Below the pieces are notes generated by a model that made no database searches, was not told where the DNA came from, and was given only the letters and a program-made list of their open reading frames with translations. The translations under genes were made by a program, and so were the position numbers. Positions 1 to 64,000 of a stretch of DNA of 64,000 nt are shown here, one piece after another. The stretch lies in assembly GCF_021631985.1 (NCBI RefSeq), contig NZ_CP070226.1, positions 124,001 to 188,000 on the forward strand, written 5' to 3'. The DNA comes from Sandaracinus amylolyticus. GTDB lineage: Bacteria; Myxococcota_A; Polyangia; Polyangiales; Sandaracinaceae. How positions within the stretch are numbered: position 1 is the stretch's first letter; every line of letters starts with the position of its first letter.

Positions 1-586
1 GATCCATCACACGCACCTCGCGCTGCTCGAGCTCGGCGATGCGCGTGTCCTTGTCGGCGAGCAGCCGCCGATCGTGCGCGAGGTATTCGCCCACCGTACC
101 AACGAGGAGCCGCTCGCGGTTCTCGAGGTGCCGCATCATCTGCGCGAGCAGACCGCGCAGCGATGCGTCGGCGTCGACGACGAGCTCGCCGCGCAGGGCG
201 TCGTCGGAGGCATCGTTCGCGGGCGCGGTCGGGCCGGAGACGCGCACCGGCATCCGTGCATAGGGCGCGTACTCGGGCCCGTAGTGGACGACCACCTCGT
301 AGAGCTGAGCGCGGCCCGGAAACGCGCTCGCGTGATCGCACACGGTCGACCAGACCTCGGCGGCGAGCTCGGCAGCGACCGGCTGATCGCCGAGCGGCCA
401 GTGCGAGACCGTTTTCGACCGGCCGTTGTGCCAGAGATGCAAGAGCGTCAGGCGCGAAGGTCGGCCCGCGTCCACGATGTCCGCGCTGAGCGCGCGCGCG
501 AGCCACGGACCGAAGTGCTCCGGCACTCGCCTCGCCAATGCCTGAGGGTGGAGCTCGGAATCGCCCGAAAGCGGAACGATACTCAC
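1..586 (-). CDS. Hypothetical protein, N-terminal part (runs off window)
   Basis: Only the first 195 codons are inside the window. The GTG start at 586 overlaps the stop of the M23 peptidase gene by four bases (GTGA), so the two are translationally coupled. The visible part has a globular region with Trp and His (LWHNGRSKTVSHWPLG) and ends in a charged heptad-like stretch (LADKDTRIAELEQREVRV) that suggests a coiled coil near the left edge. I do not recognise the family. Its place as the last visible gene of the 1-7302 operon suggests a structural or accessory role in the same system, which is inference. Confidence 0.72.
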   Translation of the reverse strand, partial: MSIVPLSGDSELHPQALARRVPEHFGPWLARALSADIVDAGRPSRLTLLHLWHNGRSKTVSHWPLGDQPVAAELAAEVWSTVCDHASAFPGRAQLYEVVVHYGPEYAPYARMPVRVSGPTAPANDASDDALRGELVVDADASLRGLLAQMMRHLENRERLLVGTVGEYLAHDRRLLADKDTRIAELEQREVRVMD

Positions 587-1872
587 GTCGTCATCCTCCC
601 AACGAGGTACAGACCACCCACCACAGCAACGGCGACACCGACGACCGTCGCCGTCGTCGCGATCGACCTCGCCGCATCGCGAACACCGTCTCCCGCGCCG
701 TTTGCGAGGCTCTCGATCGGTCCTCGTAGGGGTCGCAGTGCCGGCAGCGACGGCGCCGTCAGCTCGACGCCGCGCGCGTGTGCTCGCGCGCGCCAGTCCT
801 CGAGCGCCGTCGCGTACGACTCGACACGGGTCGCGACTTCGTCAGCGAGGCGCCGCGTGAGCGGCGCGTCGGGCCCGCGCTCGCGGTAGAGCGCGAGCCA
901 GCTCTCGCGCCACGACTTCCAGTTCTGCAAGAAGTCGAACGGAATCACCTGGCGGTAGTAGGCGCGCAGCAGGTCGCGACTCAGCGCATCGATCGACGCG
1001 TGCACCTCGCGCATGCGTGCCTCGACGTGCCCCGGCCACTGAATGCCGACGTGCGCGGCGTGCGTATCGCGCTCATTGGGCGGCCCCTCATCCATCCCAT
1101 CGCGCACATCCGGCAGCGGCTCGATGGACACGACGGGGTAAGGGGAGGGCGCGAGCGCACCAGCTCGCGCGGACATCGACGGTCGCGACGCCACACGCCC
1201 GTGCGTGCATCGATCCGCCGCTGAGCCCGGCACGATCGAAAACCGCCCGGCGTGCTCGCCCCACGGGAGCACCGGCCCCGCGATCCCGAACGTCGCGAGG
1301 TACTCGAGCGGATTGACCCACACAGATCTGAACCGCACCGGCTCGAGCGGGTCGATGCGCGGGCCGGGATACGGCGAGCCTTCGACGACGCGACGCCCGT
1401 TGTACGAGATGGCGCGCGACCGCAGTCGCGCACGGAGCTCGAGCGGGACCTGTCGCCGCACCTCGAAGTGCAGGTGCGCGCCCATTGTTGCGAACCTGCC
1501 CGAGCTCGTGCGACCAACCTCCGCGATCAGATCGCCGTGCTGCACGACCGCACCGGCCTCGACGTGCCGCCGCGACAGGTGCGCGTAGTGCGTGAACACG
1601 CCGTCCTGCTCGTGCCAGAGCACGATGCTCACGCCGTAGCCGCCGAAGCCCGGCGAGCCGTCGGGAACGGAGATGACACAGACGCCATCACGCACCGCGT
1701 AAACGGGCGTCCCGACGCCACCGAGGAGGTCCAGGCCGGCGTGCCAACGCCACCCGCTCGGACGCCGGCGCCAGCCGACCACCGTCGTCATCCGCATCCG
1801 CTCGATCGCGATCGGCGGATGCGCAGAGCACGTCGGCTGCGAGAGCCACGGCGCATCGCGGAACAGCGTCAT
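583..1872 (-). CDS. M23 (LytM-type) metallopeptidase domain protein
   Basis: About 429 residues. An M23 peptidoglycan endopeptidase domain lies near the N-terminus: HAGLD gives candidate zinc ligands H44 and D48, THYAHLS follows at 94-100, and GAHLHFEV carries H133 and H135. The spacing fits LytM-family enzymes that cut peptide cross-bridges in the cell wall. The remaining ~250 residues are not recognised and end in a hydrophobic segment (TVVGVAVAVVGGLYLVG) that could anchor the protein. No signal peptide is visible. The ATG at 1872 overlaps the upstream gene's stop (1869), and the open frame extending further upstream has shadow composition. In this operon it could act as a virion-type or secreted wall-opening enzyme. 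Confidence 0.88.
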   Translation of the reverse strand: MTLFRDAPWLSQPTCSAHPPIAIERMRMTTVVGWRRRPSGWRWHAGLDLLGGVGTPVYAVRDGVCVISVPDGSPGFGGYGVSIVLWHEQDGVFTHYAHLSRRHVEAGAVVQHGDLIAEVGRTSSGRFATMGAHLHFEVRRQVPLELRARLRSRAISYNGRRVVEGSPYPGPRIDPLEPVRFRSVWVNPLEYLATFGIAGPVLPWGEHAGRFSIVPGSAADRCTHGRVASRPSMSARAGALAPSPYPVVSIEPLPDVRDGMDEGPPNERDTHAAHVGIQWPGHVEARMREVHASIDALSRDLLRAYYRQVIPFDFLQNWKSWRESWLALYRERGPDAPLTRRLADEVATRVESYATALEDWRARAHARGVELTAPSLPALRPLRGPIESLANGAGDGVRDAARSIATTATVVGVAVAVVGGLYLVGRMTT

Positions 1873-2546
1873 AGCGCCAGCTCGAAGCAGCACACGCACG
1901 GCGCAGGCTCGGGCGTCGCGATCGTCACCTGCGCCGCGCCATTCGGCACCGGCACGAGCGGAGGTTCGACGTCCGCTGTGACCTCGATGCGAGCGAGCTC
2001 TTCGAGCGCACGATCGATGAAAGAGATCGCCATCGGCACGCGGCGCGCGGGCCCGCGCAATGCGCGTAGATACGCGGCGAACGGCGGCAGATCGATCGAG
2101 GCTTGGAACGCGCCACCTGCAGCGGCTTCGGTGCTCGTGTAGAGGGTGCGACGCGGAGACGATGAGCTCGCCGCCCCGTAGCCGGCGAACGCACCCACGC
2201 GATAGCGCGGAGCCGGAACATCCGTCGGGCCATCGACACGCGCCGACACGTGCAGGCCCGACGCGCAGACGGTGAACTGAGCGCCGCGCACGAAGTCGAC
2301 TTCCGCGGTCGCGACAGCGGGTCCGACACCCCACTGAACCTCGGCGACCACATGAGTTCCCGGCAGAATGATCGTCGTCGCAATAGGGTCGGCGAGCTCG
2401 GGACCGACGAGGCACACGGTGACGACGCGCGTCGCCGCCTCATCGCCGCCGGGGAGACGGATGAGCTGTTCGCGATGACCGGGCCACACCTCAGCGGAAC
2501 GACCGATCGCGCCGTGCTCGAGGAGCTCGGAGTAATCGCCGCGCAT
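1869..2546 (-). CDS. Hypothetical beta-rich protein
   Basis: 225 residues from an ATG at 2546 (MRGDYSELLEHG). Composition is beta-rich with alternating hydrophobic residues and no signal peptide. The C-terminus holds a Cys pair (PCVCCFELAL). The family is not recognised. It overlaps the downstream M23 gene by four bases and follows the 152-residue gene by 19 bases, so it is part of the same transcript. A structural, spike-like or minor particle protein is one possibility given the neighbours, but nothing in the sequence proves it. Confidence 0.75.
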   Translation of the reverse strand: MRGDYSELLEHGAIGRSAEVWPGHREQLIRLPGGDEAATRVVTVCLVGPELADPIATTIILPGTHVVAEVQWGVGPAVATAEVDFVRGAQFTVCASGLHVSARVDGPTDVPAPRYRVGAFAGYGAASSSSPRRTLYTSTEAAAGGAFQASIDLPPFAAYLRALRGPARRVPMAISFIDRALEELARIEVTADVEPPLVPVPNGAAQVTIATPEPAPCVCCFELAL

Positions 2547-2565
2547 GTTCGCTCCTCTGCACGCG

Positions 2566-3024
2566 CTACTGCGGTTGTCGCGCAGCGAGCACCACGTCGC
2601 GCGCGGCAACCCGCATCACGAGCACGTCGACTTCGAACGCGCACGGCGGCGCTTCCAAGCTCGCATCCGGCCCTTCGCCCACGCGCAGCCACGGCCACGC
2701 GTAGACCGCGATCGCTCCATCGTCGCGGTGCTCGACCTCGAGTTGTTCGACGTACGGATACGCGCTCGGCCGCACTGTCTGGACCGTCACGAACGAGTCG
2801 CCAGGGTCGAGCTGAGAGAAGCGCGAGAGCCGCAGGTGCACCGCTGCGGCTCCATCGAGCGCCCAGGGGCGAGCGAGGCCCTCGACGCTCCAGGGGCGCA
2901 CGAGCTCACCGTTCGGCTCGAAGCCTTCCGTGCGCAACACACGAACGTTCGATCCACCTCCGGGCGTCTGCTCGACGCGCACGCGCGCGCAGGCCCACAG
3001 GGCATCGCGAAGCAAAATCGGCAT
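2566..3024 (-). CDS. Hypothetical protein in virion-like operon
   Basis: 152 residues starting MPILLRDALWACARVRVE. The sequence is beta-rich, with several Trp and Tyr (VEQLEVEHRDDGAIAVYAWP), no signal peptide and no transmembrane segment. The family is not recognised. It sits 27 bases after the preceding gene and 19 before the next. Together with the 225-residue neighbour it forms a pair of beta-rich proteins between the helical and enzymatic members of the operon. Confidence 0.72.
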   Translation of the reverse strand: MPILLRDALWACARVRVEQTPGGGSNVRVLRTEGFEPNGELVRPWSVEGLARPWALDGAAAVHLRLSRFSQLDPGDSFVTVQTVRPSAYPYVEQLEVEHRDDGAIAVYAWPWLRVGEGPDASLEAPPCAFEVDVLVMRVAARDVVLAARQPQ

Positions 3025-3051
3025 TGGTTCTCCTTCGGGTTGAGAGCGGCG

Positions 3052-3918
3052 TTAGAAGCCGGAGGCCATCGGGGATCGCCAAAGCCAGCGCGCGCCTTCC
3101 CATGCGCCCGCGGTCGCCGCGTCGCGGTACTGCTCGCCGACGCCGACGCGAACGGCGGCCTCGTACGCGGCGCGATGCTCCACAGGCGTCCGGCTCTCGG
3201 GCGGGACGTCGCGCCACGACTCGCGCACCTCCGGTGCGTCGCCCACTGGGCTCGATGACGGAGGCGGCGGGGGCGGGAAGGGCGGAACCGCGCCCGCACG
3301 ACCGCCGAACAGACCGGAGAACAGACCGACCAGGTCCCCGAACGTCTGCTGTGGCCTCGATGATGCCGCCGGTGCCGATGCCGGCTGAGGAGCGCGAGCT
3401 CGCGCGCGCGCCGATCGCGCTGCACGCTGCGCGCCGTATGCGGTCGCGAGCACGGCGATAGTTTGACCTGCGAGCGGATTGCCGCGACGCGCAGACGCCG
3501 CGAGCGTTCCGAGATTCGCGAGCGCGCGCGGGTCACCGCGGCTTCCGCGGTCGAGAAGCGTCGTCGCCGCTCTCATCGTGTCCGCCGCAACCGGCCCGAC
3601 ACCGGGCACCATCGACACGAGCGAGTGTACGATCGGCTGGCGAACGACATCGCTCGTCACGCGCGCGACGTCGCGCACCGCGCGCGACTGCGCGAGCTGC
3701 CGTGCAGTGCGCGCGGTCTGACGAAACACCTGCCCGAAGTCGAAGCCGGCCGCCGCAGCTCGCGTCGCGAGCGCATGCGCGATGGTGTTCTCGTCCGCGC
3801 TCGCGGCGAAGCGAACGGGACCGTCAGCGGTCTCGAGCGTCGCGATCGCAATCCATCGGGACCCGTCCCGACGCACCGTGATCCGGCACGGGTACTCTCC
3901 CACGTAGAGAGGCCGCAT
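3052..3918 (-). CDS. Helical protein with PG-G-type hydrophobic core and Pro-rich linker
   Basis: 288 residues. The N-terminal ~55 residues form a small beta domain (MRPLYVGEYPCRITVRRDG). A helical part follows with the signature SLVSMVPGVGPVAADTM and two similar short units, GDPRALANLGTLA and GNPLAGQTIAVLA, suggesting an internal repeat of a helical hairpin. Then comes a Pro-rich linker (PPFPPPPPP near 215-224) and a C-terminal segment with Trp. From memory the paired hydrophobic and repeat pattern occurs next to small beta-barrel proteins in uncharacterised virus-like clusters; that recollection needs a search. Co-transcribed with its neighbours (spacing 18 and 27 bases). Confidence 0.78.
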   Translation of the reverse strand: MRPLYVGEYPCRITVRRDGSRWIAIATLETADGPVRFAASADENTIAHALATRAAAAGFDFGQVFRQTARTARQLAQSRAVRDVARVTSDVVRQPIVHSLVSMVPGVGPVAADTMRAATTLLDRGSRGDPRALANLGTLAASARRGNPLAGQTIAVLATAYGAQRAARSARARARAPQPASAPAASSRPQQTFGDLVGLFSGLFGGRAGAVPPFPPPPPPSSSPVGDAPEVRESWRDVPPESRTPVEHRAAYEAAVRVGVGEQYRDAATAGAWEGARWLWRSPMASGF

Positions 3919-3936
3919 CGTCGTCTTCCTCGCTCC

Positions 3937-5049
3937 TCACGCCCGACCGGGCGGCTGATAGGAAACGGTCTCGCGCGGCGCGAAGAGCGGCGCGGGTGCG
4001 TTTCGGACTCCGAAGTACACGAGCGCGCCCCTCGTGGTGCCTCCGTAGAGGCCATCCGCCTGCAAGCCCGCCGCACGCTGGAACCGCTGCAGCTTCTGCC
4101 TCGAATACACGAAGCCCTGCCGCGCGATCTCGGCCCCCATCTGCGGCGCCAGACGCCGAGCGAGCGCGAGGTCCACACCCGCACCACCAGGCGCGTTCAC
4201 GTTCTGGCGACGCGCTTCCGCATCGGGCCGCGATGGCTCCGACGTCGACGATGGTGCCGGCGCGCGGTGATCGGTGCGTCGAGGCGGCTCGGCCGCTGGC
4301 GGGGCCGGAGCCGCAGCGGGCGATGCAGGCGGCGCGGGCGATGCGGTCGTCGACCGTGACGGCGAAACATCAGTCGCGGGTGACGCAGGCGGAAGGTCCG
4401 CCGACATCGACGACGATGCAGGCGCAGCCGATCCCGGCGGAGGCGGCGAAACGGCTGAACGCTCCAGGTACGCGGCGCGCTGCTCGAACGCATCCGCGAG
4501 ACGCGGGTAGCCGCGTGCACGCAGTTCGGGCGCGAAGCGTCGAAGATCGGACGCGCTCGCGACGCGCATCGCGCGGCCGAACTCCTCGCGCGATGCCGCG
4601 TCGAGCCGCGCGAGTTCGCCCTCGAGCAGGTCGTCGCTGGTCGCACCTGCGGCCGGCGCGGACGTCTCACGCTCACGCGGCGGAGGCGGCGGGATCGCGG
4701 GCGCCGGAGCGCTCGGCAAAGGCTGAGCCGGCGCGATCGCAGCCGGCGCCGACGACGACTGCGCCGCCTCGGCGCGCCGCTCTGCGGCGATTAATCGCAA
4801 GGTCACGGCGGATGAGTGCCATCCTCGCGTCTCGAGCTGCTCCGCAACTTCCTCGATCTGCTCAGGCGACGGGCGCGAGGCGAGCCACGGCTCGAGCCGC
4901 GCGAGGAAATCGTTCATGAGCACCGAGTTCGGCGCTGCCGGCGGCAGCGCAGGCGGCGACGCAGAAGCAGGGGCAGGACGACGACTCGCGACCGCGACCA
5001 ACGCGGCCAACGCGCCGCCGCCCAAGAGCAGCAGCGGGATCGGACTCAT
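3937..5049 (-). CDS. Membrane-anchored Pro-rich protein with peptidoglycan-binding-like C-terminus
   Basis: 370 residues. The N-terminus is a single membrane anchor (PLLLLGGGALAALVAVASRR). Two short helical units resembling each other (EEVAEQLETRGWHSSAVTLR and RRFAPELRARGYPRLADAFE) are separated by long Ala/Pro/Ser linkers that would span the periplasm or wall. Residues ~330-352 (LQRFQRAAGLQADGLYGGTT) match the core of the PG_binding_1 fold. A tether that positions the particle or the M23 enzyme on peptidoglycan would fit. It starts 3 bases after the transglutaminase-like gene. Confidence 0.8.
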   Translation of the reverse strand: MSPIPLLLLGGGALAALVAVASRRPAPASASPPALPPAAPNSVLMNDFLARLEPWLASRPSPEQIEEVAEQLETRGWHSSAVTLRLIAAERRAEAAQSSSAPAAIAPAQPLPSAPAPAIPPPPPRERETSAPAAGATSDDLLEGELARLDAASREEFGRAMRVASASDLRRFAPELRARGYPRLADAFEQRAAYLERSAVSPPPPGSAAPASSSMSADLPPASPATDVSPSRSTTASPAPPASPAAAPAPPAAEPPRRTDHRAPAPSSTSEPSRPDAEARRQNVNAPGGAGVDLALARRLAPQMGAEIARQGFVYSRQKLQRFQRAAGLQADGLYGGTTRGALVYFGVRNAPAPLFAPRETVSYQPPGRA

Positions 5050-5052
5050 GGC

Positions 5053-5844
5053 TCAGACCTCCAGGCTCATCCCCATGCCGAGCAGCGCTGACGGGTCCTC
5101 AATCGAACCATCCGGTCGACGGACCACGATGTGATAGAGGCTGAACCGCCCCCGATCGTCGACGTGCCCCTGCTCGTTGAATCGCGTGAATCGAAAGTCC
5201 GGACGCGCCTGGATTCCCTCGCGCACGACGAGGTCACCCACGCGACCGCACGACAGGTCTTCGCAGTCGCCAAACCCCTGCTCGATGAGGCTCGGCAACG
5301 CCTGCCATCGCTCTTGTGGCAACGGCTCGGCGCGATAGACCACGCCGGACTCGTAGAGTGACGGGGTCTGCGGATACTCCCGCAGATACAGCGTATTGAT
5401 GGCCGACAGCGCCATTAGCATCGCCCGCAGCGATCGCTCGCTTCGCGCGCGCGCCGCTTCGGACTCGAACAGTTTGACCGTCAGCGCGATCGACGATGTC
5501 GGCCGACCCACGAACATCGCCTGCGCCGCACCCTCTGCTGCACGCAGCTCGGCGGCGGGGTCGCGGCCGGCGACGATTCGATCCGCTGCGCGCCAACATG
5601 CGCGCTCGATCGGTCCCGCAGCTCCCGTCGCGAGTAGGTGCGGGACCGAGCCCCACTCGCCGCCGTCTTCACCAGACGCGAGACGATCGCCAAGCACTGA
5701 GAAGCGCGCGTCCCGATGCTCACGCAGGTACGCCGCGTTGACCTCCGCGAGCGCCCTCACCAGCACCGACAGCGCTCGCTCCCGATAGCGACGCGCGCGC
5801 ACGTCGTCGTCGCGAAGTGCGCAGTCGAACACCACGCGACGCAT
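5053..5844 (-). CDS. Transglutaminase-like protein with internal duplication
   Basis: 263 residues. The C-terminal half has a credible Cys-His-Asp triad of the transglutaminase/papain-like fold: C194 in FGDCEDLS, H238 in LYHIVV and D250 in SIEDPSALLG. The N-terminal half looks like a degenerate repeat: VRALAEVNAAYLREHRDA parallels MALSAINTLYLREYPQTP, and WGSVPHLLATGAAGPIE parallels WQALPSLIEQGFGDCED, with the Cys position lost. There is no signal peptide. The enzyme could cross-link or hydrolyse a structural protein of the operon. It lies 12 bases after the beta-rich protein and 3 before the next gene. Confidence 0.8.
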   Translation of the reverse strand: MRRVVFDCALRDDDVRARRYRERALSVLVRALAEVNAAYLREHRDARFSVLGDRLASGEDGGEWGSVPHLLATGAAGPIERACWRAADRIVAGRDPAAELRAAEGAAQAMFVGRPTSSIALTVKLFESEAARARSERSLRAMLMALSAINTLYLREYPQTPSLYESGVVYRAEPLPQERWQALPSLIEQGFGDCEDLSCGRVGDLVVREGIQARPDFRFTRFNEQGHVDDRGRFSLYHIVVRRPDGSIEDPSALLGMGMSLEV

Positions 5845-5856
5845 CGCGGCCCGAGC

Positions 5857-6696
5857 TCACTCCTCGGCCCACCCGAACACCGAGCCGATGAAGCGGCGAT
5901 CGGCCGTGCCGATGTTCTGGACGGCGATCGAGATCTGCTTTCCCAGCTCGCAGACCTGGCCTCCGAACGTGCCGACCTTCGACAGCTCCGAGTACACGAT
6001 CGCAGGCGTCATCGACTGCGACCCTGCGCGCTGCGGGTTCTTGCCGACCGTCAGCTCGCAGACGAAGTCGTTGCCGATCGTGCTCGGAATGACGAGCTGG
6101 TCGACCTCGAATCGCTTCACCTGCGGGTGCACCGCGATCGTGATGAGCTGTCCCGGCGTGAGCGGCGTCTCGGACGAGAAGTTCAACGGAATGCGGTCCT
6201 CCGGCCGACGGGAACGCGCACCGCGCGTCGGCACCGGACTGCGGGCAGCCGACGCAAGACGCGCGACGGCCTGCGCGGCGCGCTGCGGCGGCACGGCCGG
6301 ACGCATCGGCACCGGGGAGATCGCACGCGGCGCGAGCGGCGGACGCGCCGCCGGACGCATCGGCATCGGCACGGGGCGTCCGAGCCGGCGCACCGGCATC
6401 GGACGACGACGACGCGCAGCGCCGACCGACGCAGCGAGCACGTCTTCGACCGTCGGAGCTCCGGCATACGCCTCGTCGTCGTACCCGACGAAGCCCTCGC
6501 CGCCGTACCCGTCGCCCGGGAACGCCTCACCGCCGTAGCCGTAGCCCTCGAGCGCCGAGAGCAGCTCCGCTCCGGAAGCGAAGCCCTGCTCCTGCGCGAT
6601 CCAGTCCAGAGCTCCGGCGATCGCGGCGTAATCCTCGGCGCCGCCGACCTCGAAATAGTCTCCTGCCGAAGCCGCGTAATCGTCTTCGAACATCAC
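5857..6696 (-). CDS. Candidate structural protein: acidic N-terminus, basic linker, beta-rich C-terminal domain
   Basis: 279 residues in three zones: an acidic Gly/Tyr-rich start (1-80), a very basic Arg/Pro linker (90-165) that could contact nucleic acid, and a compact beta-rich domain (170-279). The last domain has TPGQLITIAVHPQVKRF, DQLVIPSTIGNDFVCEL and ISIAVQNIGTADRRFIGSVF. A small beta-sandwich ending in a conserved N-G-RRF pattern is what I would expect of a small coat-like protein, but homology is not proven and ~110 residues is short for a classical jelly roll. It is the second gene of the operon, a common place for a highly expressed component. Confidence 0.75.
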   Translation of the reverse strand: MMFEDDYAASAGDYFEVGGAEDYAAIAGALDWIAQEQGFASGAELLSALEGYGYGGEAFPGDGYGGEGFVGYDDEAYAGAPTVEDVLAASVGAARRRRPMPVRRLGRPVPMPMRPAARPPLAPRAISPVPMRPAVPPQRAAQAVARLASAARSPVPTRGARSRRPEDRIPLNFSSETPLTPGQLITIAVHPQVKRFEVDQLVIPSTIGNDFVCELTVGKNPQRAGSQSMTPAIVYSELSKVGTFGGQVCELGKQISIAVQNIGTADRRFIGSVFGWAEE

Positions 6697-6744
6697 TCAC
6701 CCCGCTCGTGCTGGTGCCTGTGTCGTGACGCCTGCCGGCGTCGT

Positions 6745-7302
6745 TCAGCGCATGCGGCCGATTGCGTCGGCGAGCGCCATATCCGCGAGCATCACGCCCC
6801 GCGGCGGCGAATTGCCCGGAGGTAACACGTGCCCCTGCGCCGCCGCGCCGCCCCGCAGCTGCGGTGCCTGGGGCTGTTCGGGCGGAGGAAGCGCCGGTAC
6901 CGCGGGATCGGGCCGCGTTAGGCGACGCATCAGCGTCGCACCGGACGCAGCTCCCCATGAGCCCATCGCTCCATACGTGAACGCGAGCACGTGAGGCTTG
7001 TAGACGTTGTCCTTGTCCGACAGCGACATTGCCGTCGCCGTCAACAGACCGCCGACGCTCAACGCACCGTCGACGGGGATCCCCCACACCTCGCCCCACC
7101 CGTATTCGCGAAGACTGCCGAAGACCATCGACGAGCCGAAAACCTCCGTCGCTGCGACCAGGTTTCCCACGGCATCATCGACGTTTTCGCGCATCCCTTC
7201 GACGCGCTCACGCGCGGTCCTCATCACCGTCATCTGCGCGTCACGCGCTCGTGCGAGCGCGTTCTCCAGCGCGTCCACGTACTCGCGAGTAATCCCCGCC
7301 AT
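6745..7302 (-). CDS. Hydrophobic membrane-associated protein, first gene of operon
   Basis: 185 residues from an ATG at 7302, preceded by GGAGGC three bases upstream. An N-terminal amphipathic helix region (EYVDALENALARARDAQM) is followed by Gly/Ala-rich hydrophobic stretches (VDGALSVGGLLTATAMSL; HVLAFTYGAMGSWGAASG) that look membrane-inserting, then a Pro-rich tail. The family is not recognised. As the first gene of the 1-7302 operon it could be a membrane or pore component of the same apparatus. Confidence 0.75.
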   Translation of the reverse strand: MAGITREYVDALENALARARDAQMTVMRTARERVEGMRENVDDAVGNLVAATEVFGSSMVFGSLREYGWGEVWGIPVDGALSVGGLLTATAMSLSDKDNVYKPHVLAFTYGAMGSWGAASGATLMRRLTRPDPAVPALPPPEQPQAPQLRGGAAAQGHVLPPGNSPPRGVMLADMALADAIGRMR

Positions 7303-7692
7303 TGCGCCTCCAAGATGCCTGTCGACTCGCGATCTCAAAACACCAAGAACGTCCGTCGACTACCGTCTTTCGTGTTCTTGAGCGTGTCATTTGACTACGC
7401 AACATCGTTCGACGGACATGCCACAACAGCCGGGCCCCTCTCTCATCCGATCCCGCGGGACCGCTGCAATTTCGCGCCTCAGGACACGTTCTAGTTTCGC
7501 GCACTTAGATATCGCTTGCAGCAATCCGCGGGCCCCTCATGAGGGGCCCGGCGCGAATTGCTGCAATTCGCACCGGGATCGATTTTACATCCTGGAAACC
7601 CGAGCATGCATCCGAGCCCCTCGGACAGACCGAGTCTCGGCGCTCGCGACAGCGCGCAGCCGAGCTCTCGGTTCGGCCGACGGTAAGCGTCA
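7303..7692. other. Intergenic region upstream of the virion-like operon
   Basis: 390 bases without a gene. The part next to the operon start is AT-richer than its surroundings and has an inverted repeat CAAGAAC (7344-7350) / GTTCTTG (7375-7381). The other half holds the nested palindrome listed separately. It probably contains the operon promoter and the end of the ParB-like transcript. Confidence 0.5.
7516..7571. promoter_or_regulatory. Nested palindromes: possible operator, centromere-like site or terminator
   Basis: Outer arms TTGCAGCAAT (7516-7525) and ATTGCTGCAA (7557-7566) enclose a perfect 22-base palindrome at 7529-7550 with half-site CGGGCCCCTCA. A third inverted repeat, GCGAATTG / CAATTCGC (7553-7560 and 7564-7571), overlaps the right outer arm. 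Such stacked dyads are typical of protein-binding sites. The site lies directly downstream of a ParB/KorB-like gene, so a parS-like or operator role is possible. A strong transcription terminator is the main alternative, although no T tract follows. Confidence 0.6.
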
Positions 7693-8553
7693 TCAAGGAC
7701 GGCGATGACGCCGGCGCCGACGAGGACGCGGCGGCGAAAGCAGACCGATCTCGTCTTCGACCGTTGCGCCGCTGCACACGGCCTCGAGCTTCTCGAGCAG
7801 CTCGCGTTTCCCGGCGGCCACGCCTGCCTCGTACGTGTTCGGCGGGAAGGCTTGCCTTCTCTCCCATTCGATCACGGCGCGGAGCCAACGGCGGATGAGC
7901 CGCACACCGACGGCGGGCTTGCGTGCTCTCTCCTCGTCCTCCGGCGAGAGCTCGCCTCGCTCGACCGACGCTCGTGTCCGCGTGAGCGCCTCGACCCACG
8001 CCTCCGGTCGCTGCGGAGGGCTGCGCACGTCGCGCCACGCAAGCCGCCCATCGCGCCACGCGTCGATCGCAGGCACCGGCAAGCGTTCCAGCGCTTGAAG
8101 GCTCCGCTTCACCGTCGACAGCGACAGGCCGGTGCGGCGCGCGATTTCGGTCGGCGTCACGTCCAGCAGGCGCAGCGCACGCACGCCGAGCGCGCGCTCG
8201 TACGTCGTCATGATGGGCTTGTTCGCGAGGAAGTTCCGGAGCCGCGCGTCGAGCTCGGTCGTCGTCGACGGGAGGAACTGCGCAGGCACGGCCTCGTAGC
8301 CGAGCGCTGCGTGCGCAGCGATCACCTCGTGCCCGACGATCACGACGCCGCGCACGCCCGTGGGCGTCGCACACCAACGAACGGGCGTTCGCACCGCGAT
8401 CACGACGCCAGTGCTCGGCACGCCACGCGGGTCGGCGCGCCCTGCGGCCACGATCGCCGCGACGCGCGATTCAGGATCCGTGAGCGTGTTCCACGTGTCA
8501 TCCGCGAAAAGCTGCTCGCGCGGGCAGAGCTCCACAGAAGAAGGCGTCGACAT
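7693..8553 (-). CDS. ParB/KorB-like DNA-binding protein
   Basis: 286 residues from an ATG at 8553. The N-terminal half looks like a ParB-type sulfiredoxin-like fold (VVIAVRTPVRWCATPTGVRG, GHEVIAAHAALGYEAVPAQ). The middle has a clear helix-turn-helix of the ParB/KorB kind (LDVTPTEIARRTGLSLSTVK). The C-terminus is Arg-rich (PPRPRRRRRHRRP). Such proteins bind short palindromes and act in partition, plasmid or phage maintenance, or transcription. No ParA neighbour is visible. It is upstream of, and co-directional with, the virion-like operon, so it may regulate or segregate the same element. Confidence 0.68.
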   Translation of the reverse strand: MSTPSSVELCPREQLFADDTWNTLTDPESRVAAIVAAGRADPRGVPSTGVVIAVRTPVRWCATPTGVRGVVIVGHEVIAAHAALGYEAVPAQFLPSTTTELDARLRNFLANKPIMTTYERALGVRALRLLDVTPTEIARRTGLSLSTVKRSLQALERLPVPAIDAWRDGRLAWRDVRSPPQRPEAWVEALTRTRASVERGELSPEDEERARKPAVGVRLIRRWLRAVIEWERRQAFPPNTYEAGVAAGKRELLEKLEAVCSGATVEDEIGLLSPPRPRRRRRHRRP

Positions 8554-9062
8554 GCCCAAGTTGTCGACGTGAACGCCGGAAGAGTTTCGTACCGTCCCCG
8601 CGGGATGTCGTTGAAATCAGTTCAGTATTTCGCCTCCGCCGGAAAATAGTCGGAATGGTCCGACAGGAGCAGGTCCGGATACTGGTCGTCGTCGATCCCG
8701 CACGTCCGAATGGACCCATGATTTGAGGCCGAGCGGTAGCCAAACAGGAATTTCGGTAAGCCCCCTCGAACCGTCCGCGTGCCGCACAGGGATCCCCGTT
8801 CGTAGACGGCGCGACAGCGCTGTAGTCCCGCGGGCAACGCACGACTGCCCAGGCGCGGCTCGGACGGACCCCACGCTCGCGCGCACGAGTGGGCGACGTG
8901 GAACGATCGCACTCGCCATCCCCGATCGCCCTGCGGCAAGCACGAACCCGCTCGGCATGTCGAGCTCGTCGCTGCACTCAATCGAGGCGCTCGATGATCG
9001 CACGGCACGCGGCCTGCTTTGGGCGTCGCGCGCCGCGCCGTTGCGCGCGGCGAGGAGGCCGT
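8554..9062. other. Intergenic region, possible gene remnant
   Basis: About 500 bases between the ParB-like gene (leftward) and a lipoprotein gene (rightward). A minus-strand stretch near 8622-8720 ending DDQYPDLLLSDHSDYF has natural-looking residue use and may be the tail of a lost gene, but no start or family could be assigned. The right end holds a good ribosome-binding site (GAGGAGG) for the gene at 9063. Confidence 0.4.
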
Positions 9063-9440
9063 ATGAAGAGCTCGATATTTAAGGTCCTCGCGTGCATTTT
9101 CGCCCTGTCAACCGTGGGGTGCTCCGCTGATGAAACCGTCGGGCGTGGTGCGGAAACGATCTCATGTACGCCGGGATCGGAGGTCACCGTCGCGTGTGGT
9201 GCCAGTGACCTCGGGTTCTGCTCGGGCGATCCGATCCTGACCGTGTGCGATGGCGCCGAAGTCCCCGAAGAAATGTGTGGTGATAGCGGGACCGAAACCC
9301 TTGGCCGGAACGACGACTCGGAAGGTCGCTGCCCTTCAGTCACGGTCACCTGTCCGGATTCAGGTGAGCTCTCGGTCAAGCCGACCGCGTTCAGTGGGGT
9401 TCCTACCTGCGATTGGGATACCCGCGAATCCGCGGGCTGA
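9063..9440 (+). CDS. Small secreted lipoprotein
   Basis: 125 residues from an ATG preceded by GAGGAGG. The N-terminus MKSSIFKVLACIFALSTVGC is a classic lipoprotein signal with the lipobox STVGC. The mature part carries several Cys residues spaced as in disulfide-linked beta domains (SCTPGSEVTVACGASDLGFC). The family is not recognised. A stem-loop overlaps its last codons and may end its transcript. Confidence 0.7.
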   Translation: MKSSIFKVLACIFALSTVGCSADETVGRGAETISCTPGSEVTVACGASDLGFCSGDPILTVCDGAEVPEEMCGDSGTETLGRNDDSEGRCPSVTVTCPDSGELSVKPTAFSGVPTCDWDTRESAG

Positions 9441-9444
9441 TCCC
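9415..9444 (+). terminator. Stem-loop at end of lipoprotein gene
   Basis: GGGAT and ATCCC (9415-9419, 9440-9444) flank CCCGCG-AATC-CGCGGG (9421-9436), giving a two-part hairpin across the stop codon at 9440. There is no T tract, so intrinsic termination is uncertain; RNA protection or attenuation before the next gene is possible. Confidence 0.4.
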
Positions 9445-9460
9445 GTTCGCATCAGCACGC

Positions 9461-11074
9461 GTGCACCGAACCATCTCCGATAAACCGTCGCGACCCCATG
9501 ACCCCGCGACCACCACTCGCCTCGCCACGCGCTTGCTCGCGGACGAGCATGTAGCGTTCGCGCCTCGCATCGATCGCGCGCTCGTGCGCACTTACTTCGC
9601 GGCGTACGCGATCGGACCGAGCTCGGAGCACGACGAGCGCGTCGTCGCAACACGGCTCCCGCTGGATGGCGGCCTTGCGTGGGTACTCACTACACACGCG
9701 CTCGTCGTGGAAGGAACGCGTGTCGATCTCCGCGCGGGCGATCTCGAGCAGCGCATCGAAGCGATTGTGTGGAGTGATGGCAATCTTCGTGATCAACAAA
9801 GTCACGCAGCGAACCGGTTGTGGCGCTTTCTCGAAATGCTCCGACGGACGGTGAGCGTGCCGTCCGGCGCACGATCGCGCGCCGCAAAAAACAGTGAGTG
9901 CGACGAGCTTCAAATCGCGCCCACGCTCGCTGAAGTCGATGGCAACACTGACACCGCGGCGCTGGACGCGTTGAGCGCGGTCGCATGGCGACATCGCGAG
10001 GCGCGCGCCGACAGTCCGTGGTCCGCCGCGTTCGCGTACGAGCTCGCCGCGCGCCTCGTGGCATGGCATCGTGCTCGCAACGAAGGCCGGCCAGCGTACG
10101 ATGGATGGTTCGTGAGCGTGCTCTCCGAAGCGCAGCTCGCGCGCGCGGTCCAGATGCTCCTTCACACCAAGCAGCCGCTCAACGGCGGGTCGCTCGTCGC
10201 CGCGCTGCCGATTTCGCGGCCCGAGCTCGCGCGGCTCGCAGCGCGGCTTGGGCACTCGCCCAGGCCGGCGTTTCCCGATCTGCTGGTGATCGAGGTCCGC
10301 ATCGCGCCTCATGCGATCGGTACCTGGGTACGGTTCGAGATCGCCGCGCAGCCGGTGGATGCGGCGCTCGTACGTCCGTGCTTGCTTGAGCGGCTGATGG
10401 AGATCGAGGGGCGCGTGCTCGCGCAATCCGTGTTGCGCGGACGCCACGCGAACGATGTGGGCCGCATTGACTGGGCGCACGACGAGGCGCGGGCGCACCT
10501 CGTGCTGCCGTACTTCGACCTTTCCGCAATGCTCGGCTGCGCGAGGCCCCGGTTCTTCGTCGAGCTCGGCTCGGTTCCCAATGGCTGTAGCGCGCAATTC
10601 GCGGGCGCCTCCGCCGACGCGCCGAGCACGATGGCGCTTGAGCACACGTGGCGGCACGCAATGACGACAGGAAGCGCACTCGGCGCGGTGCGTGCGGCGA
10701 TCTCGTTCGCGCACTACGGCTTTCCCGCGCACTCGGCGATCGCGCTCGAGCACACGGGCCTGCGGTTCCGCGCGTTGCGTGGCGCGCTCTTCCGCGCCGC
10801 CGCCGACGCATGGCGCATGTACCTCGTGACAGGCCAGGCGCTGACCGATGGCGCGATCGAGCGGCGCGCGCTGCGACTCTACGAGGCAGCGATCGCGTAC
10901 GGTGCGGAGCGTGGCAGTGTCGAGGAAGGCTTTGCAGCGAGCTCATGCGAGCTCGCGCGACAAGCGCCGTACCGCACACGGGCGCGGCTCTTCGCGCGCT
11001 GTGCGGACCTGTTCCCCGAGCACGTACGCACCCCGGCATTCGCACTCGAACGCGCACGGCTCCTCGACTCCTGA
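9461..11074 (+). CDS. Hypothetical cytoplasmic protein
   Basis: About 537 residues from a GTG at 9461; a TTG at 9413 would overlap the lipoprotein gene and its hairpin, so the internal GTG was preferred without a strong ribosome-binding site. Composition is Ala/Arg/Leu-rich and mostly helical, with a middle beta region (LLVIEVRIAPHAIGTWVRFE). There is no signal peptide or membrane segment, and the family is not recognised. The C-terminal third (ALRLYEAAIAYGAERGSVEE) resembles helical-repeat proteins of the TPR type. It stands alone, 94 bases before the PH-like membrane gene. Confidence 0.68.
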   Translation: MHRTISDKPSRPHDPATTTRLATRLLADEHVAFAPRIDRALVRTYFAAYAIGPSSEHDERVVATRLPLDGGLAWVLTTHALVVEGTRVDLRAGDLEQRIEAIVWSDGNLRDQQSHAANRLWRFLEMLRRTVSVPSGARSRAAKNSECDELQIAPTLAEVDGNTDTAALDALSAVAWRHREARADSPWSAAFAYELAARLVAWHRARNEGRPAYDGWFVSVLSEAQLARAVQMLLHTKQPLNGGSLVAALPISRPELARLAARLGHSPRPAFPDLLVIEVRIAPHAIGTWVRFEIAAQPVDAALVRPCLLERLMEIEGRVLAQSVLRGRHANDVGRIDWAHDEARAHLVLPYFDLSAMLGCARPRFFVELGSVPNGCSAQFAGASADAPSTMALEHTWRHAMTTGSALGAVRAAISFAHYGFPAHSAIALEHTGLRFRALRGALFRAAADAWRMYLVTGQALTDGAIERRALRLYEAAIAYGAERGSVEEGFAASSCELARQAPYRTRARLFARCADLFPEHVRTPAFALERARLLDS

Positions 11075-11168
11075 ACGATAGGAGCGGCACCCCACCGAGC
11101 GCCAGGTTGAAGAGCGCGCTGCACGCGAGTTTTCGTCGTCGTGGCTCGCTCCTCCCAGGAAAGAACCC

Positions 11169-11609
11169 ATGAACGAACATCCTCTCTACGGTCGCCCGGT
11201 CGGCGAGCACTCGGGGCGCTTCGGCGCCGGCGGGTGGCTCTGGTACATCGGCGGAATCCTCGTCGCGGCCGGCGTGATGAACACTGGTCAGGGCGCGCTC
11301 GCGTTGTTCGGCGGAGCGCCCGATGCGCTGACGAAGATCGGCATGGGTGTCGTCGCGGGCGCGATCGGCGCCGCGATCCTGCTCGTCGCGGTGATGCGGT
11401 GGCGCCAGCACGTCGTCGTGTACGAGCGAGGGCTCGTGTACGCGAAGCTGCTGGGCCAGCAGCAGGTCGCGTTCGCCGACGTCACGCGCGTCGAGCTCGT
11501 GCGCGAGCACTCGAAGATGGGCACCGACGAGACGATCCACATCGCGCTGCGCGACGGTCGCGAGGTCTCGATCGGCAGCGTCACGAACATCGATCAGCTC
11601 GCCGGATGA
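11169..11609 (+). CDS. Small membrane protein with PH-like domain (intact copy of a duplicated cassette)
   Basis: 146 residues. Two hydrophobic segments (GGWLWYIGGILVAAGVMNTG; MGVVAGAIGAAILLVAVM) are followed by a cytoplasmic beta domain with VVYERGLVYAKLLGQQQVAF and IHIALRDGREVSIGS, the pattern of bacterial PH-like/DUF6585-type domains. Role unknown. The next gene starts 40 bases on, so they probably form an operon. A decayed inverted copy of both genes lies at 20038-20766. Confidence 0.78.
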   Translation: MNEHPLYGRPVGEHSGRFGAGGWLWYIGGILVAAGVMNTGQGALALFGGAPDALTKIGMGVVAGAIGAAILLVAVMRWRQHVVVYERGLVYAKLLGQQQVAFADVTRVELVREHSKMGTDETIHIALRDGREVSIGSVTNIDQLAG

Positions 11610-11649
11610 TCCGGCACGCCCCCTGAACCGAGCTCGGAGAGACAGACCG

Positions 11650-12342
11650 ATGACCTACTTGATCCCCCTCGTCGCGCTCGTGGCCGTCGTCGCGTTCATG
11701 GTCCTGCAGCGCCAGCGTCTCGCACAGGCGGGCCAGACCTACGCTCCATTCGAGCTGAGCAAGCTCGCGCCCCGTCTGGGCCTGCAGATCGTCAACGGCG
11801 ACCCCGGCGCGAACATCATGCTCGCGCCGCACAACACGGTCGGGACGCGCATCTCGGACGACAAGCCGTACGAGTGGAACGTGCGCCTGCAGGGCTCGCC
11901 GCGCGGTCGCCCCGTCGACTTCCTCTACTACCACCGCCGCGAGCGCCAGACCGGCCTCGTCGAGATCAAGTACACGTACTACGACGACGCGTTCATCGCG
12001 GTGCAGCTGCGCCCCGGCGCGCCCGAATTCGAGCTCGTCTCGAACCAGAGCAGCCTCGGCGCGATCTCGCGCCGTCACCCGTGGCCGGTGCAGCGCTCCG
12101 GGGATCCGAACGTCGGTCGCGAATTCACGATCGCCGCGAACGATCCGAGCGTGGGCGCGAAGCTCGCGCCGTTCCTCTCGCGCTTCGATCCCGCGCTGCG
12201 CGCGTACGGCATCCACCTCGAGTCGCACGGCGGATGGCTGCGCTTCCGCGCCGACGGCAAGCACACGAGCGGGAACTTCTACTTCATCGAGCAGATCGTC
12301 CCGGCGCTCGAGCAGATCGCGGATCGCCTCGAGCAGCCCTGA
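11650..12342 (+). CDS. Membrane-anchored hypothetical protein (second gene of duplicated cassette)
   Basis: 230 residues. One N-terminal anchor (MTYLIPLVALVAVVAFMVLQ) is followed by a soluble domain with many aromatic residues (VDFLYYHRRERQTGLVEIKY) and a helical end. The family is not recognised. Its pairing with the PH-like membrane protein is conserved in both copies in this window, supporting a shared job at the membrane. Confidence 0.78.
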   Translation: MTYLIPLVALVAVVAFMVLQRQRLAQAGQTYAPFELSKLAPRLGLQIVNGDPGANIMLAPHNTVGTRISDDKPYEWNVRLQGSPRGRPVDFLYYHRRERQTGLVEIKYTYYDDAFIAVQLRPGAPEFELVSNQSSLGAISRRHPWPVQRSGDPNVGREFTIAANDPSVGAKLAPFLSRFDPALRAYGIHLESHGGWLRFRADGKHTSGNFYFIEQIVPALEQIADRLEQP

Positions 12343-13251
12343 TTTCCCGGGCGGGACGTGCGCTACGGATTCCGTAGCGCACGCCCGTGATACCGTCGTC
12401 GCGTGGGTGAATTCGACGACCTCGACAACGAGAAGACGCTGGTCGAGGAAGCGCAAGCGGCGACGTGCGCGACGAGGAGGCGGCGACGACGACGTGAGTG
12501 GGAACCGAGATCGATCACCATCTGGCTGCCGTCGGGGCCCTGCGCCCGAGCGCGTAAAAAAGATACGGTGGGCCGCTCGCCGCGCTCGGACGTCCGTACG
12601 CCGATCTCGCTCCAGCCGCGCGCGGGGTGATCCGCTCGAGAAGGCGGATTACCGCGGCTGCAGCCGCCGTCAAACGGGGTCGGAAGCGCTGCCAGGGAAA
12701 GACGAAGGCCGACCCGGACCACCGACGTGGCGAGTTCCCAATAGTTTCCGCCGGCCTCGTCGCAGAGCGCCTCCAAGGGGCACGCAGGCCAGGCGGCAGG
12801 CACCGAAAGACAACGACCGACCCGAGGACCCAGCCGAGGCCCCGGAACAGCCGCGCAGTGCGGCATCGCGCTCGAGGCGAGGATCTGCTCGCTCGCGCCC
12901 GAACACTCACCGGCTCGCCAGCGGACACCTCACTGAATGCGAAATTCCAGACGTTGAGAGCGATACCGTCCGAGAGAGGCTTCGACAGAATACACTCCTG
13001 GCTCGGCCGGTAACCGGAAGAACCGAACCAAATCGATGTGAAACTGGCTGAGTTCTCCCCCAGCTTTGATCGCGTGCTCGCGCGCTGAGGCGCGCCCGAA
13101 TGAGCGTCGCTCCGGTGCCCAGCTCCGCGCATTGCGCCAGCGCGCTTCGAGGCCCGCGATTCGAGCGGGTCAAGCGCGTAACAGCAATTGCTCGAATACG
13201 ACCGGCACCAGTACGGGTAGTAGGCGCTGGTGCTGCTACATCCTTCCTGGT
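12343..13251. other. Gene-poor region with one N-terminal fragment
   Basis: About 900 bases with no convincing gene. A GTG at 12403 opens a frame whose first residues (MGEFDDLDNEKTLVEEAQAA) look genuinely coding, but it then becomes Arg-rich low-quality sequence and stops at 12630. It is best read as the start of a decayed gene. The longer open frames here have shadow-like Arg/Ser composition. Confidence 0.4.
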
Positions 13252-13734
13252 TCAGAACGAGCCGCTCAGTGAGAACGCTGCGCCGCCCTCCGTGGGCGCC
13301 GCACCGAAGCTGATGCTCTGCCGCTCACGCCAGGCGCGGCGGCGGACGCCGGAGTCGACGTCGAGCGCGATCGCAGGCACATACAAGAGCAGGCCGAGCG
13401 CCGCTGCCGAGAGCGACACAACCGCGCCGATCAAATAGCCGCCGCCGTCGCACGAGCCACCGAACGCGCAGCCGATCGAGTGGCCGACGGCTACGATCGT
13501 GCCCGCCGCAAGCCCTCCGACGTGAAGCACAGTCGCCGTCACGTAGAGCGCCGTCGCCGCCTGAGCCTCGGCATCGATCGACGCGAGCTCGGCATCCGCC
13601 GAGACGTCGACCTCCAGCGTCGCCGGATCGATCGCGAGCGTCGCGCGATCGAACGTAAGTGTCTGCGCGCTCGCCGAGCTTGCCGAAGCCACGATGCAGA
13701 TGAACGCCGCGAAGAATCCGAGTCGAGAAAACAT
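13252..13734 (-). CDS. Exported small membrane protein
   Basis: 160 residues with a clean signal peptide (MFSRLGFFAAFICIVASASSASAQ) followed by beta-forming repeats (LTFDRATLAIDPATLEVDV) and two hydrophobic segments (LYVTATVLHVGGLAAGTIVA; AVVSLSAAALGLLLYVPAIA). The family is not recognised. The architecture resembles accessory envelope proteins found next to kinases and TPR proteins in myxobacteria. A dyad-containing repeat sits ~140 bases upstream. Confidence 0.72.
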   Translation of the reverse strand: MFSRLGFFAAFICIVASASSASAQTLTFDRATLAIDPATLEVDVSADAELASIDAEAQAATALYVTATVLHVGGLAAGTIVAVGHSIGCAFGGSCDGGGYLIGAVVSLSAAALGLLLYVPAIALDVDSGVRRRAWRERQSISFGAAPTEGGAAFSLSGSF

Positions 13735-13870
13735 GACGAATGAGACCTCCTGCGCGCCGCGTCACGCATCGCGCGTGCCGCGAGTAAAACGGCAGTCCGC
13801 AGGGTGCGCGTGTAGGAACCGACACGCCGGACCGTGCAATCCGTGTGCGGCCCTCCCACGCGCACGAGCG

Positions 13871-13930
13871 AGCCTGTATGTTGTCGAACCGCAAAGTGCG
13901 GTTTCTTCGCCACATGCCGCGGCCGATCGC
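13871..13930. repeat. Dyad-containing repeat shared with 44033-44095
   Basis: The block starts with an imperfect ATGTTG-N8-CAAAGT dyad (13878-13897). It continues through a small ACCGCA...TGCGGT hairpin to CCGCGGCCGATCGCG. The same order recurs at 44033-44095 with changes in the loops but not in the hairpin arms. Both copies lie ~140 bases before the start of an exported protein gene read leftward. Confidence 0.5.
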
Positions 13931-14097
13931 GGTACGCGAGAGGGACCAGTCCCTGCGGAACTCTGGCCCACTGCCCGGCCGGCTTCTTCGAGCTCATCAG
14001 CCGCGGCTGTTCGCACGCGCATCACGAGCCGAGCATCGCGGGGCGCGTCGTACGCTGCGGCCAGCTCGGCGGGCCCGCTTCTCACCGCAGCGGGGCG

Positions 14098-14272
14098 TCA
14101 GCGCATCTGATTGCGCCAGAGGAGACGGTAGAGGTACGCGCGGTCGAGCTCGGCGCTGCGCGCGGCGGCGGTGATGTTGCCGCCGTGCTTCGCGATCAGG
14201 CACTCGAGATAACGCACCTCGAACTCGCGCAGCCATTCGTCGCGCTGCGTCCGATAGGGGCGATCGGGATCG
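14098..14272 (-). pseudogene. Orphan HTH tail of a sigma-54 activator
   Basis: Codes for the last 58 residues of an NtrC-type activator, including the Fis-like helix-turn-helix ([20 protein letters not shown]). It is nearly identical to the end of the intact gene at 24954-25985, and similarity continues downstream of the stop (to about 13975), so this is a duplicated DNA fragment. The AAA+ domain is missing and the sequence upstream of 14272 is unrelated. Expression of a free DNA-binding domain cannot be excluded, since the frame stays open upstream. Confidence 0.75.
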
Positions 14273-14299
14273 ATCTGCGGCTTATCTTCCTGGAGCTGC

Positions 14300-15006
14300 C
14301 CGTCGATGACGGGCACGGCGCGCCACTGATCCGTGGTCCGTACGCGAGGAGACCTAAGGCCGCGCGACCGACTGTGCATGACGACTCTCTCCTCGGTGCG
14401 GGTGCGTAGCGCCTTGCCAGCGACAACTCGGCCTGTCTTGAAGACCGCAATCACCACGATGCGCGTACCCGACCACAAGCGTTCTGCCGCATCGGAATTC
14501 GATCGTGTGCAGGTATGTCGCGCGCCGGCAGCAATCGCAGTTACGGACGCTGCGCAGATACGGGCGCTCCCGCACGCGGTCTCACCGTGCGATGTCGAGC
14601 CGGAACGCTCCCGATTGAGAGGTCGAGATCGCCGAAGCGCGTGGCCAGCGTCGCGTCGACGGATGCGAGCGCGACACCATGCGCGCCCACCGCAAGCGCG
14701 AGATAGACTCGCCCGGCTGACCCGAAGCGAAGAGTGCCCATGCAGACCGACTCTCAAGCTCAGAAAGCGAACCCCGTGCCGTGCTCGAATCCGCGCGCAT
14801 CGGACCCGCGCGCCGCTGAAAATCGCACGATTTGCGCAACTCGCACTCGGTTAATGTTGAGCGCAAAGCAGCGATGTTGCGTGCAACGCAACATTTGACG
14901 AGAGGCTCGTCGGACCGCCCGTGGTTATGCCACCACAATGTGCCGACGGCACTCATGCATTCTCGGGTGCATCGGATCGGTCCTAGTCTTGCTCAGCGAG
15001 CGCGAC
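14300..15006. other. Intergenic region
   Basis: About 700 bases with no supported gene; frames here have shadow composition. The right part is AT-richer and contains the dyad at 14874-14894 and an extra half-site ATGTTG at 14854, probably the promoter region of the lipoprotein gene at 15007. Confidence 0.45.
14874..14894. promoter_or_regulatory. Dyad ATGTTG-N9-CAACAT upstream of lipoprotein gene
   Basis: Perfect inverted repeat; here even the inner bases pair (ATGTTGCGT / ACGCAACAT). It is 113 bases upstream of the start at 15007 and shares the RTGTTG-N9-CAACRY form with sites at 19039, 28609 and 35434. Candidate operator of an unidentified regulator. Confidence 0.55.
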
Positions 15007-15345
15007 ATGAGATTGGCGTGCGCAGTTCGTTCCGCTCTTCTCGGCACTCTGATCGCCGCATCGCTGGCTGGATGCGCTTCCGATGCCGAGTCGTTCGACA
15101 TCACACAAGAACGATGCGAGGCTGCGGTCGGCGAGCAGAATGCCGATCCCGAATGTGATCAAATCGCCGACCCCGCTGGGCTGTGCCGAGCGATCGTTGC
15201 TGCAGCGGATCGGTGCGCGATGGAGATCGATGCAGTCTGGCGGTGCGCCGACGCGCAGGATGACCTGTGCACTTCACCGCCGACCGCCCGGTGCGTCGAC
15301 GAGAACAACGCGTACGTCGACTGCATCCTCGACACCGCCGAGTGA
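15007..15345 (+). CDS. Small Cys-rich lipoprotein
   Basis: 112 residues from the ATG at 15007 (MRLACAVRSALLGTLIAASL), chosen because it gives a proper lipoprotein signal with lipobox LAGC. The mature part has eight Cys in a helical spacing (RCEAAVGEQNADPECDQI; CRAIVAAADRCAMEI), as in small disulfide-stabilised surface proteins of myxobacteria. Function unknown. A dyad motif lies upstream. Confidence 0.75.
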   Translation: MRLACAVRSALLGTLIAASLAGCASDAESFDITQERCEAAVGEQNADPECDQIADPAGLCRAIVAAADRCAMEIDAVWRCADAQDDLCTSPPTARCVDENNAYVDCILDTAE

Positions 15346-15765
15346 TTACGCCCGCGAGGCCGGTCCAATCGCCCGCGCGCCCCGCGCGAGGAGCAAAGGA
15401 AAGAGCGCGGTCCATGATCTCCGCGACGCACGCGCGCGCCGGCCCGAGCTCACCGTCGACGACGACGGCTCGCGCCGGTCGCTCGCCGCGCTCGTAGCGG
15501 ACGCGCGCACGGAGCGTGCCCCGAGAGAGGATCCCTCCCCGTTCGCCCGCACAGCGCTCCACGCGATCGAGGAGGCCGGTCGTCGCCTGCTCAACCGCCG
15601 CGATCGAGGCGACGCGGTCCTCCGGCGGGGCGTCGCCGTCGACGGCGCGCACGCTCTGGACGAGGAGCGTCGGCACGCGCGGAGGCGGCAAGATGTCGGC
15701 GCGCGTGGCGGCAGTAGCGGCGAGCAGGGTCGGAGTGTGAGGGCGAGGCTCGAGAGGGCGCGCAT
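15346..15765 (-). pseudogene. Broken gene for small exported protein (copy 1)
   Basis: An ATG at 15765 starts a signal-peptide-like sequence (MRALSSLALTL) that runs out of frame. A second frame then carries ADILPPPRVPTLLVQSVRAV and GTLRARVRYERGERPARAVV, a beta pattern seen in C-terminal TonB/AgmX-like segments. A one-base shift joins the two frames, so the gene is disrupted. A second, opposite-strand copy with its own damage is at 61838-62105. Confidence 0.6.
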
Positions 15766-15884
15766 GGTCCGAGCTATGGTTCGCGCCGAACACTGCGGGC
15801 CGCCCGCCGTATGGATGTTCGCGCCGAACACCCGACCGCACACGGGGTTCGCGCGCATCAACGGAGAACGGAGAACGGGTTGAC

Positions 15885-16330
15885 ACGAGCGATCGATCTC
15901 CGTCGCTGGCGTCCGCAGCGTCGCCAGCCACGCGAGCCATTGCGAATCGGTCAGCGTGAACGCGTGCCGTGGCTCGCAGCCGCCCGCGAGCGCGCGAAGG
16001 CGATCGACGCGAGCGTCTTCCCACTCGGCCGGGTAGAGGCGCAGCACGAGCGACGCGTGTTGCACGCTGCGCCGCGCGACGAAGAGCGCCGCGAGATCCG
16101 GTGACCACCGCGGGAGCGTACCGCATCAAGCGCGCAGTGAGAGCGCGTGCGATCGCGTCGAGCTCGCCCGGCGGGACGCGCCGCCCGAGCTCGTCGGCGG
16201 CGCCCAGCCGCGCGATCGCGTCGACCGCGAGAGGCCCGCCCGCGATCGCCAGCTCGACCAGCGCGCGGACCTGTCGGCGCGCTCGCGCTCGTGCTTCTTG
16301 TGCTCCTGGAGCAGCTCCTTCATGAGCCGC
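15885..16330 (-). pseudogene. Frameshifted hypothetical gene remnant
   Basis: Natural-looking protein sequence switches frame near 16105. The first part reads LVELAIAGGPLAVDAIARLG and ELDAIARALTARLMRYAP. After a shift it reads RWSPDLAALFVARRSVQHAS and FTLTDSQWLAWLATLRTPAT. No start or intact end is seen, and the family is not recognised. Confidence 0.5.
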
Positions 16331-16367
16331 TCGGCGACGCCGATGCTGTCCTGGCGGTTGGTCGCGA

Positions 16368-18821
16368 TCACTCGACGCACTGTCCGAAGGTACGCAAGCT
16401 GTTGTTGGCCACTTCGCACTCCTCCTCGCCCGACTGATCCTCTGCTTCGACTTCGAAGAGTCCGCTCGCGTCAAGAGACGCCGCGCACTCCACCCGCGTG
16501 CATTGACCCGAGTCGAGCGTCGCGATCGTCACCTCACACCCGGGAGTGCGGGATTCGCCATCCGCGCCTACCGCGTAGAACGACACCGCGATCCCATCTT
16601 CGAGATCTTGGTTGCCGCGGTTGCAGATGGTCGCCGACAGGTCGGTCGTCGCACTCGTATCGCCGCAGTACGCAGAGATCGATTGAACCGTCACATCGGC
16701 GCTGGGCTCCGTCGAGTCGGGGAGGCGCTGCACGTTCTGACGGAAACTATTAAGCCTCGGGGTCAGCCAGTACGGCCTGGTCTCACTCGTGCGAGGGATT
16801 ACGCCGTCGTCGCCGACGTTGGTCACGTGATACGCGTGCTGGTTCCAGATCGGACGCGAGCTGGCCCACAGACCATTGGCACCTTCGTAGATCCGAATTC
16901 CGGGTTCGCAGCCCACGTGCTGAGCGCGGCACACGTTGCCAGTCCCTCCGGGTGTGCCCTCGAGCGGCGCCGAGCACAGGTAGTTCGCGGGGCACTCCGT
17001 GTTGCTGTCACAACGGCAGAACCCTTGATCACACACGCCGCCGGTCGGGCAGTGGCTGTCCAGCTCGCACCGCACGCCGCGATCGATCGGATCGACGAGA
17101 GGGCAGGCGGGCCCCCCGGCGCCGGAGGCACAGCGATCGCTCGAGCCCACGACGAACTCCGCGGGGGAATCGCCATCGACGTTCGCGACAACCTGGTTCT
17201 CCAGCCAGGTCCACGAAGCACGGCCCTGTGAGAAGAGCACGTCGCCATTCCGGCCGTCGTACACGCGTGCGAAGCATTCGTCTGCGTACACGACCTCGGC
17301 TCGGCCATCGTAGTTGAAGTCGAACACCGACGATCCCGTGCGGTTGCTCGACTGATCCTGCGCGACTTGCGACCACAGTTGCCGCAGCTCGAAGCCACCG
17401 CCGGTCGCCGGTTCGAGCTTGAACACCTCGTAGGCGATCCCGCCGGCGACGCCGATCTCGACTCCGGGGAGACCATCGAAGTCAGCGACCGTGGGCGGGC
17501 CTCCCGTGTATCGGAGGGTAGGCTCGTTACCCTCAAGAACGATCGTCGCGAGGGCGGTGCCCCCGAGCCCACCCTGACCTTCGAGCGTGGTCACGAACAC
17601 CGAACCGTTCATCACCACGACGATCTCGGGCTCGTTCGCAGGCCGGCCGGGAACCTCGGCCAGCTCGGCGACGGCCACGTAACCAGAGGGCACACCGACG
17701 CCCCATCGGTAGACGTCGTCACGGACGAATCGACGATTGGCGCGATCGTACTCCCACGTGTAGTTGCCAGCGACGACTTCGGCTTTTCCATCGCTGTCGA
17801 AATCACCGATCACCATCGCCGCGCCGTTGGTGGCAATGACGGGATACGAGACCGAAGGAGTGCTCTGATCGACCACGGTCGTGATTCGAACTCCGTCCGA
17901 ATCCCACACCGCGCCCTCGAAGAACACCTCCGGAACACCGTCGTCGTTCAGGTCGTACAGCGACACGCCGCCCCACAGGCAGTCATTGGGGCGACCCCAC
18001 TCGGACGGCCCCCACCTGTCCGGCGTTTCTTCGTCAGAAAGGGTGGTGCTCCACCTTCGGGTGATCGAAGTCGTTCCGCCGACGCTGTCCACGTTGAACG
18101 CCACGAGGCCGCCGCTCGCAGCCGCGGCGATGATCTCGGGGCCGTTGTGAGCCTCGGGATCGAGGTCACCGATTGCCGGTGTGACTGATGGGTGCAACAG
18201 CCACGCTCCGTCGTAGAAAACTGCCTGCTGCCGGCAGTCGTCGCCATCGAGGACGCGGAGGACCCCTTGACCTGTACAACCCGCAGTGGAGGGGACCCCG
18301 ACGTACACGATGCTCGCGTGCGTGGGCTCCGTCGGGTCGGCGGAAGGAATGCCCAGATTCGCTACGAGGGGGGTGTGACGGATGCTAATCGCATTCGGCA
18401 TGGGATCGCCCGTCGGCGCGCGCTCGAAGGCGCACTGGAGCGACGGCAGCATTGGACCTGGAGGGGGCGGTTGGGCGCACCCTTCATTGGTCCCTCCGTC
18501 TCCGTAGGGCCGGCAGAACCCATCGACGCACCGGGAGTCGCCGGGACACGGATGATCCTCGTCACACGCTGCGGCCCAGGCATCGACCGGCGGCCGACCG
18601 GCGTCGCGGGAGCCACCGTCCGAGCCGGGCACGGAGCCGTCCATGTGGCTCTGCATGCCGCCGTCTTCGCCGTCGTCGGGCAGCCCGTTCTCGTCGCCGC
18701 AACTGCACCCCGAAACGGCAGCTGCGGTCAGCGCGAGCGCCGCCAGCGGAACCAGAGGGCCTCCACGAAATGCTGCGCGACGTCGTCCAGGGTCGCTCAG
18801 CATCGATCGCTCGTCGTTCAT
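16368..18821 (-). CDS. Large FG-GAP/VCBS-repeat lipoprotein
   Basis: 817 residues from an ATG at 18821. Lipoprotein signal with lipobox AVSGC (ALAALALTAAAVSGCSC in outline). An Asp/Gly-rich linker and a Cys-rich segment follow, then FG-GAP-type calcium-binding loops: DLNDDGVPEVFFEG, DFDSDGKAEVVAGN, DFNYDGRAEVVYAD and NVDGDSPAEFVVGS, expected to form a beta-propeller. After a second Cys-rich region (CELDSHCPTGGVCDQGFC) a CARDB-like domain closes the protein (DLSATICNRGNQDLEDGIAV). Likely an outer-membrane or surface-exposed adhesin or binding protein. A dyad site lies 218 bases upstream. Confidence 0.88.
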   Translation of the reverse strand: MNDERSMLSDPGRRRAAFRGGPLVPLAALALTAAAVSGCSCGDENGLPDDGEDGGMQSHMDGSVPGSDGGSRDAGRPPVDAWAAACDEDHPCPGDSRCVDGFCRPYGDGGTNEGCAQPPPPGPMLPSLQCAFERAPTGDPMPNAISIRHTPLVANLGIPSADPTEPTHASIVYVGVPSTAGCTGQGVLRVLDGDDCRQQAVFYDGAWLLHPSVTPAIGDLDPEAHNGPEIIAAAASGGLVAFNVDSVGGTTSITRRWSTTLSDEETPDRWGPSEWGRPNDCLWGGVSLYDLNDDGVPEVFFEGAVWDSDGVRITTVVDQSTPSVSYPVIATNGAAMVIGDFDSDGKAEVVAGNYTWEYDRANRRFVRDDVYRWGVGVPSGYVAVAELAEVPGRPANEPEIVVVMNGSVFVTTLEGQGGLGGTALATIVLEGNEPTLRYTGGPPTVADFDGLPGVEIGVAGGIAYEVFKLEPATGGGFELRQLWSQVAQDQSSNRTGSSVFDFNYDGRAEVVYADECFARVYDGRNGDVLFSQGRASWTWLENQVVANVDGDSPAEFVVGSSDRCASGAGGPACPLVDPIDRGVRCELDSHCPTGGVCDQGFCRCDSNTECPANYLCSAPLEGTPGGTGNVCRAQHVGCEPGIRIYEGANGLWASSRPIWNQHAYHVTNVGDDGVIPRTSETRPYWLTPRLNSFRQNVQRLPDSTEPSADVTVQSISAYCGDTSATTDLSATICNRGNQDLEDGIAVSFYAVGADGESRTPGCEVTIATLDSGQCTRVECAASLDASGLFEVEAEDQSGEEECEVANNSLRTFGQCVE

Positions 18822-19038
18822 CTTTTCTTGCTCCCGCCCCGGTGCTCGACTGCGGCTCGTGACCTCGTTGCGAGCTTTGTCGAAGCCTCGTGTACGATTG
18901 TTGCGCTTCAGCAAGAAGCACGCCCGACAGCAGGTATCTCTCGCCGCCGAGAATAGGAGGCGAACTACGCTTTTCGTCGACGGACCCGCACGGCACGGCA
19001 AGCCGAGAAGGTTCCGTCTCGGCGGTCTCCGTCCTGGG

Positions 19039-19059
19039 ATGTTGACTGCTGCGCAACAT
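19039..19059. promoter_or_regulatory. Dyad ATGTTG-N9-CAACAT upstream of FG-GAP lipoprotein
   Basis: Six-base perfect arms with a nine-base spacer, 218 bases before the start at 18821. Same form as the sites at 14874, 28609 and 35434. Candidate operator. Confidence 0.5.
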
Positions 19060-19514
19060 CGACGCTGAATCGTCGACGGCGGGGTCGGAATCGAGCGTCC
19101 CTGGCTTTCCTGGGGACACGAGACCCTCGATGTGAAGTTGCCCGCAAGACGGACACAGCGCGGGCAGCGTCCTCGATCGACGCGTCGCTCGGTTCAGCTA
19201 CGACAGGGCGGTGGCGCACGCGGGCAGCGAGACGACGACGCTCGAAGAGCTGCGTGCGCGGGTCCTGAGCCTCGAGACCACCCGCCCAACCTTCGACATC
19301 ACGACCTCGTTGTGAAGCAGGGCTCACGCAGCGGCTACAATCAGCTTCGACATGTGCGCATGTCCCTTGAGGCGGCGGAGGCCGCGCTCGACCTCGAAGG
19401 TGCCAGCGGCCGTCCAGCGCAGAATCATCGAACGACCTCGCCACGTTTGACGCGCTTGGAGATCGGTCTCGCGGGCACGGAATAGGTGTTGTGTGCGACG
19501 CGGTTCTCGCGCCC
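19060..19514. other. Degenerate region with short shared repeat
   Basis: No intact gene. A plus-strand stretch (SETTTLEELRARVLSLE near 19225-19275) looks like a gene remnant. Bases 19283-19322 closely match 57303-57343 (common core CGACATCACGACCTCGT), next to an IS3 remnant there, so this is probably an old insertion scar. Confidence 0.4.
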
Positions 19515-20018
19515 ATGTCGTTGCGTCTGACCTGCGCTCTGGTCGCCGTTGTCTGGGTCCACCCAGAGGTCGCCACTGCGACGCCACGCGTTCCCGCGCT
19601 AGGAGACTGCTTCGAGAGCGTCGACGCGTTCGTACAGCAGACCTGGGGCGCCGCGGCGCTGGGCGACGAGAACATTGTTCGCCGTATCGCTGCGCCGATT
19701 GACGACGGCAGCGTTTGGGTGGTGGACCAGACCGCGACCGCGAACCCGTCGTGGTTCCTGCTCCAGCCCCGTCTCAACGACACCTCGGCGCTCTGCCTCT
19801 CGCTGCAGCTCGACCACGCCGCACACGCCGAGATTACCCGCGTGCGCGCCGGCTGGCGCATCGAGGCTGTCGAGCAGGCGCCTCCCGGATTCGCGGCGCG
19901 GCGCTGGCGCTACTTGCGTCGTGATGGAACGCCACGGTTCCGCCTGGTTGGGTGCGAGGCGGTGCTCGCTCTGCCCGACGGCGGCGTGGAGCGCTCGCAA
20001 TGCTCCCGCGACGATTGA
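19515..20018 (+). CDS. Exported hypothetical protein
   Basis: 167 residues from the ATG at 19515, giving a signal peptide (MSLRLTCALVAVVWVHPEVA, cut near ATA). The mature domain is alpha/beta with GDCFESVDAFVQQTWGA at its start, a core AAPIDDGSVWVVDQTATANP and an Arg-rich C-terminal part. It looks like a small periplasmic domain of unknown function. Part of its 5' coding sequence (19603-19640) recurs at 58018-58058 fused to an IS3 fragment. Confidence 0.66.
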   Translation: MSLRLTCALVAVVWVHPEVATATPRVPALGDCFESVDAFVQQTWGAAALGDENIVRRIAAPIDDGSVWVVDQTATANPSWFLLQPRLNDTSALCLSLQLDHAAHAEITRVRAGWRIEAVEQAPPGFAARRWRYLRRDGTPRFRLVGCEAVLALPDGGVERSQCSRDD

Positions 20019-20037
20019 TCCCCCCGAGTCTGAACAC

Positions 20038-20286
20038 TCATAGGCTCGCAGCCTGGACCGCGAGACCCTCGCCGCATAGACGGGGCTCGGCAGCGCGTAC
20101 TTCCGACCGTGTTGTGCGGCGCGAGCATGGGGATCGCCGTTCACGATCGAGAAGGCCGAGACGTGGCGCGAGCTTGCTCAGCTCGAAGGGCGCGTAGGTC
20201 TGTCCGGCCTGCGCGAGCCGCTGTCGCTGCAGGATCAAGAACGCGACCACGACGACGATCACGACGAGGGGCATCAAGTAGGTCAT
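20038..20286 (-). pseudogene. Truncated copy of the membrane-anchored protein at 11650
   Basis: The first ~45 residues (MTYLMPLVVIVVVVAFLILQ, then QAGQTYAPFELSKLAPRLGL) match the intact protein. An internal deletion and frameshift follow, and only a scrambled tail remains before the stop. The rest of the domain (about 150 residues) is gone. Confidence 0.85.
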
Positions 20287-20308
20287 CTGACGGTCTCTCT
20301 CCGAGCGG

Positions 20309-20766
20309 TCAGGGCGCGTGCCGGATCATCCCGGCGAGCTGATCGATGTTCGTGACGCCGCCGATCGACACCTCGCGTCCATCGCGCAGCGCCACGTAGA
20401 TCGTCTCGTCGGTGCCCATTTTCGAATGCTCGCGGACGAGCTTCACGTGCGTGACGTCGGCGAACGCGACCTCCTGGCGACCGAGCAGCTTCGTGTGCAC
20501 GAGCCCGCGCTCGTACACGACGACCTGCTGCCGCCACTTCGTCGCGCAGTACAGCAACATCAGCGCGCCGATCGCGCCGGCGACGACGCCCATGCCGATC
20601 TTCGTCAGCGCGTCGGGCGCTTCGCCGAACAACGCGAGCGCGCCCTGACCAGTGTTCATCACACCGGCGACGACGAGGATCCCGCCGACGTACCAGAGCC
20701 AGCCGCCGGCGCCGAAGCGCCCGCGTGCTCACCGACGGGTCGACCGTAGAGAGGATGTTCGTTCAT
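20309..20766 (-). pseudogene. Frameshifted copy of the PH-like membrane protein at 11169
   Basis: The original ATG at 20766 (MNEHPLYGRPVGEH) is kept, but a one-base deletion about 15 codons in shifts the frame to an early stop. From 20662 onward the correct frame is open again (NTGQGALALFGEAPDALTKI to GREVSIGGVTNID). A one-base change at the end also removes the native stop, adding residues. It precedes the truncated second gene, so the whole cassette was duplicated in inverted orientation. Confidence 0.85.
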
Positions 20767-20861
20767 GACAACGATTGGAGATCACGCGTGGGGAGCAAGC
20801 CGCGACGAACACGAGGAGGTCCGACGTGCACTCCGAGAAGCCGAACGCGAAGAGCCGTACA

Positions 20862-21461
20862 TCACTTCTGCGTCGATGCGGGTTGGGACACGAGCACGCG
20901 GGCCTTCTCACGGATTGCCTCGACCGGGTCGGACGCGGCGATCGCACGTAGTGATACAGCCCAGCGCTCGACGTCGTGTCTTTGCACCCCGTGCACGGCC
21001 GCCGCGCGAACGTTGGGGCTCGCGTGCTCGAGCATGAGCGCGATCAGCTCCGCGCATCTCTCGTTCGGGACCTCGACCATCGCGAGCAACGTAGTGATTG
21101 CGTGCGTGCGCTGCGGCACGTCGAGCTCGTCCGCCTCAAGCACATGCACGAGATCGTCCGCGCAACGAACCGGAAGCAAGAACCCGAGAATATTCACGAC
21201 CAACTCGGCCTCCTCGACCGACGTACTCTCGATGCACAGAAGCCACGGGACCGGTCCCGTCACGCGCACGACTGATCGCGCGAGCGCAGCGACTTCCCAC
21301 GACTCGTCCGAGGTGGAGCGTCCGACGTGCGACGCGTCGACAAGCGGCCAGCGCAGAGCACGAAACGCCCGGTCGATGTCGCTCTCGTCGAAGCCTCCGT
21401 CGAGCCCGACGGTGATGCGGTGTTGGAGCAATCGCGGAGACGATTCGGTGATATCAACCAT
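20862..21461 (-). CDS. HEAT-repeat-like protein
   Basis: About 199 residues from the ATG at 21461 (MVDITESSPRLLQHRITVGL); an ATG at 21566 would add 35 Arg-rich residues of poor quality. The protein is helical, with short repeat units of HEAT type: RTHAITTLLAMVEVPNERCA, ASPNVRAAAVHGVQRHDVE and DPVEAIREKARVLVSQP. Such scaffolds bind other proteins. It is transcribed away from the formylglycine-enzyme-like gene. Confidence 0.68.
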   Translation of the reverse strand: MVDITESSPRLLQHRITVGLDGGFDESDIDRAFRALRWPLVDASHVGRSTSDESWEVAALARSVVRVTGPVPWLLCIESTSVEEAELVVNILGFLLPVRCADDLVHVLEADELDVPQRTHAITTLLAMVEVPNERCAELIALMLEHASPNVRAAAVHGVQRHDVERWAVSLRAIAASDPVEAIREKARVLVSQPASTQK

Positions 21462-21831
21462 GTGTGCGCGCGAATGCGAGAGTCGTGCCGCGCCGAGAAG
21501 CGAGAGAGCGCGGTGTGCGGCGCCCGTGCCGTCGCGACGCAGACAGCACTGTTGCTGATCCGACATCAATGTTCGCGTCTTCAGCGTGTGCGTGGCGTGC
21601 GCCAGAATCGCACTGGGGATCGGACCGAATCGAGCACGGTGGAGAGTCGCCGACCCGCACACGTCGGCCGCCACGTTGCGACAGCTTTGGTGTACTTGTT
21701 GCGTAGGTCGGTTCGCGCGATGGCGATGGGAGTCCGACACTGTGCATGGCATTGGGTCCCTCGTCGCATCGAGGGCCGCGCGAGCACTCGACATGCGCAT
21801 CGCGACCACCCGCGCGAATGGAGGACAGTCG

Positions 21832-22539
21832 ATGCCATACGACCTGGCCGATGACGACGAGCAAGCGACCGTGCCGAACAGGCGGCTCGCCGCGCTGCGG
21901 CGAGAACCGTTCGCGGAGAGCGTCGGAGCGGCCCTCGAGGTCGACTCATCCAGTGATGTGATCGGCCCGCCCGGAATGGTGCTCGTGACCGCCGGTGCGC
22001 GGCAGTCATGGCTCGACGTAACCGAGGTGACGAATGTCGACTACGCGCAGTTCGTGCGCGATGGAGGCATGCCGCCCCTGCATTGGTGCGATACACGCCC
22101 TTCGCTTCAAAGCCTGTGGTGGCCTGTCGTTGGTATCAGCCTCGTCGAAGCGTGGCAGTACGCCGAATGGGCCGGAAAGCGGCTTCCCACGCGGAGCGAA
22201 TGGCTCGCGGCTGCGCGCGGCCCGGGCGGCGCACCGTTCCCGTGGGGCGGGTGGGACCCTCAGCGCTGCAACTGCCCCGAGGCTCGTTTCGGCGGCGTCT
22301 GCCGCGTCGACCGCTTCCCGCGTAGCGCTTCGCCGATCGGCTGCCTCGATCTCGTGGGCAACGTGCGGGAGTGGGTCTGTAGCGAGCCCGATGATCCCCC
22401 GGTTCCACCCGGGCACGCGTGGGCGCTCGGAGGCTCTTACCGGGCTGCGTGCGTGCGCGACGGTGCGATCGCCTCGTCGATCGTGCGCGCGCACTCGCGT
22501 CTTCCCGATCTAGGATTCCGCTGCGCACTCGACGCATGA
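21832..22539 (+). CDS. Formylglycine-generating-enzyme-like (SUMF1/FGE-sulfatase fold) protein
   Basis: 235 residues from an ATG preceded by GGAGGA. The FGE-sulfatase signature is clear: MVLVTAGARQSWLDVTEVTN, AWQYAEWAGKRLPTRSEWLA, then CLDLVGNVREWVCSEP and a terminal LGFRC. In the family, true formylglycine enzymes activate sulfatases, but many members only share the fold and act in signalling or as adaptors. No sulfatase gene is nearby and the protein lacks a signal peptide, so a cytosolic non-sulfatase role is more likely. Confidence 0.82.
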   Translation: MPYDLADDDEQATVPNRRLAALRREPFAESVGAALEVDSSSDVIGPPGMVLVTAGARQSWLDVTEVTNVDYAQFVRDGGMPPLHWCDTRPSLQSLWWPVVGISLVEAWQYAEWAGKRLPTRSEWLAAARGPGGAPFPWGGWDPQRCNCPEARFGGVCRVDRFPRSASPIGCLDLVGNVREWVCSEPDDPPVPPGHAWALGGSYRAACVRDGAIASSIVRAHSRLPDLGFRCALDA

Positions 22540-22599
22540 CGAGAAACGCAAACCTCTGTCAACCGACTGGAAGATCACGTCAGCGGGTACGCGTAAGCG

Positions 22600-23160
22600 A
22601 CCAGTCCTGCGGAGCTGCACCGCCGCGCGTGCACCAGGGCGGTCCTCGTCGCGCAGCATCACCACCGCGCGCAGCTTGCGATCGACGCCCACGAACACGA
22701 CGCTCAGGCCCCCGCTTCCCGGCGCGCTCCGCGTCGACGTCGCCGACCGCGATGCTGATGCCTCGTCGAGCAGGAGCTGGCGGCTGCCCACGACATCGCC
22801 TCGCTCGCCGCGCCGACCGCGGTGATGCCGCGGCCCGGCACCTGGGTGACGCGCCGCACCGCGCCCTTCGCGATGCGGCGGCGCTCGACGTGGCGGAGGA
22901 TCGCGCGCGCGATCGGGTTCCCCTCGAGCGATGCCTCGGCGGCTGAGGCGAGGCCCAGCGCTTCGTCGACCCGAGCCTTCGCCGATCGCGGCGGCGGCGA
23001 GCGAAGCGCCCGCGAGCGCGAGGCGCGCGTCGTGTCCGTCGGAGAACGAGAGCAGCGCGGCCACGCACGCGAGCGAGGCGCCCGACGGCGCGGTCGCCCC
23101 ACGCGAGCCATCCCGCGTCGCGCCAGAGCGGCAAGGGCCTGCGCGCGCGAGGATGGAGAT
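22600..23160 (-). pseudogene. Remnant of heavy-metal P-type ATPase
   Basis: Pieces of the nucleotide-binding domain of a P1B ATPase occur in alternating frames: SLEGNPIARAILRHVERRRI (related to the HP-locus region), VVGSRQLLLDE, ISIAVGDVDAERAGKRG and GLSVVFVGVDRKLRAVVMLR. At least three frame changes are needed to join them, and the transmembrane and phosphorylation parts are absent. Confidence 0.6.
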
Positions 23161-23165
23161 GGAGA

Positions 23166-24489
23166 TCAGCGGTACGGCGCGAAGCGTCCGGTGCTCTCTC
23201 GCGAGGCGTTGAGGTGCTCGATCTCGCAATCGGAATAGGCATCGGCGGAGCCCTCGGGGAACTCCTCGCGCACGAAGCGCTCGATCGCTTCACGCGCCGA
23301 GCGGCCCACGTCGTCCTCGCTCGCGTCGTCCCACAGCTCGAAGAGCGCGCGGCGGCGATCGGCGGCGGGACGTGAGGCGGCCCAGATTCGCCGGACGCGC
23401 GCGCGCAGTCGGGGCAGCGCCGCCGCGCGCTCGCGCGCGGCGTGCGCGTCGGTCAGTCGATCGCGGAGCTCCTCGGTCTCATCGAGGAACCGCAGCCGCT
23501 CCGCGGCGTTCGGATCCTGTCCCGCGGCGCGCATCGCCGCGCCCTACGCGTCGAACGTGCCACCGATTCCGAACCTGGCATCGGGCGGGTCGATGGTGGC
23601 GATCGCTCCGCCCGGCTCGGAGAGGAGCTCGGGCAGCGCGGAGGTTCCGTCGGGCGCGCGCACCTGGTTCGGATCCATCGAAATCGCGGTCAGCGGATCG
23701 ATGATCGGAGCGAGCGGCTCCACGAGATCGGCGAGCGCGTCGGGGAGCTCCGGGTCGCGCCGCGGCTCGACCGCCGCGCCCGAGCCGTCGGTCTGCATTG
23801 GATCGCGGGCCCCCAGCGCGACGTGGTCGCGATCGCCGAACTGCACCGACCCGTCGGGCCGGATGACGGCGGTGAAACCGACGCCGCGATGCACGTAGCT
23901 GCCGTCGGGCCGGCGCACGAGCTCGATCGGTGTGTGCGTGATGTGGGCCTTGTCATCGCGCGCGCGCGCGCAGCTCGGCGTCGAGCCGCTCCTCGATCGC
24001 GCGCTCGGCGCGTGCCGCGTCCGCTTCGGGCGTGCTCGGTCCGATCGACAGCAACGCGCCCGCGACGTGCTCGGGATCGAGCAACGGGAACTCGGCTGTT
24101 GCGTCCGGCGCGGTCCGCGGCGTGTCGGTCGACGGTGCGTCCGTCGCGGACGTCGCGGCGCCGAGCGTCGTCCGCGCGTCGGTGGCGGATGAGCCCGGGT
24201 CGATCGTCGATGGCTCCCACCGCGCGGGTCGATCCGATGAAGCCCGACGGGCACGCACGCGCCCGGACACCTCGGTCCCTGCGACGCCGTCCCGCGGGCG
24301 AGCGAGCGCGAGGTCACCCGAGCGCTCCGCGATCGTCAGCTCGAACACGTCAACGTCCGCGCCGGCGTCTCTGCGCGGAGTCGATGGCTCGCCCCACCGA
24401 GCGCTCGGCACGACGGCCACGGCGACGACGTGCGCGCCCGCCGAGAGCACCCACGGCAAGAGGCGCGGCGCCGTCGCTCGTCTCTGCAC
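23166..24489 (-). pseudogene. TonB-like membrane-anchored protein, frameshifted and with an in-frame stop
   Basis: Starts MQRRATAPRLLPWVLSAGAH with one membrane anchor and an Ala/Asp/Thr-rich linker, as in TonB-like energy-transducing proteins. Near 23955-23972 a run of CG dinucleotides marks a one-base frame change into HITHTPIELVRRPDGSYVHR and FTAVIRPDGSVQFGD. An in-frame TAG at 23544-23546 separates this from the C-terminal piece (MRAAGQDPNAAERLRF to SRESTGRFAPYR), which continues in the same frame. Two independent lesions support a pseudogene, although the dinucleotide run could also slip. Confidence 0.7.
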
Positions 24490-24534
24490 GTCGCGACCTG
24501 AGCACGCCGCGCGCCCGATCCATTCCCCTCGTCA

Positions 24535-24712
24535 CACCAGCGCGCGCACGCCGCGGCGATACACGAACGCGAGCGGGGGGCGCCACTCCCGCCGAGCACG
24601 ACGCTGCGCATCGCGGGTGGCTGCGCTTCCGCGAGCACGTAGGTGCCGCGCACGGTGCGGAAGAACGCGCGCTCGCCGTCGACCTCCTCGCGATCGATGC
24701 TCACGTTAGAAG
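24535..24712 (-). pseudogene. Fragment of an envelope-protein gene (possibly L,D-transpeptidase-type N-terminus)
   Basis: A short stretch of natural protein sequence (GERAFFRTVRGTYVLAEAQP, PPAMRSVVLGGSG) continues after a frame change as PLAFVYRRGVRA. The RTVRGTYV and PPAMR pattern recalls the N-terminal region of myxobacterial L,D-transpeptidases, from memory only. No start, catalytic domain or stop of its own is visible. Confidence 0.35.
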
Positions 24713-24825
24713 CCGCGCATGCGCATGCGCAGGAACGACGGCAGCGTCGGGCCCTCGGGCACGCCCGCATCGGCGCTCGCCTCGACGACCGGCGCGACCA
24801 CGCCGGGAGGCACTCTGGCCCAGAG

Positions 24826-25130
24826 CGCAGCCTGCTTCTTCGAGCTCATCAGGCGCGGTTGTTCGCGCGCGCATCACGAGCCGAGCACCGCGGCGCGCGT
24901 CGTACGCTGCGGCCAGTTCGGCGGGCACGCTTCTCACCGCAACGACCGCGGCGTCAGCGCATCTGGTTGCGCCAGAGGAGACGGTAGAGGTACGCGCGGT
25001 CGAGCTCGGCGCTGCGCGCGGCGGCGGTGATGTTGCCGCCGTGCTTCGCGATCAGGCACTCAAGATAACGTACCTCGAACTCGCGCAGCCATTCGTCGCG
25101 CTGCTTCCGATAGGGGCGATCGGGATCGAT
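24826..25130. repeat. Direct repeat shared with 13975-14272
   Basis: About 300 bases covering the last 58 codons of the sigma-54 activator and ~130 bases downstream. It matches 13975-14272 in the same orientation with scattered substitutions. The end of similarity at GGGATCGATCT is abrupt in both. Confidence 0.75.
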
Positions 25131-25985
25131 CTCGAGCGGGGCGCGGGCGGCCGTCGATTCGGTATCGCGCTCCGATCGCGCACCGGCGCCGAGAGGCGCG
25201 GCCTCGTTCAGCGTGACGCAGCGCTCGAGGTAGTTGCGCAGCTCGCGGACATTGCCCGGCCATTCGTATCGCTGGAGGCTTTCCAGGAATTGCCGCGATT
25301 GAATGAACGCGGGCACCACGCCGTGACGCGAGGAGAGCAGATGCTCCACCAGGATCGGGATGTCCTCGAGACGCTCCCGCAGCGGCGGAAGCTGAATCTC
25401 CACCACTGCGAGCCGGTAATAGAGGTCGGCGCGGAATCGTCGAGCCGCAACCTCGTCGCGGAGATCGCGATTCGTCGCCGCGATGACGCGAACGTTGAAG
25501 GGCAGGTACGCGTGCGCCCCAACTCGCTTCACGCGGCGACTCTCGAGCACGCGCAAGAGCTTCGGCTGGAGGTCGATCGGAAGCTCGCCGACCTCGTCGA
25601 GGAACAACGTGCCTCCGTTGGCGGCCTCGAGCGCTCCGATGCGCTGAGCGCCCGCGCCGGTGAACGCTCCGCGCTCGTGCCCGAACAGCTCGCTCTCGAG
25701 GAGAGTCGACGGAATCGCACTGCAGTCCACCACCACGAACGGTCCTTCCGAGCGCGCACCGCGCTCGTGGATGGACTCCACGGCGGCTTCCTTCCCCGTT
25801 CCAGTCTCGCCGGTCAGAAGAATTGTTGCGTCGGACGGTGCAGCACGCTCGAGCCGCGCGAAAACGCGCTGCATGACTTCCGAGGTTCCGACGAGCGTTC
25901 CGAAGGAGTTCACGCTCGAGCGCGGCTCGAGGTCACCCGGGGATTCGGAGTCGATCGTGTATGAACTATTCTCGACGTACTGCAC
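24954..25985 (-). CDS. Sigma-54-dependent transcriptional activator (NtrC family)
   Basis: 343 residues. AAA+ domain with Walker A GETGTGKE (59-66), the sigma-54 contact motif GAFTGA (106-111), Walker B TLFLDE (126-131) and the R-finger region (FRADLYYRL). A Fis-type helix-turn-helix closes the protein ([20 protein letters not shown]). It hydrolyses ATP to open sigma-54 promoters. Only ~30 residues precede the AAA+ domain, so the usual receiver, FHA or PAS sensor is absent; the protein may be constitutive or 5'-truncated. The start is GTG. Targets are unknown; no RpoN-type promoter was identified nearby. Confidence 0.92.
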
Positions 25986-26080
25986 GAGGCCCTACTATCC
26001 TCGGTAACTTTGGAATGAGGATAGAACGAGTCGAAAGAATGTTCCGGCGACAGTGCGCATGCCGCGTCGGACGGAACGGG

Positions 26081-26470
26081 TCAGTCAACCCGTCGCCGCG
26101 CACCAGCTCGACGCCCGCGGGAGCACCTGCGTCGCACGCTCGGGCGATCGCACCAGCGCACGCCCGCGCCGCGCATCGCGAGCGCGCGCACCTCGCCGCC
26201 GACGATGCCCGTTGCGCCGAGCACCAGCACGCTCACGCTGCACCCACGGCGATGGTGCGGAGCCCGTCCGCGAACCGTTCGTACTCGGGCTGCCATCACC
26301 AGCGCAGCAGCACCTTCACCGGCCACGGCACGACCGCGTCGACCATCTCGCGGTCGCGCGACGTCGGGGAACGCGACCCAGGGCAGGGCGAGCGCGAGAT
26401 CGGCCTCGAGCGCGCGGCGCGTCGAGATCAACACGTCCACGTGGAACCGCCCTGAGCACCACCAGATGTG
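26081..26470 (-). pseudogene. Remnants of two genes, one NAD(P)-binding (NmrA-like)
   Basis: The upstream part reads MDVLISTRRALEADLALALP and WVAFPDVARPRD before losing frame. The downstream part begins a Rossmann fold (VLVLGATGIVGGEVRALAMR) with the GATGIVG dinucleotide-binding loop and decays within ~30 residues. The two overlap as in an operon. Neither is complete. Confidence 0.5.
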
Positions 26471-26997
26471 TCCGGGTGGCTGTCGACGACGAGCTCACGG
26501 TGCGAGGGGAAGCCCCGTGATGCAGGAGCCCTCGCGGCGGAAGTCGATCACGCGAGCGCGCGCGGCGCTTCGACGAACGCGCCGAATCCGCGCGCGCCGA
26601 GCTTCTTCTGGTACTCGGCCTCGATCGCGCGGTTGATCGGCGAGGAGCTCGGGCGGGATCGAGCTCGAGCAGGAAGCGGTCGGACCCGACGGCACGTGCG
26701 CGACGCGCTCGATCTCGCGGAGCTGCCGCGCGCGAGCGCGTCCCGATCTCGACATCGGAGCATTCTGCAGAACGGTCGGGGGGTCGCTCTGCGCAGCGCT
26801 CGAGGTCGGCGCCGCAGCACGCCGACGAGCGCGAGGCTCCGGCGGTGCGCTATGGGCGCGGTCACCCAGAGCGCTGCGCTCACGATGCGCGCCAGCTCGA
26901 AGGGACGCCGCAGCAGCACCGCCGCCGCAGCACCGACGCTACCCTGCGCGGGGTGGGATACGCCTCCGGTGCGGGAGGTCGTGTACACTGCCAATCA
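26471..26997. other. Degenerate coding remnants
   Basis: No intact gene. A minus-strand piece near 26540-26640 (AIEAEYQKKLGARGFGAF) has coding character but no start, stop or family. Together with 26081-26470 it forms about 1 kb of decayed sequence between the sigma-54 activator and the RCC1 gene. Confidence 0.4.
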
Positions 26998-28443
26998 TCA
27001 GGGCGACGCAACGAGCGTTGGACGCAGGCGGTCCAAGTCCGACGGATCGCCATCCCCGACCTGCCCGTGACTATTGCTGCCCCAGCACCAAGCCTCGCGA
27101 GCGTCGGTCACGGCGCAAACGTGCCACTGGCTGATGTCAATTTGTAGAACATCAATGAGTTCCGCCCGGACCGGCATTGCCGAGGACGTGTTACCGCCGT
27201 CACCGAGCTGCCCTTCGGACCCCGCGCCGACGCACGAGAGTGTACCGTCTAGAGCCGCGACGCAGGTCGTCGAGTAGCCCAGTGCAAAAGCGCGCGCCGG
27301 CACGGTGAACCGGTTTGCGATGACCGGCCGTAGAGCGCTCTCGCCTCTGCGATCGTTCCCGAGCTGCCCGAGGTGGTTACCGCCCCAGCAGAGAAGCTCC
27401 GCGCCGGCGCCGCTGCGAAGCGCACAGGTGTGCGTACCTCCGCAGGCAATCGCCGTCACGCCGTCGAGCACGCCTGTCCCAGGAGAAGCGCTCAGCACTG
27501 GTGATGCCGGCGCCCACGCCGCGCTGCCGTTCCCGAGCTGGCCATCTCTGCCATACCCCCAACACCATACCGAGCCGTCGGCACGGAGTGCACATGCGTG
27601 GTTGTACCCGGCCGCGATAGCCACCGCGTCAGCCATTCCCGGCACCTCGATTGGCGCCTCGTGCGAGGCCCCGTCAGGAGCGAAGCCGAGCTCGCCGTTG
27701 AAATTAGCTCCCCAGCACCAGACTCGGGCAGAGTCCGCTTCCAGCGCGCAAGTGTAGTTCCCCTTCGCGGCGATAGCGGATATTCCAGAAAACGCTGTGG
27801 CGTCGCGATGCAAGACCGGCATCGCCACAGGCGAGAGAGCCTCCGGCCCGGACATCCCGTTCCCGAGCTCGCCGTACTCTGACGATCCCCAACACCACAC
27901 GGAACTGTCGTTGCGCAGGGCGCAGGTGTGCTTGTAGCCACCAGCGAGCAGCACCGCGCCCTCCAGAACCGTGCCACCCGACACGCGAACTTCTAGGGGC
28001 GTCGCCGAACGGAGCCCCGACCTCCCGTTCCCGAGTTGCCCTCGTGCGTTGTCGCCCCAGCATACGACCGTCGCGTCCCTACGTAGCGCGCACGAGTGCT
28101 CGCGTCCTACCACGACCTGGATGGGATCGGCGCATTGCCCATCTCTGCACCGCATCCAACTGCAGTGGTCCCCACACGAAGAGCAATGCTCGCGCGTCCC
28201 CAGGTCGCACCCACTGCCGCCGCCGTCCGGTGAACCCGCGTCCCTGCGGCCGGCATCACCGCCGTCTGCGACCCTACCGGCGTCCACGCCAACGCTGCCC
28301 CCGTCTTCGCGATCGAATTCGCCACCGTCAGGCCCGGCCTCGCGTGTGTGGCGCGGGTGAGAAAGGAAGCAACCGCCGGTGCTGGCGAGCGTGATCGCTG
28401 CCATCGCGATGAACGCGAGTTCTCGCGGTCTTTGATCTTGCAC
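26998..28443 (-). CDS. RCC1-repeat lipoprotein
   Basis: About 481 residues from a GTG at 28443, chosen because it gives a lipoprotein signal (AMAAITLASTGGCFLS; lipobox STGGC). A Gly/Asp-rich linker and a Cys-rich spacer (CSSCGDHCSWMRCRDGQC) precede seven RCC1-type repeats with the core CALRxDxxVxCWGxNxxGQLG. These should fold as a seven-bladed beta-propeller. A surface-attached binding protein is likely. Long Ser/Asp linkers of this kind are common in myxobacterial outer-membrane lipoproteins. A dyad site lies 166 bases upstream. Confidence 0.88.
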   Translation of the reverse strand: MQDQRPRELAFIAMAAITLASTGGCFLSHPRHTREAGPDGGEFDREDGGSVGVDAGRVADGGDAGRRDAGSPDGGGSGCDLGTREHCSSCGDHCSWMRCRDGQCADPIQVVVGREHSCALRRDATVVCWGDNARGQLGNGRSGLRSATPLEVRVSGGTVLEGAVLLAGGYKHTCALRNDSSVWCWGSSEYGELGNGMSGPEALSPVAMPVLHRDATAFSGISAIAAKGNYTCALEADSARVWCWGANFNGELGFAPDGASHEAPIEVPGMADAVAIAAGYNHACALRADGSVWCWGYGRDGQLGNGSAAWAPASPVLSASPGTGVLDGVTAIACGGTHTCALRSGAGAELLCWGGNHLGQLGNDRRGESALRPVIANRFTVPARAFALGYSTTCVAALDGTLSCVGAGSEGQLGDGGNTSSAMPVRAELIDVLQIDISQWHVCAVTDAREAWCWGSNSHGQVGDGDPSDLDRLRPTLVASP

Positions 28444-28608
28444 TTTCTGGTCGTTCGTCGGCACACGGTGCCCCGCGAGCGAAGCGCGTGCCAAAGGTCC
28501 GACGCGCGAACAATTGGGGCCATGACCACGTAACTCGGCGGACCGAGTTCAATCCGTGGTCCGAATACGACCGTGGTTGCCTGCGAGTGGGTTTCGCGTT
28601 CAGCAACC

Positions 28609-28629
28609 GTGTTGTCTGTGCATCAACAC
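28609..28629. promoter_or_regulatory. Dyad GTGTTG-N9-CAACAC upstream of RCC1 lipoprotein
   Basis: Perfect dyad; 19 of its bases, GTGTTGTCTGTGC-RTCAAC, are shared with the site at 35434, differing at one spacer position. It is 166 bases before the start at 28443. Confidence 0.55.
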
Positions 28630-28892
28630 GCAGAGCAGCCATGTCGGCCCTGCTCTCGATCGGCGTCCTCGTCGCACTGCGCCTCGCAGGTAGCCGGCAC
28701 CGATCACAGAGCGCCTCGAGGCGCCCACACATATCCGCGCTGGTGGTTCCGGAAAATCTGAGCTGAATCGTTCCGGAAAATCTGAGCTCCCTCGGAGGAG
28801 GGAGCGCGGATGAGGCTGCTGGTGATGGCGATGGCGCCATGCTGTTCGGGACGGTGGCGGTGAGTGGAGCCGACGGGCGCGGCGCGGGGGAC

Positions 28893-30389
28893 ATGCTTCC
28901 CCTGCTCAAGCGCCATGAGATTCAGGTCTTGCTCTCGGTCGGCATCCCGCTTGAGGTCATCGAGGAGCGGACCGGCGCGTCGATCGCGACGATCAAGCGC
29001 ATCCGCGACGAGGCGCCGGTCGAGCACGTCGACGATCGCGCCGAGCATCGCAAGCGCGGCATCGGCCGACCGTCGAAGACCGCACCGTTCGCCGACGACG
29101 TGCGCGCATGGCTGGAAGAAGAGCCGGAGCTGCCGACGCAGGAGCTGCTGCGACGCGCGCTCGACAAGGGCTACGACGGCGGCAAGAGCGCGTTCTACGC
29201 GCTGGTCGCTGCATCTCGTCCCGCGCGCACTGCGCCCGTCGTTCGGTTCGAAGGACTGCCCGGCGAGCTCTCGCAGCACGACTTCGGACACGTCGACGTG
29301 CGCTTCGTCGATGGCACGAAGAAGCGCGTTCACTTCTTCGCATCGCGCCTCAAGTACTCGCGCTTCGTCGCGGTGACGCTCGTGCCGAACGAGCGCGTCG
29401 AGACGCTGGTGCGCACGCTCGTCCGGCACTTCAACGAGTTCGGCCGCGTGCCGCTGCTCGCGGTGTTCGATCGACCGCGCACGATCGTGAGCAAGAGCGG
29501 ACCTGGTCGCGAGGTAGAGCAGTTCAACACGACGTTCGCCGAAGTGATGCTCGAGCTCGGCGTCGGCGCGGAGATGTGCGCGCCGCGCAGCGGCAATCAG
29601 AAGGGCTCGGTCGAGCAGCTGGTGAAGTGGGTCAAGAGCTCGTTCTTCAAGTGGCGCAAGTTCGCGGACGAGCGCGACCTCGAAGCACAGCTCGCGGCGT
29701 GGGTGCGTCAGGTGAACTTCGAGACGCCGAGTCGCGCGACGTCGGAGATTCCGGAAGCGCGCCGTCAGAAGGAGCTGCCGCGTCTACGCCCGGTGCGCCT
29801 GACTCCCGAAACGCTGGCGCTGCGCGTGCCGGTGTTCGTCGGTCCGACCGCCGAAGTGATGTTCGAAGGACGCGCGTACTCGATGCCGCCGCAGGCCGCG
29901 AACGTGCCCGGCACTGCGTTCGTCTACGAAGATCGACTGCGCATCGTTGCGGGTCGCTACGAGGCCGAGCACGTGCGCGGCAAGCCCGGCGATCCGCCCG
30001 CGTCGCTGCCGCAGCATCGCGCCGACAAGCTCGCGGCGGTGCACGGCGCGCGAGCGCGCCTCTACGAGATGCGCGAGCAGCTCTTGCGCCTCGGCCCGGA
30101 TGCGCTCGCGCTGCTCACTGCGCTCACGCACCGCGCACCGACGCGCTCTGCCGAGCACGTCGAGCGGCTCTACGCGCTGTACGAGGAGCACGACGACGAC
30201 GCGATGCGCGCCGCGATCTCGCGTGCCGTCGTACGAGGCACGCTGACCGTCAGCGCCGTGCGCGAGGCACTATCGTCGAGCGACCCGAGCGAAGGTCGAG
30301 CGCGAGCTCGACCGCACGCGCGAGGCGCAACCGCGCGCACCACTGTTACCGCGCACGCTGGATGCGGGACGATCGCTCACGCTGGGTGA
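28893..30389 (+). CDS. istA: IS21-family transposase IstA
   Basis: 498 residues from the ATG at 28893 (MLPLLKRHEIQVLLSVGIPL); an ATG at 28839 is an alternative. An N-terminal helix-turn-helix (LEVIEERTGASIATIKRIRD) is followed by the DDE integrase core: HDFGHVDVRFVDG, LLAVFDRPRTIV and the E in KGSVEQLVKWVKS. The C-terminal ~35 residues (SEGRARARPHARG onward) look out of register, consistent with truncation before istB. Without IstB the transposase should not work efficiently. Confidence 0.88.
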   Translation: MLPLLKRHEIQVLLSVGIPLEVIEERTGASIATIKRIRDEAPVEHVDDRAEHRKRGIGRPSKTAPFADDVRAWLEEEPELPTQELLRRALDKGYDGGKSAFYALVAASRPARTAPVVRFEGLPGELSQHDFGHVDVRFVDGTKKRVHFFASRLKYSRFVAVTLVPNERVETLVRTLVRHFNEFGRVPLLAVFDRPRTIVSKSGPGREVEQFNTTFAEVMLELGVGAEMCAPRSGNQKGSVEQLVKWVKSSFFKWRKFADERDLEAQLAAWVRQVNFETPSRATSEIPEARRQKELPRLRPVRLTPETLALRVPVFVGPTAEVMFEGRAYSMPPQAANVPGTAFVYEDRLRIVAGRYEAEHVRGKPGDPPASLPQHRADKLAAVHGARARLYEMREQLLRLGPDALALLTALTHRAPTRSAEHVERLYALYEEHDDDAMRAAISRAVVRGTLTVSAVREALSSSDPSEGRARARPHARGATARTTVTAHAGCGTIAHAG

Positions 30390-30421
30390 TGGCCATCGGC
30401 GACCGTGACCGCTGCCCGTCA

Positions 30422-30520
30422 CGCCGACGATGGGCATCACGAGCGTGAGCGACGCCAATCGCGCCGACGATGGGCATCACGAGCGTGAGCGACGGCCCTC
30501 ACGTCGACGATGGGCATCGT
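30422..30520. repeat. Tandem repeat, 40-base period
   Basis: The core GACGATGGGCATCACGAGCG plus TGAGCGAC begins at about 30422 and 30462, with a third partial copy from 30502 (GACGATGGGCATCGTCGACG). It lies just after istA and before the TfoX-like gene. Confidence 0.6.
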
Positions 30521-30583
30521 CGACGCGAGGGAGCACCGGTATCGTCGTGTGCGTGCGTCGACCTATCACGGCGAACGATCTCG

Positions 30584-31033
30584 CTAGGTCCGCGGCTTTT
30601 TATTCTTCGCTTTGCCGGCCGGCCGCTTCGCGGGCTTCTTCGCCGCGTCCATCGTTGCCGTTGTGCGCTTGAGCTTGCTCGGCTTTGCCTGCGGCCCGGC
30701 GAGCGCGGCAGTGTGGGCTCTCTTGGTCCATGCGGCGAGGCACACGGGATCGTCATGAAATGTCGGAGGGACGAGAATCCAGTGGGCCATTGTCCGTTCG
30801 CCTGCAGTCCAGGGGACGGCCCCAGGGGTCGCCAAAAGCTCCTCGTAGTGAGCTCGATCGGGCAACTTCAGACCGATCCGGCCCGCTTTCCAGATGAGAC
30901 CGTAGATCTCATCTCCTGCGAAGAAGCCATCGCAGCCGAACATCCGCCTCTGGGCGACCTTCGGGAGCGGAATAGAGGCGTCTTCAAGGAGACTGCGGAG
31001 CGCTTCGAGGTCAGCGTATTTCGGGGTTGACAT
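30584..31033 (-). CDS. TfoX N-terminal-domain protein
   Basis: 149 residues from an ATG at 31033. The TfoX_N fold is recognisable: LPKVAQRRMFGCDGFFAGDE and YGLIWKAGRIGLKLPDRAHY. The C-terminal tail is Lys/Pro/Ala-rich (KKPAKRPAGKAKNKKPR) and may bind nucleic acid. Members are small cytosolic proteins of unclear function; the name from competence regulation does not imply that role here. It is the last gene of a likely operon with the WYL regulator (53-base gap) and the VOC protein. Confidence 0.82.
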   Translation of the reverse strand: MSTPKYADLEALRSLLEDASIPLPKVAQRRMFGCDGFFAGDEIYGLIWKAGRIGLKLPDRAHYEELLATPGAVPWTAGERTMAHWILVPPTFHDDPVCLAAWTKRAHTAALAGPQAKPSKLKRTTATMDAAKKPAKRPAGKAKNKKPRT

Positions 31034-31086
31034 GGCTCGCCACTTCGTTTCTTGCGCGTGCGCGCGATGGAGTCTCGCGCTCATTA

Positions 31087-31770
31087 TCACACCTCGCGCT
31101 CGATGCGACGGAGGACGTCGCCGAGGGTCCTGCCCGGCTCGTCTTCGAACACGTCTTCGAGCACATCGAGCGCAGCGATTCGATCGAGTCGGAAATGTCG
31201 GAAGTCCTCGCGCAGCTCGCAGAACGCCGTGACCGACCACGCGTGGCCCCAGAACGAGAGCCCGAGCGGCCGGATCACCCGTGTGTCCGCACGTCCATCC
31301 TTCCTCACGTATTCGAGGCGGACCTTGCGCTTCTGGCCTATCGCGGCGCGCAGCTCGCGGAGACCGCGGCGCTGCTCGGTGCGAACGTGGAACGTTGGCG
31401 CCGAGAGCGTCGTCTCTTCGGGCACGGCTCGGAGCGTGTCGGGGACGACCGCACGGATTCGCTCGAGCGCGGTCTTCGCGGAGCGAGCCAGGTCGGGATC
31501 GCCCCACGCGAGCACGACTCTCGTGCCAAGCGCGAGCGCGACAAGCTCCTCGCGCGTGAACGTGAGGGGCGGTAGCTCGAATCCGCGCTCGAGCGCATAT
31601 CCGACACCCGCCTCGCCGGTGATCGGCACCCCGGACGAGACGAGGTCCTTCACGTCGCGGTAGATCGTGCGCTCGGAGACCTCGAGCTCGTGAGCCAGCC
31701 ACGCCGCGGTGGAGAGGCGACGCCGACGGAGGAGCTGGACCAACGAGAAGAGCCGATCCGCGCGACGCAC
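31087..31770 (-). CDS. YafY/WYL-domain transcriptional regulator
   Basis: 227 residues from a GTG. The N-terminal HTH of the HTH_11 type (STAAWLAHELEVSERTIYRD) is followed by a linker and a WYL domain (KVRLEYVRKDGRADTRVIRP to WGHAWSVTAFCELREDFRHF). The canonical Trp-Tyr-Leu motif is changed here, but the fold pattern and HFRLDRI segment are kept. WYL regulators bind small ligands or nucleic acids. The gene follows the VOC gene by four bases, so the two are co-expressed. Confidence 0.88.
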   Translation of the reverse strand: MRRADRLFSLVQLLRRRRLSTAAWLAHELEVSERTIYRDVKDLVSSGVPITGEAGVGYALERGFELPPLTFTREELVALALGTRVVLAWGDPDLARSAKTALERIRAVVPDTLRAVPEETTLSAPTFHVRTEQRRGLRELRAAIGQKRKVRLEYVRKDGRADTRVIRPLGLSFWGHAWSVTAFCELREDFRHFRLDRIAALDVLEDVFEDEPGRTLGDVLRRIEREV

Positions 31771-31774
31771 GCGG

Positions 31775-32173
31775 TCAGCTTCGCACGAACGCCGCCATCT
31801 CGGCCGCGACGGGGATGGGCTGGTTCACGTAGAGCCCGACCCCATTCGGGTCGAGCACGACGAACGAGCGATCGCCCCACGGGTTATCCTTCGGCGCGCC
31901 GAGGACGCGCACGCCTTCGCGCGTGAGCCGCGCGTGCTCCTTGTCCACATCGGCGACCTCGAACGCGTAGCTCAAGCCACCTGCGAAGGTCGGTTCTCCG
32001 GGGTGCGGGGCGCGGAACGCGAGCTGGAAGGGGCGCTTCGCGTCGCGTGAACGGAAGCCGATGTAGTGCTCGGAGTCCCAGGTCAGCTCGAGCCCGAAGT
32101 GCTCGAGGTAGAACGCGCGCGTCTCTTCGATCCGATTGGTGAGGACACAGGGAATCAGCGACTCGATCGACAT
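31775..32173 (-). CDS. VOC-superfamily (glyoxalase/bleomycin-resistance-like) protein
   Basis: 132 residues from an ATG with an AGGAGATC site upstream. Two beta-alpha-beta-beta-beta modules: IPCVLTNRIEETRAFYLEHF and LSYAFEVADVDKEHARLTRE, ending in WGDRSFVVLDPNGVGLYVNQ. VOC proteins include glyoxalases, dioxygenases and drug-binding proteins; substrate cannot be told. The adjacent WYL regulator probably controls this operon. Confidence 0.88.
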   Translation of the reverse strand: MSIESLIPCVLTNRIEETRAFYLEHFGLELTWDSEHYIGFRSRDAKRPFQLAFRAPHPGEPTFAGGLSYAFEVADVDKEHARLTREGVRVLGAPKDNPWGDRSFVVLDPNGVGLYVNQPIPVAAEMAAFVRS

Positions 32174-32400
32174 GGGTGATCTCCTCGCGGCGCGTGTGTT
32201 TGTCGGCCGCGCCGGTGTGATAGCGACCCCCTGCTGACAGCGTCATGTCAGCAGAGATTTTTCGCGGCATGGCTCGTGTGGACCCCGAGCGCGTGGAACT
32301 GTTCGCAGCTCCCTACCCGCCGCGGCGCGCTAAAAACCAGCGATCGTCCGCATCGACGGTGATCGATCCGATGTGCGACCGCGATCGCGTCGCGGCTCAA

Positions 32401-33324
32401 TCAGAATCGCACGAGCGGCAGGGCGATCTCGCCAAGCGACGGTCGTGCGGACTCCTCCGCGACGACGACACCTGCCGCGATGCCGACGCCAGCTCCCACT
32501 GCTACGATTCCCGCCACGAGCCACGGCCACCACTCCATCTGCGCGCCCTGGTCGACCGGTCCAGAAGGCGGCGAGAGATCGGGGTCCACGACGAGCGCGT
32601 CGGGAGGAGCAGTCTCTTCCTCTGGATTGCACACGATCGGAGACTCCGGTGAGCCCAGTTGACCCAACGTCGCCCCACTCGGAGACAGTGCGCTCAAGTG
32701 GTACTCGACGAGTCGCTCGTCGCCGGGACTCGCGCGGACGCGCACGCGAATTTCGCCGTCCGGAGCGAGTTCGAGCTCCGCCGTCGCCCACTCCACATCT
32801 CCCTGGTGTCGCGCCATCGCGCGCACCGTCGCGACAGCGCTGACCGCCTCGGTGACGCGCGCCTCCGCGGTCCAGGTGTCTGCGGTATCGTCGAACGAGC
32901 ACCGCTCCGCCTCGAGCCGCACTGCCACCGGATGCGCCATTTCGCGCGCGCGCACAAACGCGGAGCGCACCATCGGCCCGGCGTCCGTGTCACTCATGCG
33001 GTGCCCGGGATCACGCTCGAAGAGCTCGTGCAAGACCGCCTGTGCCGCGTCGTCGTCGCGCAATGCGATGTGAATGATCGCGAGTACTTCGAGACCAGCG
33101 TTGCGATCCGACGCCGACAGATCGGTACGCTCGAGGTAGGCGATCGCGCGGCGCAGTGCAGGGCGGTACTCCGCGTGCAGCAGCGCCTCGCGAATCTCCG
33201 CGAGCTCTTCGTCCGGCGGCCGCGTCTGCGCGTGCGCGACCACGATATCGAACGATGCGATCGTCGCGGCCGCGAGCGCGGCGAGCACGACAAACTTCGG
33301 TACACGCAACGTTCGGCGCGTCAT
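32401..33324 (-). CDS. Exported TPR-like protein with C-terminal membrane anchor
   Basis: 307 residues. A signal peptide (VLAALAAATIASFDIVVAHA) precedes two helical TPR-like units (EALLHAEYRPALRRAIAYLE; VLAIIHIALRDDDAAQAVLH). A beta domain follows, and then a C-terminal transmembrane segment (WLVAGIVAVGAGVGIAAGVV). The ATG at 33324 overlaps the kinase stop (TGATG), so it is translationally coupled to the Ser/Thr kinase. It resembles the accessory envelope TPR proteins that often accompany PEGA-tailed kinases in myxobacteria. Confidence 0.82.
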   Translation of the reverse strand: MTRRTLRVPKFVVLAALAAATIASFDIVVAHAQTRPPDEELAEIREALLHAEYRPALRRAIAYLERTDLSASDRNAGLEVLAIIHIALRDDDAAQAVLHELFERDPGHRMSDTDAGPMVRSAFVRAREMAHPVAVRLEAERCSFDDTADTWTAEARVTEAVSAVATVRAMARHQGDVEWATAELELAPDGEIRVRVRASPGDERLVEYHLSALSPSGATLGQLGSPESPIVCNPEEETAPPDALVVDPDLSPPSGPVDQGAQMEWWPWLVAGIVAVGAGVGIAAGVVVAEESARPSLGEIALPLVRF

Positions 33325-35339
33325 CACTCTCCACCTTGAGGAAGCTCGAAGAACACCCGGGTCTCGCCGTTTGGCTCGACGTGGACCGTGCGCACGTGAC
33401 TCGCGCCAGACTCGTCCACGAACCGCAGGCGGATGTCGCCCGCAGGAGCCGTCACTTCGGCGATGGGCGTACTGCCCAGCAGTCGATTGCGGAGGAACAC
33501 CTGCGACCAGGGCCTCGTGTTGATCGACAGTTGTCCCGTCGCGCTCGACGACGCGCGCTCCGCCTCTCGCGACGACCGCGAATCCCGCCCGCGCGGAACC
33601 GGTGGAACGGGCGCAGTCGGCGCACTCGCCACACGCGACGACGGATCGGCGGGCGCCGGCGCGGTCACGTCACTGGCTGTCGGCTCAGCCGTCGCGCCGG
33701 GCTCGCTCGGCGCGGCCACAATGACAGCGGGCTCCGGTGCTGCCGTTGCGCTCGGCTCAGGCAGCGCAGGCTCCGCAGGCATCACGACGGCACGCTCGCG
33801 CTCCGCGACCGCAGGGGCGGCGAGCTGCGTGACCGCCGACGCGGCGACGTTCGGTATGACCGCAGGCTCTACCTGACCTGGGCGCAGCGCGAGCCACACC
33901 AGCACGCCGACCGCGGCGAGCGCCGCACCCCCGCCGAGCACACGTGCGAGCGTCGGTCCGGCCCGCGCGCGGGTCGGCGCGCCAGCGGACTGCACGATCG
34001 CGGTCGACCCCACGACGACAGGCACCGCGACGCCAGTGTGTGCGAGTCTCGGCGCCGGCAGTGCGGCCGACGGAACGAGGTCCGCCGCCGCGTCGCGCAA
34101 TTCGGACGCCGAAGCGAGCCCGAGCACCGAGTCGTGTGCTCGCCGGTGCGTGGACTGCCCGAGCGGCACCGGCTCGAGCGACGGGCCCGAGAGCACCTGA
34201 TCGGGAAAGAGGTCCTCGAGGATCGCAGCGATCATCTCGGCGGTGACGATCTTCCCGCTCGATGCGATCCAGCGCTCGAGATCCGCCTGCATCTCCGCAG
34301 CGGTCGAATACCGATCCGCGGGATCCTTCATCACCGAACGCTGGATGATCGCATCGAGGTCGGGGGACATACCCGGCGCGCGCTGCCGGAGCGACGGTGT
34401 CGGCTCGTCGATGATCGCGCGAATCGTCTCGTACTCGGTCTCTCGTCGAAACAGCGATTGACCGGTCAATGCCTCGAACAGGCACACTCCCAGCGCGAAT
34501 ACGTCAGCGCGCCCGTCGAGAGGTCTTCCGAGGCACTGCTGGGGAGACATGTACGCGAGCTTGCCCTTGATCGTCCCTGCCTCGGTCTTGGTCGAGTGGC
34601 TCGCTGCCTTCGCGATGCCGAAGTCGAGCAGCTTCACCTGACCGTCATAATTGATCATGATGTTCTGCGGGCTGACGTCGCGGTGGACGATGCCCATCCG
34701 AACGCCGTTCACGTCACGTGCGCGATGCGCGTAATGAAGCGCGTCGGCGACGGAAGCGATGATCCGGGCCGCGAGCTCGGGCGGCAGCCCACCCGACGCG
34801 CGCGCGCGACGGATCAGCTTCGTGAGGGACACCCCATGAATCCACTCCATCGCGAGGAAATACGAACCATCCACCTCGCCGAATTCGTAGACATGGCAGA
34901 TGTTCGGATGGTTCAGCTGAATCGCGAGGCGCGCCTCGTCGAAGAACATGCGGACGAAGTCGGAGTCACTCGCGACGTGCGGGAGAATGCGCTTGATGGC
35001 CAGAAGGCGAGCCGCACCGACCTTGCTCGTCTCACGCGCCAGAAAGATCTCGGCCATGCCGCCATACGCGACACGACCCAGGATTTCGTACCGACCGAGC
35101 GTCGAGATCGCGGGGAGCCGAGGAGGCGGAGGTCGCGACGGAGGAGCGATACGCGGGCTCCTCTCCTCCACGTCCACATCGATCTCCATGTTGTCCGCGG
35201 CGCCACGCTCAGCACCGCTGTCGGGGGGAGGGGGAGGATCGGGGCGCCGTGCGCCTTGGATCACTCGAGGAAGCACGCCCACCGGCCGCTCGCGCGGTGG
35301 CGCGGACCCGAGCAATCGCGGACCAGGCGCTCGCTTCAT
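33324..35339 (-). CDS. Eukaryotic-type Ser/Thr protein kinase with PEGA-like C-terminus
   Basis: 671 residues from the ATG at 35339. Kinase domain (~84-340): Gly loop GRVAYGGMAEIFLA, catalytic Lys in AIKRILP (K116), HRD at 219-221 (IVHRDVSPQN), DFG at 239-241, and MSPQQCLG in place of APE. A juxtamembrane linker, one transmembrane helix (VLGGGAALAAVGVLVWLAL) and an Ala/Pro/Glu linker lead to a PEGA-like domain (SINTRPWSQVFLRNRLLGST). It probably signals across the inner membrane. It shares an intergenic region with the MopE-like gene and overlaps the TPR gene. Confidence 0.93.
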   Translation of the reverse strand: MKRAPGPRLLGSAPPRERPVGVLPRVIQGARRPDPPPPPDSGAERGAADNMEIDVDVEERSPRIAPPSRPPPPRLPAISTLGRYEILGRVAYGGMAEIFLARETSKVGAARLLAIKRILPHVASDSDFVRMFFDEARLAIQLNHPNICHVYEFGEVDGSYFLAMEWIHGVSLTKLIRRARASGGLPPELAARIIASVADALHYAHRARDVNGVRMGIVHRDVSPQNIMINYDGQVKLLDFGIAKAASHSTKTEAGTIKGKLAYMSPQQCLGRPLDGRADVFALGVCLFEALTGQSLFRRETEYETIRAIIDEPTPSLRQRAPGMSPDLDAIIQRSVMKDPADRYSTAAEMQADLERWIASSGKIVTAEMIAAILEDLFPDQVLSGPSLEPVPLGQSTHRRAHDSVLGLASASELRDAAADLVPSAALPAPRLAHTGVAVPVVVGSTAIVQSAGAPTRARAGPTLARVLGGGAALAAVGVLVWLALRPGQVEPAVIPNVAASAVTQLAAPAVAERERAVVMPAEPALPEPSATAAPEPAVIVAAPSEPGATAEPTASDVTAPAPADPSSRVASAPTAPVPPVPRGRDSRSSREAERASSSATGQLSINTRPWSQVFLRNRLLGSTPIAEVTAPAGDIRLRFVDESGASHVRTVHVEPNGETRVFFELPQGGE

Positions 35340-35433
35340 GGACACCTGCCCAAGTGGTGCAACGCGAGTGCCTGCACGTATGCAGCGGTAGCGGCAACGA
35401 TCCGCGTGCATTTGCGTTGATTGATCGACGACG

Positions 35434-35454
35434 GTGTTGTCTGTGCGTCAACGA
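35434..35454. promoter_or_regulatory. Dyad GTGTTG-N9-CAACGA in the kinase/MopE divergent promoter
   Basis: Lies 95 bases from the kinase start and 83 from the MopE-like start. The left arm and spacer are almost identical to the 28609 site; the right arm differs in its last two bases. Candidate operator acting on one or both divergent genes. Confidence 0.55.
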
Positions 35455-35536
35455 TCGATCCCCGCGAAAACGGAGCCGTTGGAGCCGATCATCCACGCGC
35501 GCGCCGCGGAACGATCGCTGCTACGCCGTCGTCGAC

Positions 35537-38500
35537 GTGGCATCTACCCTGGAATCGTTCGCTCATGCGAGCACGCGATTCGTCGCTCTTGCATCTCTCG
35601 CGATCGCTCTCGCGAGTTGCTCTCGTCCCACCGCGATTCGTGTGCACGTGACGTCCTCGCTTGCGGTGCCGGCCCAGGTCGACGCGCTCGAGGTCAGGGT
35701 TGTCGGGACGACGGCGTCCAGTCTTCGCGATCAGCGATTCGCACTGACGCGCGGCTTTCCACACACGTTCGACATCCTGCCGGGCGCGGCGGAGCACGAG
35801 AGCGTTCAGATCACGATCGTCGCGCGCCGCGGTGGGAGCGAGAACGTCCGGGTGCTGCGGCGAGTCGTCCGCGCCGCGTTCGTGTCGGGCACCGTTCAGG
35901 ACGTCAGCGTCGAGCTGAGCCCGGACTGCATCGATGTCGAGTGCCCCGAAGGCATCGACTGCGTGCTGGGGACGTGCGAGCGACCCATCGAGCGATGCGA
36001 GGATGCCAGTCAGTGCGATGATGGCATCGACTGCACGGTCGACCGCTGCGAGGACATGATCTGTCGACACGACGTCGACAGCTCCATCTGCGAGGTCGGC
36101 ACCACGTGCGACCCGATTGACGGTTGTCCGGGGCGTGCATGCCTCGATGACGTGACGTGCGACGACGGAGCGGCGTGCAACGGCGAGGAGCGATGCGTCG
36201 ACGGCCGCTGCGCGCCCGGCACCGCGATCGACTGCGACGACCGCGACGAATGCACCACCGATCGCTGCCAGAACGAGCTAAACGGCGAGTGCGCGCACGT
36301 CACCCGCGACGCCGACGCGGACGGGCACGGAGACGCTCTGTGTCCCGCGATCGGCGGCGCGTCCGCGGACGACTGTAACGACTCGAACGTGATGGTGTTC
36401 CCGGGCTCTCCCGAGACCTGCAACGGGCTCGACGACGACTGCGATCAGCAGTGCGATCAGGAATTCGAGTGCTGTCGCGGCGAGACGCGCACGTGCTCGA
36501 CGGCGTGCGGCACCGTGGGTGTCGAGACCTGCACGAGCGAGTGTGGGTGGAGCGAGTGCACCGCGCCGGCCGAGGCATGCAATGCAGTGGACGACGACTG
36601 CGACGGGAGCACCGACGAGGACTTCGGTTGCGTGCCCGGCGAAACCGACTCGTGTCGAACGCTGTGCGGATCCACTGGTCAATGGGCCTGCAGCGCGTCC
36701 TGCACGTGGGGCCCGGAGTGCGCCCCGCCGGTCGAGACGTGCAACGGAGTCGACGACGACTGCGACGCAGTCGCCGACGACGGATTCAACTGTGCGCGCG
36801 GCAGTGATCGGGCCTGCACGACGTCATGCGGAACACCCGGCCGCGAAGCGTGCCTCGATGGGTGCGGGGCGTACGGCGCGTGCGTCGCCATCGAGGGCTG
36901 CAACGGAGTCGATGACGACTGCGACTCGCGCGTCGACGAGACGGTCGAGTGTGCGGTCGCCGCGACGGAGCGGTGCACGACGACATGCGGGAGCCAGGGC
37001 ACGCGTCGCTGCGACGCGAGCTGCCGCTGGGAATCCTGCGAGCCTCCGGCCGAGATCTGCAACGGAGAGGACGAGGACTGCGACGGCGCTCCCGACGACG
37101 GATTCACGTGCGTGCCGGGCTCCACGCGGACCTGCGCGACGAACTGCGGGACGACCGGCGTCAGCACGTGCACGAACGGGTGCGAGTGGGGTGCGTGCAC
37201 GCCGCCGCCCGAGGTCTGCAACGGCCGCGACGATAACTGCACGGGAGGTTGCGACGAGACGTCGATGTGCTGCGCGGGCTCGACCGTGACGTGCGAGACG
37301 ACCTGCGGATCGACGGGCACGTACGCCTGCAGCGGCACATGCACGCCGGGCGCGTGCATTCCTCCAGCCGAGACCTGCAACGGGCTCGACGACGACTGCG
37401 ACGGCACCTGCGACAACGGCTCGACGTGCTGTGCCGGACGCGTCGGTACGTGTGTGACGTCGTGTGGCTCGTCGGGCACGCGTGTCTGCTCTGCGACCTG
37501 CGGCTGGCCCTCGAGCTGCACGCCGCCCAGCGAAATCTGCAACGGACAGGACGACGACTGCGACGGAGTTGCGGACGACGGATTCGGCTGCATCGCCGGA
37601 ACGACGGCGGCGTGCACGACGAGCTGCGGCACGGCGGGCACCCGGAGCTGTGGCGCGACGTGCACGTTGTCGGCGACCTGCACGCCGCCGGGCGAGACGT
37701 GCAACGGATTCGACGACAACTGTGACGGAGTCGCCGACGACGGTTGCTCCGGATGCGTGGCGTGCAGCGGCGCGACGTCCGTGACGGGACCGGGCGGGCG
37801 TTATTCTCTCACCCTGTCCGGTTCAGGTTCACACACCGGCTCGTGCGGAAGTACCGGTGGCCCCGAGCGCACGTTGACGCTGACGCTCGGCTCCGCTTCC
37901 GACGTATTCATCACGACGCATGCTGCGCTCGGCGTGAACACCACGATTTACGTGCGGCGCTGCGCGTGCGGCGGCACGGAGGTCTCGTGCAACGATGACG
38001 CGGACGGACTGCCGACCTCGATGTTGCACCTCACCAATCTCGCAGCTGGGACGTACCAGCTCTTCGTCGACACCCCCGCTGGCACCACCGCGACGGTACC
38101 TGTGGACATCTACGTCAGTCCGGTCGGAACGGAGTCCGACCGATGCGGCAATCCGACGTTCGTGCCGCTCGGCTCGAGCACGCGCGGCACGACGGTGGGA
38201 TTTACGCACAACTACGATCTCCACTATGCCGACGGCAGCGATTGTCCCTACGCCGGATCGGGCAACGGACCGGATCGCGTCTTCTACTTCGTCGTGCCCA
38301 GTCCACAGACGTTGACGGTCAGCGGCTACAACTCCGAAACGGATTTTGATGCGGTCATTTACCTGCGGTCGATCTGCGAGAACCCGACGCCGGAGCAGAC
38401 TGCGACGAACCAGCTCGCGTGCGCGGACGACGTGGGCACACCGCCCGACGGCACATGGGGCGGATGCGCATGGCAGCGACCCACGCTGACGCGCACGTTC

Positions 38501-38587
38501 CAGCCGGGCCTCTACTACGTGTTCGTCGACAGCGGGCAGCTCGCGAGCTGCCAATCCGGGCCGTTCCGACTCGACGTCGGACCGTGA
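35537..38587 (+). CDS. MopE-like Cys/Asp-repeat surface lipoprotein
   Basis: About 1016 residues from a GTG at 35537, which gives a lipoprotein signal (FVALASLAIALASCSRP; lipobox ALASC). After a beta domain comes a Cys-rich part (CDDGIDCTVDRCEDMICRHD). Nine repeats of the type CNGxDDDCDGxxDDGFxC then follow, the Asp/Cys motif of MopE-type putative metal-binding modules. Two C-terminal beta domains follow (LTLTLGSASDVFITTHAALG; FYFVVPSPQTLTVSGYNSET), similar to bacterial pre-peptidase-type sandwiches. Calcium or copper binding is plausible from the family. The next gene, a PP2C phosphatase, starts nine bases later. Confidence 0.88.
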   Translation: MASTLESFAHASTRFVALASLAIALASCSRPTAIRVHVTSSLAVPAQVDALEVRVVGTTASSLRDQRFALTRGFPHTFDILPGAAEHESVQITIVARRGGSENVRVLRRVVRAAFVSGTVQDVSVELSPDCIDVECPEGIDCVLGTCERPIERCEDASQCDDGIDCTVDRCEDMICRHDVDSSICEVGTTCDPIDGCPGRACLDDVTCDDGAACNGEERCVDGRCAPGTAIDCDDRDECTTDRCQNELNGECAHVTRDADADGHGDALCPAIGGASADDCNDSNVMVFPGSPETCNGLDDDCDQQCDQEFECCRGETRTCSTACGTVGVETCTSECGWSECTAPAEACNAVDDDCDGSTDEDFGCVPGETDSCRTLCGSTGQWACSASCTWGPECAPPVETCNGVDDDCDAVADDGFNCARGSDRACTTSCGTPGREACLDGCGAYGACVAIEGCNGVDDDCDSRVDETVECAVAATERCTTTCGSQGTRRCDASCRWESCEPPAEICNGEDEDCDGAPDDGFTCVPGSTRTCATNCGTTGVSTCTNGCEWGACTPPPEVCNGRDDNCTGGCDETSMCCAGSTVTCETTCGSTGTYACSGTCTPGACIPPAETCNGLDDDCDGTCDNGSTCCAGRVGTCVTSCGSSGTRVCSATCGWPSSCTPPSEICNGQDDDCDGVADDGFGCIAGTTAACTTSCGTAGTRSCGATCTLSATCTPPGETCNGFDDNCDGVADDGCSGCVACSGATSVTGPGGRYSLTLSGSGSHTGSCGSTGGPERTLTLTLGSASDVFITTHAALGVNTTIYVRRCACGGTEVSCNDDADGLPTSMLHLTNLAAGTYQLFVDTPAGTTATVPVDIYVSPVGTESDRCGNPTFVPLGSSTRGTTVGFTHNYDLHYADGSDCPYAGSGNGPDRVFYFVVPSPQTLTVSGYNSETDFDAVIYLRSICENPTPEQTATNQLACADDVGTPPDGTWGGCAWQRPTLTRTFQPGLYYVFVDSGQLASCQSGPFRLDVGP

Positions 38588-38595
38588 GGGCGAGC

Positions 38596-39369
38596 ATGTC
38601 GAGGGCACTCGGTCCGATTCTCACGACCGCGTCGTCGTGTTGCCAGTCGAGCAGCGCAACGCATCCCGGACGCCGCCGCACGAATGAGGATGCTTGCTGT
38701 GCCGACGACGCGTCGGGCCTCTTCGTCGTCGCCGATGGACTGGGTGGTTACGACGGAGGCGAAATCGCGTCGCGCATCGTGGTGGAGACGCTCTCGGAGC
38801 AATTGGCTGATCACGCCCCGATTCGCGCCCGGACCCATCCGCTCGACGACGCGGCGTTCGCGTGCCTCCAGCTCGATCACGCGATCCGAGTTGCGCATCG
38901 CCGGATCTGTGCGCGCCAGAGCGGGCGCATCGCGGAGATGGGCTCGACCGTCGCGGCGCTACTGCTCGGTCGCACGTACGTGGTGATCGCGCACGTCGGC
39001 GATAGCCGTGTCTACCGGTGGCGCAATGGTCGGATCGAGCGCATGACGCGCGATCACACGTTCGCCGAGTCCGGGGCAGGTTCGCTGCCGCTCGCAGCGA
39101 ACGGCGGCGTGCCACCTTCGCCGCATATGCTCACGCGCGCGCTCGGCGTCGACGGGCAGAGTGTCGCGGACGGCCGCGTCGAGATGATCGAGCCAGGCGA
39201 TCGCTACCTGATCCTGTCCGACGGCGTCCTCGACGTCCTCACCGACGAAGCGATCGAGGATCGCGCTCGCCGCGAGCCAATCGCGGTGCTCGCGGCCGCG
39301 CTCGTAAACGCGTCGCTCGCCGCGGGCACCCGCGACAACGTCACCGCAGTCTGCGTGGAGCTCGCGTGA
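38596..39369 (+). CDS. PP2C-family protein phosphatase
   Basis: 257 residues from the ATG at 38596. PP2C motifs are in order: RTNEDACCADDASGLFVVAD (Asp metal ligand), DGLGGYDGGEIAS, MGSTVAALLLG, VIAHVGDSRVYRWRNG, RYLILSDGVLDVLTDEAI and AGTRDNVTAVCVE. The two-metal site therefore looks intact. It is expected to dephosphorylate Ser/Thr residues and is the natural antagonist of the kinase encoded 3 kb away. It is co-transcribed with the MopE-like gene. Confidence 0.93.
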   Translation: MSRALGPILTTASSCCQSSSATHPGRRRTNEDACCADDASGLFVVADGLGGYDGGEIASRIVVETLSEQLADHAPIRARTHPLDDAAFACLQLDHAIRVAHRRICARQSGRIAEMGSTVAALLLGRTYVVIAHVGDSRVYRWRNGRIERMTRDHTFAESGAGSLPLAANGGVPPSPHMLTRALGVDGQSVADGRVEMIEPGDRYLILSDGVLDVLTDEAIEDRARREPIAVLAAALVNASLAAGTRDNVTAVCVELA

Positions 39370-39604
39370 CGAGCGCGCGACGGTCGGCGGCGACGGCGAC
39401 ACCGCGCCCGTGCGCGCCATCTGCATCGCGCGGGCGCCTGGACTGGGCACGTGCGTTGCCGTTTGTGCGAACTGCGTGTGTTCAGTGCGCTGCGTCGAAA
39501 CGCGGCTGCCGTCATGCGCGTTCGCGAGCCCGTCGTGACCAACAGGCCTCGACCGATCGTCGCGTTCACCGCGCGGGTGGCGAGGAGATTCGGAGTCCGC
39601 ACTC

Positions 39605-41287
39605 ATGATGTTCTCTCGAAGCTGGATTGCGCTGCTGACCGCTGCGTTCACCACGGGATTCGCGCTCTGCGTGGTTGCAGTGCGCACCATCGATCGCGGT
39701 GCGGAACGTGCCGTCGAGCAGACCCTGCGAGGCGACGCGGCCCACGTGCGCGAGTGGATCGCGGACGACCGAGCTCAGCTCGATGCCATCGAGTCGATCG
39801 CGTCCGCACCGGACATCCGCGCGCTCCTCCGCGAGGGCGTCGCGCAGGGCTCAACCCTCGACCGCGCCGCGCGTCTGCGCGGCGCGGTCGAGCTCCGCAA
39901 TCGCCAACTCGACGCCGCAGCAGGCGACGTCGTGGTCGTCATCGACGCCGAGCAGCGGATCCTCGCGCAGCTCGGTCTGCCGTCGGGCGACCTGGACGCT
40001 CGCGCGCGGCAGATGTTGCGTGATGCGTCCACCGGACGAACGGGTGGCGATCTCTGGCTGATCGGCGACGACGTTTATCGCGTCACGGCCCGCGCGATCA
40101 TCGAGGGCGAACGCCATCTCGGCACCATCGCTCATGGCGAGCGCGTGGACGAGGCGCTCGCGACCTTGATGGCGACTCGGCTCGGCGAAGCCGGTGTCAC
40201 GATCGTCCGCGGAACGCGCGTCATCGCGAGCGCATCGAGCGGTGGAACCGCGGCCCGCACGCAGACCGCAGAGCTTGAGGCAGTGATCGGCGCTGCGCAC
40301 ACGACCGCTGCTCCGGCCGCCCCGATCCCTGTCGCGACCTCGAACGGAGAGACGGCGCTCTACCAGCCGCTGGGAACCGCGCCGGGATCGGACGTCGGGT
40401 GTGTCGTGAACCGCGTCGTGCCCCGCCTCGCCTCGCCGCTCGCGCTGTTCGGTCGCGTATCGGCATCGGAGTGGCTCGGCGCGCTCGCGTCGATGTCGGG
40501 GAGCGTCCTCGTGGTTTTCACTGTGCTCGCGTTCGCGCTCGGACGCTTCCTGCTGTGGTGGGAGAGCGAACGTCAGCTCGCCGCGTTCCGTGAGTCGACA
40601 CGCCGCCTCGACTCCGGGGAGTGCCTTCAGCTCGACGATGCGATCTTCTCGGGGCCGCTGCGCCTCGCGGCGCGCGACGTGAACGCCGCGATCGAGAAGG
40701 TGCGCGCGGAACGCCTTGCGGAGATGTTCGGGCCAGTGCCCCCTACGACGCCCGCCGTCGCGCCGACCCCGTCGCCCGCAGTGCGTGCCTCGGTGCCAGA
40801 CGCAACGTCGGCCGTGCACGCGACGACGCCCGTCCGTGCGCCCGCTGCAGCGCCCGCAGTCGTGGCGAACGAGGCGAGCGCGGCTGTGATCCCGCCGCGT
40901 ACGACAGTCGACTCCCTGCGATCGACGATCCCATCGATCGCGCTCCTAAACGATCCCGAAGAGGAATCGGAGATCGATCCCGACGAGGACGAGGGATATG
41001 ACGCGACGATGATCGCGCGGCCTTCAGCAGATCTCCTTCGGGCGAGCCGGGACGCACTCGTGCCGCCGGGCGCGGACGCAGCGCTCATGAACGTCTTCGA
41101 GGAGTACGTCGCGACCAAACACCGGCGCGGAGAATCGACGAAGGGCCTGACGTACGAGCGATTCGTGTCGGTGCTCGAGCGGAGTCGTGCGCAATACGTG
41201 CAGTCGCACGGGCCCCGGCGCGTCAACTTCGAAGTCCAGGTGAAGAACGGAAAGACGGTCGTGACCGTCGTCCCCGCAGGGAACTGA
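39605..41287 (+). CDS. Membrane sensor-like protein with MXAN_5187-type C-terminus
   Basis: 560 residues. A first transmembrane helix (WIALLTAAFTTGFALCVVAV) is followed by a ~260-residue periplasmic sensor domain of Cache type (VVVVIDAEQRILAQLGLPSG), a second helix (MSGSVLVVFTVLAFALGRFL) and an HAMP-like juxtamembrane stretch. A long Pro/Ala/Thr linker leads to a conserved C-terminal domain (VFEEYVATKHRRGESTKGLT; GPRRVNFEVQVKNGKTVVTV), which I recognise as the MXAN_5187 C-terminal type seen in myxobacterial signalling proteins. It follows the phosphatase by 235 bases. No kinase or cyclase domain is present. Confidence 0.82.
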   Translation: MMFSRSWIALLTAAFTTGFALCVVAVRTIDRGAERAVEQTLRGDAAHVREWIADDRAQLDAIESIASAPDIRALLREGVAQGSTLDRAARLRGAVELRNRQLDAAAGDVVVVIDAEQRILAQLGLPSGDLDARARQMLRDASTGRTGGDLWLIGDDVYRVTARAIIEGERHLGTIAHGERVDEALATLMATRLGEAGVTIVRGTRVIASASSGGTAARTQTAELEAVIGAAHTTAAPAAPIPVATSNGETALYQPLGTAPGSDVGCVVNRVVPRLASPLALFGRVSASEWLGALASMSGSVLVVFTVLAFALGRFLLWWESERQLAAFRESTRRLDSGECLQLDDAIFSGPLRLAARDVNAAIEKVRAERLAEMFGPVPPTTPAVAPTPSPAVRASVPDATSAVHATTPVRAPAAAPAVVANEASAAVIPPRTTVDSLRSTIPSIALLNDPEEESEIDPDEDEGYDATMIARPSADLLRASRDALVPPGADAALMNVFEEYVATKHRRGESTKGLTYERFVSVLERSRAQYVQSHGPRRVNFEVQVKNGKTVVTVVPAGN

Positions 41288-42161
41288 TTGTTGACGGTCT
41301 CGTAGATCGATGATGGGTGCAGCCTTCTCGCGAGCGTGATGACGTCGCGGTAGGCGGCGCGCAGGATGTGGTACCGGTATCGCGTCGGCGAAGAGAGTGA
41401 CGGGGCCGACGCAGCCACGAGCTCCGCCTTGCTCGAACGTCTTCGTCCCCGCGCGACGGACCCGGCGCGCAGCCGAGCTGCTTCACAACCCCGCGAATCG
41501 AGTGCCCACGCGATGGAGCGCGACGTCGAGACGACGACCACGTTCGAGCGCGGTCTACTTCTGTCGGTCGCACGACCGGAGGAGATCCGGTCGCCGCACC
41601 GATCACGCGCGCAGCGCGCGAGCGGGCGTCGCCCGGTGCGCTCGGCGACGCGCCACGAGGCCAGTCCATCGCCACGCCGCTTTGGAGCGCGTGCACGCTG
41701 TCAGCTCCACGGCATCGAGGCCTGGGCGTATCTGCGCGACGTACGTGAATCTCTTGTCGGTTCGGTTCTGTGATGACGTCGGCTCGGGCGACCGAGTTCG
41801 TGGTCGAGACTACGCGAGCACTGCCACGCGCATCGTCGAGCCCCGGTTGATGAGATCGGACACGCCGGCGGCGGCACGCGCGCGGCGTCTCGTCGCGCGT
41901 GAAGTGTCCACGTCGTCACCGAAGTCCGTCCTGTCCGCTCGGGAGTTGCTCCCGCGCCTCCGCGGGGATTCTCGCGCTACCGTCGCGACAGCCGCGCACG
42001 GAAGCGCGGAGCGCGAACCAGCTGAACTACGGTCGGTTTTACCGTGGCGCAGCGAGCACCCGCTCTACAGTGCGTCGTCGTAAGAAGCTCATCATGCCGT
42101 TGTCGCGCGCGTTCACTCAGGGCGAGCTGCGCCGGAGGAAACGCACGAGAGCTGCCCGGGA
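41288..42161. other. Gene-poor region
   Basis: About 870 bases. All frames are Arg/Ser/Pro-rich with no start, ribosome-binding site or recognisable motif. Nothing supported. Confidence 0.4.
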
Positions 42162-42344
42162 TCAAAGTGCATCGCGGGGTCTGCGAGCGCACGGGTTCTC
42201 CTCATCACATCGGGCGCAGAAGCCGCCGCGCGCGCCCTGTGCGTCACATCCGGGGCACGCGCGCTGCGACCGAGAACCGATCCCTGCGCTGGCGGCTTGG
42301 GACTCGGCCAATGCACCAGTGCGTTGGATTTCATCCATCGACAT
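42162..42344 (-). CDS. Small zinc-ribbon-like protein (tentative)
   Basis: 60 residues starting MSMDEIQRTGALAESQAA with AAAGGATG just upstream. Two CxxC knuckles (CPGCDAQGARGGFCARC) form a plausible zinc ribbon. The short length and lack of recognised relatives keep confidence low; it may be a gene remnant. Confidence 0.35.
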   Translation of the reverse strand: MSMDEIQRTGALAESQAASAGIGSRSQRACPGCDAQGARGGFCARCDEENPCARRPRDAL

Positions 42345-42982
42345 CCTTTCAAAGCCAGACCGCGCTCTTCGATCCTTCCGTCAATGAGAGCGACTGAACG
42401 ACATCGTCGTGAGCGAGACCTCCCCGCGTGCACTCGCCTCGCCCGCACGTGGGCGAGCAAGGCGAGCGGTCGTGGTCGGCCGATTCCGGAGGCGTGGTCG
42501 GCGCACCCGGCGTGCCCTACTGACGCCGAGGACGAGCGGCCGGGCGGTCACTCGAGTTTTTTCGACGCGGCGCACGAGTCGCAGCTCGTTCAGCACGAAT
42601 TCGATTCCGTGCACGCCGCCGGACGACACCGTGTGTTGGCCCGGGTTCACGGTCGCTTTCAGCCGGAATGGCGCATCGAATGCGCCGTAGAGCTCTCGGT
42701 GCGCGGAGACGAAGACCGCAATCGCACCATCGGGTCGCGAGCGGCCCACTCGTTCACGGTCCGGACGAGATCGTCCCCATCATTGCGATCGCGCGTTCGA
42801 TCCCACCGTCGTGCTCGCTCATACGCAACGCATCCTCTCACCGCGCTGACACCGGAGCATGCACGACGGTCGATGCGTTGAGCTGCGCGAGCGCGCGGCC
42901 GGCGGCGTCCCAAATCGAGCCGAGCTCGTGCTCGAGCAGGCGGACGTTCGATGCTGCGGCACGACGCGCGATCCGCTAACGC
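42345..42982. other. Degenerate region with one coding-like stretch
   Basis: Between the zinc-ribbon candidate and the Cys-rich gene. A minus-strand frame around 42540-42749 (AIAVFVSAHRELYGAFDAPF; NPGQHTVSSGGVHGIEFVLN) has natural residue use, but it has no good start and decays into Arg-rich sequence. Probably a lost gene. Confidence 0.35.
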
Positions 42983-43897
42983 TCACTCCACAACGCACTG
43001 GCTGGCGCGACACACGAACGGCGCGGCGCACTCGTGATCGTGCGGGCATAGTCCGCCACGCCGCTGCGGCGCGAGGCACCGCTCCGACTCGCCGATCTCC
43101 TCCGAGCGACACACGCCGCTCGCGCAGTCGTTGACGCCCCATGCGAGCGGATCGCACTCCTGGCCGAACGGGATGAGCGCGCAGCGTCCGTCGATGCACG
43201 CCCCGAGCGCGTACGGAGTGCTCGCGTCGCACGCATCGCCGATCACGCGCGACTCTACGCAGCGCCCGTCCACGCAGCGCGAACCCGCGACGCACGCCGA
43301 GTCGCGCTCGCACGCGCTCGAGGCGCGCACGATGGCGATGCACGTGTCGACGACACACCGCGCGCCCGGAGCGCATCCGATTGACGGATCGCATCGCTCG
43401 CCAATCGCGGCGGGCGCGACGCATCGGCCACGGCCAGCGCCGTCCTCGGCCGCGCAGACCAGACCGTCCGCACAATCGTCGATGCCGAGCTCGAGGGGCT
43501 GCCTGATGCACGCTGCGCCATCGGGCCGCGGGCGCTGGCACCGTCGCCCGTCGCTGTGCTCGCCGATCATGCACACGAGACCGGCCGCGCAGCTCGGGGC
43601 GCCGCGCGTGGCGTTGCACTCGGTGAACAGCAGGCCGCAGAGATCTTCGGTGCAGAGCGCGCCCTCCTCACCGAGCTCCACGCACGCGCCCGCGACGCAG
43701 CTCGCGCCGGGTTCGCAGTCGTAGAACCCGGAGCACGGCTCGCCGAGCACCAACCGCCGCGCGCAGCGGCGCGCGCGCGCATCGCAGACCAGGCCTTCGG
43801 CGCACGCGGTGTGGAACGGGACCGGATCGCAGGCGCGGGTTCCAATCGCTGAGCGACGCTCCTGCGCATGTGAGAAGATCGAGAAACGCGACGCCAT
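42983..43897 (-). CDS. Cys-rich repeat protein
   Basis: 304 residues. Repeated units of ~30 residues carry three or four Cys each: [58 protein letters not shown] and GSRCVDGRCVESRVIGDAC. This resembles the Dickkopf/EGF-like Cys-rich repeats of myxobacterial surface proteins. The start at 43897 (MASRFSIFSHAQERRSAIG) gives no signal peptide, so either the true N-terminus is lost by mutation or the start is wrong. A dyad-containing repeat lies ~140 bases upstream. Confidence 0.72.
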   Translation of the reverse strand: MASRFSIFSHAQERRSAIGTRACDPVPFHTACAEGLVCDARARRCARRLVLGEPCSGFYDCEPGASCVAGACVELGEEGALCTEDLCGLLFTECNATRGAPSCAAGLVCMIGEHSDGRRCQRPRPDGAACIRQPLELGIDDCADGLVCAAEDGAGRGRCVAPAAIGERCDPSIGCAPGARCVVDTCIAIVRASSACERDSACVAGSRCVDGRCVESRVIGDACDASTPYALGACIDGRCALIPFGQECDPLAWGVNDCASGVCRSEEIGESERCLAPQRRGGLCPHDHECAAPFVCRASQCVVE

Positions 43898-44032
43898 CGA
43901 GCTTCGAAAGCCTCATCCAGCGTGTTCGACCGCCCTCATCCAGCGTGCGCCGAAACCATTTCCATTGTTAGCGAGCAGGTCGGTTGATGGATATCGAGCG
44001 CTGATCGCTCACCGTGACACGCCGTGTGAGCG

Positions 44033-44095
44033 GGCCTGTTGTGGAAACCGCAACAGTGCGGTCTCGTCGTCACACGCCGCGGCCGATCGCGCGCA
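44033..44095. repeat. Dyad-containing repeat, copy 2 (dyad CTGTTG-N9-CAACAG at 44036-44056)
   Basis: The dyad has perfect six-base arms and overlaps a second hairpin, ACCGCA...TGCGGT (44047-44062). Sequence continues to CCGCGGCCGATCGCG as at 13871-13930. It lies 139 bases before the start of the Cys-rich gene. Confidence 0.5.
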
Positions 44096-44348
44096 CGGCC
44101 TCGTCGTGCGCACGAATCCCGTCGTGGCCGCGATCGATCGCACGAACCTACGGAGCAGCTTCCGGAGCGTCGCGAGAGCGCGCTCACGGCCGAGTCGGCG
44201 AATGCGGAAACGCGACGCGCTTCACCGCGCAGGCGATCCGGACCGGCCGGCACTGGCCCAGCACGTGCTCCTCTAGCCGCTTGGCGAGTGCGTTGACTGT
44301 GCGACCCCCGAGCGTTACTCGGCGCACTCGCCGCTACAGAGCTTCTGC

Positions 44349-44517
44349 GTGGGATCCGCTATTCGGGCGATGGCCGCGATCATCCTGGCGCTCGCCGTCG
44401 GCTGCGGAGGCGGCGGGACCGCCGACCCGATCTGCGCGAGCGTCGCTGTCGAGCTGACCAATCCGCATTTGCAGGCCCTCAACGGCTCGGACATCCAAGA
44501 ATCGCAAGGAGAACGAG
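44349..44517 (+). pseudogene. Lipoprotein N-terminal fragment
   Basis: A GTG-started lipoprotein signal (AMAAIILALAVGCGGGG) is followed by ~30 residues with coding character (DPICASVAVELTNPHLQALN), after which the frame runs into the next gene and becomes low quality. Probably the stump of a lipoprotein gene. Confidence 0.45.
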
Positions 44518-44739
44518 ATGATTGGCGCAGTGGTCATGACACTGGCGTTCGTGGCGTGGACGGTGATCAACGGCGCGATCGCGATCGGCCGTCCCATCGG
44601 GACGTTTCGCCAGGTGAAAGTGCTCGCGATCTTCACGCTGCTCCCGCAGCCCTGGGATCGCGTCGTGGGCGCCGGGGTAAACGTGCTCCTGGGTTTGTTC
44701 GGGGTCGGAATCTACGTGAAGTACGTGCTGCTGGGCTGA
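44518..44739 (+). CDS. Small two-helix membrane protein
   Basis: 73 residues with a strong AAGGAGAA site before the ATG. Hydrophobic segments MTLAFVAWTVINGAIAIG and AGVNVLLGLFGVGIYVKYVL flank a short loop (FRQVKVLAIFTLLPQPWDRV). The family is not recognised; it looks like an inner-membrane protein of unknown role. Confidence 0.68.
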   Translation: MIGAVVMTLAFVAWTVINGAIAIGRPIGTFRQVKVLAIFTLLPQPWDRVVGAGVNVLLGLFGVGIYVKYVLLG

Positions 44740-44742
44740 GCG

Positions 44743-44960
44743 CGGATAGGGGCGCGCCTGCGCGTCCCGCTGCGCATCGAGAGCGCGCGAGATCTGGAGC
44801 GCGTGCACGCGATCGCGATCCCCGAGTGGATCCAGCGGACTAGCGAGGCGAGGACGCGCGACGAGCGGCGGTGCGCCGAGCTCGCGTGGCTCGAGCTGCG
44901 CGACGCGGTCGCGCCCCGTCTCAACTTCGCGCAGATCGCCTCGCCTGTCTTTGGCCGCGC
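44743..44960 (+). pseudogene. Gene fragment of unknown family
   Basis: A coding-like stretch without its own start (VHAIAIPEWIQRTSEARTRD; AELAWLELRDAVAPRLNFAQ) ends abruptly where the minus-strand winged-helix gene begins to overlap. No family assigned. Confidence 0.35.
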
Positions 44961-45021
44961 CATGCCCACCAGCTCCTCGCGACCGGGCGATGCTGTCGCG
45001 TTGCGGGTCCTCGACCGATCT

Positions 45022-46371
45022 TCAGACGCCGGTGGGCTCGCTATACGCCGTGTCTTCCACCACGTACTCGAGTTTCCTGCCCTGCGGTTCCTCGCGGCAC
45101 GCCCCGTCCTCGACGAGTTCGCGGAGGGCCTGCTGCACGGTGCGCAGCGGAGCATCGAGCTCGGCTGCGACCTCGCGCGCTGTCGATCGCCCATGCCGCG
45201 CGAGCACATTCAGCACGCGATCCTCCATCGAGAGCGCACACCTCGGGTCGGGCACCACGACCGCCTCGCTCACCATCAGCGCGACGCGGCCCGCGCGCGC
45301 CTGCACGCGGCCCGCGCTGCCAAGGCGCGCACCGATCCGATGCGCGAGCACGCGTAACGTCGCGTCGTGGATCCCCGACTCGTAGGGCGTGCGGTACACG
45401 CGGCGGTGCAGCTGCGCGTACTCAACGCCCTCGTCGCCCGCGAGCGCGAGCATCGCGAGTGCGACGTCCTCGCGACCCGTGCGTCGCTGCGTCGCCACGA
45501 TCGGCGACGCGCCCGCGAGCGCGAGGCCGGCACGCGCCACACGGCGTCCCGCGCCGCGCGGCGTGCGTAGGATCCACGCGGTCGCGTCGTCGTGAGCGCC
45601 GCTCACGCCGAGCCCTCCGAGCCCGAGCGGTAAGGACGCACCCTCGCCGCGCACGAACTCCGCGACGTCCTCGTCGAGCGTGTCGGGATCGAGGTGCGGA
45701 TCGAGCAGTCCCGTCATCGCGTGCGCGCGGCGCGAGATCGGACCGAGCGCCGCCGTCGTCACACGCAGGCTCGCGGCGCTCGTGTCGAACGCGCGACGAT
45801 CGCCGCGCATCGCGGCCTCGAGTACCGCGGCGAGTGCACTCGCTGCGCGCGCCGCCGGGCACGCGTCATCGGCTTCGGTCCCCGTCCCGATCGCGCCCGA
45901 CACGAGCAAGCGCTCGCACGCGAGCCACCCCGACCATGCGGGAGACACCCATCCGCCGAGCGACTCGAGGATGCGCGTCGCGTGCACCGGCTGTCCCGCC
46001 GCCGCGCGCACCCGCGCGAGGGTCACTGCTGCGAGCGCGTGCGGGCCGCGCAGCCCCTCGGTGCTCGCCATGCGCGCCGCCCGGCGCGCGACGCCGATCG
46101 CCTCCTCGATACGATCCTGGTGGAGCAGCGCGATCGCGCGAGTGCTCGCGCCGTCGATCACGAGATCTGCAGCGCGCAGCTTTCCTGCATCCGACTCGAT
46201 CGATGCCGCGTCCTCCTCGCGCCACGGCGTGCCGCGCAACCACGCGAGCCAGAGCGTCGCAAGACGTGTCTCAAGCTCTCCGCGCGCGCCCTCTGCGAGG
46301 CGCGCCGCGCGCGCGAGCCCGGCGCCGTCCCAGCGCGCGAGGGCGAAGCGCATCGCCTCGATCGCGCTCAC
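45022..46371 (-). CDS. Helical-repeat protein with C-terminal winged helix (putative regulator)
   Basis: 449 residues from a GTG at 46371. Residues 1-200 are TPR-like helical pairs (ALARWDGAGLARAARLAEGA; TRAIALLHQDRIEEAIGVAR). The C-terminal part has two DNA-binding-like segments: a winged region (YAQLHRRVYRTPYESGIHDA to LRVLAHRIGARLG) and a MarR/GntR-like HTH (MEDRVLNVLARHGRSTAREV, AAELDAPLRTVQQALREL). A cytosolic transcription regulator or signalling adaptor is likely. It stands alone. Confidence 0.78.
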   Translation of the reverse strand: MSAIEAMRFALARWDGAGLARAARLAEGARGELETRLATLWLAWLRGTPWREEDAASIESDAGKLRAADLVIDGASTRAIALLHQDRIEEAIGVARRAARMASTEGLRGPHALAAVTLARVRAAAGQPVHATRILESLGGWVSPAWSGWLACERLLVSGAIGTGTEADDACPAARAASALAAVLEAAMRGDRRAFDTSAASLRVTTAALGPISRRAHAMTGLLDPHLDPDTLDEDVAEFVRGEGASLPLGLGGLGVSGAHDDATAWILRTPRGAGRRVARAGLALAGASPIVATQRRTGREDVALAMLALAGDEGVEYAQLHRRVYRTPYESGIHDATLRVLAHRIGARLGSAGRVQARAGRVALMVSEAVVVPDPRCALSMEDRVLNVLARHGRSTAREVAAELDAPLRTVQQALRELVEDGACREEPQGRKLEYVVEDTAYSEPTGV

Positions 46372-46949
46372 CGAACCGCCGCGCGCGTCATCGAGGCTAT
46401 CGGGTGCTCATCTTGCCCACGAGAGCCAATAATGTTCGTCGCGCAAATCGCACGCACGTGGACCCGATTCGCGCCGTCAATCCAACTTTAGTCGCAGCCT
46501 CGCCAGGCTGTTTAGTGCGTGACACATCGCATCGGCGAGTGCTTGCATGGATCGCAAGCGAGAACGCTTACTCGGAACGTTAGACTCTGATCAGCGCGAC
46601 CAGCGTCGCGGCGCGCGCCGCACAAGCAGGCCGCGTGCCGCGCGATGCGCGGAAGAACACGTCCATCTCTCCCAAGACAGCACGCTACATCTCCCCCGCT
46701 CGCGACACGGAGCGTTCGCGAGAGCGGGCGAACGATGGGGGCGCGCGCCTGAACCGCCGCTGAAATTCTCGCGAGCGTCGAAGCCCGCCCGGCACAGCTG
46801 GCGAGCACGAAACGGACTATGGTGCGGAAGCCATTTGCTCACCGTGCGCCCATAGCGCATGCGGCCCGGGCGGCTGTTACGGAAGCTGCGCAGATCATCG
46901 CGTACGCGAGGCTGCGGCGCGCCCAGGGTGCGGAGTCTGCTGCTCATGC
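46372..46949. other. Intergenic region
   Basis: About 580 bases. The part next to 46372 is AT-richer and probably holds the promoter of the winged-helix gene. No supported gene. Confidence 0.4.
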
Positions 46950-47165
46950 TCATTCTCCGTCGCTGGGCGGAGTGACGTCGATACAGCCGGTGGTCGTCCC
47001 CGAGCGCTCCGTGATGCCCTCGCAGAGTTCCGCGCACTCGGCGTCGACGTCGCAGTGCGGGATGTTGGGGTTGCCGGACTCCGTTCCGAAGCACGCGCGC
47101 CCGATGCCCTCGTCGGCCGCCCATCGCGGACGGACAGAGTGTGCCGTTGCGTGAGGGAAATTCAC
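46950..47165 (-). pseudogene. C-terminal fragment of Cys-rich exported protein
   Basis: About 50 residues of coding character with four Cys (IPHCDVDAECAELCEGITER; GTTTGCIDVTPPSDGE) and a stop, but no signal peptide or credible start. It resembles the tail of the Cys-rich lipoproteins elsewhere in the window. Confidence 0.45.
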
Positions 47166-47260
47166 GAAGAGGTCGAGCTCGTCGAGGTCGAGCGGCCCGA
47201 CGTGCTCGCGATGCCGAACCGGTTGTTCGGTGGCACGCGACGTGCCGATCCCGCGCGCTC

Positions 47261-47540
47261 ATGTCGAGTCTTCTTCGCTTCTCCGCGTGCTTCGCGCTCG
47301 CGCTGTCGGGCTGTTTCGTCTCGCACGAGCGATCGGGCCCGCCGCCCGAGGATCACCGCGACGGGCGTCGGCGCGTGCACCGCGGAGCTGGACGACGGCG
47401 AGTACTTCTGCTCGCCGGACAGCGGTGTGCTCTAGGACGGCGCGGCGGGCGGACGCATCGCGGTGTCGGCGACGGGCGGTGATCGTCGCGTTCGCGAGCC
47501 CGATGACTCGCAGCGCTGCACGCGTGACGCGGTGGCGCGC
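47261..47540 (+). pseudogene. Frameshifted small lipoprotein
   Basis: The ATG at 47261 starts a lipoprotein signal (MSSLLRFSACFALALSGCFV; lipobox ALSGC). After HERSGPPPEDHRDGRR the coding character jumps to another frame (GACTAELDDGEYFCSPDSGV) and a stop follows. A frameshift has disabled the gene. Confidence 0.5.
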
Positions 47541-47684
47541 CGGTCCCGGTGTCGATGTCATGATTCCCGCACGGTTAGCACCTCGTGCCCAGCATCGTCG
47601 CACGGAGGCTCGCGGCTCTGACAAGCGGACACCCGCGGCGGAGCCCGCGTCAGTCGCAGTGGGGAGCCCTCGTCCTGCGCGCGC

Positions 47685-48002
47685 ATGCGCGATGAGCTCG
47701 TGAGCGTCGATGCCGATCGCAACCGCTTCCGATTCTTCGTGATCGAGCTGCGCGAGGTCCCGATGGGCGGCGCTGAGCTCGTGCGTCGCTGGGGCCGGGT
47801 TGGCGCGGAGGGCCGGTGCGAAGTCGAGGCCTTCGACTCGCTCGCCGCGGCGAGCGTTGCTCGCACCGCGCTCCTCGAGCGACGCAAGCAGCGCGGGTAT
47901 ATCGCGGCGGACCCCGTAGCGATCGCGCTCGTGCGTCGGATGATGGCAGCTCGCCGTGCAGCTCGCCGGAGTCCGCGCCAGCTCGCGTTTCCGGGCTTCT
48001 GA
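47685..48002 (+). CDS. WGR-domain protein
   Basis: 105 residues. The WGR fold is clear: NRFRFFVIELREVPMGGAEL, then VRRWGRVGAEGRCEVEAFDS and a helical C-terminus ending RQLAFPGF. WGR domains bind nucleic acid in PARPs and occur alone or in MolR-type regulators in bacteria. Here it stands alone, so a small DNA- or RNA-binding protein is likely. Confidence 0.82.
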   Translation: MRDELVSVDADRNRFRFFVIELREVPMGGAELVRRWGRVGAEGRCEVEAFDSLAAASVARTALLERRKQRGYIAADPVAIALVRRMMAARRAARRSPRQLAFPGF

Positions 48003-48050
48003 ATCGCGCGTGCGCAGCGTCCGAACGATCCACCGGAAGACGAATTCCAT

Positions 48051-48707
48051 GTGGCGCCTGCGCTGATCTTCGGGCAGCCGCCGAACGCAGTTGAGATACA
48101 GACGTTCGGCATTTCGTCAGCGGCACAGATCGTCGCCTTCGACGGGTTCACCGACGTGGACGTCTTCTTGCCCTGGGATTTGTTGAACCGCGTCGACGCG
48201 CCCGGGTGGAAGGTGCGCATCCTGGCGGACGCGCCATCGATCACGTCGATCGCGGGGCTCTCGATCGCGACCCACGGCCGGCTCGAAGAGGCGGCGCGCG
48301 CCGACGCGGTCATCATCGCGAGCGGTCCCGGTTTGCGCCCGAAGCTGCAGGGCACCGAGTTCGCCGGCGCGCTCTCGTTCGATCCTCCGCGCCAGCGGAT
48401 CGGATCGATGTGCTCGGGCGCGCTCCTCCTCGCGTCGAAGGGTCTGCTCGAAGGCAAGCGCGCGACGACCTACCCCACGCAACGCGATCGCCTCGCGTCG
48501 ATGTCGACGAGCCCTTCGTGCGCGAGGGCACGATCGCGACGGGCGGCCGGCTGCCTCGCCGCGATCGACCTCGTCGGCTGGATCATCGAAGAGCTCGCCG
48601 GCGCCGAGCAGCGCGAGATCGTCCTGCGCTCCGTCCAACCTGTCGGCCGCGGTCTCGGATTCGACGCTCGCCCCCTCCCGTCCCGCCAGTACACGCCGCA
48701 ATCGTGA
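48051..48707 (+). CDS. DJ-1/PfpI-family protein with an internal out-of-frame segment
   Basis: About 218 residues from a GTG. DJ-1/PfpI core: IVAFDGFTDVDVFLPWDLLN, ADAVIIASGPGLRPKL, and the nucleophile elbow in IGSMCSGALLLASKGLLEGK with the expected Cys. After YPTQRDRLASM some 15 codons are out of frame relative to the family (the other frame reads DEPFVREGTIATGG), then the right frame returns (CLAAIDLVGWIIEELAGAEQ). Two compensating indels would explain it. The catalytic Cys is upstream and intact, so activity may survive; it could also be a young pseudogene. Confidence 0.72.
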   Translation: MAPALIFGQPPNAVEIQTFGISSAAQIVAFDGFTDVDVFLPWDLLNRVDAPGWKVRILADAPSITSIAGLSIATHGRLEEAARADAVIIASGPGLRPKLQGTEFAGALSFDPPRQRIGSMCSGALLLASKGLLEGKRATTYPTQRDRLASMSTSPSCARARSRRAAGCLAAIDLVGWIIEELAGAEQREIVLRSVQPVGRGLGFDARPLPSRQYTPQS

Positions 48708-49006
48708 CCAGCGTGCTTCTCGCGCGTCGCGCTGATCGATCGGTCCGGCGGTCCGCCTGCTCTCGCCGTTCGGCCTCGGCTTCTACGCGCGCGGCATCGG
48801 CTCGTTCGCGTTCAGCCTGCGCGCGGCCCCGCGAACGAGCCGCCTCCGCCGCCCACCTCGTGCACGTGGGGCTTCTGCTTCGGCATCGGAGACACCGACT
48901 CGCCTCACCTTCTGCCGCGCCGTGCTGGTGCCCGGCACCGCCGCCGAGCTCGCCGCGGTCGTCGAGGTGGGCATCTCCGGGCCTCACGACGCCCATTCCG
49001 CGCTAC
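48708..49006. other. Gene remnant region
   Basis: No intact gene. A plus-strand stretch near 48922-49020 (LVPGTAAELAAVVEVGISGP) has coding character without a start or family. Confidence 0.35.
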
Positions 49007-49519
49007 TCACTCCCACCGGTGATATCTCTCCGAAGTCCCATCGCCGTGATCGAGCACTAGCCACTCCACGCCAGAAGAGTCGGTTTCTACCGACCACCAC
49101 ATCGTGCGCGTCTCTTGACCCTGAGTGCGCTCACCGCTGTTCCCGCAACTGTTCGTCACGTGCGTCTTCACCCAGTGACGGTGCACGGTGACCTCGTCGC
49201 CCTCGATCACGACCGTGCCGACCTCGGTTCCGAGCAGGCGCATCGTGCAGCCGGCAACGGTCGACGTAATCACCGCGCCAGTCTCGTAGAACCCATCGGG
49301 ATCGAGGATGAAATAGAAACCCTCACCGGAGGGGTCGAGCCACTCGCCGTTGTCACGGTTGTAGTACTGGATCGTCGACAGAGTTCCGGTGAACCACTCG
49401 CCCGCGATCTCCGCGGGCACGCCGCTGCGCGGCGTGTCCGGCGCGCCATCGTCACGGCACGCGCTGACCGTCAGCGCCGCCAGGATCGCGATCACGAAGA
49501 GATGAATGCGCTCGTTCAT
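49007..49519 (-). CDS. Lipoprotein of unknown function
   Basis: 170 residues from the ATG at 49519 with GGAAG upstream. Lipobox TVSAC (LFVIAILAALTVSAC). The mature domain is a beta-rich lipocalin-like sheet (PAEIAGEWFTGTLSTIQYYN; FYFILDPDGFYETGAVITST), ending with many Trp/Tyr. It may be a small ligand-binding lipoprotein; the family is not recognised. Confidence 0.8.
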   Translation of the reverse strand: MNERIHLFVIAILAALTVSACRDDGAPDTPRSGVPAEIAGEWFTGTLSTIQYYNRDNGEWLDPSGEGFYFILDPDGFYETGAVITSTVAGCTMRLLGTEVGTVVIEGDEVTVHRHWVKTHVTNSCGNSGERTQGQETRTMWWSVETDSSGVEWLVLDHGDGTSERYHRWE

Positions 49520-49851
49520 GCTTCCTTCTCTCGAAGACACCGTGCGATTCGCCGCGTTCGCAAGTGAGACGTCACGCGCACGGCCGGGGAGTAATTGCGG
49601 GCGAGCGATTGAATCCGTCAGTGACATCGATCTTGAGTTTTCGCTAACGGCGTCCGCCAGCCTCCCGGCTCTCATCTCGGGGTCGATGTCGCCGTGTCGG
49701 TCGAAACCGCACGTAACGGGGCTCGGCTTAAGCGGGCGACGCAAGCCCGCTTCCAGAAGAGGGCCGGGCTGAAGCTGCCGCCCACCGGCCGCGGCCGCTT
49801 CAACCTCGAACCCTACGCAGCTATCGAGCTCGAAGAGCCGGGCTGACTCGG
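49520..49851. other. Intergenic region with a short coding remnant
   Basis: Next to the lipoprotein gene is its promoter region. From about 49694 to 49846 a plus-strand frame (RLKRATQARFQKRAGLKLPP; FNLEPYAAIELEEP, stop at 49846) looks like the C-terminal end of a lost protein. Confidence 0.35.
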
Positions 49852-50481
49852 TCAGCCGTCGACGCTGTCGGACGTTGCGGCGCCGGCGGCAGTGACGGGA
49901 GGAATCGGGTCGGGAACCCGGTTGCGCACCGGCGGAATCGACTGCAGGTATGCGAAGATCGCACGGAGGTCGTCATCGCTATAGTTTGCGATGAGCTGGA
50001 AGGGCATCGGCGGAAGCAGCGGACGCCCGACGCCCATGTGGCGGCCGTTGCGGATAGTCGCGATGAACGTTTCCTCGTTCCACCGACCGAGGCCCGTCTC
50101 CTCATCGGGCGTCAGGTTCGCGGTGAACGTCATGCCCCAGGGGCCCGACCAGGCGGTCATCGTGTCAGATGCCATCGCCATCCACGGACCGGGCGGCAGC
50201 GAGGGTGCGGCCGACAAGACGATGGTCTCCGGATGACCCGACAGCAGGCGCGAGGCGTCCGGGATGGGACCGCTCGGGCCCATCGTGAGCGGCGTGTGGC
50301 AATCTCCGCACAAGCCCGCGTTAACGATGTACCGACCACGCGCGACGCGATCCTCCGCATCAGGCGCGGTGACCGGCGCTCCGCCACTCTCCTCATGGCC
50401 CGCTGCTCCGCCGAGCTCCGGCGGGGTCTCGTCACATGCAGTGAGGGTAAGTGCGAGGATGATCAGGAAGTTGACTCTCAC
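49852..50481 (-). CDS. Mono-heme c-type cytochrome lipoprotein
   Basis: 209 residues from a GTG that overlaps the stop of the upstream gene by four bases. Lipobox TLTAC (MRVNFLIILALTLTACDE). The heme-binding motif is CGDCH (IVNAGLCGDCHTPLTMG) and the distal Met probably lies in FQLIANYSDDDLRAIFAY or HMGVGRPLLPPMPF. C-terminal helix IFAYLQSIPPVRNRVPDP is the usual cytochrome c end. Expected to carry electrons in the periplasm, paired with the diheme protein encoded just upstream. Confidence 0.9.
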   Translation of the reverse strand: MRVNFLIILALTLTACDETPPELGGAAGHEESGGAPVTAPDAEDRVARGRYIVNAGLCGDCHTPLTMGPSGPIPDASRLLSGHPETIVLSAAPSLPPGPWMAMASDTMTAWSGPWGMTFTANLTPDEETGLGRWNEETFIATIRNGRHMGVGRPLLPPMPFQLIANYSDDDLRAIFAYLQSIPPVRNRVPDPIPPVTAAGAATSDSVDG

Positions 50482-51551
50482 GGCTCGTTCTCCAGTTGGC
50501 GTGACGGGGGTAGTTCACGGATCCAGTCGGCGACGAGGCGAACGGCCTCGCCATCGACGACGTGCGTTCCGATCGGAGGCATCTGCGTGAGCGGGTCGCG
50601 GGCGCTCATCCGCGCGAGGACCACGCTAGCTTCGGGATGGCCGGGGTCGACTCGGCGCGCGGGCGCGTGCGGCGCGCCGGGGAGCGCGAAGCCGCTGGTC
50701 CTGTTGATTGTAGTCGTGAGCGCCGGCTCAGGCAGCGCAGCGCCTTCGTGCGCGAGCTGCATCCCAAGAGGGCTCAGCGCGCCGCTTGCACGGTGGCAGT
50801 GCCCGCAATTGCCATGCAGGTATCCGAGCGCAGCGCGCTCGGTCGGGGTGCGTCCGGCGATCCGGGGCGGGCGAGCGAGGAACCGCGCGGACAAGTTCAC
50901 GAGCGCGCCGATGCGCACGAGCTCGCCGAGATCGACGTCCTCGGCGCGCTGAACAGAATGGAGCGCGCCGGGATCGCGATCGGGCGAGAGTTGAAGGAGG
51001 GAGAACCCGAGCACCGGCGTCTCGCCGTTGCCATGACATGCCACGCAATCGCTCGTGCTCGGGACGGCGTGCGGCGCCCCGGTGCTCGTGTCGACTGCGA
51101 TGTCGCCACCACGCGGATCCGCGAGGACGGCCTCGCGCTCATCTTCGCTCCAGAGGTAGGTCGCGTAACGCCAGCCGTCGGGACCGAGCACCATGTAGCG
51201 CGTCTCGACGCGCCTCCCGAACGAGAACTCCTTCCAGATCCGCGTGCCTACAGGGAAGCGCCACGCGTCCGCGTCGCTGGCGTCGACCGCGGTACCAGGA
51301 GGTATCGCAATGAAGCGGCGTTTGGACGCACCATCGGTCCAAAGCGGATACTGCGGCGAGAACGAGAAGATGCCTTCGGCGGTCTCGAAGCGTTCCCAGT
51401 CCGCGTACAGTCCGGTCTCGCGCAGCGTCAGGGGAGGATTGAACGCGACCTGCGATACCGGCGCTCCGCTGCTCGCAAGCGCGACTAGGGAGCACGCGAG
51501 GGCGAGCGCGGCGGGCAAGCCTAGGACGCGGAGCGCACGACCCACACACAT
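50478..51551 (-). CDS. Diheme c-type cytochrome-like exported protein
   Basis: About 357 residues from an ATG at 51551; an ATG ten codons upstream (51581) is an alternative. Signal peptide LGLPAALALACSLVALASSG. The N-terminal region has FETAEGIFSFSPQYPLWTDG and RFPVGTRIWKEFSFGRRVET. Two heme motifs follow, CVACH (STSDCVACHGNGETPVLGF) and CGHCH (LHGNCGHCHRASGALSPLG). The layout matches the SO2930/HNE_0200-type diheme cytochromes, from memory. The stop overlaps the next cytochrome's GTG, so the two should be made together. Confidence 0.82.
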   Translation of the reverse strand: MCVGRALRVLGLPAALALACSLVALASSGAPVSQVAFNPPLTLRETGLYADWERFETAEGIFSFSPQYPLWTDGASKRRFIAIPPGTAVDASDADAWRFPVGTRIWKEFSFGRRVETRYMVLGPDGWRYATYLWSEDEREAVLADPRGGDIAVDTSTGAPHAVPSTSDCVACHGNGETPVLGFSLLQLSPDRDPGALHSVQRAEDVDLGELVRIGALVNLSARFLARPPRIAGRTPTERAALGYLHGNCGHCHRASGALSPLGMQLAHEGAALPEPALTTTINRTSGFALPGAPHAPARRVDPGHPEASVVLARMSARDPLTQMPPIGTHVVDGEAVRLVADWIRELPPSRQLENEP

Positions 51552-51761
51552 AAAGTCATTCACCGCTCCGACCCGTCGCATGAGAAATCGCCCCCGACGC
51601 ATTCAATGACGCACGCTCCGCCTGCAACACCGACGGGAGGGCCCGCGGCACAGTTGGTCTTCCCGTTGTTCGTTCACCACCGGACGAGCCCCGGCCGAAA
51701 CACGCTTCCACCGAGGTACTCGAACTCTCGCGAATACGAAGCTGATCCGCTTGATTGGTAG

Positions 51762-52643
51762 TCACTCAGAGGACGTACCGTCGGAACACGACTGAGCGAG
51801 ACAGCGGTGGGGCGGGTCAGTCAAATCGTCGCTGTCGTCCCGATTGCGAGCGAGCAGGCTAGACGGAGTCCGACCGAGGAACTCAACGCAGGTCCGAGTG
51901 AAATGAGAATGGTCGGCGAAGCCCGCTTCCAGAGCGGCCACACCGAGACCGATGGGCGTCGCTCGCGTGAGCATCTCGAAGGCACGAGCCATCTTGGTCC
52001 AGCGGAGCCAAGTCCGAGGGGTCAGCCCGATCTCGCGATGGAACGTCGCGCGCAAGTGCGTGGGCGACACGCGCGCTACGGCGGCCATTTGCTCCACGTT
52101 CCAGTCGGAGATGGAATCGTTCGCGGCGGCGAGCAGAATGCGTCGTATGATCGCGTCATGCCGGTGGACGCCCACGACGTCCGCCGTCGCGATCTCTTCC
52201 ATACACGTCGCGAGTTCGATGTCGGGGCGCTGAGGCTGCATTGCAGCCCGGTTGGCGTAACGGAGCAGTTCCGTGGTCCTCGAAAGAGGCGCAATCTCGA
52301 CATCGGAGCTGCTGATCCATCCTCGGGCTGCGCGATCGAGATCGCACAGGACCGTGACAGTCGTACCCACGCACGAAGAGCTGAAACCGACGTCGGGCTT
52401 CACGACCAGAGCCCGGCCGCGGGCGACCCGATTGTCGGAGAGGGTCACTTCAACATCTCGCTCGACGCCGACCAGCACGACGGCCGCGTGACACGCAAGC
52501 CGGTCCACGCCAGCAGACGACACGCGGAGCCAGCGTCCACGTTCGATGGCCAAGCCCCGGGTCGAGCTCAGGTCGAGCTCCGCCCGATCACGGGGACCCG
52601 TGAACGAGGGCGGGCACGCGAGCAGTTCGGCGCGGCCGATCAT
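51762..52643 (-). CDS. AraC-family transcriptional regulator
   Basis: 293 residues. The N-terminal cupin-like ligand region has little recognisable sequence. The C-terminal double HTH is typical: ISDWNVEQMAAVARVSPTHL, FHREIGLTPRTWLRWTKMAR and AALEAGFADHSHFTRTCVEF. It is divergent from the ECF sigma factor gene with a 203-base promoter region that contains a palindrome, so it may control itself and its neighbour. Confidence 0.88.
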   Translation of the reverse strand: MIGRAELLACPPSFTGPRDRAELDLSSTRGLAIERGRWLRVSSAGVDRLACHAAVVLVGVERDVEVTLSDNRVARGRALVVKPDVGFSSSCVGTTVTVLCDLDRAARGWISSSDVEIAPLSRTTELLRYANRAAMQPQRPDIELATCMEEIATADVVGVHRHDAIIRRILLAAANDSISDWNVEQMAAVARVSPTHLRATFHREIGLTPRTWLRWTKMARAFEMLTRATPIGLGVAALEAGFADHSHFTRTCVEFLGRTPSSLLARNRDDSDDLTDPPHRCLAQSCSDGTSSE

Positions 52644-52718
52644 GCGTGCACGCGCGGATCGCCGCGATGCGAGAACCCGCGCACCCCACGCCTCCGCCCG
52701 AGCGGCAGGAAGTTTGCT

Positions 52719-52730
52719 TCACACGTGTGA
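52719..52730. promoter_or_regulatory. Palindrome TCACACGTGTGA in the AraC/sigma intergenic region
   Basis: Perfect 12-base palindrome 76 bases from the AraC-family start and 117 bases before the sigma factor start. Candidate operator for either gene. Confidence 0.4.
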
Positions 52731-52846
52731 ATTCCGTCCTCGACCATTGCGACCCCCCGGGCGCCCCCGGACGCCCGATAGATGAAGTGCCGCTATGGGG
52801 CGTCGCGTTACGCGGGGGTCATTTGATCGTGGTAGGCTTACTCATC

Positions 52847-53404
52847 ATGCCCGGGCATGACGACGGCGAGACGCTGGCGCTGAGGGCCAGCAACGGCGAT
52901 CGCGATGCCGAGCGGGAGCTGTGTCGTCGGCTCGGACCCGCCGTCCGTGCGTTCGCGCGAAGGCGCCTGCGGAGTCGGGCTGCCGTCGACGACTTCGCTC
53001 ATGACGTGATGATCGAGTTCATCGAGGCGCTGCGCGCAGGTCGCGTGGCCGATCACTCACGCGTGGGCGGTTTCGCGCTCGGCATCTGCCGCAATCTCGC
53101 TCGAAGCGGCAACCGCAAGATGGAACGTCGGCAAGAGGCACTCGAGCGCCTCTTTGCTCCGCCGGAGCCGACTCCTCCGTGGGACCCTATCGTGCTGTCC
53201 CGCTCACGCCTCGAGGAGTGCGTCGCTCTCCTCACGGATCGCGCCCGCCACATCCTCCGAGCAACTTTCACGGAGGAAAGCTCCGACGACGAGATCGCCG
53301 TCGGTCTGTCGATTTCGCAGACGAACGTTCGCGTCATCCGGCACCGCAGCCTCGCCGCGTTGCGCGAATGTATGGAGCGGCCCCTCACGCTGGAGCGACG
53401 ATGA
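52847..53404 (+). CDS. ECF-type RNA polymerase sigma factor
   Basis: 185 residues from an ATG at 52847. Region 2 (FARRRLRSRAAVDDFAHDVM, IEFIEALRAG, GFALGICRNLARSGNRKM) should bind core and the -10 element. Region 4 (LLTDRARHILRATFTEESSD, EIAVGLSISQTNVRVIRHRS) carries the -35 HTH. No anti-sigma gene is next to it; instead the response-regulator gene overlaps its stop by four bases (ATGA). This suggests a phosphorylation-linked control of the sigma factor, which is inference. Confidence 0.88.
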   Translation: MPGHDDGETLALRASNGDRDAERELCRRLGPAVRAFARRRLRSRAAVDDFAHDVMIEFIEALRAGRVADHSRVGGFALGICRNLARSGNRKMERRQEALERLFAPPEPTPPWDPIVLSRSRLEECVALLTDRARHILRATFTEESSDDEIAVGLSISQTNVRVIRHRSLAALRECMERPLTLERR

Positions 53405-54000
53405 AGCACGACCGCCTGTCTCGAGCGGCGCAGCTCGAGGCCTACGAGCGAGCGCAGGGCTTGGATTCGGAGGATTCTCCGGACGACTACGAAGACGATC
53501 TCTTCAGACGAGCAGCTGATGGCGCAGCAGAAGAAGTAGTGTTCGCCGACGCAGTCCAGTCGGCATACGACCGCTACTTCCGCGCCGTGCCGCGCCGTCC
53601 GGATGACCAGGAGGCCGCCCAGGGCGTCGTACTCTACGTCGAGGATGACACGGATGTTCGCGACGTGATGGCGAGCATGCTTGAACGCGAACACTATGTA
53701 GTGCGCACGGCTGGCGATGGTCGCGAGGCGCTGGAGATGCTCCGAGGCGGGTTGCAGCCGGACGTCATCTTGCTCGACCTCATGATGCCCGTCATGGATG
53801 GATGGGAATTTCGCGCGGCACAACTGCGAGATCCGAAACTTGCTGCCATCCCGACGGTTCTCGTCTCAGCAGTCCGTCCTCTCGCCGGACCCGCAAGATC
53901 GCTCGGTGCGGCAGGTTACCTCGAAAAGCCGTTTCGTCGCGACGACCTCTTGCGAGCTGTTGGGTCGCTCGCAACGCGCGAGCCGCATGCGATTGGGTAG
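53401..54000 (+). CDS. Response regulator with N-terminal extension
   Basis: 199 residues. Residues 1-70 are an acidic helical extension (AAQLEAYERAQGLDSEDSPD). A receiver domain follows: VVLYVEDDTDVRDVMASML, phosphoacceptor D126 in VILLDLMMPVMDGWEF and K176 in GYLEKPFRRDD. There is no output domain, so it acts through protein contact. Overlap with the ECF sigma gene suggests that the N-terminal extension or the receiver contacts the sigma factor. No histidine kinase gene is nearby. Confidence 0.9.
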   Translation: MKHDRLSRAAQLEAYERAQGLDSEDSPDDYEDDLFRRAADGAAEEVVFADAVQSAYDRYFRAVPRRPDDQEAAQGVVLYVEDDTDVRDVMASMLEREHYVVRTAGDGREALEMLRGGLQPDVILLDLMMPVMDGWEFRAAQLRDPKLAAIPTVLVSAVRPLAGPARSLGAAGYLEKPFRRDDLLRAVGSLATREPHAIG

Positions 54001-54138
54001 CGCGTGCGCTCGCCCTCCGGCCGCGCAAGCACGTCGGGCCAATCCCTTGTGGCGAGCCGACACCTGCAGCGCGATCGATTTCTCGCAGGCCACCCCACCA
54101 TAGTACGCGGTGCTCGCGTGTTGCGCGCCGGCCCGATC

Positions 54139-55287
54139 TCACCCGCAGCACGAGGTGCAGTACGCGCCGGAGCATCCGCCGCCGGAGCACCTGTCGAGGC
54201 TCGTGCACGGATCTCCGTCGTTGCAGCGCGTCCCGTTGGTATCGCGCCCACACCCGGTGGTGTCGGTCTCGACGCGGCTGCCGGTCCCACCGCACGCGCC
54301 CGCTGCGCAGGTGGACCAGGTGCATGTGCGGATGCGCGAGCCGCTGGTGACGCAGGTGCTCGAGTACGTGCACGCGCCGTAGCTGCCGCACGTCTCGGCC
54401 GCGCACGCGACTCCGTCGGTGTCGCGCGAGCAGGCCTCGGAGCGCGTCTCGACCGCTCCAGGCGTGCACACGCCTTCGGCGCACGTCGGCGCGGGACGGC
54501 AGTTCATGTGCTGCACGCCAGTCTCGTCGCAGGTGCTCTCGAACGTGCACGTGCCGACCGCCTCGCACGACGGATCGCCGCACGGAGCCGCGTCGGTCTC
54601 GCGCATGCAGTCCATCGTCTCGGTGGCCGTGCTCTCCACGCACGCGCCCTCGGCACATGCGTTCATCGTGCACGTCCGGGTCGAGACCCCCGTCTCGTCG
54701 CACGCGCTCTCGAACCCCTCGCACGCCGACCACTCGGTGCACGCGGTCGCGGCGCCGCACGCGGCGCCTTCGGTGTCGCGCGCGCAGGGAAAGGTCTCGG
54801 TCTCGGCGTGCTCGACGCAGACACCGGACTCGCATGCGCTGCGCGAGATCGCGCGCGACCGCGTGCCCGTCTCCCCGCAGATCACGTCCGACGTGCACTC
54901 GCTCCATTCGCCGTGCGTGGGAGCAGGACAGTCGGAGTCCGCGTCGCATCCGATGCACGCGTCCCGCTGCTCGTCGCAGTGCGTGGGCGCGCTGCACGGA
55001 TCGCCGGAGTGAGCACACTCGCCGCTCTCGCAGACGTCGGTCCCGTTGCAGGTCAGTCCGTCGTCGCAGCTTGCGGTGTTCGGCTCGAACGTGCAGCTCC
55101 CTTCGACGCAGAGATCGTCGGTGCAGGGATTGTCGTCGCCGCAGTCCGAGTTGCGCGCGCACCCTTCGCCGCCGTCCGCCGTCGCGCTCCGACCTGACGG
55201 TCCGCACCCGACGAGCAGCACGAGCCAGACGGCGATCAGATGCGGGACGGAGCTGTGCAGATGCATGGTGGCCCGCCACGCACGCAT
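54139..55287 (-). CDS. Large Cys-rich surface lipoprotein
   Basis: About 382 residues from an ATG at 55287 (alternative 55266). Lipobox VLLVGC (HLIAVWLVLLVGCGPSG). Mature part: CARNSDCGDDNPCTDDLC and CDDGLTCNGTDVCESGEC, similar to the Cys motifs of the MopE-like protein. Four or more ~45-residue repeats follow, with the pattern TCxxxxxCxEGxCVxxTxTE and an acidic CxRDTxGxxC (CSRDTDGVACAAETCGSYG). It is probably disulfide-rich and surface exposed. It converges with the response-regulator gene. Confidence 0.82.
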   Translation of the reverse strand: MRAWRATMHLHSSVPHLIAVWLVLLVGCGPSGRSATADGGEGCARNSDCGDDNPCTDDLCVEGSCTFEPNTASCDDGLTCNGTDVCESGECAHSGDPCSAPTHCDEQRDACIGCDADSDCPAPTHGEWSECTSDVICGETGTRSRAISRSACESGVCVEHAETETFPCARDTEGAACGAATACTEWSACEGFESACDETGVSTRTCTMNACAEGACVESTATETMDCMRETDAAPCGDPSCEAVGTCTFESTCDETGVQHMNCRPAPTCAEGVCTPGAVETRSEACSRDTDGVACAAETCGSYGACTYSSTCVTSGSRIRTCTWSTCAAGACGGTGSRVETDTTGCGRDTNGTRCNDGDPCTSLDRCSGGGCSGAYCTSCCG

Positions 55288-55621
55288 CGCGTTCTCGTGG
55301 AAGACACCAGACACTCGCGTGTGAACCGTCCGCCGCGCCATGTCGACCTCGGTCTCGTGCACTGCACTTCGCATCTGCGACCCCCTCTGACGTGCTGCCT
55401 CGGTGCCTTGAGCGCGGCGATGCGATCCGTCTTGAGCCGCTCGGATACACGAAGCCCATGCCCCGCGCCCGATGACATCGAGGATCAACTATTAGTGGCC
55501 ACCGACGACAGCCCCGAGGCCGTCCCGACTCGCCGCCTTCTCCGGTGCGAGATCTCGAGCCATATGGCGCTGCGCACGCATGCGACGAGACCTGGTCGAG
55601 ATTGGAGGTCAGCGCCAATCG

Positions 55622-56215
55622 TCATCGCACGATTTGAAAATCCGCGTCTCCGCAGTCGATGGCCGCGCCGCATCGTTCCGTCTCGCAACGCTCCGAACAC
55701 AGCAACCAGCGCGCCACCTCTGCAGTGAGCGCGCGTCGCTCCATCCCCAGAGGAACCCCGAACAGGACCACACGTCGCCGGTCGCCGAGCGGTCCCAGGT
55801 GTTGTGTTCCGGTCGACACCGTCGCCAATCCGTCGATGACCGCGTCGAGCAGCGCGTGCGCTTCGCGTCGACGCACGCCTCCGTGCGTGCCTTCTGCGAA
55901 TGGCGTGAGCGCTTCGATCGCCCGCTCGCGCTCGCCCAATCTCAGGAGGCAGAGCGCTCGATTCCACTCGGCCTCGGGGACGACGTCCGGCGGGGAACTC
56001 GGCGAGATAGCCCTCCCACGGACGAAGCGCGAGCCGCGGATCGGCACCCTCGAAATGCAGTCCGTGCGCGACAGCGGACGTCTGGCGGTCGCGCGTATCG
56101 AGCTCGGTCTCGCGATCGGCGTCGCGAGCGACGTCGGCGCGCCCAGCGTCGCTCGTTCACCATCCACGTCGCCCCGAGTGATCGCACGCAATCATCAGTC
56201 TCGTCGGGAAAGTGA
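55622..56215 (-). pseudogene. Broken TPR/FecR-type regulatory protein
   Basis: Coding character changes frame twice. One piece reads LALRPWEGYLAEFPAG; another reads EWNRALCLLRLGERERAIEA and REAHALLDAVIDGLA, with a C-terminal Cys segment WLLCSERCETERCGAAI. The pattern is that of helical-repeat proteins paired with ECF sigma factors in myxobacteria. At least two frameshifts are needed to join the pieces. Confidence 0.55.
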
Positions 56216-56284
56216 CAACGAGCAGTTGCGCGAGTCCTCACAGCGCGTAGTAGTTGAGTCTCTCCTGCCCCAACGAGGTTGCCG

Positions 56285-56782
56285 GTGAGCGGCGAACGCG
56301 TGCAGACACATACCATCCGATTTCGTGGGAACGTGGAGGAGGTCTGGAAACTCCTGACGTCCACCGAATCACTCCAGCGTTTCTACTTCGACAGTATCGT
56401 CGAGAGCGACATGAAACCTGGTGCGTCGCTCCGTTACGTGAGCCCCAACCGCAAGCGCGTCTTCATCACCGGCGAGGTGAAGGAGGTCGCACCGCCGCTT
56501 CGCTGGAGGCACACGCTCAAGTTCACCCATGTCGACGAGCCCGCCTCTGACGTGGAGTTCCGGCTGCGGCAGGACGGCGACGAGGTCGAGGTAACCGTGG
56601 AGCACAGTGGCTTCACGGGCGACAAGCACTTCAAAATGGTCCAGCGCGGCTGGCCGTTCATCCTCCGCAACATGAAGTCGTGGGTCGAGGAGGGACGGCT
56701 GCCGCTGAGCACTCGCGTGCAGTACGGGATGATGAAGCTGATCATGCCGTTGATGCCGAAGCGCAGAGAGTCGTCCGAATGA
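56285..56782 (+). CDS. AHSA1/SRPBCC-type START-like protein
   Basis: About 165 residues from a GTG at 56285. SRPBCC fold: THTIRFRGNVEEVWKLLTST, RFYFDSIVESDMKPGASLRY, VFITGEVKEVAPPLRWRHTL and VEVTVEHSGFTGDKHFKMVQ, then the long C-terminal helix GWPFILRNMKSWVEEGRLPL. Such proteins bind hydrophobic ligands or act as Hsp90-type cochaperone-like domains; specific role unknown. Confidence 0.85.
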   Translation: MSGERVQTHTIRFRGNVEEVWKLLTSTESLQRFYFDSIVESDMKPGASLRYVSPNRKRVFITGEVKEVAPPLRWRHTLKFTHVDEPASDVEFRLRQDGDEVEVTVEHSGFTGDKHFKMVQRGWPFILRNMKSWVEEGRLPLSTRVQYGMMKLIMPLMPKRRESSE

Positions 56783-57000
56783 ACGGGTGAGGAGTCGCTC
56801 CGCAACGAGCTGAACACGATCGACGATCCGCACGTTCGATGCGTGCGGGCGTCGCGTGACGCGCTCTGACTGCGAGCGTTCGCACTATTCCGGGACGCTC
56901 TCGCGCTACGCCAACGCGACTTCCACGGCGAGGAGCTGGGTGAAGCTCCCCCGCTTCCGTGGACACTCCGGACGCGTGAGCATCTGCGAGGAGTGTTCGA

Positions 57001-57240
57001 TGGCGAAGCGGAACGAAGAGTGCTCAGCGCGGAGTTCAAGGCGAAGGTCGTGCGGCTCTGCCGGGTCAGCGACAGAAGCGTCGGGCAGGTCGCGAAGGAC
57101 TTGGACCTGACCGAGGACCGCGCTGCGTGAATGGATGCGCCGCGCCGAGGTCGATGGCGCCAAGAGCGAGGGCGGCCGCTGACGACGAGCGAGCGCGAGG
57201 AGCTGCAGCGGATCCACCCTCGCGAGCTCGCTGCAGAACT
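57001..57240 (+). pseudogene. IS3-family OrfA remnant
   Basis: OrfA-type sequence in broken frames: EFKAKVVRLC, SDRSVGQVAKDLDLTE, then after a one-base insertion EWMRRAEVDGAKSEGGR and, after another shift, TTSEREELQRI. The HTH is recognisable. No OrfB follows in order. Confidence 0.7.
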
Positions 57241-58013
57241 CGGCCCCTCACCGTGCCGACCCACAGCAGCAGAGCCCGTCGAGCTGAGCGCATCGCCGAG
57301 GTCACCCGCCCAATCTGCGACATCACGACCTCGTCTTGAAGACGGGGCTCGTGCATCGGCTACCGCGATCCCGAGTTCGCACAGCGTCTTCGCGACTACC
57401 AGCGGGCCTACGCGGCGCGAAACGCGCCGAGCGCCGAGAGCAGCGCATCTGACCAATGCGAACGAGCGCCGCGCGCGATCGACGCGTTCACGTGTGGCAA
57501 GTGTCGGCGCAAAGTGTGCGCTGCACGAGCGAGCTACGCGTCAGGCGCACGTTCGTCTGCACGCTGCCAGCTTCAAGCAGCGCCAGCACCACGTCGCGTC
57601 GCGGACTCACGCGCTTTCCAGGTTGGTGCATCGACGACAATGTTGTCCGAATGTCCACAGATAGAGCGTGAAGCCGGAACGGCTGGGAGCCGAATCCACG
57701 CCGCGCGCGCGAACTCGTCATTTAGAGAGTGAAAGCGCACAGTGCGTGCCCCACGCGGAAAAAAAAGTACGACGTGGATTGCACTGGAAGCCCAGATCGA
57801 GCGTCTCTGGGTCGACCACTTCGATGGCACTCGCGTGACGCTGAACGTGCAACTCTCGGGTTGCGAGTATCGCCGCTCCACCTGCGGTGGCACCTCGGCC
57901 ACGTCTCGCTGCGTCCGCCCGATGCACGCCGCTGCCGTGGTTGCGCGCGGCCGCGGCAACGGCTTGCTGGCTCTGCCGCACCGCCTCCGAACCACTCGTC
58001 GGCCGCGCTTCGC
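57241..58013. other. Degenerate region between IS3 fragments
   Basis: No supported gene. Contains a copy of the 40-base block seen at 19283-19322 (here 57303-57343) and an imperfect dyad ATGTTG-N9-CCACAG at 57640-57660. Frames are Arg/Ser-rich with short islands of coding character. Confidence 0.4.
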
Positions 58014-58137
58014 CGCACTTGGCGACTGCTTCGAGAGCGTCGATGCATTCGTCCAGCGCGCCTGCATCGACGAGTTCTACAACACACGTCGTCGTCATTC
58101 GTATCTTGGATATCTCAGCCCATCGAGTTCGAATTGA
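58014..58137 (+). pseudogene. IS3-family transposase C-terminus fused to a foreign gene fragment
   Basis: Ends in the IS3 OrfB signature (DEFYNTRRRHSYLGYLSP). Immediately upstream, bases 58018-58058 code for GDCFESVDAFVQ and match the 5' part of the exported-protein gene at 19515 with few differences. The junction suggests an old IS3-linked rearrangement. The catalytic core is absent. Confidence 0.65.
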
Positions 58138-58311
58138 GATATCAAGTCGACGCTGCGGCTGCATAGTCAGACTGTCCGCCGAACGGGGTAACTTCACCCG
58201 AAAAAGCGCGAGGACATCGAGCGCATGCGGACCGCGTTCTTTTCGCAGCGCTCGCCGGACGGGCCCGCAGCTGTGCGTGGGCAGAAGGACGCGTTACGAC
58301 AAACGTGCCGC

Positions 58312-58611
58312 TCAGCGAAGTCGAGGTCCCGCTCCGCGGACCGAACTCCAAACCGACAGCACGACCAGGTCTGCGCCTCGCACGGTGTAGTAGACGTGGA
58401 GCCGCGTCTGGGTCAGCAGGAACCGACGCGTGCCCGGACGGGCCCGCGCGTAGACGACTCCGATGTGCGGTGCCGCCGCCAGCGTCGCGAGCGCGGCTTC
58501 GAGTTCGTCGAGTACGAGCTCTGGAGCGGATGGACGTTCGACGCGCCACCAGTCGGCCACGCGCGTGAGCTCGCGCTTCGCACGGGGCGTGAACTTGAGT
58601 CGAAGCGTCAC
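58312..58611 (-). CDS. ParE/RelE-superfamily toxin
   Basis: 99 residues from a GTG that overlaps the antitoxin stop (GTGA). ParE/RelE fold: RLKFTPRAKRELTRVADWWR, ELEAALATLAAAPHIGVVYA and a C-terminal beta hairpin RRFLLTQTRLHVYYTVRGAD. Members inhibit translation or gyrase; which one cannot be told here. Order antitoxin-then-toxin with a four-base overlap is standard for type II pairs. Confidence 0.82.
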   Translation of the reverse strand: MTLRLKFTPRAKRELTRVADWWRVERPSAPELVLDELEAALATLAAAPHIGVVYARARPGTRRFLLTQTRLHVYYTVRGADLVVLSVWSSVRGAGPRLR

Positions 58612-58844
58612 CGGCCGACGGATCGCAGCGAACGGAGCCCAGAGAGCACGTCGGCAGCGTCGAGCAGCTCTCCGCGCTCGAGTTCGGCGTGCGACTCCTC
58701 GAGCGACGATTCGAGCGCGGTTCGCGACTCCTCGTCGAGGTCGTCGTCGACGATCGCGAGCGTCACCTCGAGACCTTCCGGTAGGTCGGTCGGGGCGTCG
58801 ACGACCAACCGGCCGCCGCGAACACGCGCACGGATCGAGGACAT
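58608..58844 (-). CDS. Antitoxin of the ParE/RelE-type pair
   Basis: 78 residues from an ATG at 58844. An N-terminal beta segment (MSSIRARVRGGRLVVDAPTD) and an acidic helical C-terminus (ESRTALESSLEESHAELERG) would wrap the toxin. It is not a clear member of a named antitoxin family; the AbrB-like N-terminus could bind the operon promoter. Confidence 0.78.
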   Translation of the reverse strand: MSSIRARVRGGRLVVDAPTDLPEGLEVTLAIVDDDLDEESRTALESSLEESHAELERGELLDAADVLSGLRSLRSVGR

Positions 58845-58964
58845 GGTAAAGGCTACGCGGTTCGGCATCGGCGTGCACCTCGAGCGCGGGGCCATCCACG
58901 CGTCCGCTGAGCTCGCTTTAGCGGACCGCAGGTCCGCGAGCGGGTAGGTAGGCGATCGAGGAGC

Positions 58965-59672
58965 TTGAGGGCGACGCGCTCGCCCGCCTGGCCGCATCGG
59001 CGCCCGAGCGTCGAGGCAGCAGCGCGACCCGCGACGCGTTACGAGCGCCGGCAGGCGTTCGAGGGCTGGTGCGCCGCGGCACGGCCTCGCGGCGCCGCCG
59101 TCGCGCTGTACCTCGGGACCGGGCGAGGCCGGGGCGGGGCGGTGGCCTCGCTCGAGCTCGAGCTCGCGGCCATCTCGCAGACCCACAAGGCGCTCGGGCA
59201 CGCAGCGCCCCCGAGCACGCCCGAGGTGCGCGCGGCTTGGGCAGGATCCGTCGCGACCGCGGCGTCGCGCAGCGGTGCGCCGCTGCTGGCGAGCGACCTG
59301 CGCGCGATCGTAGGCGCGCTGCCGCCGGCCGACGCTGCTCAGCCTGCGCGACCGCGCGCCTCGCTTGTCGGCTGGCCCGCGCCGTTGCGGCGTAGCGAGC
59401 TCGTGAGCCTGCAAGCTCATGAGCTCACGTGGCGCGGGGACGGCGTCGAGCTTGCGCTAGGGCGCAGCAAGCGCTGTTCGTCGCGAGCTCGAGCGAGCTC
59501 GAGCTGTGCCCGGTCCGCGGCGCTGCGCGCGTGGCTCGACGACCCGGCATCAGCTCGGGCCCGTCTTCCGCGAAGGTCGCCCGCGGAGCTCGCGGCGAGC
59601 GCGCGCTCACCGGCCGCAGCATCGCGCGCATGGTGAAGCGCGCCGCGCAGGCGGCGGGGCTCGACGGTGTAG
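58965..59672 (+). pseudogene. Tyrosine recombinase, frameshifted and cut by IS21
   Basis: Core-binding part: RYERRQAFEGWCAAARPRGA, QTHKALGHAAPPSTPEVRAA. The catalytic domain begins with the Arg I box (LRRSELVSLQAHELTWRGDG), then a frame change to GERALTGRSIARMVKRAAQA. The sequence stops at AGLDG exactly where IS21 end repeats begin (59675), before the HxxR and Tyr boxes. The recombinase is therefore inactive. Its presence marks the right part of the window as an integrated element remnant. Confidence 0.75.
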
Positions 59673-59674
59673 GG

Positions 59675-60122
59675 CGACAGCAATAATGACCCCCGCGCGA
59701 CAGCAAAACTGACCCCCGTCGTCGGCACGACGAGGAGGCTGAGGATGTCGACGGGCGAGACGATGGCCCCTCCGCGGAAGGCGGAGGAGGTCGAGATGGT
59801 GGAGCCGGAGGTCGTCCGGCAGATGCGTGCGCTGAGCGAGCTCGGGTGGGGCGCCAAGCGCATCGCGCAAGAGCTGGGCGTGGCTCGCAACACGGTGCGC
59901 CGGTATCTGCGGGGCGGCGCCGCGGCCGAGGTCCAACAGAGGCCCGGTGCCCGCGTGCTGGATCCAGACGCACGCGCTGAGGCGCGACAGCTCTTCGCGA
60001 CGACCGCGGCGGGCAATGCCGTCGTGGTGACGCGCGAGCTGCACAGGCGCGGCGTCGTAGCGTATCCGATGCGCGAGCCGGTGGAGCGTGAGCCTGGTCC
60101 GCGGCTCATGCTGCGCGGGTGA
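59675..60122 (+). mobile_element. IS21-family remnant (left end plus 5' istA)
   Basis: Two near-identical end repeats, CGACAGCAATAATGACCCCC (59675-59694) and CGACAGCAAAACTGACCCCC (59698-59717), are followed by an istA fragment from 59745. Its HTH is intact (SELGWGAKRIAQELGVARNT, VRRYLRGG), but the integrase core is missing: the frame ends at 60122 against an IS66 fragment. Confidence 0.78.
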
Positions 60123-60133
60123 CCTCGACGACC

Positions 60134-60790
60134 TCAGCCTGCCGTCGTCTGCTGCTCGGCCGGGTCTCGCGTCGGCAGCGGAGCGGGGACGGTGAGCGGA
60201 CCGATCTCGGCGGCGAGCTCGTCGGGGTGCAGGCGTGCGCGGGTCTGCTTCCAGAAGAGCGGCGCGAGCTCGAGGTAGCGGTCGCGCGGCCAGTGGGGCA
60301 GGACGCGGATGAGGTCGCGGAGGTACGCCTCGGGATCAAGGCCGTGCAGCTTCGCGGAGGCCACGAGCGTGAAGAGGTGACTGGTGCTCTCGGCGTGGTC
60401 ATCGCTGCCGACGAAGAGCCACGCCTTACGCCCGACGGCGACGCTTCGGAGCGCACGCTCGGACCGGTTGTTGTCGAGCACGAGTCGTCCGTTCTCGAAG
60501 AAGCGCATCAGCGCGTCCTTCTGCCGGTAGGCGTAGCCGAGAGCGCTGCGCAGCGAGCCGCGCACGTTCCGGACTTTGTCGTGCCCGGTGTCGACCCAGT
60601 CGAAGAACGCATCGACGTGCGGCCGCAGGTGCGCGTCGCGCAGGCGCTTGATTTCGGCCGGCGGCTTGCGCTTCCACGTGGCGTCGAGCGCGAAGATGCG
60701 CCCGATGCGCGCGAGCCCTTCACGTGCGACCGCGCTCTTGTTCGCGGCCGCTTCCCAGAACTTGCGGCGTGCATGTACCCAGCAGCCGGC
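60134..60790 (-). mobile_element. IS66-family transposase, C-terminal fragment
   Basis: About 215 residues of the TnpC C-terminus: GCWVHARRKFWEAAANKSAV, RGSLRSALGYAYRQKDALMR, FFENGRLVLDNNRSERALRS with the last catalytic region, and VGRKAWLFVGSDDHAESTSH. The N-terminal half and the tnpA/tnpB genes are missing. It abuts the IS21 fragment on one side and a broken chromosomal gene on the other. Confidence 0.82.
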
Positions 60791-60824
60791 CTCCTGCCGA
60801 CTGCAGCGGCACCTCCCCGTTGGT

Positions 60825-61054
60825 GTGTACATGCTCGCGTGCATCAACTGCGCGTTCTCCGATTACAACCCGGCCGGGAACGGCTGCTTTGGGCGACTGG
60901 CCTGCTTCCGCGGCGCCAAGGAGGCCTACAGGAAGGTAAACACGAAGGCGGACCTATTTCAGGTCTGGGACCGCATGACCGAGAGTTCGTGCAGGAGACG
61001 CACGTGTGCCCGGAGTTCGAACGGCGAAGGCCCAGCGCCGGCTATCGCGGCTGA
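60825..61054 (+). pseudogene. Frameshifted small conserved protein
   Basis: Coding character: ACINCAFSDYNPAGNGCFGR, LACFRGAKEAYRKVNTKADL and FQVWDRMTE, then after a one-base shift FVQETHVCPEFERRRPSAGY and a stop. It reads like a small Cys-containing protein common in environmental genomes; function unknown. Its 5' end was probably removed by the IS66 insertion. Confidence 0.55.
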
Positions 61055-61082
61055 GCGGAGAACGCGATCGCCGTCGTCGCCA

Positions 61083-61277
61083 TCACCGCCCCCACCGGTC
61101 CGACCACTCTGCGAGCACGCGCCGCTCGTCGGAGTCGAGCGACGTGTCCGACCAGATGCCGATGCCGGGCACATCGCAGCGGCCGGCTTCGTCGAGGCAG
61201 ACGCGCTCCAGATCCCCCTCGGAGCTGCACCGCGCGCCCTCGCCCAGCGATCGCGCGCGACCGATGTCGGCGCGCAT
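61083..61277 (-). pseudogene. C-terminal fragment of unknown gene
   Basis: About 50 residues of coding character (ARCSSEGDLERVCLDEAGRC; VPGIGIWSDTSLDSDERRVL) end at a stop at 61083. No start or family is seen. On the other strand, 61300-61431 has another short coding-like end (SVETTADELSALVLGYLGSR). Confidence 0.35.
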
Positions 61278-61404
61278 TCTTTCACGCTCTTCGATCGCGC
61301 CGTCGCTGCGCGCGCTCGACGCGCAGCTCCGTCTCCGCGCTCGTCGATCGGAGCGACCTCTCGGTCGAGACGACCGCCGACGAGCTGAGCGCGCTCGTGC
61401 TCGG

Positions 61405-61839
61405 CTATCTCGGGTCGCGCCCGCTCGAGTAGGGCGCGCGGGTGCGACCCGCGAGCGCTCCCACGGTGCCGCCGCCGACGAAGCCCGCGGCGAACACGGT
61501 CAGCGGCAGGCCGAGCGCGTAGCACAGCTGCCCGGACTCCTGCTCCAGGGGCCATCCGGTGAGCCACGAGACGACCTGCGCGCCCGGCGTCGCGATCACC
61601 CACGCGGTCCCCGACAATGGCAGCCCGCGGTGCAGCGTCGCCACGAGCCACAGGCCGAGGAGCGACGACGCGCCCACCAGCGCTCCGACGATCGATCCGA
61701 GCAGGAGGCGCAAACCACCCACGATGGGCTTTACCGCGGAGCAGGGCGCGTTCTTCCGCGCGCCGAGAATGAGGCTCGAGAGCGCAGCGAGCGATACGTG
61801 CAAGACGCGCCGCCCGGGACAATCCAGAGTGCGGAGCAT
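61405..61839 (-). CDS. Small polytopic membrane protein
   Basis: 144 residues with three or four hydrophobic segments (LRLLLGSIVGALVGASSLLG; LYLW-like GLWLVATLHRG; YALGLPLTVFAAGFVGGGTV). The family is not recognised. Its start overlaps that of the pseudogene on the opposite strand (61838), so the true start may be slightly downstream. Confidence 0.55.
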   Translation of the reverse strand: MLRTLDCPGRRVLHVSLAALSSLILGARKNAPCSAVKPIVGGLRLLLGSIVGALVGASSLLGLWLVATLHRGLPLSGTAWVIATPGAQVVSWLTGWPLEQESGQLCYALGLPLTVFAAGFVGGGTVGALAGRTRAPYSSGRDPR

Positions 61840-62105
61840 GCGCCCTCTCGAGCCTCGCGCTCGTGCTCGGTGCCGTCGCCGCGCGCCGACATCTTGCCGC
61901 CTCCGCGCGTGCCGACGCTCCTCGTCCAGAGCGTGCGCGCCGTCGACGGCGACGCCCCGCCGGAGGATTGCGTCGCCGCGATCGCGGCGATCGAGCAGGC
62001 GACGATCGGCCTCCTCGATTGCGTCAAGCTCTGCGCGGCGAGCCCAGCTCGCGCTCTTCGATCGCGAGATAGCGGATGCGACGTCCCCTTGCGTTTTTCG
62101 TCCTG
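61838..62105 (+). pseudogene. Broken gene for small exported protein (copy 2)
   Basis: The ATG at 61838 begins a signal peptide that loses two bases (MRPLE instead of MRALSSLA) and is therefore out of frame. The correct frame then reads ADILPPPRVPTLLVQSVRAV and VAAIAAIEQATIGLLDCVKL before degrading. It is the inverted paralogue of 15346-15765. Confidence 0.6.
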
Positions 62106-62192
62106 ACGATGGCCGCTGGATGCGGGGGCAGCCGCGGCCGGCAGGACGAGCGCGCGGGTGCAGGCATCGACGAGCGCGCCGGTGTGCGTGTT

Positions 62193-62254
62193 TCGGCCCA
62201 TCGTGATCGCCGGGATCGGCGCATCGTGATCACCAGGATCGGCCCATCGTGATC
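62193..62254. repeat. Three direct repeats, 23-base period, IS21-end-like
   Basis: TCGGCCCATCGTGATC (62193-62208), TCGGCGCATCGTGATC (62216-62231) and TCGGCCCATCGTGATC (62239-62254). Number, size and spacing match the multiple end repeats of IS21 elements seen at 28743 and 59675. No transposase frame is attached, so this would be an orphan end. Confidence 0.5.
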
Positions 62255-62639
62255 CGAACGCGCTTGCTCATGCTTCCCTCACTCGACGTGTGCGATTGGC
62301 ACGCACGTCACGTCGAGTGTTTGGTCCGCTGCGCGTCGGCCCGTCAGCGAGTGATTCTTGTCATTTCCCTAAATGTTCCTGAGTCCGCACCCAGTGGCGC
62401 CGACGTCGATGGCTCCCATCGGATCCGCGCAGTCGGGGCGGTCAACGGCGATGGATCGGGGCTCTACGCGATCGTCGACGGACACGCGCGAACGAATGGC
62501 ACCGGCGGGTCGTGGTCGCAACGCCGGGCCGTGGTCAGGGGCACGGCGGGTCGTCGTCACCGCGGGTCGATCGCGTGTTTCCACGGCAAAACGGTACGGC
62601 GCGCCGGCTGCGATGAGGGGATCCGAGGAGGTCCTTCCG
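62255..62639. other. Intergenic region upstream of ferredoxin
   Basis: No supported gene. The left part is AT-richer (around 62340-62385) and may hold the ferredoxin promoter. Confidence 0.4.
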
Positions 62640-62900
62640 ATGGCCTATGTGATCGCCGAGCCCTGCGTCTCCGTGTGTAACGGTGCGTGCACGAAGGTGT
62701 GCCCCGTGGACGCGATCCACGGGCCCGCCCCCAACGAGCCGAAGACGCGCCTGCAGCTGTACATCGATCCCGAGGTGTGCATCTGCTGCGCGGCGTGCGA
62801 GCCCGAGTGCCCGGTGAGCGCGATCTTCGAGGAGAACGCGCTGCCGCCGGCGTGGGCCCACTATCGCGAGCTCAACGCCCGGTTCTTCCGGCGCGAGTGA
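62640..62900 (+). CDS. Ferredoxin with two [4Fe-4S] clusters
   Basis: 86 residues from the ATG at 62640 (MAYVIAEPCVSVCNGACTKV). Cluster motifs CVSVCNGACTKVCPVDAI and CICCAACEPECPVSAIFEEN supply more than the eight Cys needed. It is a small soluble electron carrier; partner unknown, no redox enzyme is adjacent. It may be a cargo gene in this remnant-rich region. Confidence 0.9.
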   Translation: MAYVIAEPCVSVCNGACTKVCPVDAIHGPAPNEPKTRLQLYIDPEVCICCAACEPECPVSAIFEENALPPAWAHYRELNARFFRRE

Positions 62901-63005
62901 TGTTGGGCCGGCGTCGGACGCGCTCTATCGCTGTCTGACAGCTCTGCGCGTCGCGCGAGATCACCTCGCCTCCGACGCTCATCCGGACCCGCCCGACCTC
63001 CACGG

Positions 63006-63677
63006 TCAGCGCGGTGCCCGCCGGCTCACCCTCCGAGCGAGACGCGCCAGCCGCAGCGCCGCGGGCTTGCCGCTTTCGCCCGCGAGCCGTCGCGACCAGT
63101 TCCGCAGCGAGCTCGCGAAGGAGTGCGTTGAGCGCGGCGTCTGGCAGCGACTGTCGCGGTGAGCGGCGCGACCCGGAAGGCGGTCCGCGAGAATCGACTT
63201 GCCGAGCTGTAAAGAGATCGCACGTGGCGGCACTCCCTCCACATGTCTCTGCGATATGCCTGGCCATCGATCGGAGCCGGGACGAGGCCGGACGAGGCCG
63301 AGCCCGGCGCGAAGAAAGATCGCGATGAGCAGCGCGCGCACCGGCCCTCCCGTGTCGAGCCACGGCTCGCGCACGCTCACGACCTCGACGCCGCAGCGGT
63401 CGAGCTCGAGCACCGCGTGGAGGTTGCCGACCATCGAGCGGCCGAACCGATCGAGCGACCACACGACGAGCACGTCGAACGCGCCGCCGTGCGCGTCGGC
63501 CATCATCCGCTCGAACGCGGGCCGCTTCTTCGCGGCGCTCGCGCTCTCCTCGTATGTCGTCGCCGCCGCGAGCTTGAGCTTGCGTGCGCGGACGACGCGC
63601 ATCACCGCGGGCCGCTGGTTCTCGACCGACTGCTCGCCTCGACTGACGCGCAGGTAGATCGCCGCCCGCTTCTTCAT
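63006..63677 (-). pseudogene. Serine recombinase (resolvase/invertase), C-terminally broken
   Basis: The catalytic N-terminal domain is recognisable: AAIYLRVSRGEQSVENQRPA with Ser12, FDVLVVWSLDRFGRSMVGNL, and VRALLIAIF. After residue ~120 the sequence no longer follows the family (FLRAGLGLVRPRPGSDRW) and the HTH is absent, so a frameshift or fusion has replaced the end. In the other frame a different fragment (LNALLRELAAELVATARGRK; LTVEVGRVRMSVGGEVISRD) occupies 62950-63130. Confidence 0.7.
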
Positions 63678-63710
63678 GGTCGCGGAGCGCTATCACGCCC
63701 CATCGCGCAG

Positions 63711-63782
63711 AAACATACGGTAGGGGGCGCCCAGGGCATCCCCGTTCTAGGGCAACTCAGGGCGCTTACCGTATGTTTTTTT
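63711..63782. terminator. Long inverted repeat followed by a T tract
   Basis: Left arm AAACATACGGTA then GCGCCC (63711-63732) pairs with GGGCGC then TACCGTATGTTT (63760-63778), with a 27-base loop and TTTTTTT at 63776-63782. It reads as a strong rho-independent terminator on the plus strand, partly bidirectional. A recombination site for the adjacent serine recombinase or a tiny inverted-repeat element are alternatives. Confidence 0.6.
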
Positions 63783-63877
63783 ACGCGGCCGGGCGTCGAC
63801 CCCCGATCGACGAGCTCGATCTCTGGACGGAGCGCGTGCTCATCGCGGCGACGCTCGACGAGGTGTTCGCGTCGTAG
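63773..63877 (+). pseudogene. C-terminal fragment, Rpn-nuclease-like end
   Basis: About 34 residues ending RRPPIDELDLWTERVLIAAT and LDEVFAS before TAG. The Asp/Leu/Trp pattern is like the C-terminus of Rpn-family (PD-(D/E)XK) proteins, from memory. Its start lies inside the inverted repeat, so it is probably a truncated gene. Confidence 0.4.
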
Positions 63878-64000
63878 CGCGGGGCCGGGCCGAGGTCGTG
63901 CTCGCGTCTCCGGTTGAACCGCGACCATCGAGGCCACGAGCGCGTCAGGTGCGTCTCGGTGAGGTGCTCACGCTGCCGCGAAACGCGCGTTCACGGCGCC
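63878..64000. other. Right edge, nothing supported
   Basis: No start, motif or repeat recognised before the window ends. Confidence 0.3.

Follow-up and report, generated by a model that had tools for sequence, protein, structure and literature searches.

The window (the whole 64,000-nt stretch analyzed here) belongs to pSa001, a circular plasmid of 209,732 bp from Sandaracinus sp. MSr10575 (NZ_MW053453.1), and spans bases 124,001 to 188,000 of that record, in which positions equal window positions plus 124,000. PGAP gene coordinates agree between the window contig and NZ_MW053453.1. A compact, co-directional gene cluster had been predicted at the left end, and both ORF calls and PGAP find all of its genes present, intact, tightly packed, and on the minus strand. 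From its upstream end, the locus reads as follows.

7693..8559 (PGAP start 8553), minus strand: ParB/KorB-like winged-helix DNA-binding protein (PHROG ParB-like, 1.1e-5; HTH_24, 2.6e-5)
7516..7577, no strand: nested inverted repeats in an intergenic, putative control region; two overlapping pairs, 15-nt arms 93% complementary
6745..7302, minus strand: M protein, Gly/Ala-rich with a charged N-terminus; its gene opens the conserved module (36-member family)
5857..6696, minus strand: candidate major capsid protein (B), with an acidic N-terminal segment carrying repeated small-residue/Gly motifs, a basic segment, and a predicted C-terminal single jelly roll (domain 5860-6204; AF2 and VIA-align)
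5053..5844, minus strand: transglutaminase-like (TGase) C-H-D cysteine enzyme (invariant C194/H238/D250)
3937..5049, minus strand: N-terminally anchored protein with a C-terminal peptidoglycan-binding domain (family PGB; PG_binding_1, 3.6e-4; hydrophobic residues 1-23)
3052..3918, minus strand: family F3052 protein with a hydrophobic VPGVGPVAA segment (relatives in loci L016, L017, L019, L020/L052, and L049)
2566..3024, minus strand: small beta-rich protein without a family match; counterparts in L016/L017/L049 by position alone, without detectable similarity
1869..2546, minus strand: beta-rich protein F1869, 225 aa (42-member family)
583..1872, minus strand: M23 endopeptidase and coiled region in one protein, with a C-terminal membrane anchor (Peptidase_M23, 1.3e-19; hydrophobic residues 400-419)
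1..526, continuing left to pSa001 123,660, minus strand: family F340 coiled-coil protein, N-terminal part (relatives L016_3, L017_17, L020_2/L052_14, L048_16, and L049_17)

The cluster is longer than originally described, running left of position 1 to pSa001 122,528 and taking in two more genes plus the remainder of the gene at 1-526. In NZ_MW053453.1, three of its products carry a functional label (metalloendopeptidase, peptidoglycan-binding protein, winged-helix regulator), and the others are listed as hypothetical. Most gene assignments of the original prediction hold: the M23 peptidase through its Pfam match; the transglutaminase-like protein through its catalytic triad; the membrane-anchored, peptidoglycan-binding-like protein through its N-terminal hydrophobic segment and a PG_binding_1 match just under the curated Pfam cutoff; and the upstream ParB/KorB-like gene and nested palindromes through PHROG and HTH matches and repeats that are real. 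The predicted hydrophobic, Gly/Ala-rich membrane protein at 6745-7302 survives in part: it is Gly/Ala-rich, as is 3052-3918, but hydropathy supports a clear membrane character for neither and finds clear transmembrane segments only at the C terminus of 583-1872 and the N terminus of 3937-5049. The 3937-5049 product is a candidate cell-wall-contact protein, judging from its domains, and the 7693-8559 product may regulate the element or serve in its partition; related locus L017 has a ParB-like gene at the equivalent place (by sequence reading, without a Pfam match). The palindromes, which would control the operon downstream, separate the ParB-like gene from the first gene of the cluster. M23 and coil are separate genes in L016 and L017.

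Few plasmids are known among myxobacteria, pSa001 being one, according to the relevant passages of two accounts (PMC11705834, PMC11237760), and sandarazols are described as encoded on the plasmid of strain MSr10575 in the corresponding part of a third (PMC9306752); a virus-like nature of pSa001 goes unmentioned in those portions of the three papers. The original prediction had proposed looking left of the window for a packaging ATPase or replication gene, a known secretion or sporulation operon there counting against it. Neither a packaging ATPase nor a secretion operon lies there, but parA (118,113-118,772; CbiA, 3.5e-20) with an RHH gene and, before them, a 16-bp unit repeated perfectly 37.6 times; these are most simply a plasmid partition locus, 3 to 4 kb from the cluster on the circular molecule, and sporulation finds no support. 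Neither a Rep nor an integrase was recognized beside the cluster. Outside the ~10-kb cluster, pSa001 looks host- or plasmid-like. The module is missing from G008, a complete genome of the same genus, and is therefore accessory DNA; a search of G008 for an empty insertion site found none, a 1.3-kb repeat being the only shared sequence.

Nine further genomes of the order encode relatives of the TGase-like protein, two of which are weak matches, and seven of these proteins were aligned (A1) as a query for IMG/VR and GTDB. This alignment alone was productive: it found five IMG/VR contigs (77 to 203 kb) and 37 loci in GTDB genomes, in overlapping sets, while single-sequence scans of both collections found nothing and a search of INPHARED with TGase-like, capsid-fold, and type II TGase proteins gave nothing credible. 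Loci were gene-called with our own simple caller and families were assigned by profile searches; some GTDB contigs are surely misbinned, and IMG/VR classification is automatic. The expectation that the same gene order would recur elsewhere was borne out, with the module in conserved order at ~40 further loci, mostly from Myxococcota and other proteobacterial MAGs and including the five IMG/VR viral contigs. Two arrangements were seen: type I, as in the window (M, B, TGase, PG-binding, F3052, F1869, M23, coil/anchor, F340), and type II, mostly on larger contigs (M, B, F1869, a small beta protein, TGase). M lies directly or one gene upstream of B wherever both are present. Among 43 gene-called TGase loci, B is at most six genes upstream in 35 and seven upstream in L025, and the other seven contigs start past its expected place; B thus precedes the TGase gene in every locus whose contig extends that far (36/36). 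Between two MAG copies, dN/dS (NG86, own script) was 0.14 for the B domain and 0.11 for the TGase-like enzyme, with a whole range of 0.11 to 0.49; a second MAG pair reached 0.86 for the M protein. By these ratios, the module genes are under purifying selection in the relatives. Because the B-TGase order is kept in 36 of 36 loci and dN/dS is 0.11 to 0.49, the cluster is far beyond chance. Wall-active domains of other kinds—GH25, NlpC/P60, SLT, and M15—occur in other loci. Some small module copies adjoin host-like genes in MAG contigs.

The product of 5857-6696 has no sequence match in Pfam, in PHROGs, or to known capsid proteins, and PDB profile searches with alignments A6 and A7 returned noise only. 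Its C-terminal domain, predicted with AlphaFold2 from a 29-row alignment, is a beta sandwich of ~8 strands (pLDDT 91.2, pTM 0.83), and a jelly-roll-type fold is well supported by this model; the full 279-aa protein, predicted without an alignment, reached a pLDDT of 45. The original prediction had proposed a structure search of this protein, which gave a divided answer. In VIA-align, the capsid proteins of SPV1 (Z 8.3, 110 residues, 3.0 Å) and HHIV-2 (Z 8.2, 104 residues) came out on top, at a middling Z of ~8 equaled by peptidylglycine monooxygenase (PHM) and nucleoplasmin cores. In Foldseek, furin P-domains rank first against the PDB, with no E value below 0.001, and the best viral matches are tailed-phage proteins. 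For this protein, the suggested likeness to the double jelly rolls of PM2, PRD1, and FLiP is not supported, as the model has one jelly roll; no double-jelly-roll capsid protein is among the VIA-align matches listed, which by itself excludes nothing. An acidic segment precedes a basic one in 35 of 37 non-redundant family members, followed by the ~110-residue domain; the richest 30 residues hold a family median of 18 D/E and 14 R/K (8 and 10 in the window copy, which is weaker). Fold and gene context combined, rather than fold alone, make 5857-6696 the probable capsid gene, the family being present in every module locus that reaches its place. F1869, whose gene in type II elements sits next to that of the capsid-fold protein, may possibly be a second capsid or vertex protein, judging from this position; profile comparison of the two families showed no similarity.

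The enzyme encoded at 5053-5844 has no Pfam family, and C194, H238, and D250 are invariant across 31 relatives. In the window, the protein consists of two tandem copies of one unit (internal E 1.8e-6), of which the N-terminal one lacks the Cys. LapG (4fgo/4u65) is among the few PDB profile matches in both searches, at E values of 0.3 to 0.8. The enzyme shares the GDCED catalytic motif and the C-H-D order with LapG-type transglutaminase-like cysteine proteinases, although the profile match is weak; unlike LapG proteins, it has no Pfam match and is encoded in a virus-like operon. Matches to designed filaments in the PDB (alignment A8) were set aside, since they cover the N-terminal helical part and not the catalytic part. 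LapG cleaves its substrate at a small-residue motif, and AVAG/AIAG or DLG motifs are repeated in the arms of several capsid candidates (weakly in the window copy, and not in some relatives, such as L024 and L025). This cutting habit, together with the arm motifs, leads to the hypothesis that the enzyme is possibly a capsid maturation protease, by analogy with LapG.

Several relatives carry replication genes. The two ends of one 14,773-bp contig (L082; G039:C73) repeat each other over 131 bp (117 bp exact), which points to a circle of ~14.64 kb. Immediately upstream of M-B-TGase, this contig encodes an HUH Rep (Rep_1, 1.2e-12) that resembles Reps of plasmids and of filamentous phages; gene calling gave no P-loop protein there. 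A 108-kb contig, G058, has repeated ends of 138 bp; G058 and G060 encode DNA polymerase A, helicases, DUF3987, methyltransferases, an integrase or resolvase, and wall hydrolases, and G060 also a ribonucleotide reductase. TerL scored above the cutoff in none of seven records (one match was subthreshold), and FtsK_SpoIIIE matched nothing in five viral contigs, with chromosomal matches only in G000 and G039, although a very divergent ATPase could escape this search. Large proteins beside the module gave no PHROG match above noise. Two PHROG labels were rejected on inspection: a "major head protein" (phrog_10) in L082 looks coiled-coil, and the "baseplate hub" match in G058 falls on a lysozyme domain of the SLT type.

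Together, this anatomy looks like that of a single-jelly-roll tailless virus. The capsid candidate recalls that of Sulfolobus polyhedral virus 1 (SPV1; Portogloboviridae), which likewise has a single jelly roll and no packaging ATPase (PMC8812541); SPV1 differs in its archaeal host, no sequence similarity was detected, and the structural match is tied with cellular jelly rolls. FLiP (Finnlakeviridae), PM2, and PRD1 are also tailless, and FLiP, like SPV1, lacks a packaging ATPase (PMC8812541), but their capsids are double jelly rolls. A further comparison is with Simuloviridae/Sphaerolipoviridae (Helvetiavirae; SNJ1 and HHIV-2), of which Simuloviridae are tailless, single-jelly-roll viruses with circular, episomal genomes of 16 to 19 kb and HUH Reps (PMC12642351). 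L082 may resemble these in its putative small circle, its HUH Rep, and a presumed episomal state, but the circle would be ~14.6 kb and the Rep is a Rep_1 of plasmid/filamentous-phage type; the window copy sits on a plasmid of 210 kb, in which a Rep was not recognized. Helvetiavirae virions are icosahedral, have no tail, and enclose an internal membrane; in the window cluster, hydropathy gives just the two clear membrane anchors. Unlike Helvetiavirae, the hosts are bacteria, some contigs exceed 100 kb, the usual packaging ATPase (FtsK-HerA/A32) was not found, and one single-jelly-roll protein was modeled, F1869 being a candidate for the second that Helvetiavirae have. Because no packaging ATPase was found and the comparison is incomplete for the other features of that group, we do not place the module in Helvetiavirae.

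We are confident, short of certainty, that the cluster is a virion-like module and that the element family to which it belongs is widespread and undescribed. The original suggestion of a tailless virion-like module is upheld by the single-jelly-roll model, the occurrence of the module in viral contigs and with a Rep, and the missing tail and terminase genes; the membrane-containing particle that was also suggested stays hypothetical. We give a probability of roughly 0.7 to reading the cluster as a structural (late) operon from an undescribed family of tailless, single-jelly-roll viruses that reside as plasmids or integrated proviruses, mainly in Myxococcota. In such a virus, the ParB-like regulator would act at the palindromes to control the operon, and the jelly-roll protein would build the shell. 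The acidic/basic N-terminal arm may serve first as a built-in scaffold and then as a DNA- or membrane-facing arm, after clipping by the C-H-D enzyme at small-residue/Gly motifs, and the peptidoglycan-binding and M23 proteins (elsewhere GH25, NlpC/P60, SLT, or M15) would bring the genome through the wall. The tailless prokaryotic jelly-roll viruses known so far are mostly small, and among them single jelly rolls have been described chiefly in viruses of archaea and Thermus. A family common in Myxococcota, some of whose members reach 100 kb or more, would carry this virus world into predatory bacteria, with capsids that, as in SPV1 and FLiP, have no recognizable packaging motor; it would also account for what rides on pSa001, which is among the few myxobacterial plasmids and carries the sandarazol genes. 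With so small a gene set, direct testing is feasible.

A real possibility, somewhat short of an even chance, is that pSa001 is an ordinary plasmid holding a captured or domesticated viral module, with parA/RHH and the repeats unrelated to it and no pSa001 particle made. Just the ~10-kb cluster is clearly common to other elements, which together with the host- or plasmid-like remainder, the lack of a recognized Rep or integrase, and the small copies bordering host-like genes would fit capture; yet every ORF in the window is intact, the relatives are under apparent purifying selection, and related modules lie on contigs of similar size (77 to 207 kb). That pSa001 is instead a live phage-plasmid, a single replicon with both maintenance and virion genes that travels in particles, we hold as possible, though on balance doubtful. 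More tentative still is a new bacterial virus group of high rank, combining a single-jelly-roll capsid with its own scaffold arm, LapG-like maturation, no recognizable ATPase or tail, and genome sizes that run from ~15 kb, with a rolling-circle Rep, up to >100 kb, with a DNA polymerase and ribonucleotide reductase of their own, natural-product megaplasmids like pSa001 being its phage-plasmids.

A highly divergent structural module of a tailed phage, in which the jelly-roll protein would be a head decoration or turret, seems improbable. The HFTV1 turret does score Z 7.8 in VIA-align, tailed-phage proteins are among the Foldseek viral matches, and one G058 protein has relatives labeled "virion structural protein" in cyanomyoviruses and HMO-2011. 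Against this, the original observation that terminase, portal, and tail genes are absent holds, none being recognized in the cluster; the Caudoviricetes hallmarks (large terminase, portal, HK97 capsid protein, tail) were found neither in the module proteins nor, among the matches listed (in part the best 25 families), in the 14.6-, 106-, and 108-kb contigs L082, G060, and G058; and 14.6 kb leaves little space for a tail module. Most improbable is a non-viral, host-useful wall-acting or injection device, the latter also raised in the original prediction: many wall-active domains and a distribution centered on Myxococcota, many of them predatory, would suit it, but sheath, tube, and secretion genes are lacking, the same-genus genome G008 does without the module, and the module is found with viral replication genes and, on a contig with repeated ends, with a Rep.

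The TGase-like protein (window 5053-5844, minus strand) is built as a tandem duplication (blastp, 1.8e-6), and the catalytic Cys is gone from its N-terminal half (GPIERACWR versus GDCEDLSCGR).

SSB-like C-terminal tails (ADIPF, AGDVPF, DEVPF) close Rep and one coiled protein family, suggesting that both are linked to replication. Proteins with such tails were found on pSa001 and on L082, the 14.6-kb contig with repeated ends:
L082:12948-13988, protein with SSB-like tail
L082:1572-2072, protein with SSB-like tail
pSa001 122,528-123,244, protein with SSB-like tail

Left of the window, at pSa001 117,232-117,833 (L002:13232-13833), lie 37.6 perfect copies of the 16-bp unit CAAGCTCACGAGCTAC, immediately upstream of parA; they are a candidate for the plasmid's centromere or for an iteron array. 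A stretch of 1.3 kb is common to pSa001 and the complete same-genus genome G008 (92%), and it has additional matches elsewhere on pSa001. The sites concerned are the L004/L003 region of pSa001 and two places in the window:
window 11167-12449, G008-shared sequence or match to it
window 20103-20808, G008-shared sequence or match to it

In relatives, proteins of 1,800 to 3,500 aa adjoin the module in L053 (13654-19014) and on the contigs G058, G060, and G061. Some contain a GYSGWGG motif and, judged solely by it, these neighbors are possibly DarB-like helicase/methylase proteins. Four related proteins, each with an N-terminal NPFPG motif, adjoin the module on a 202-kb IMG/VR contig (L024:5905-9883). 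At L021 (G014:C20), a TGase-family match lies at the contig edge, and neighboring genes read like cas1 and cas2.

The module was also recovered from MAGs. A 207-kb contig (L064; CAMAXZ010000003.1, 206,676 bp) of a MAG labeled Klebsiella pneumoniae carries it, very likely as a misbinned element. In MAG Umea1p3_bin-980 it is present on about ten contigs.
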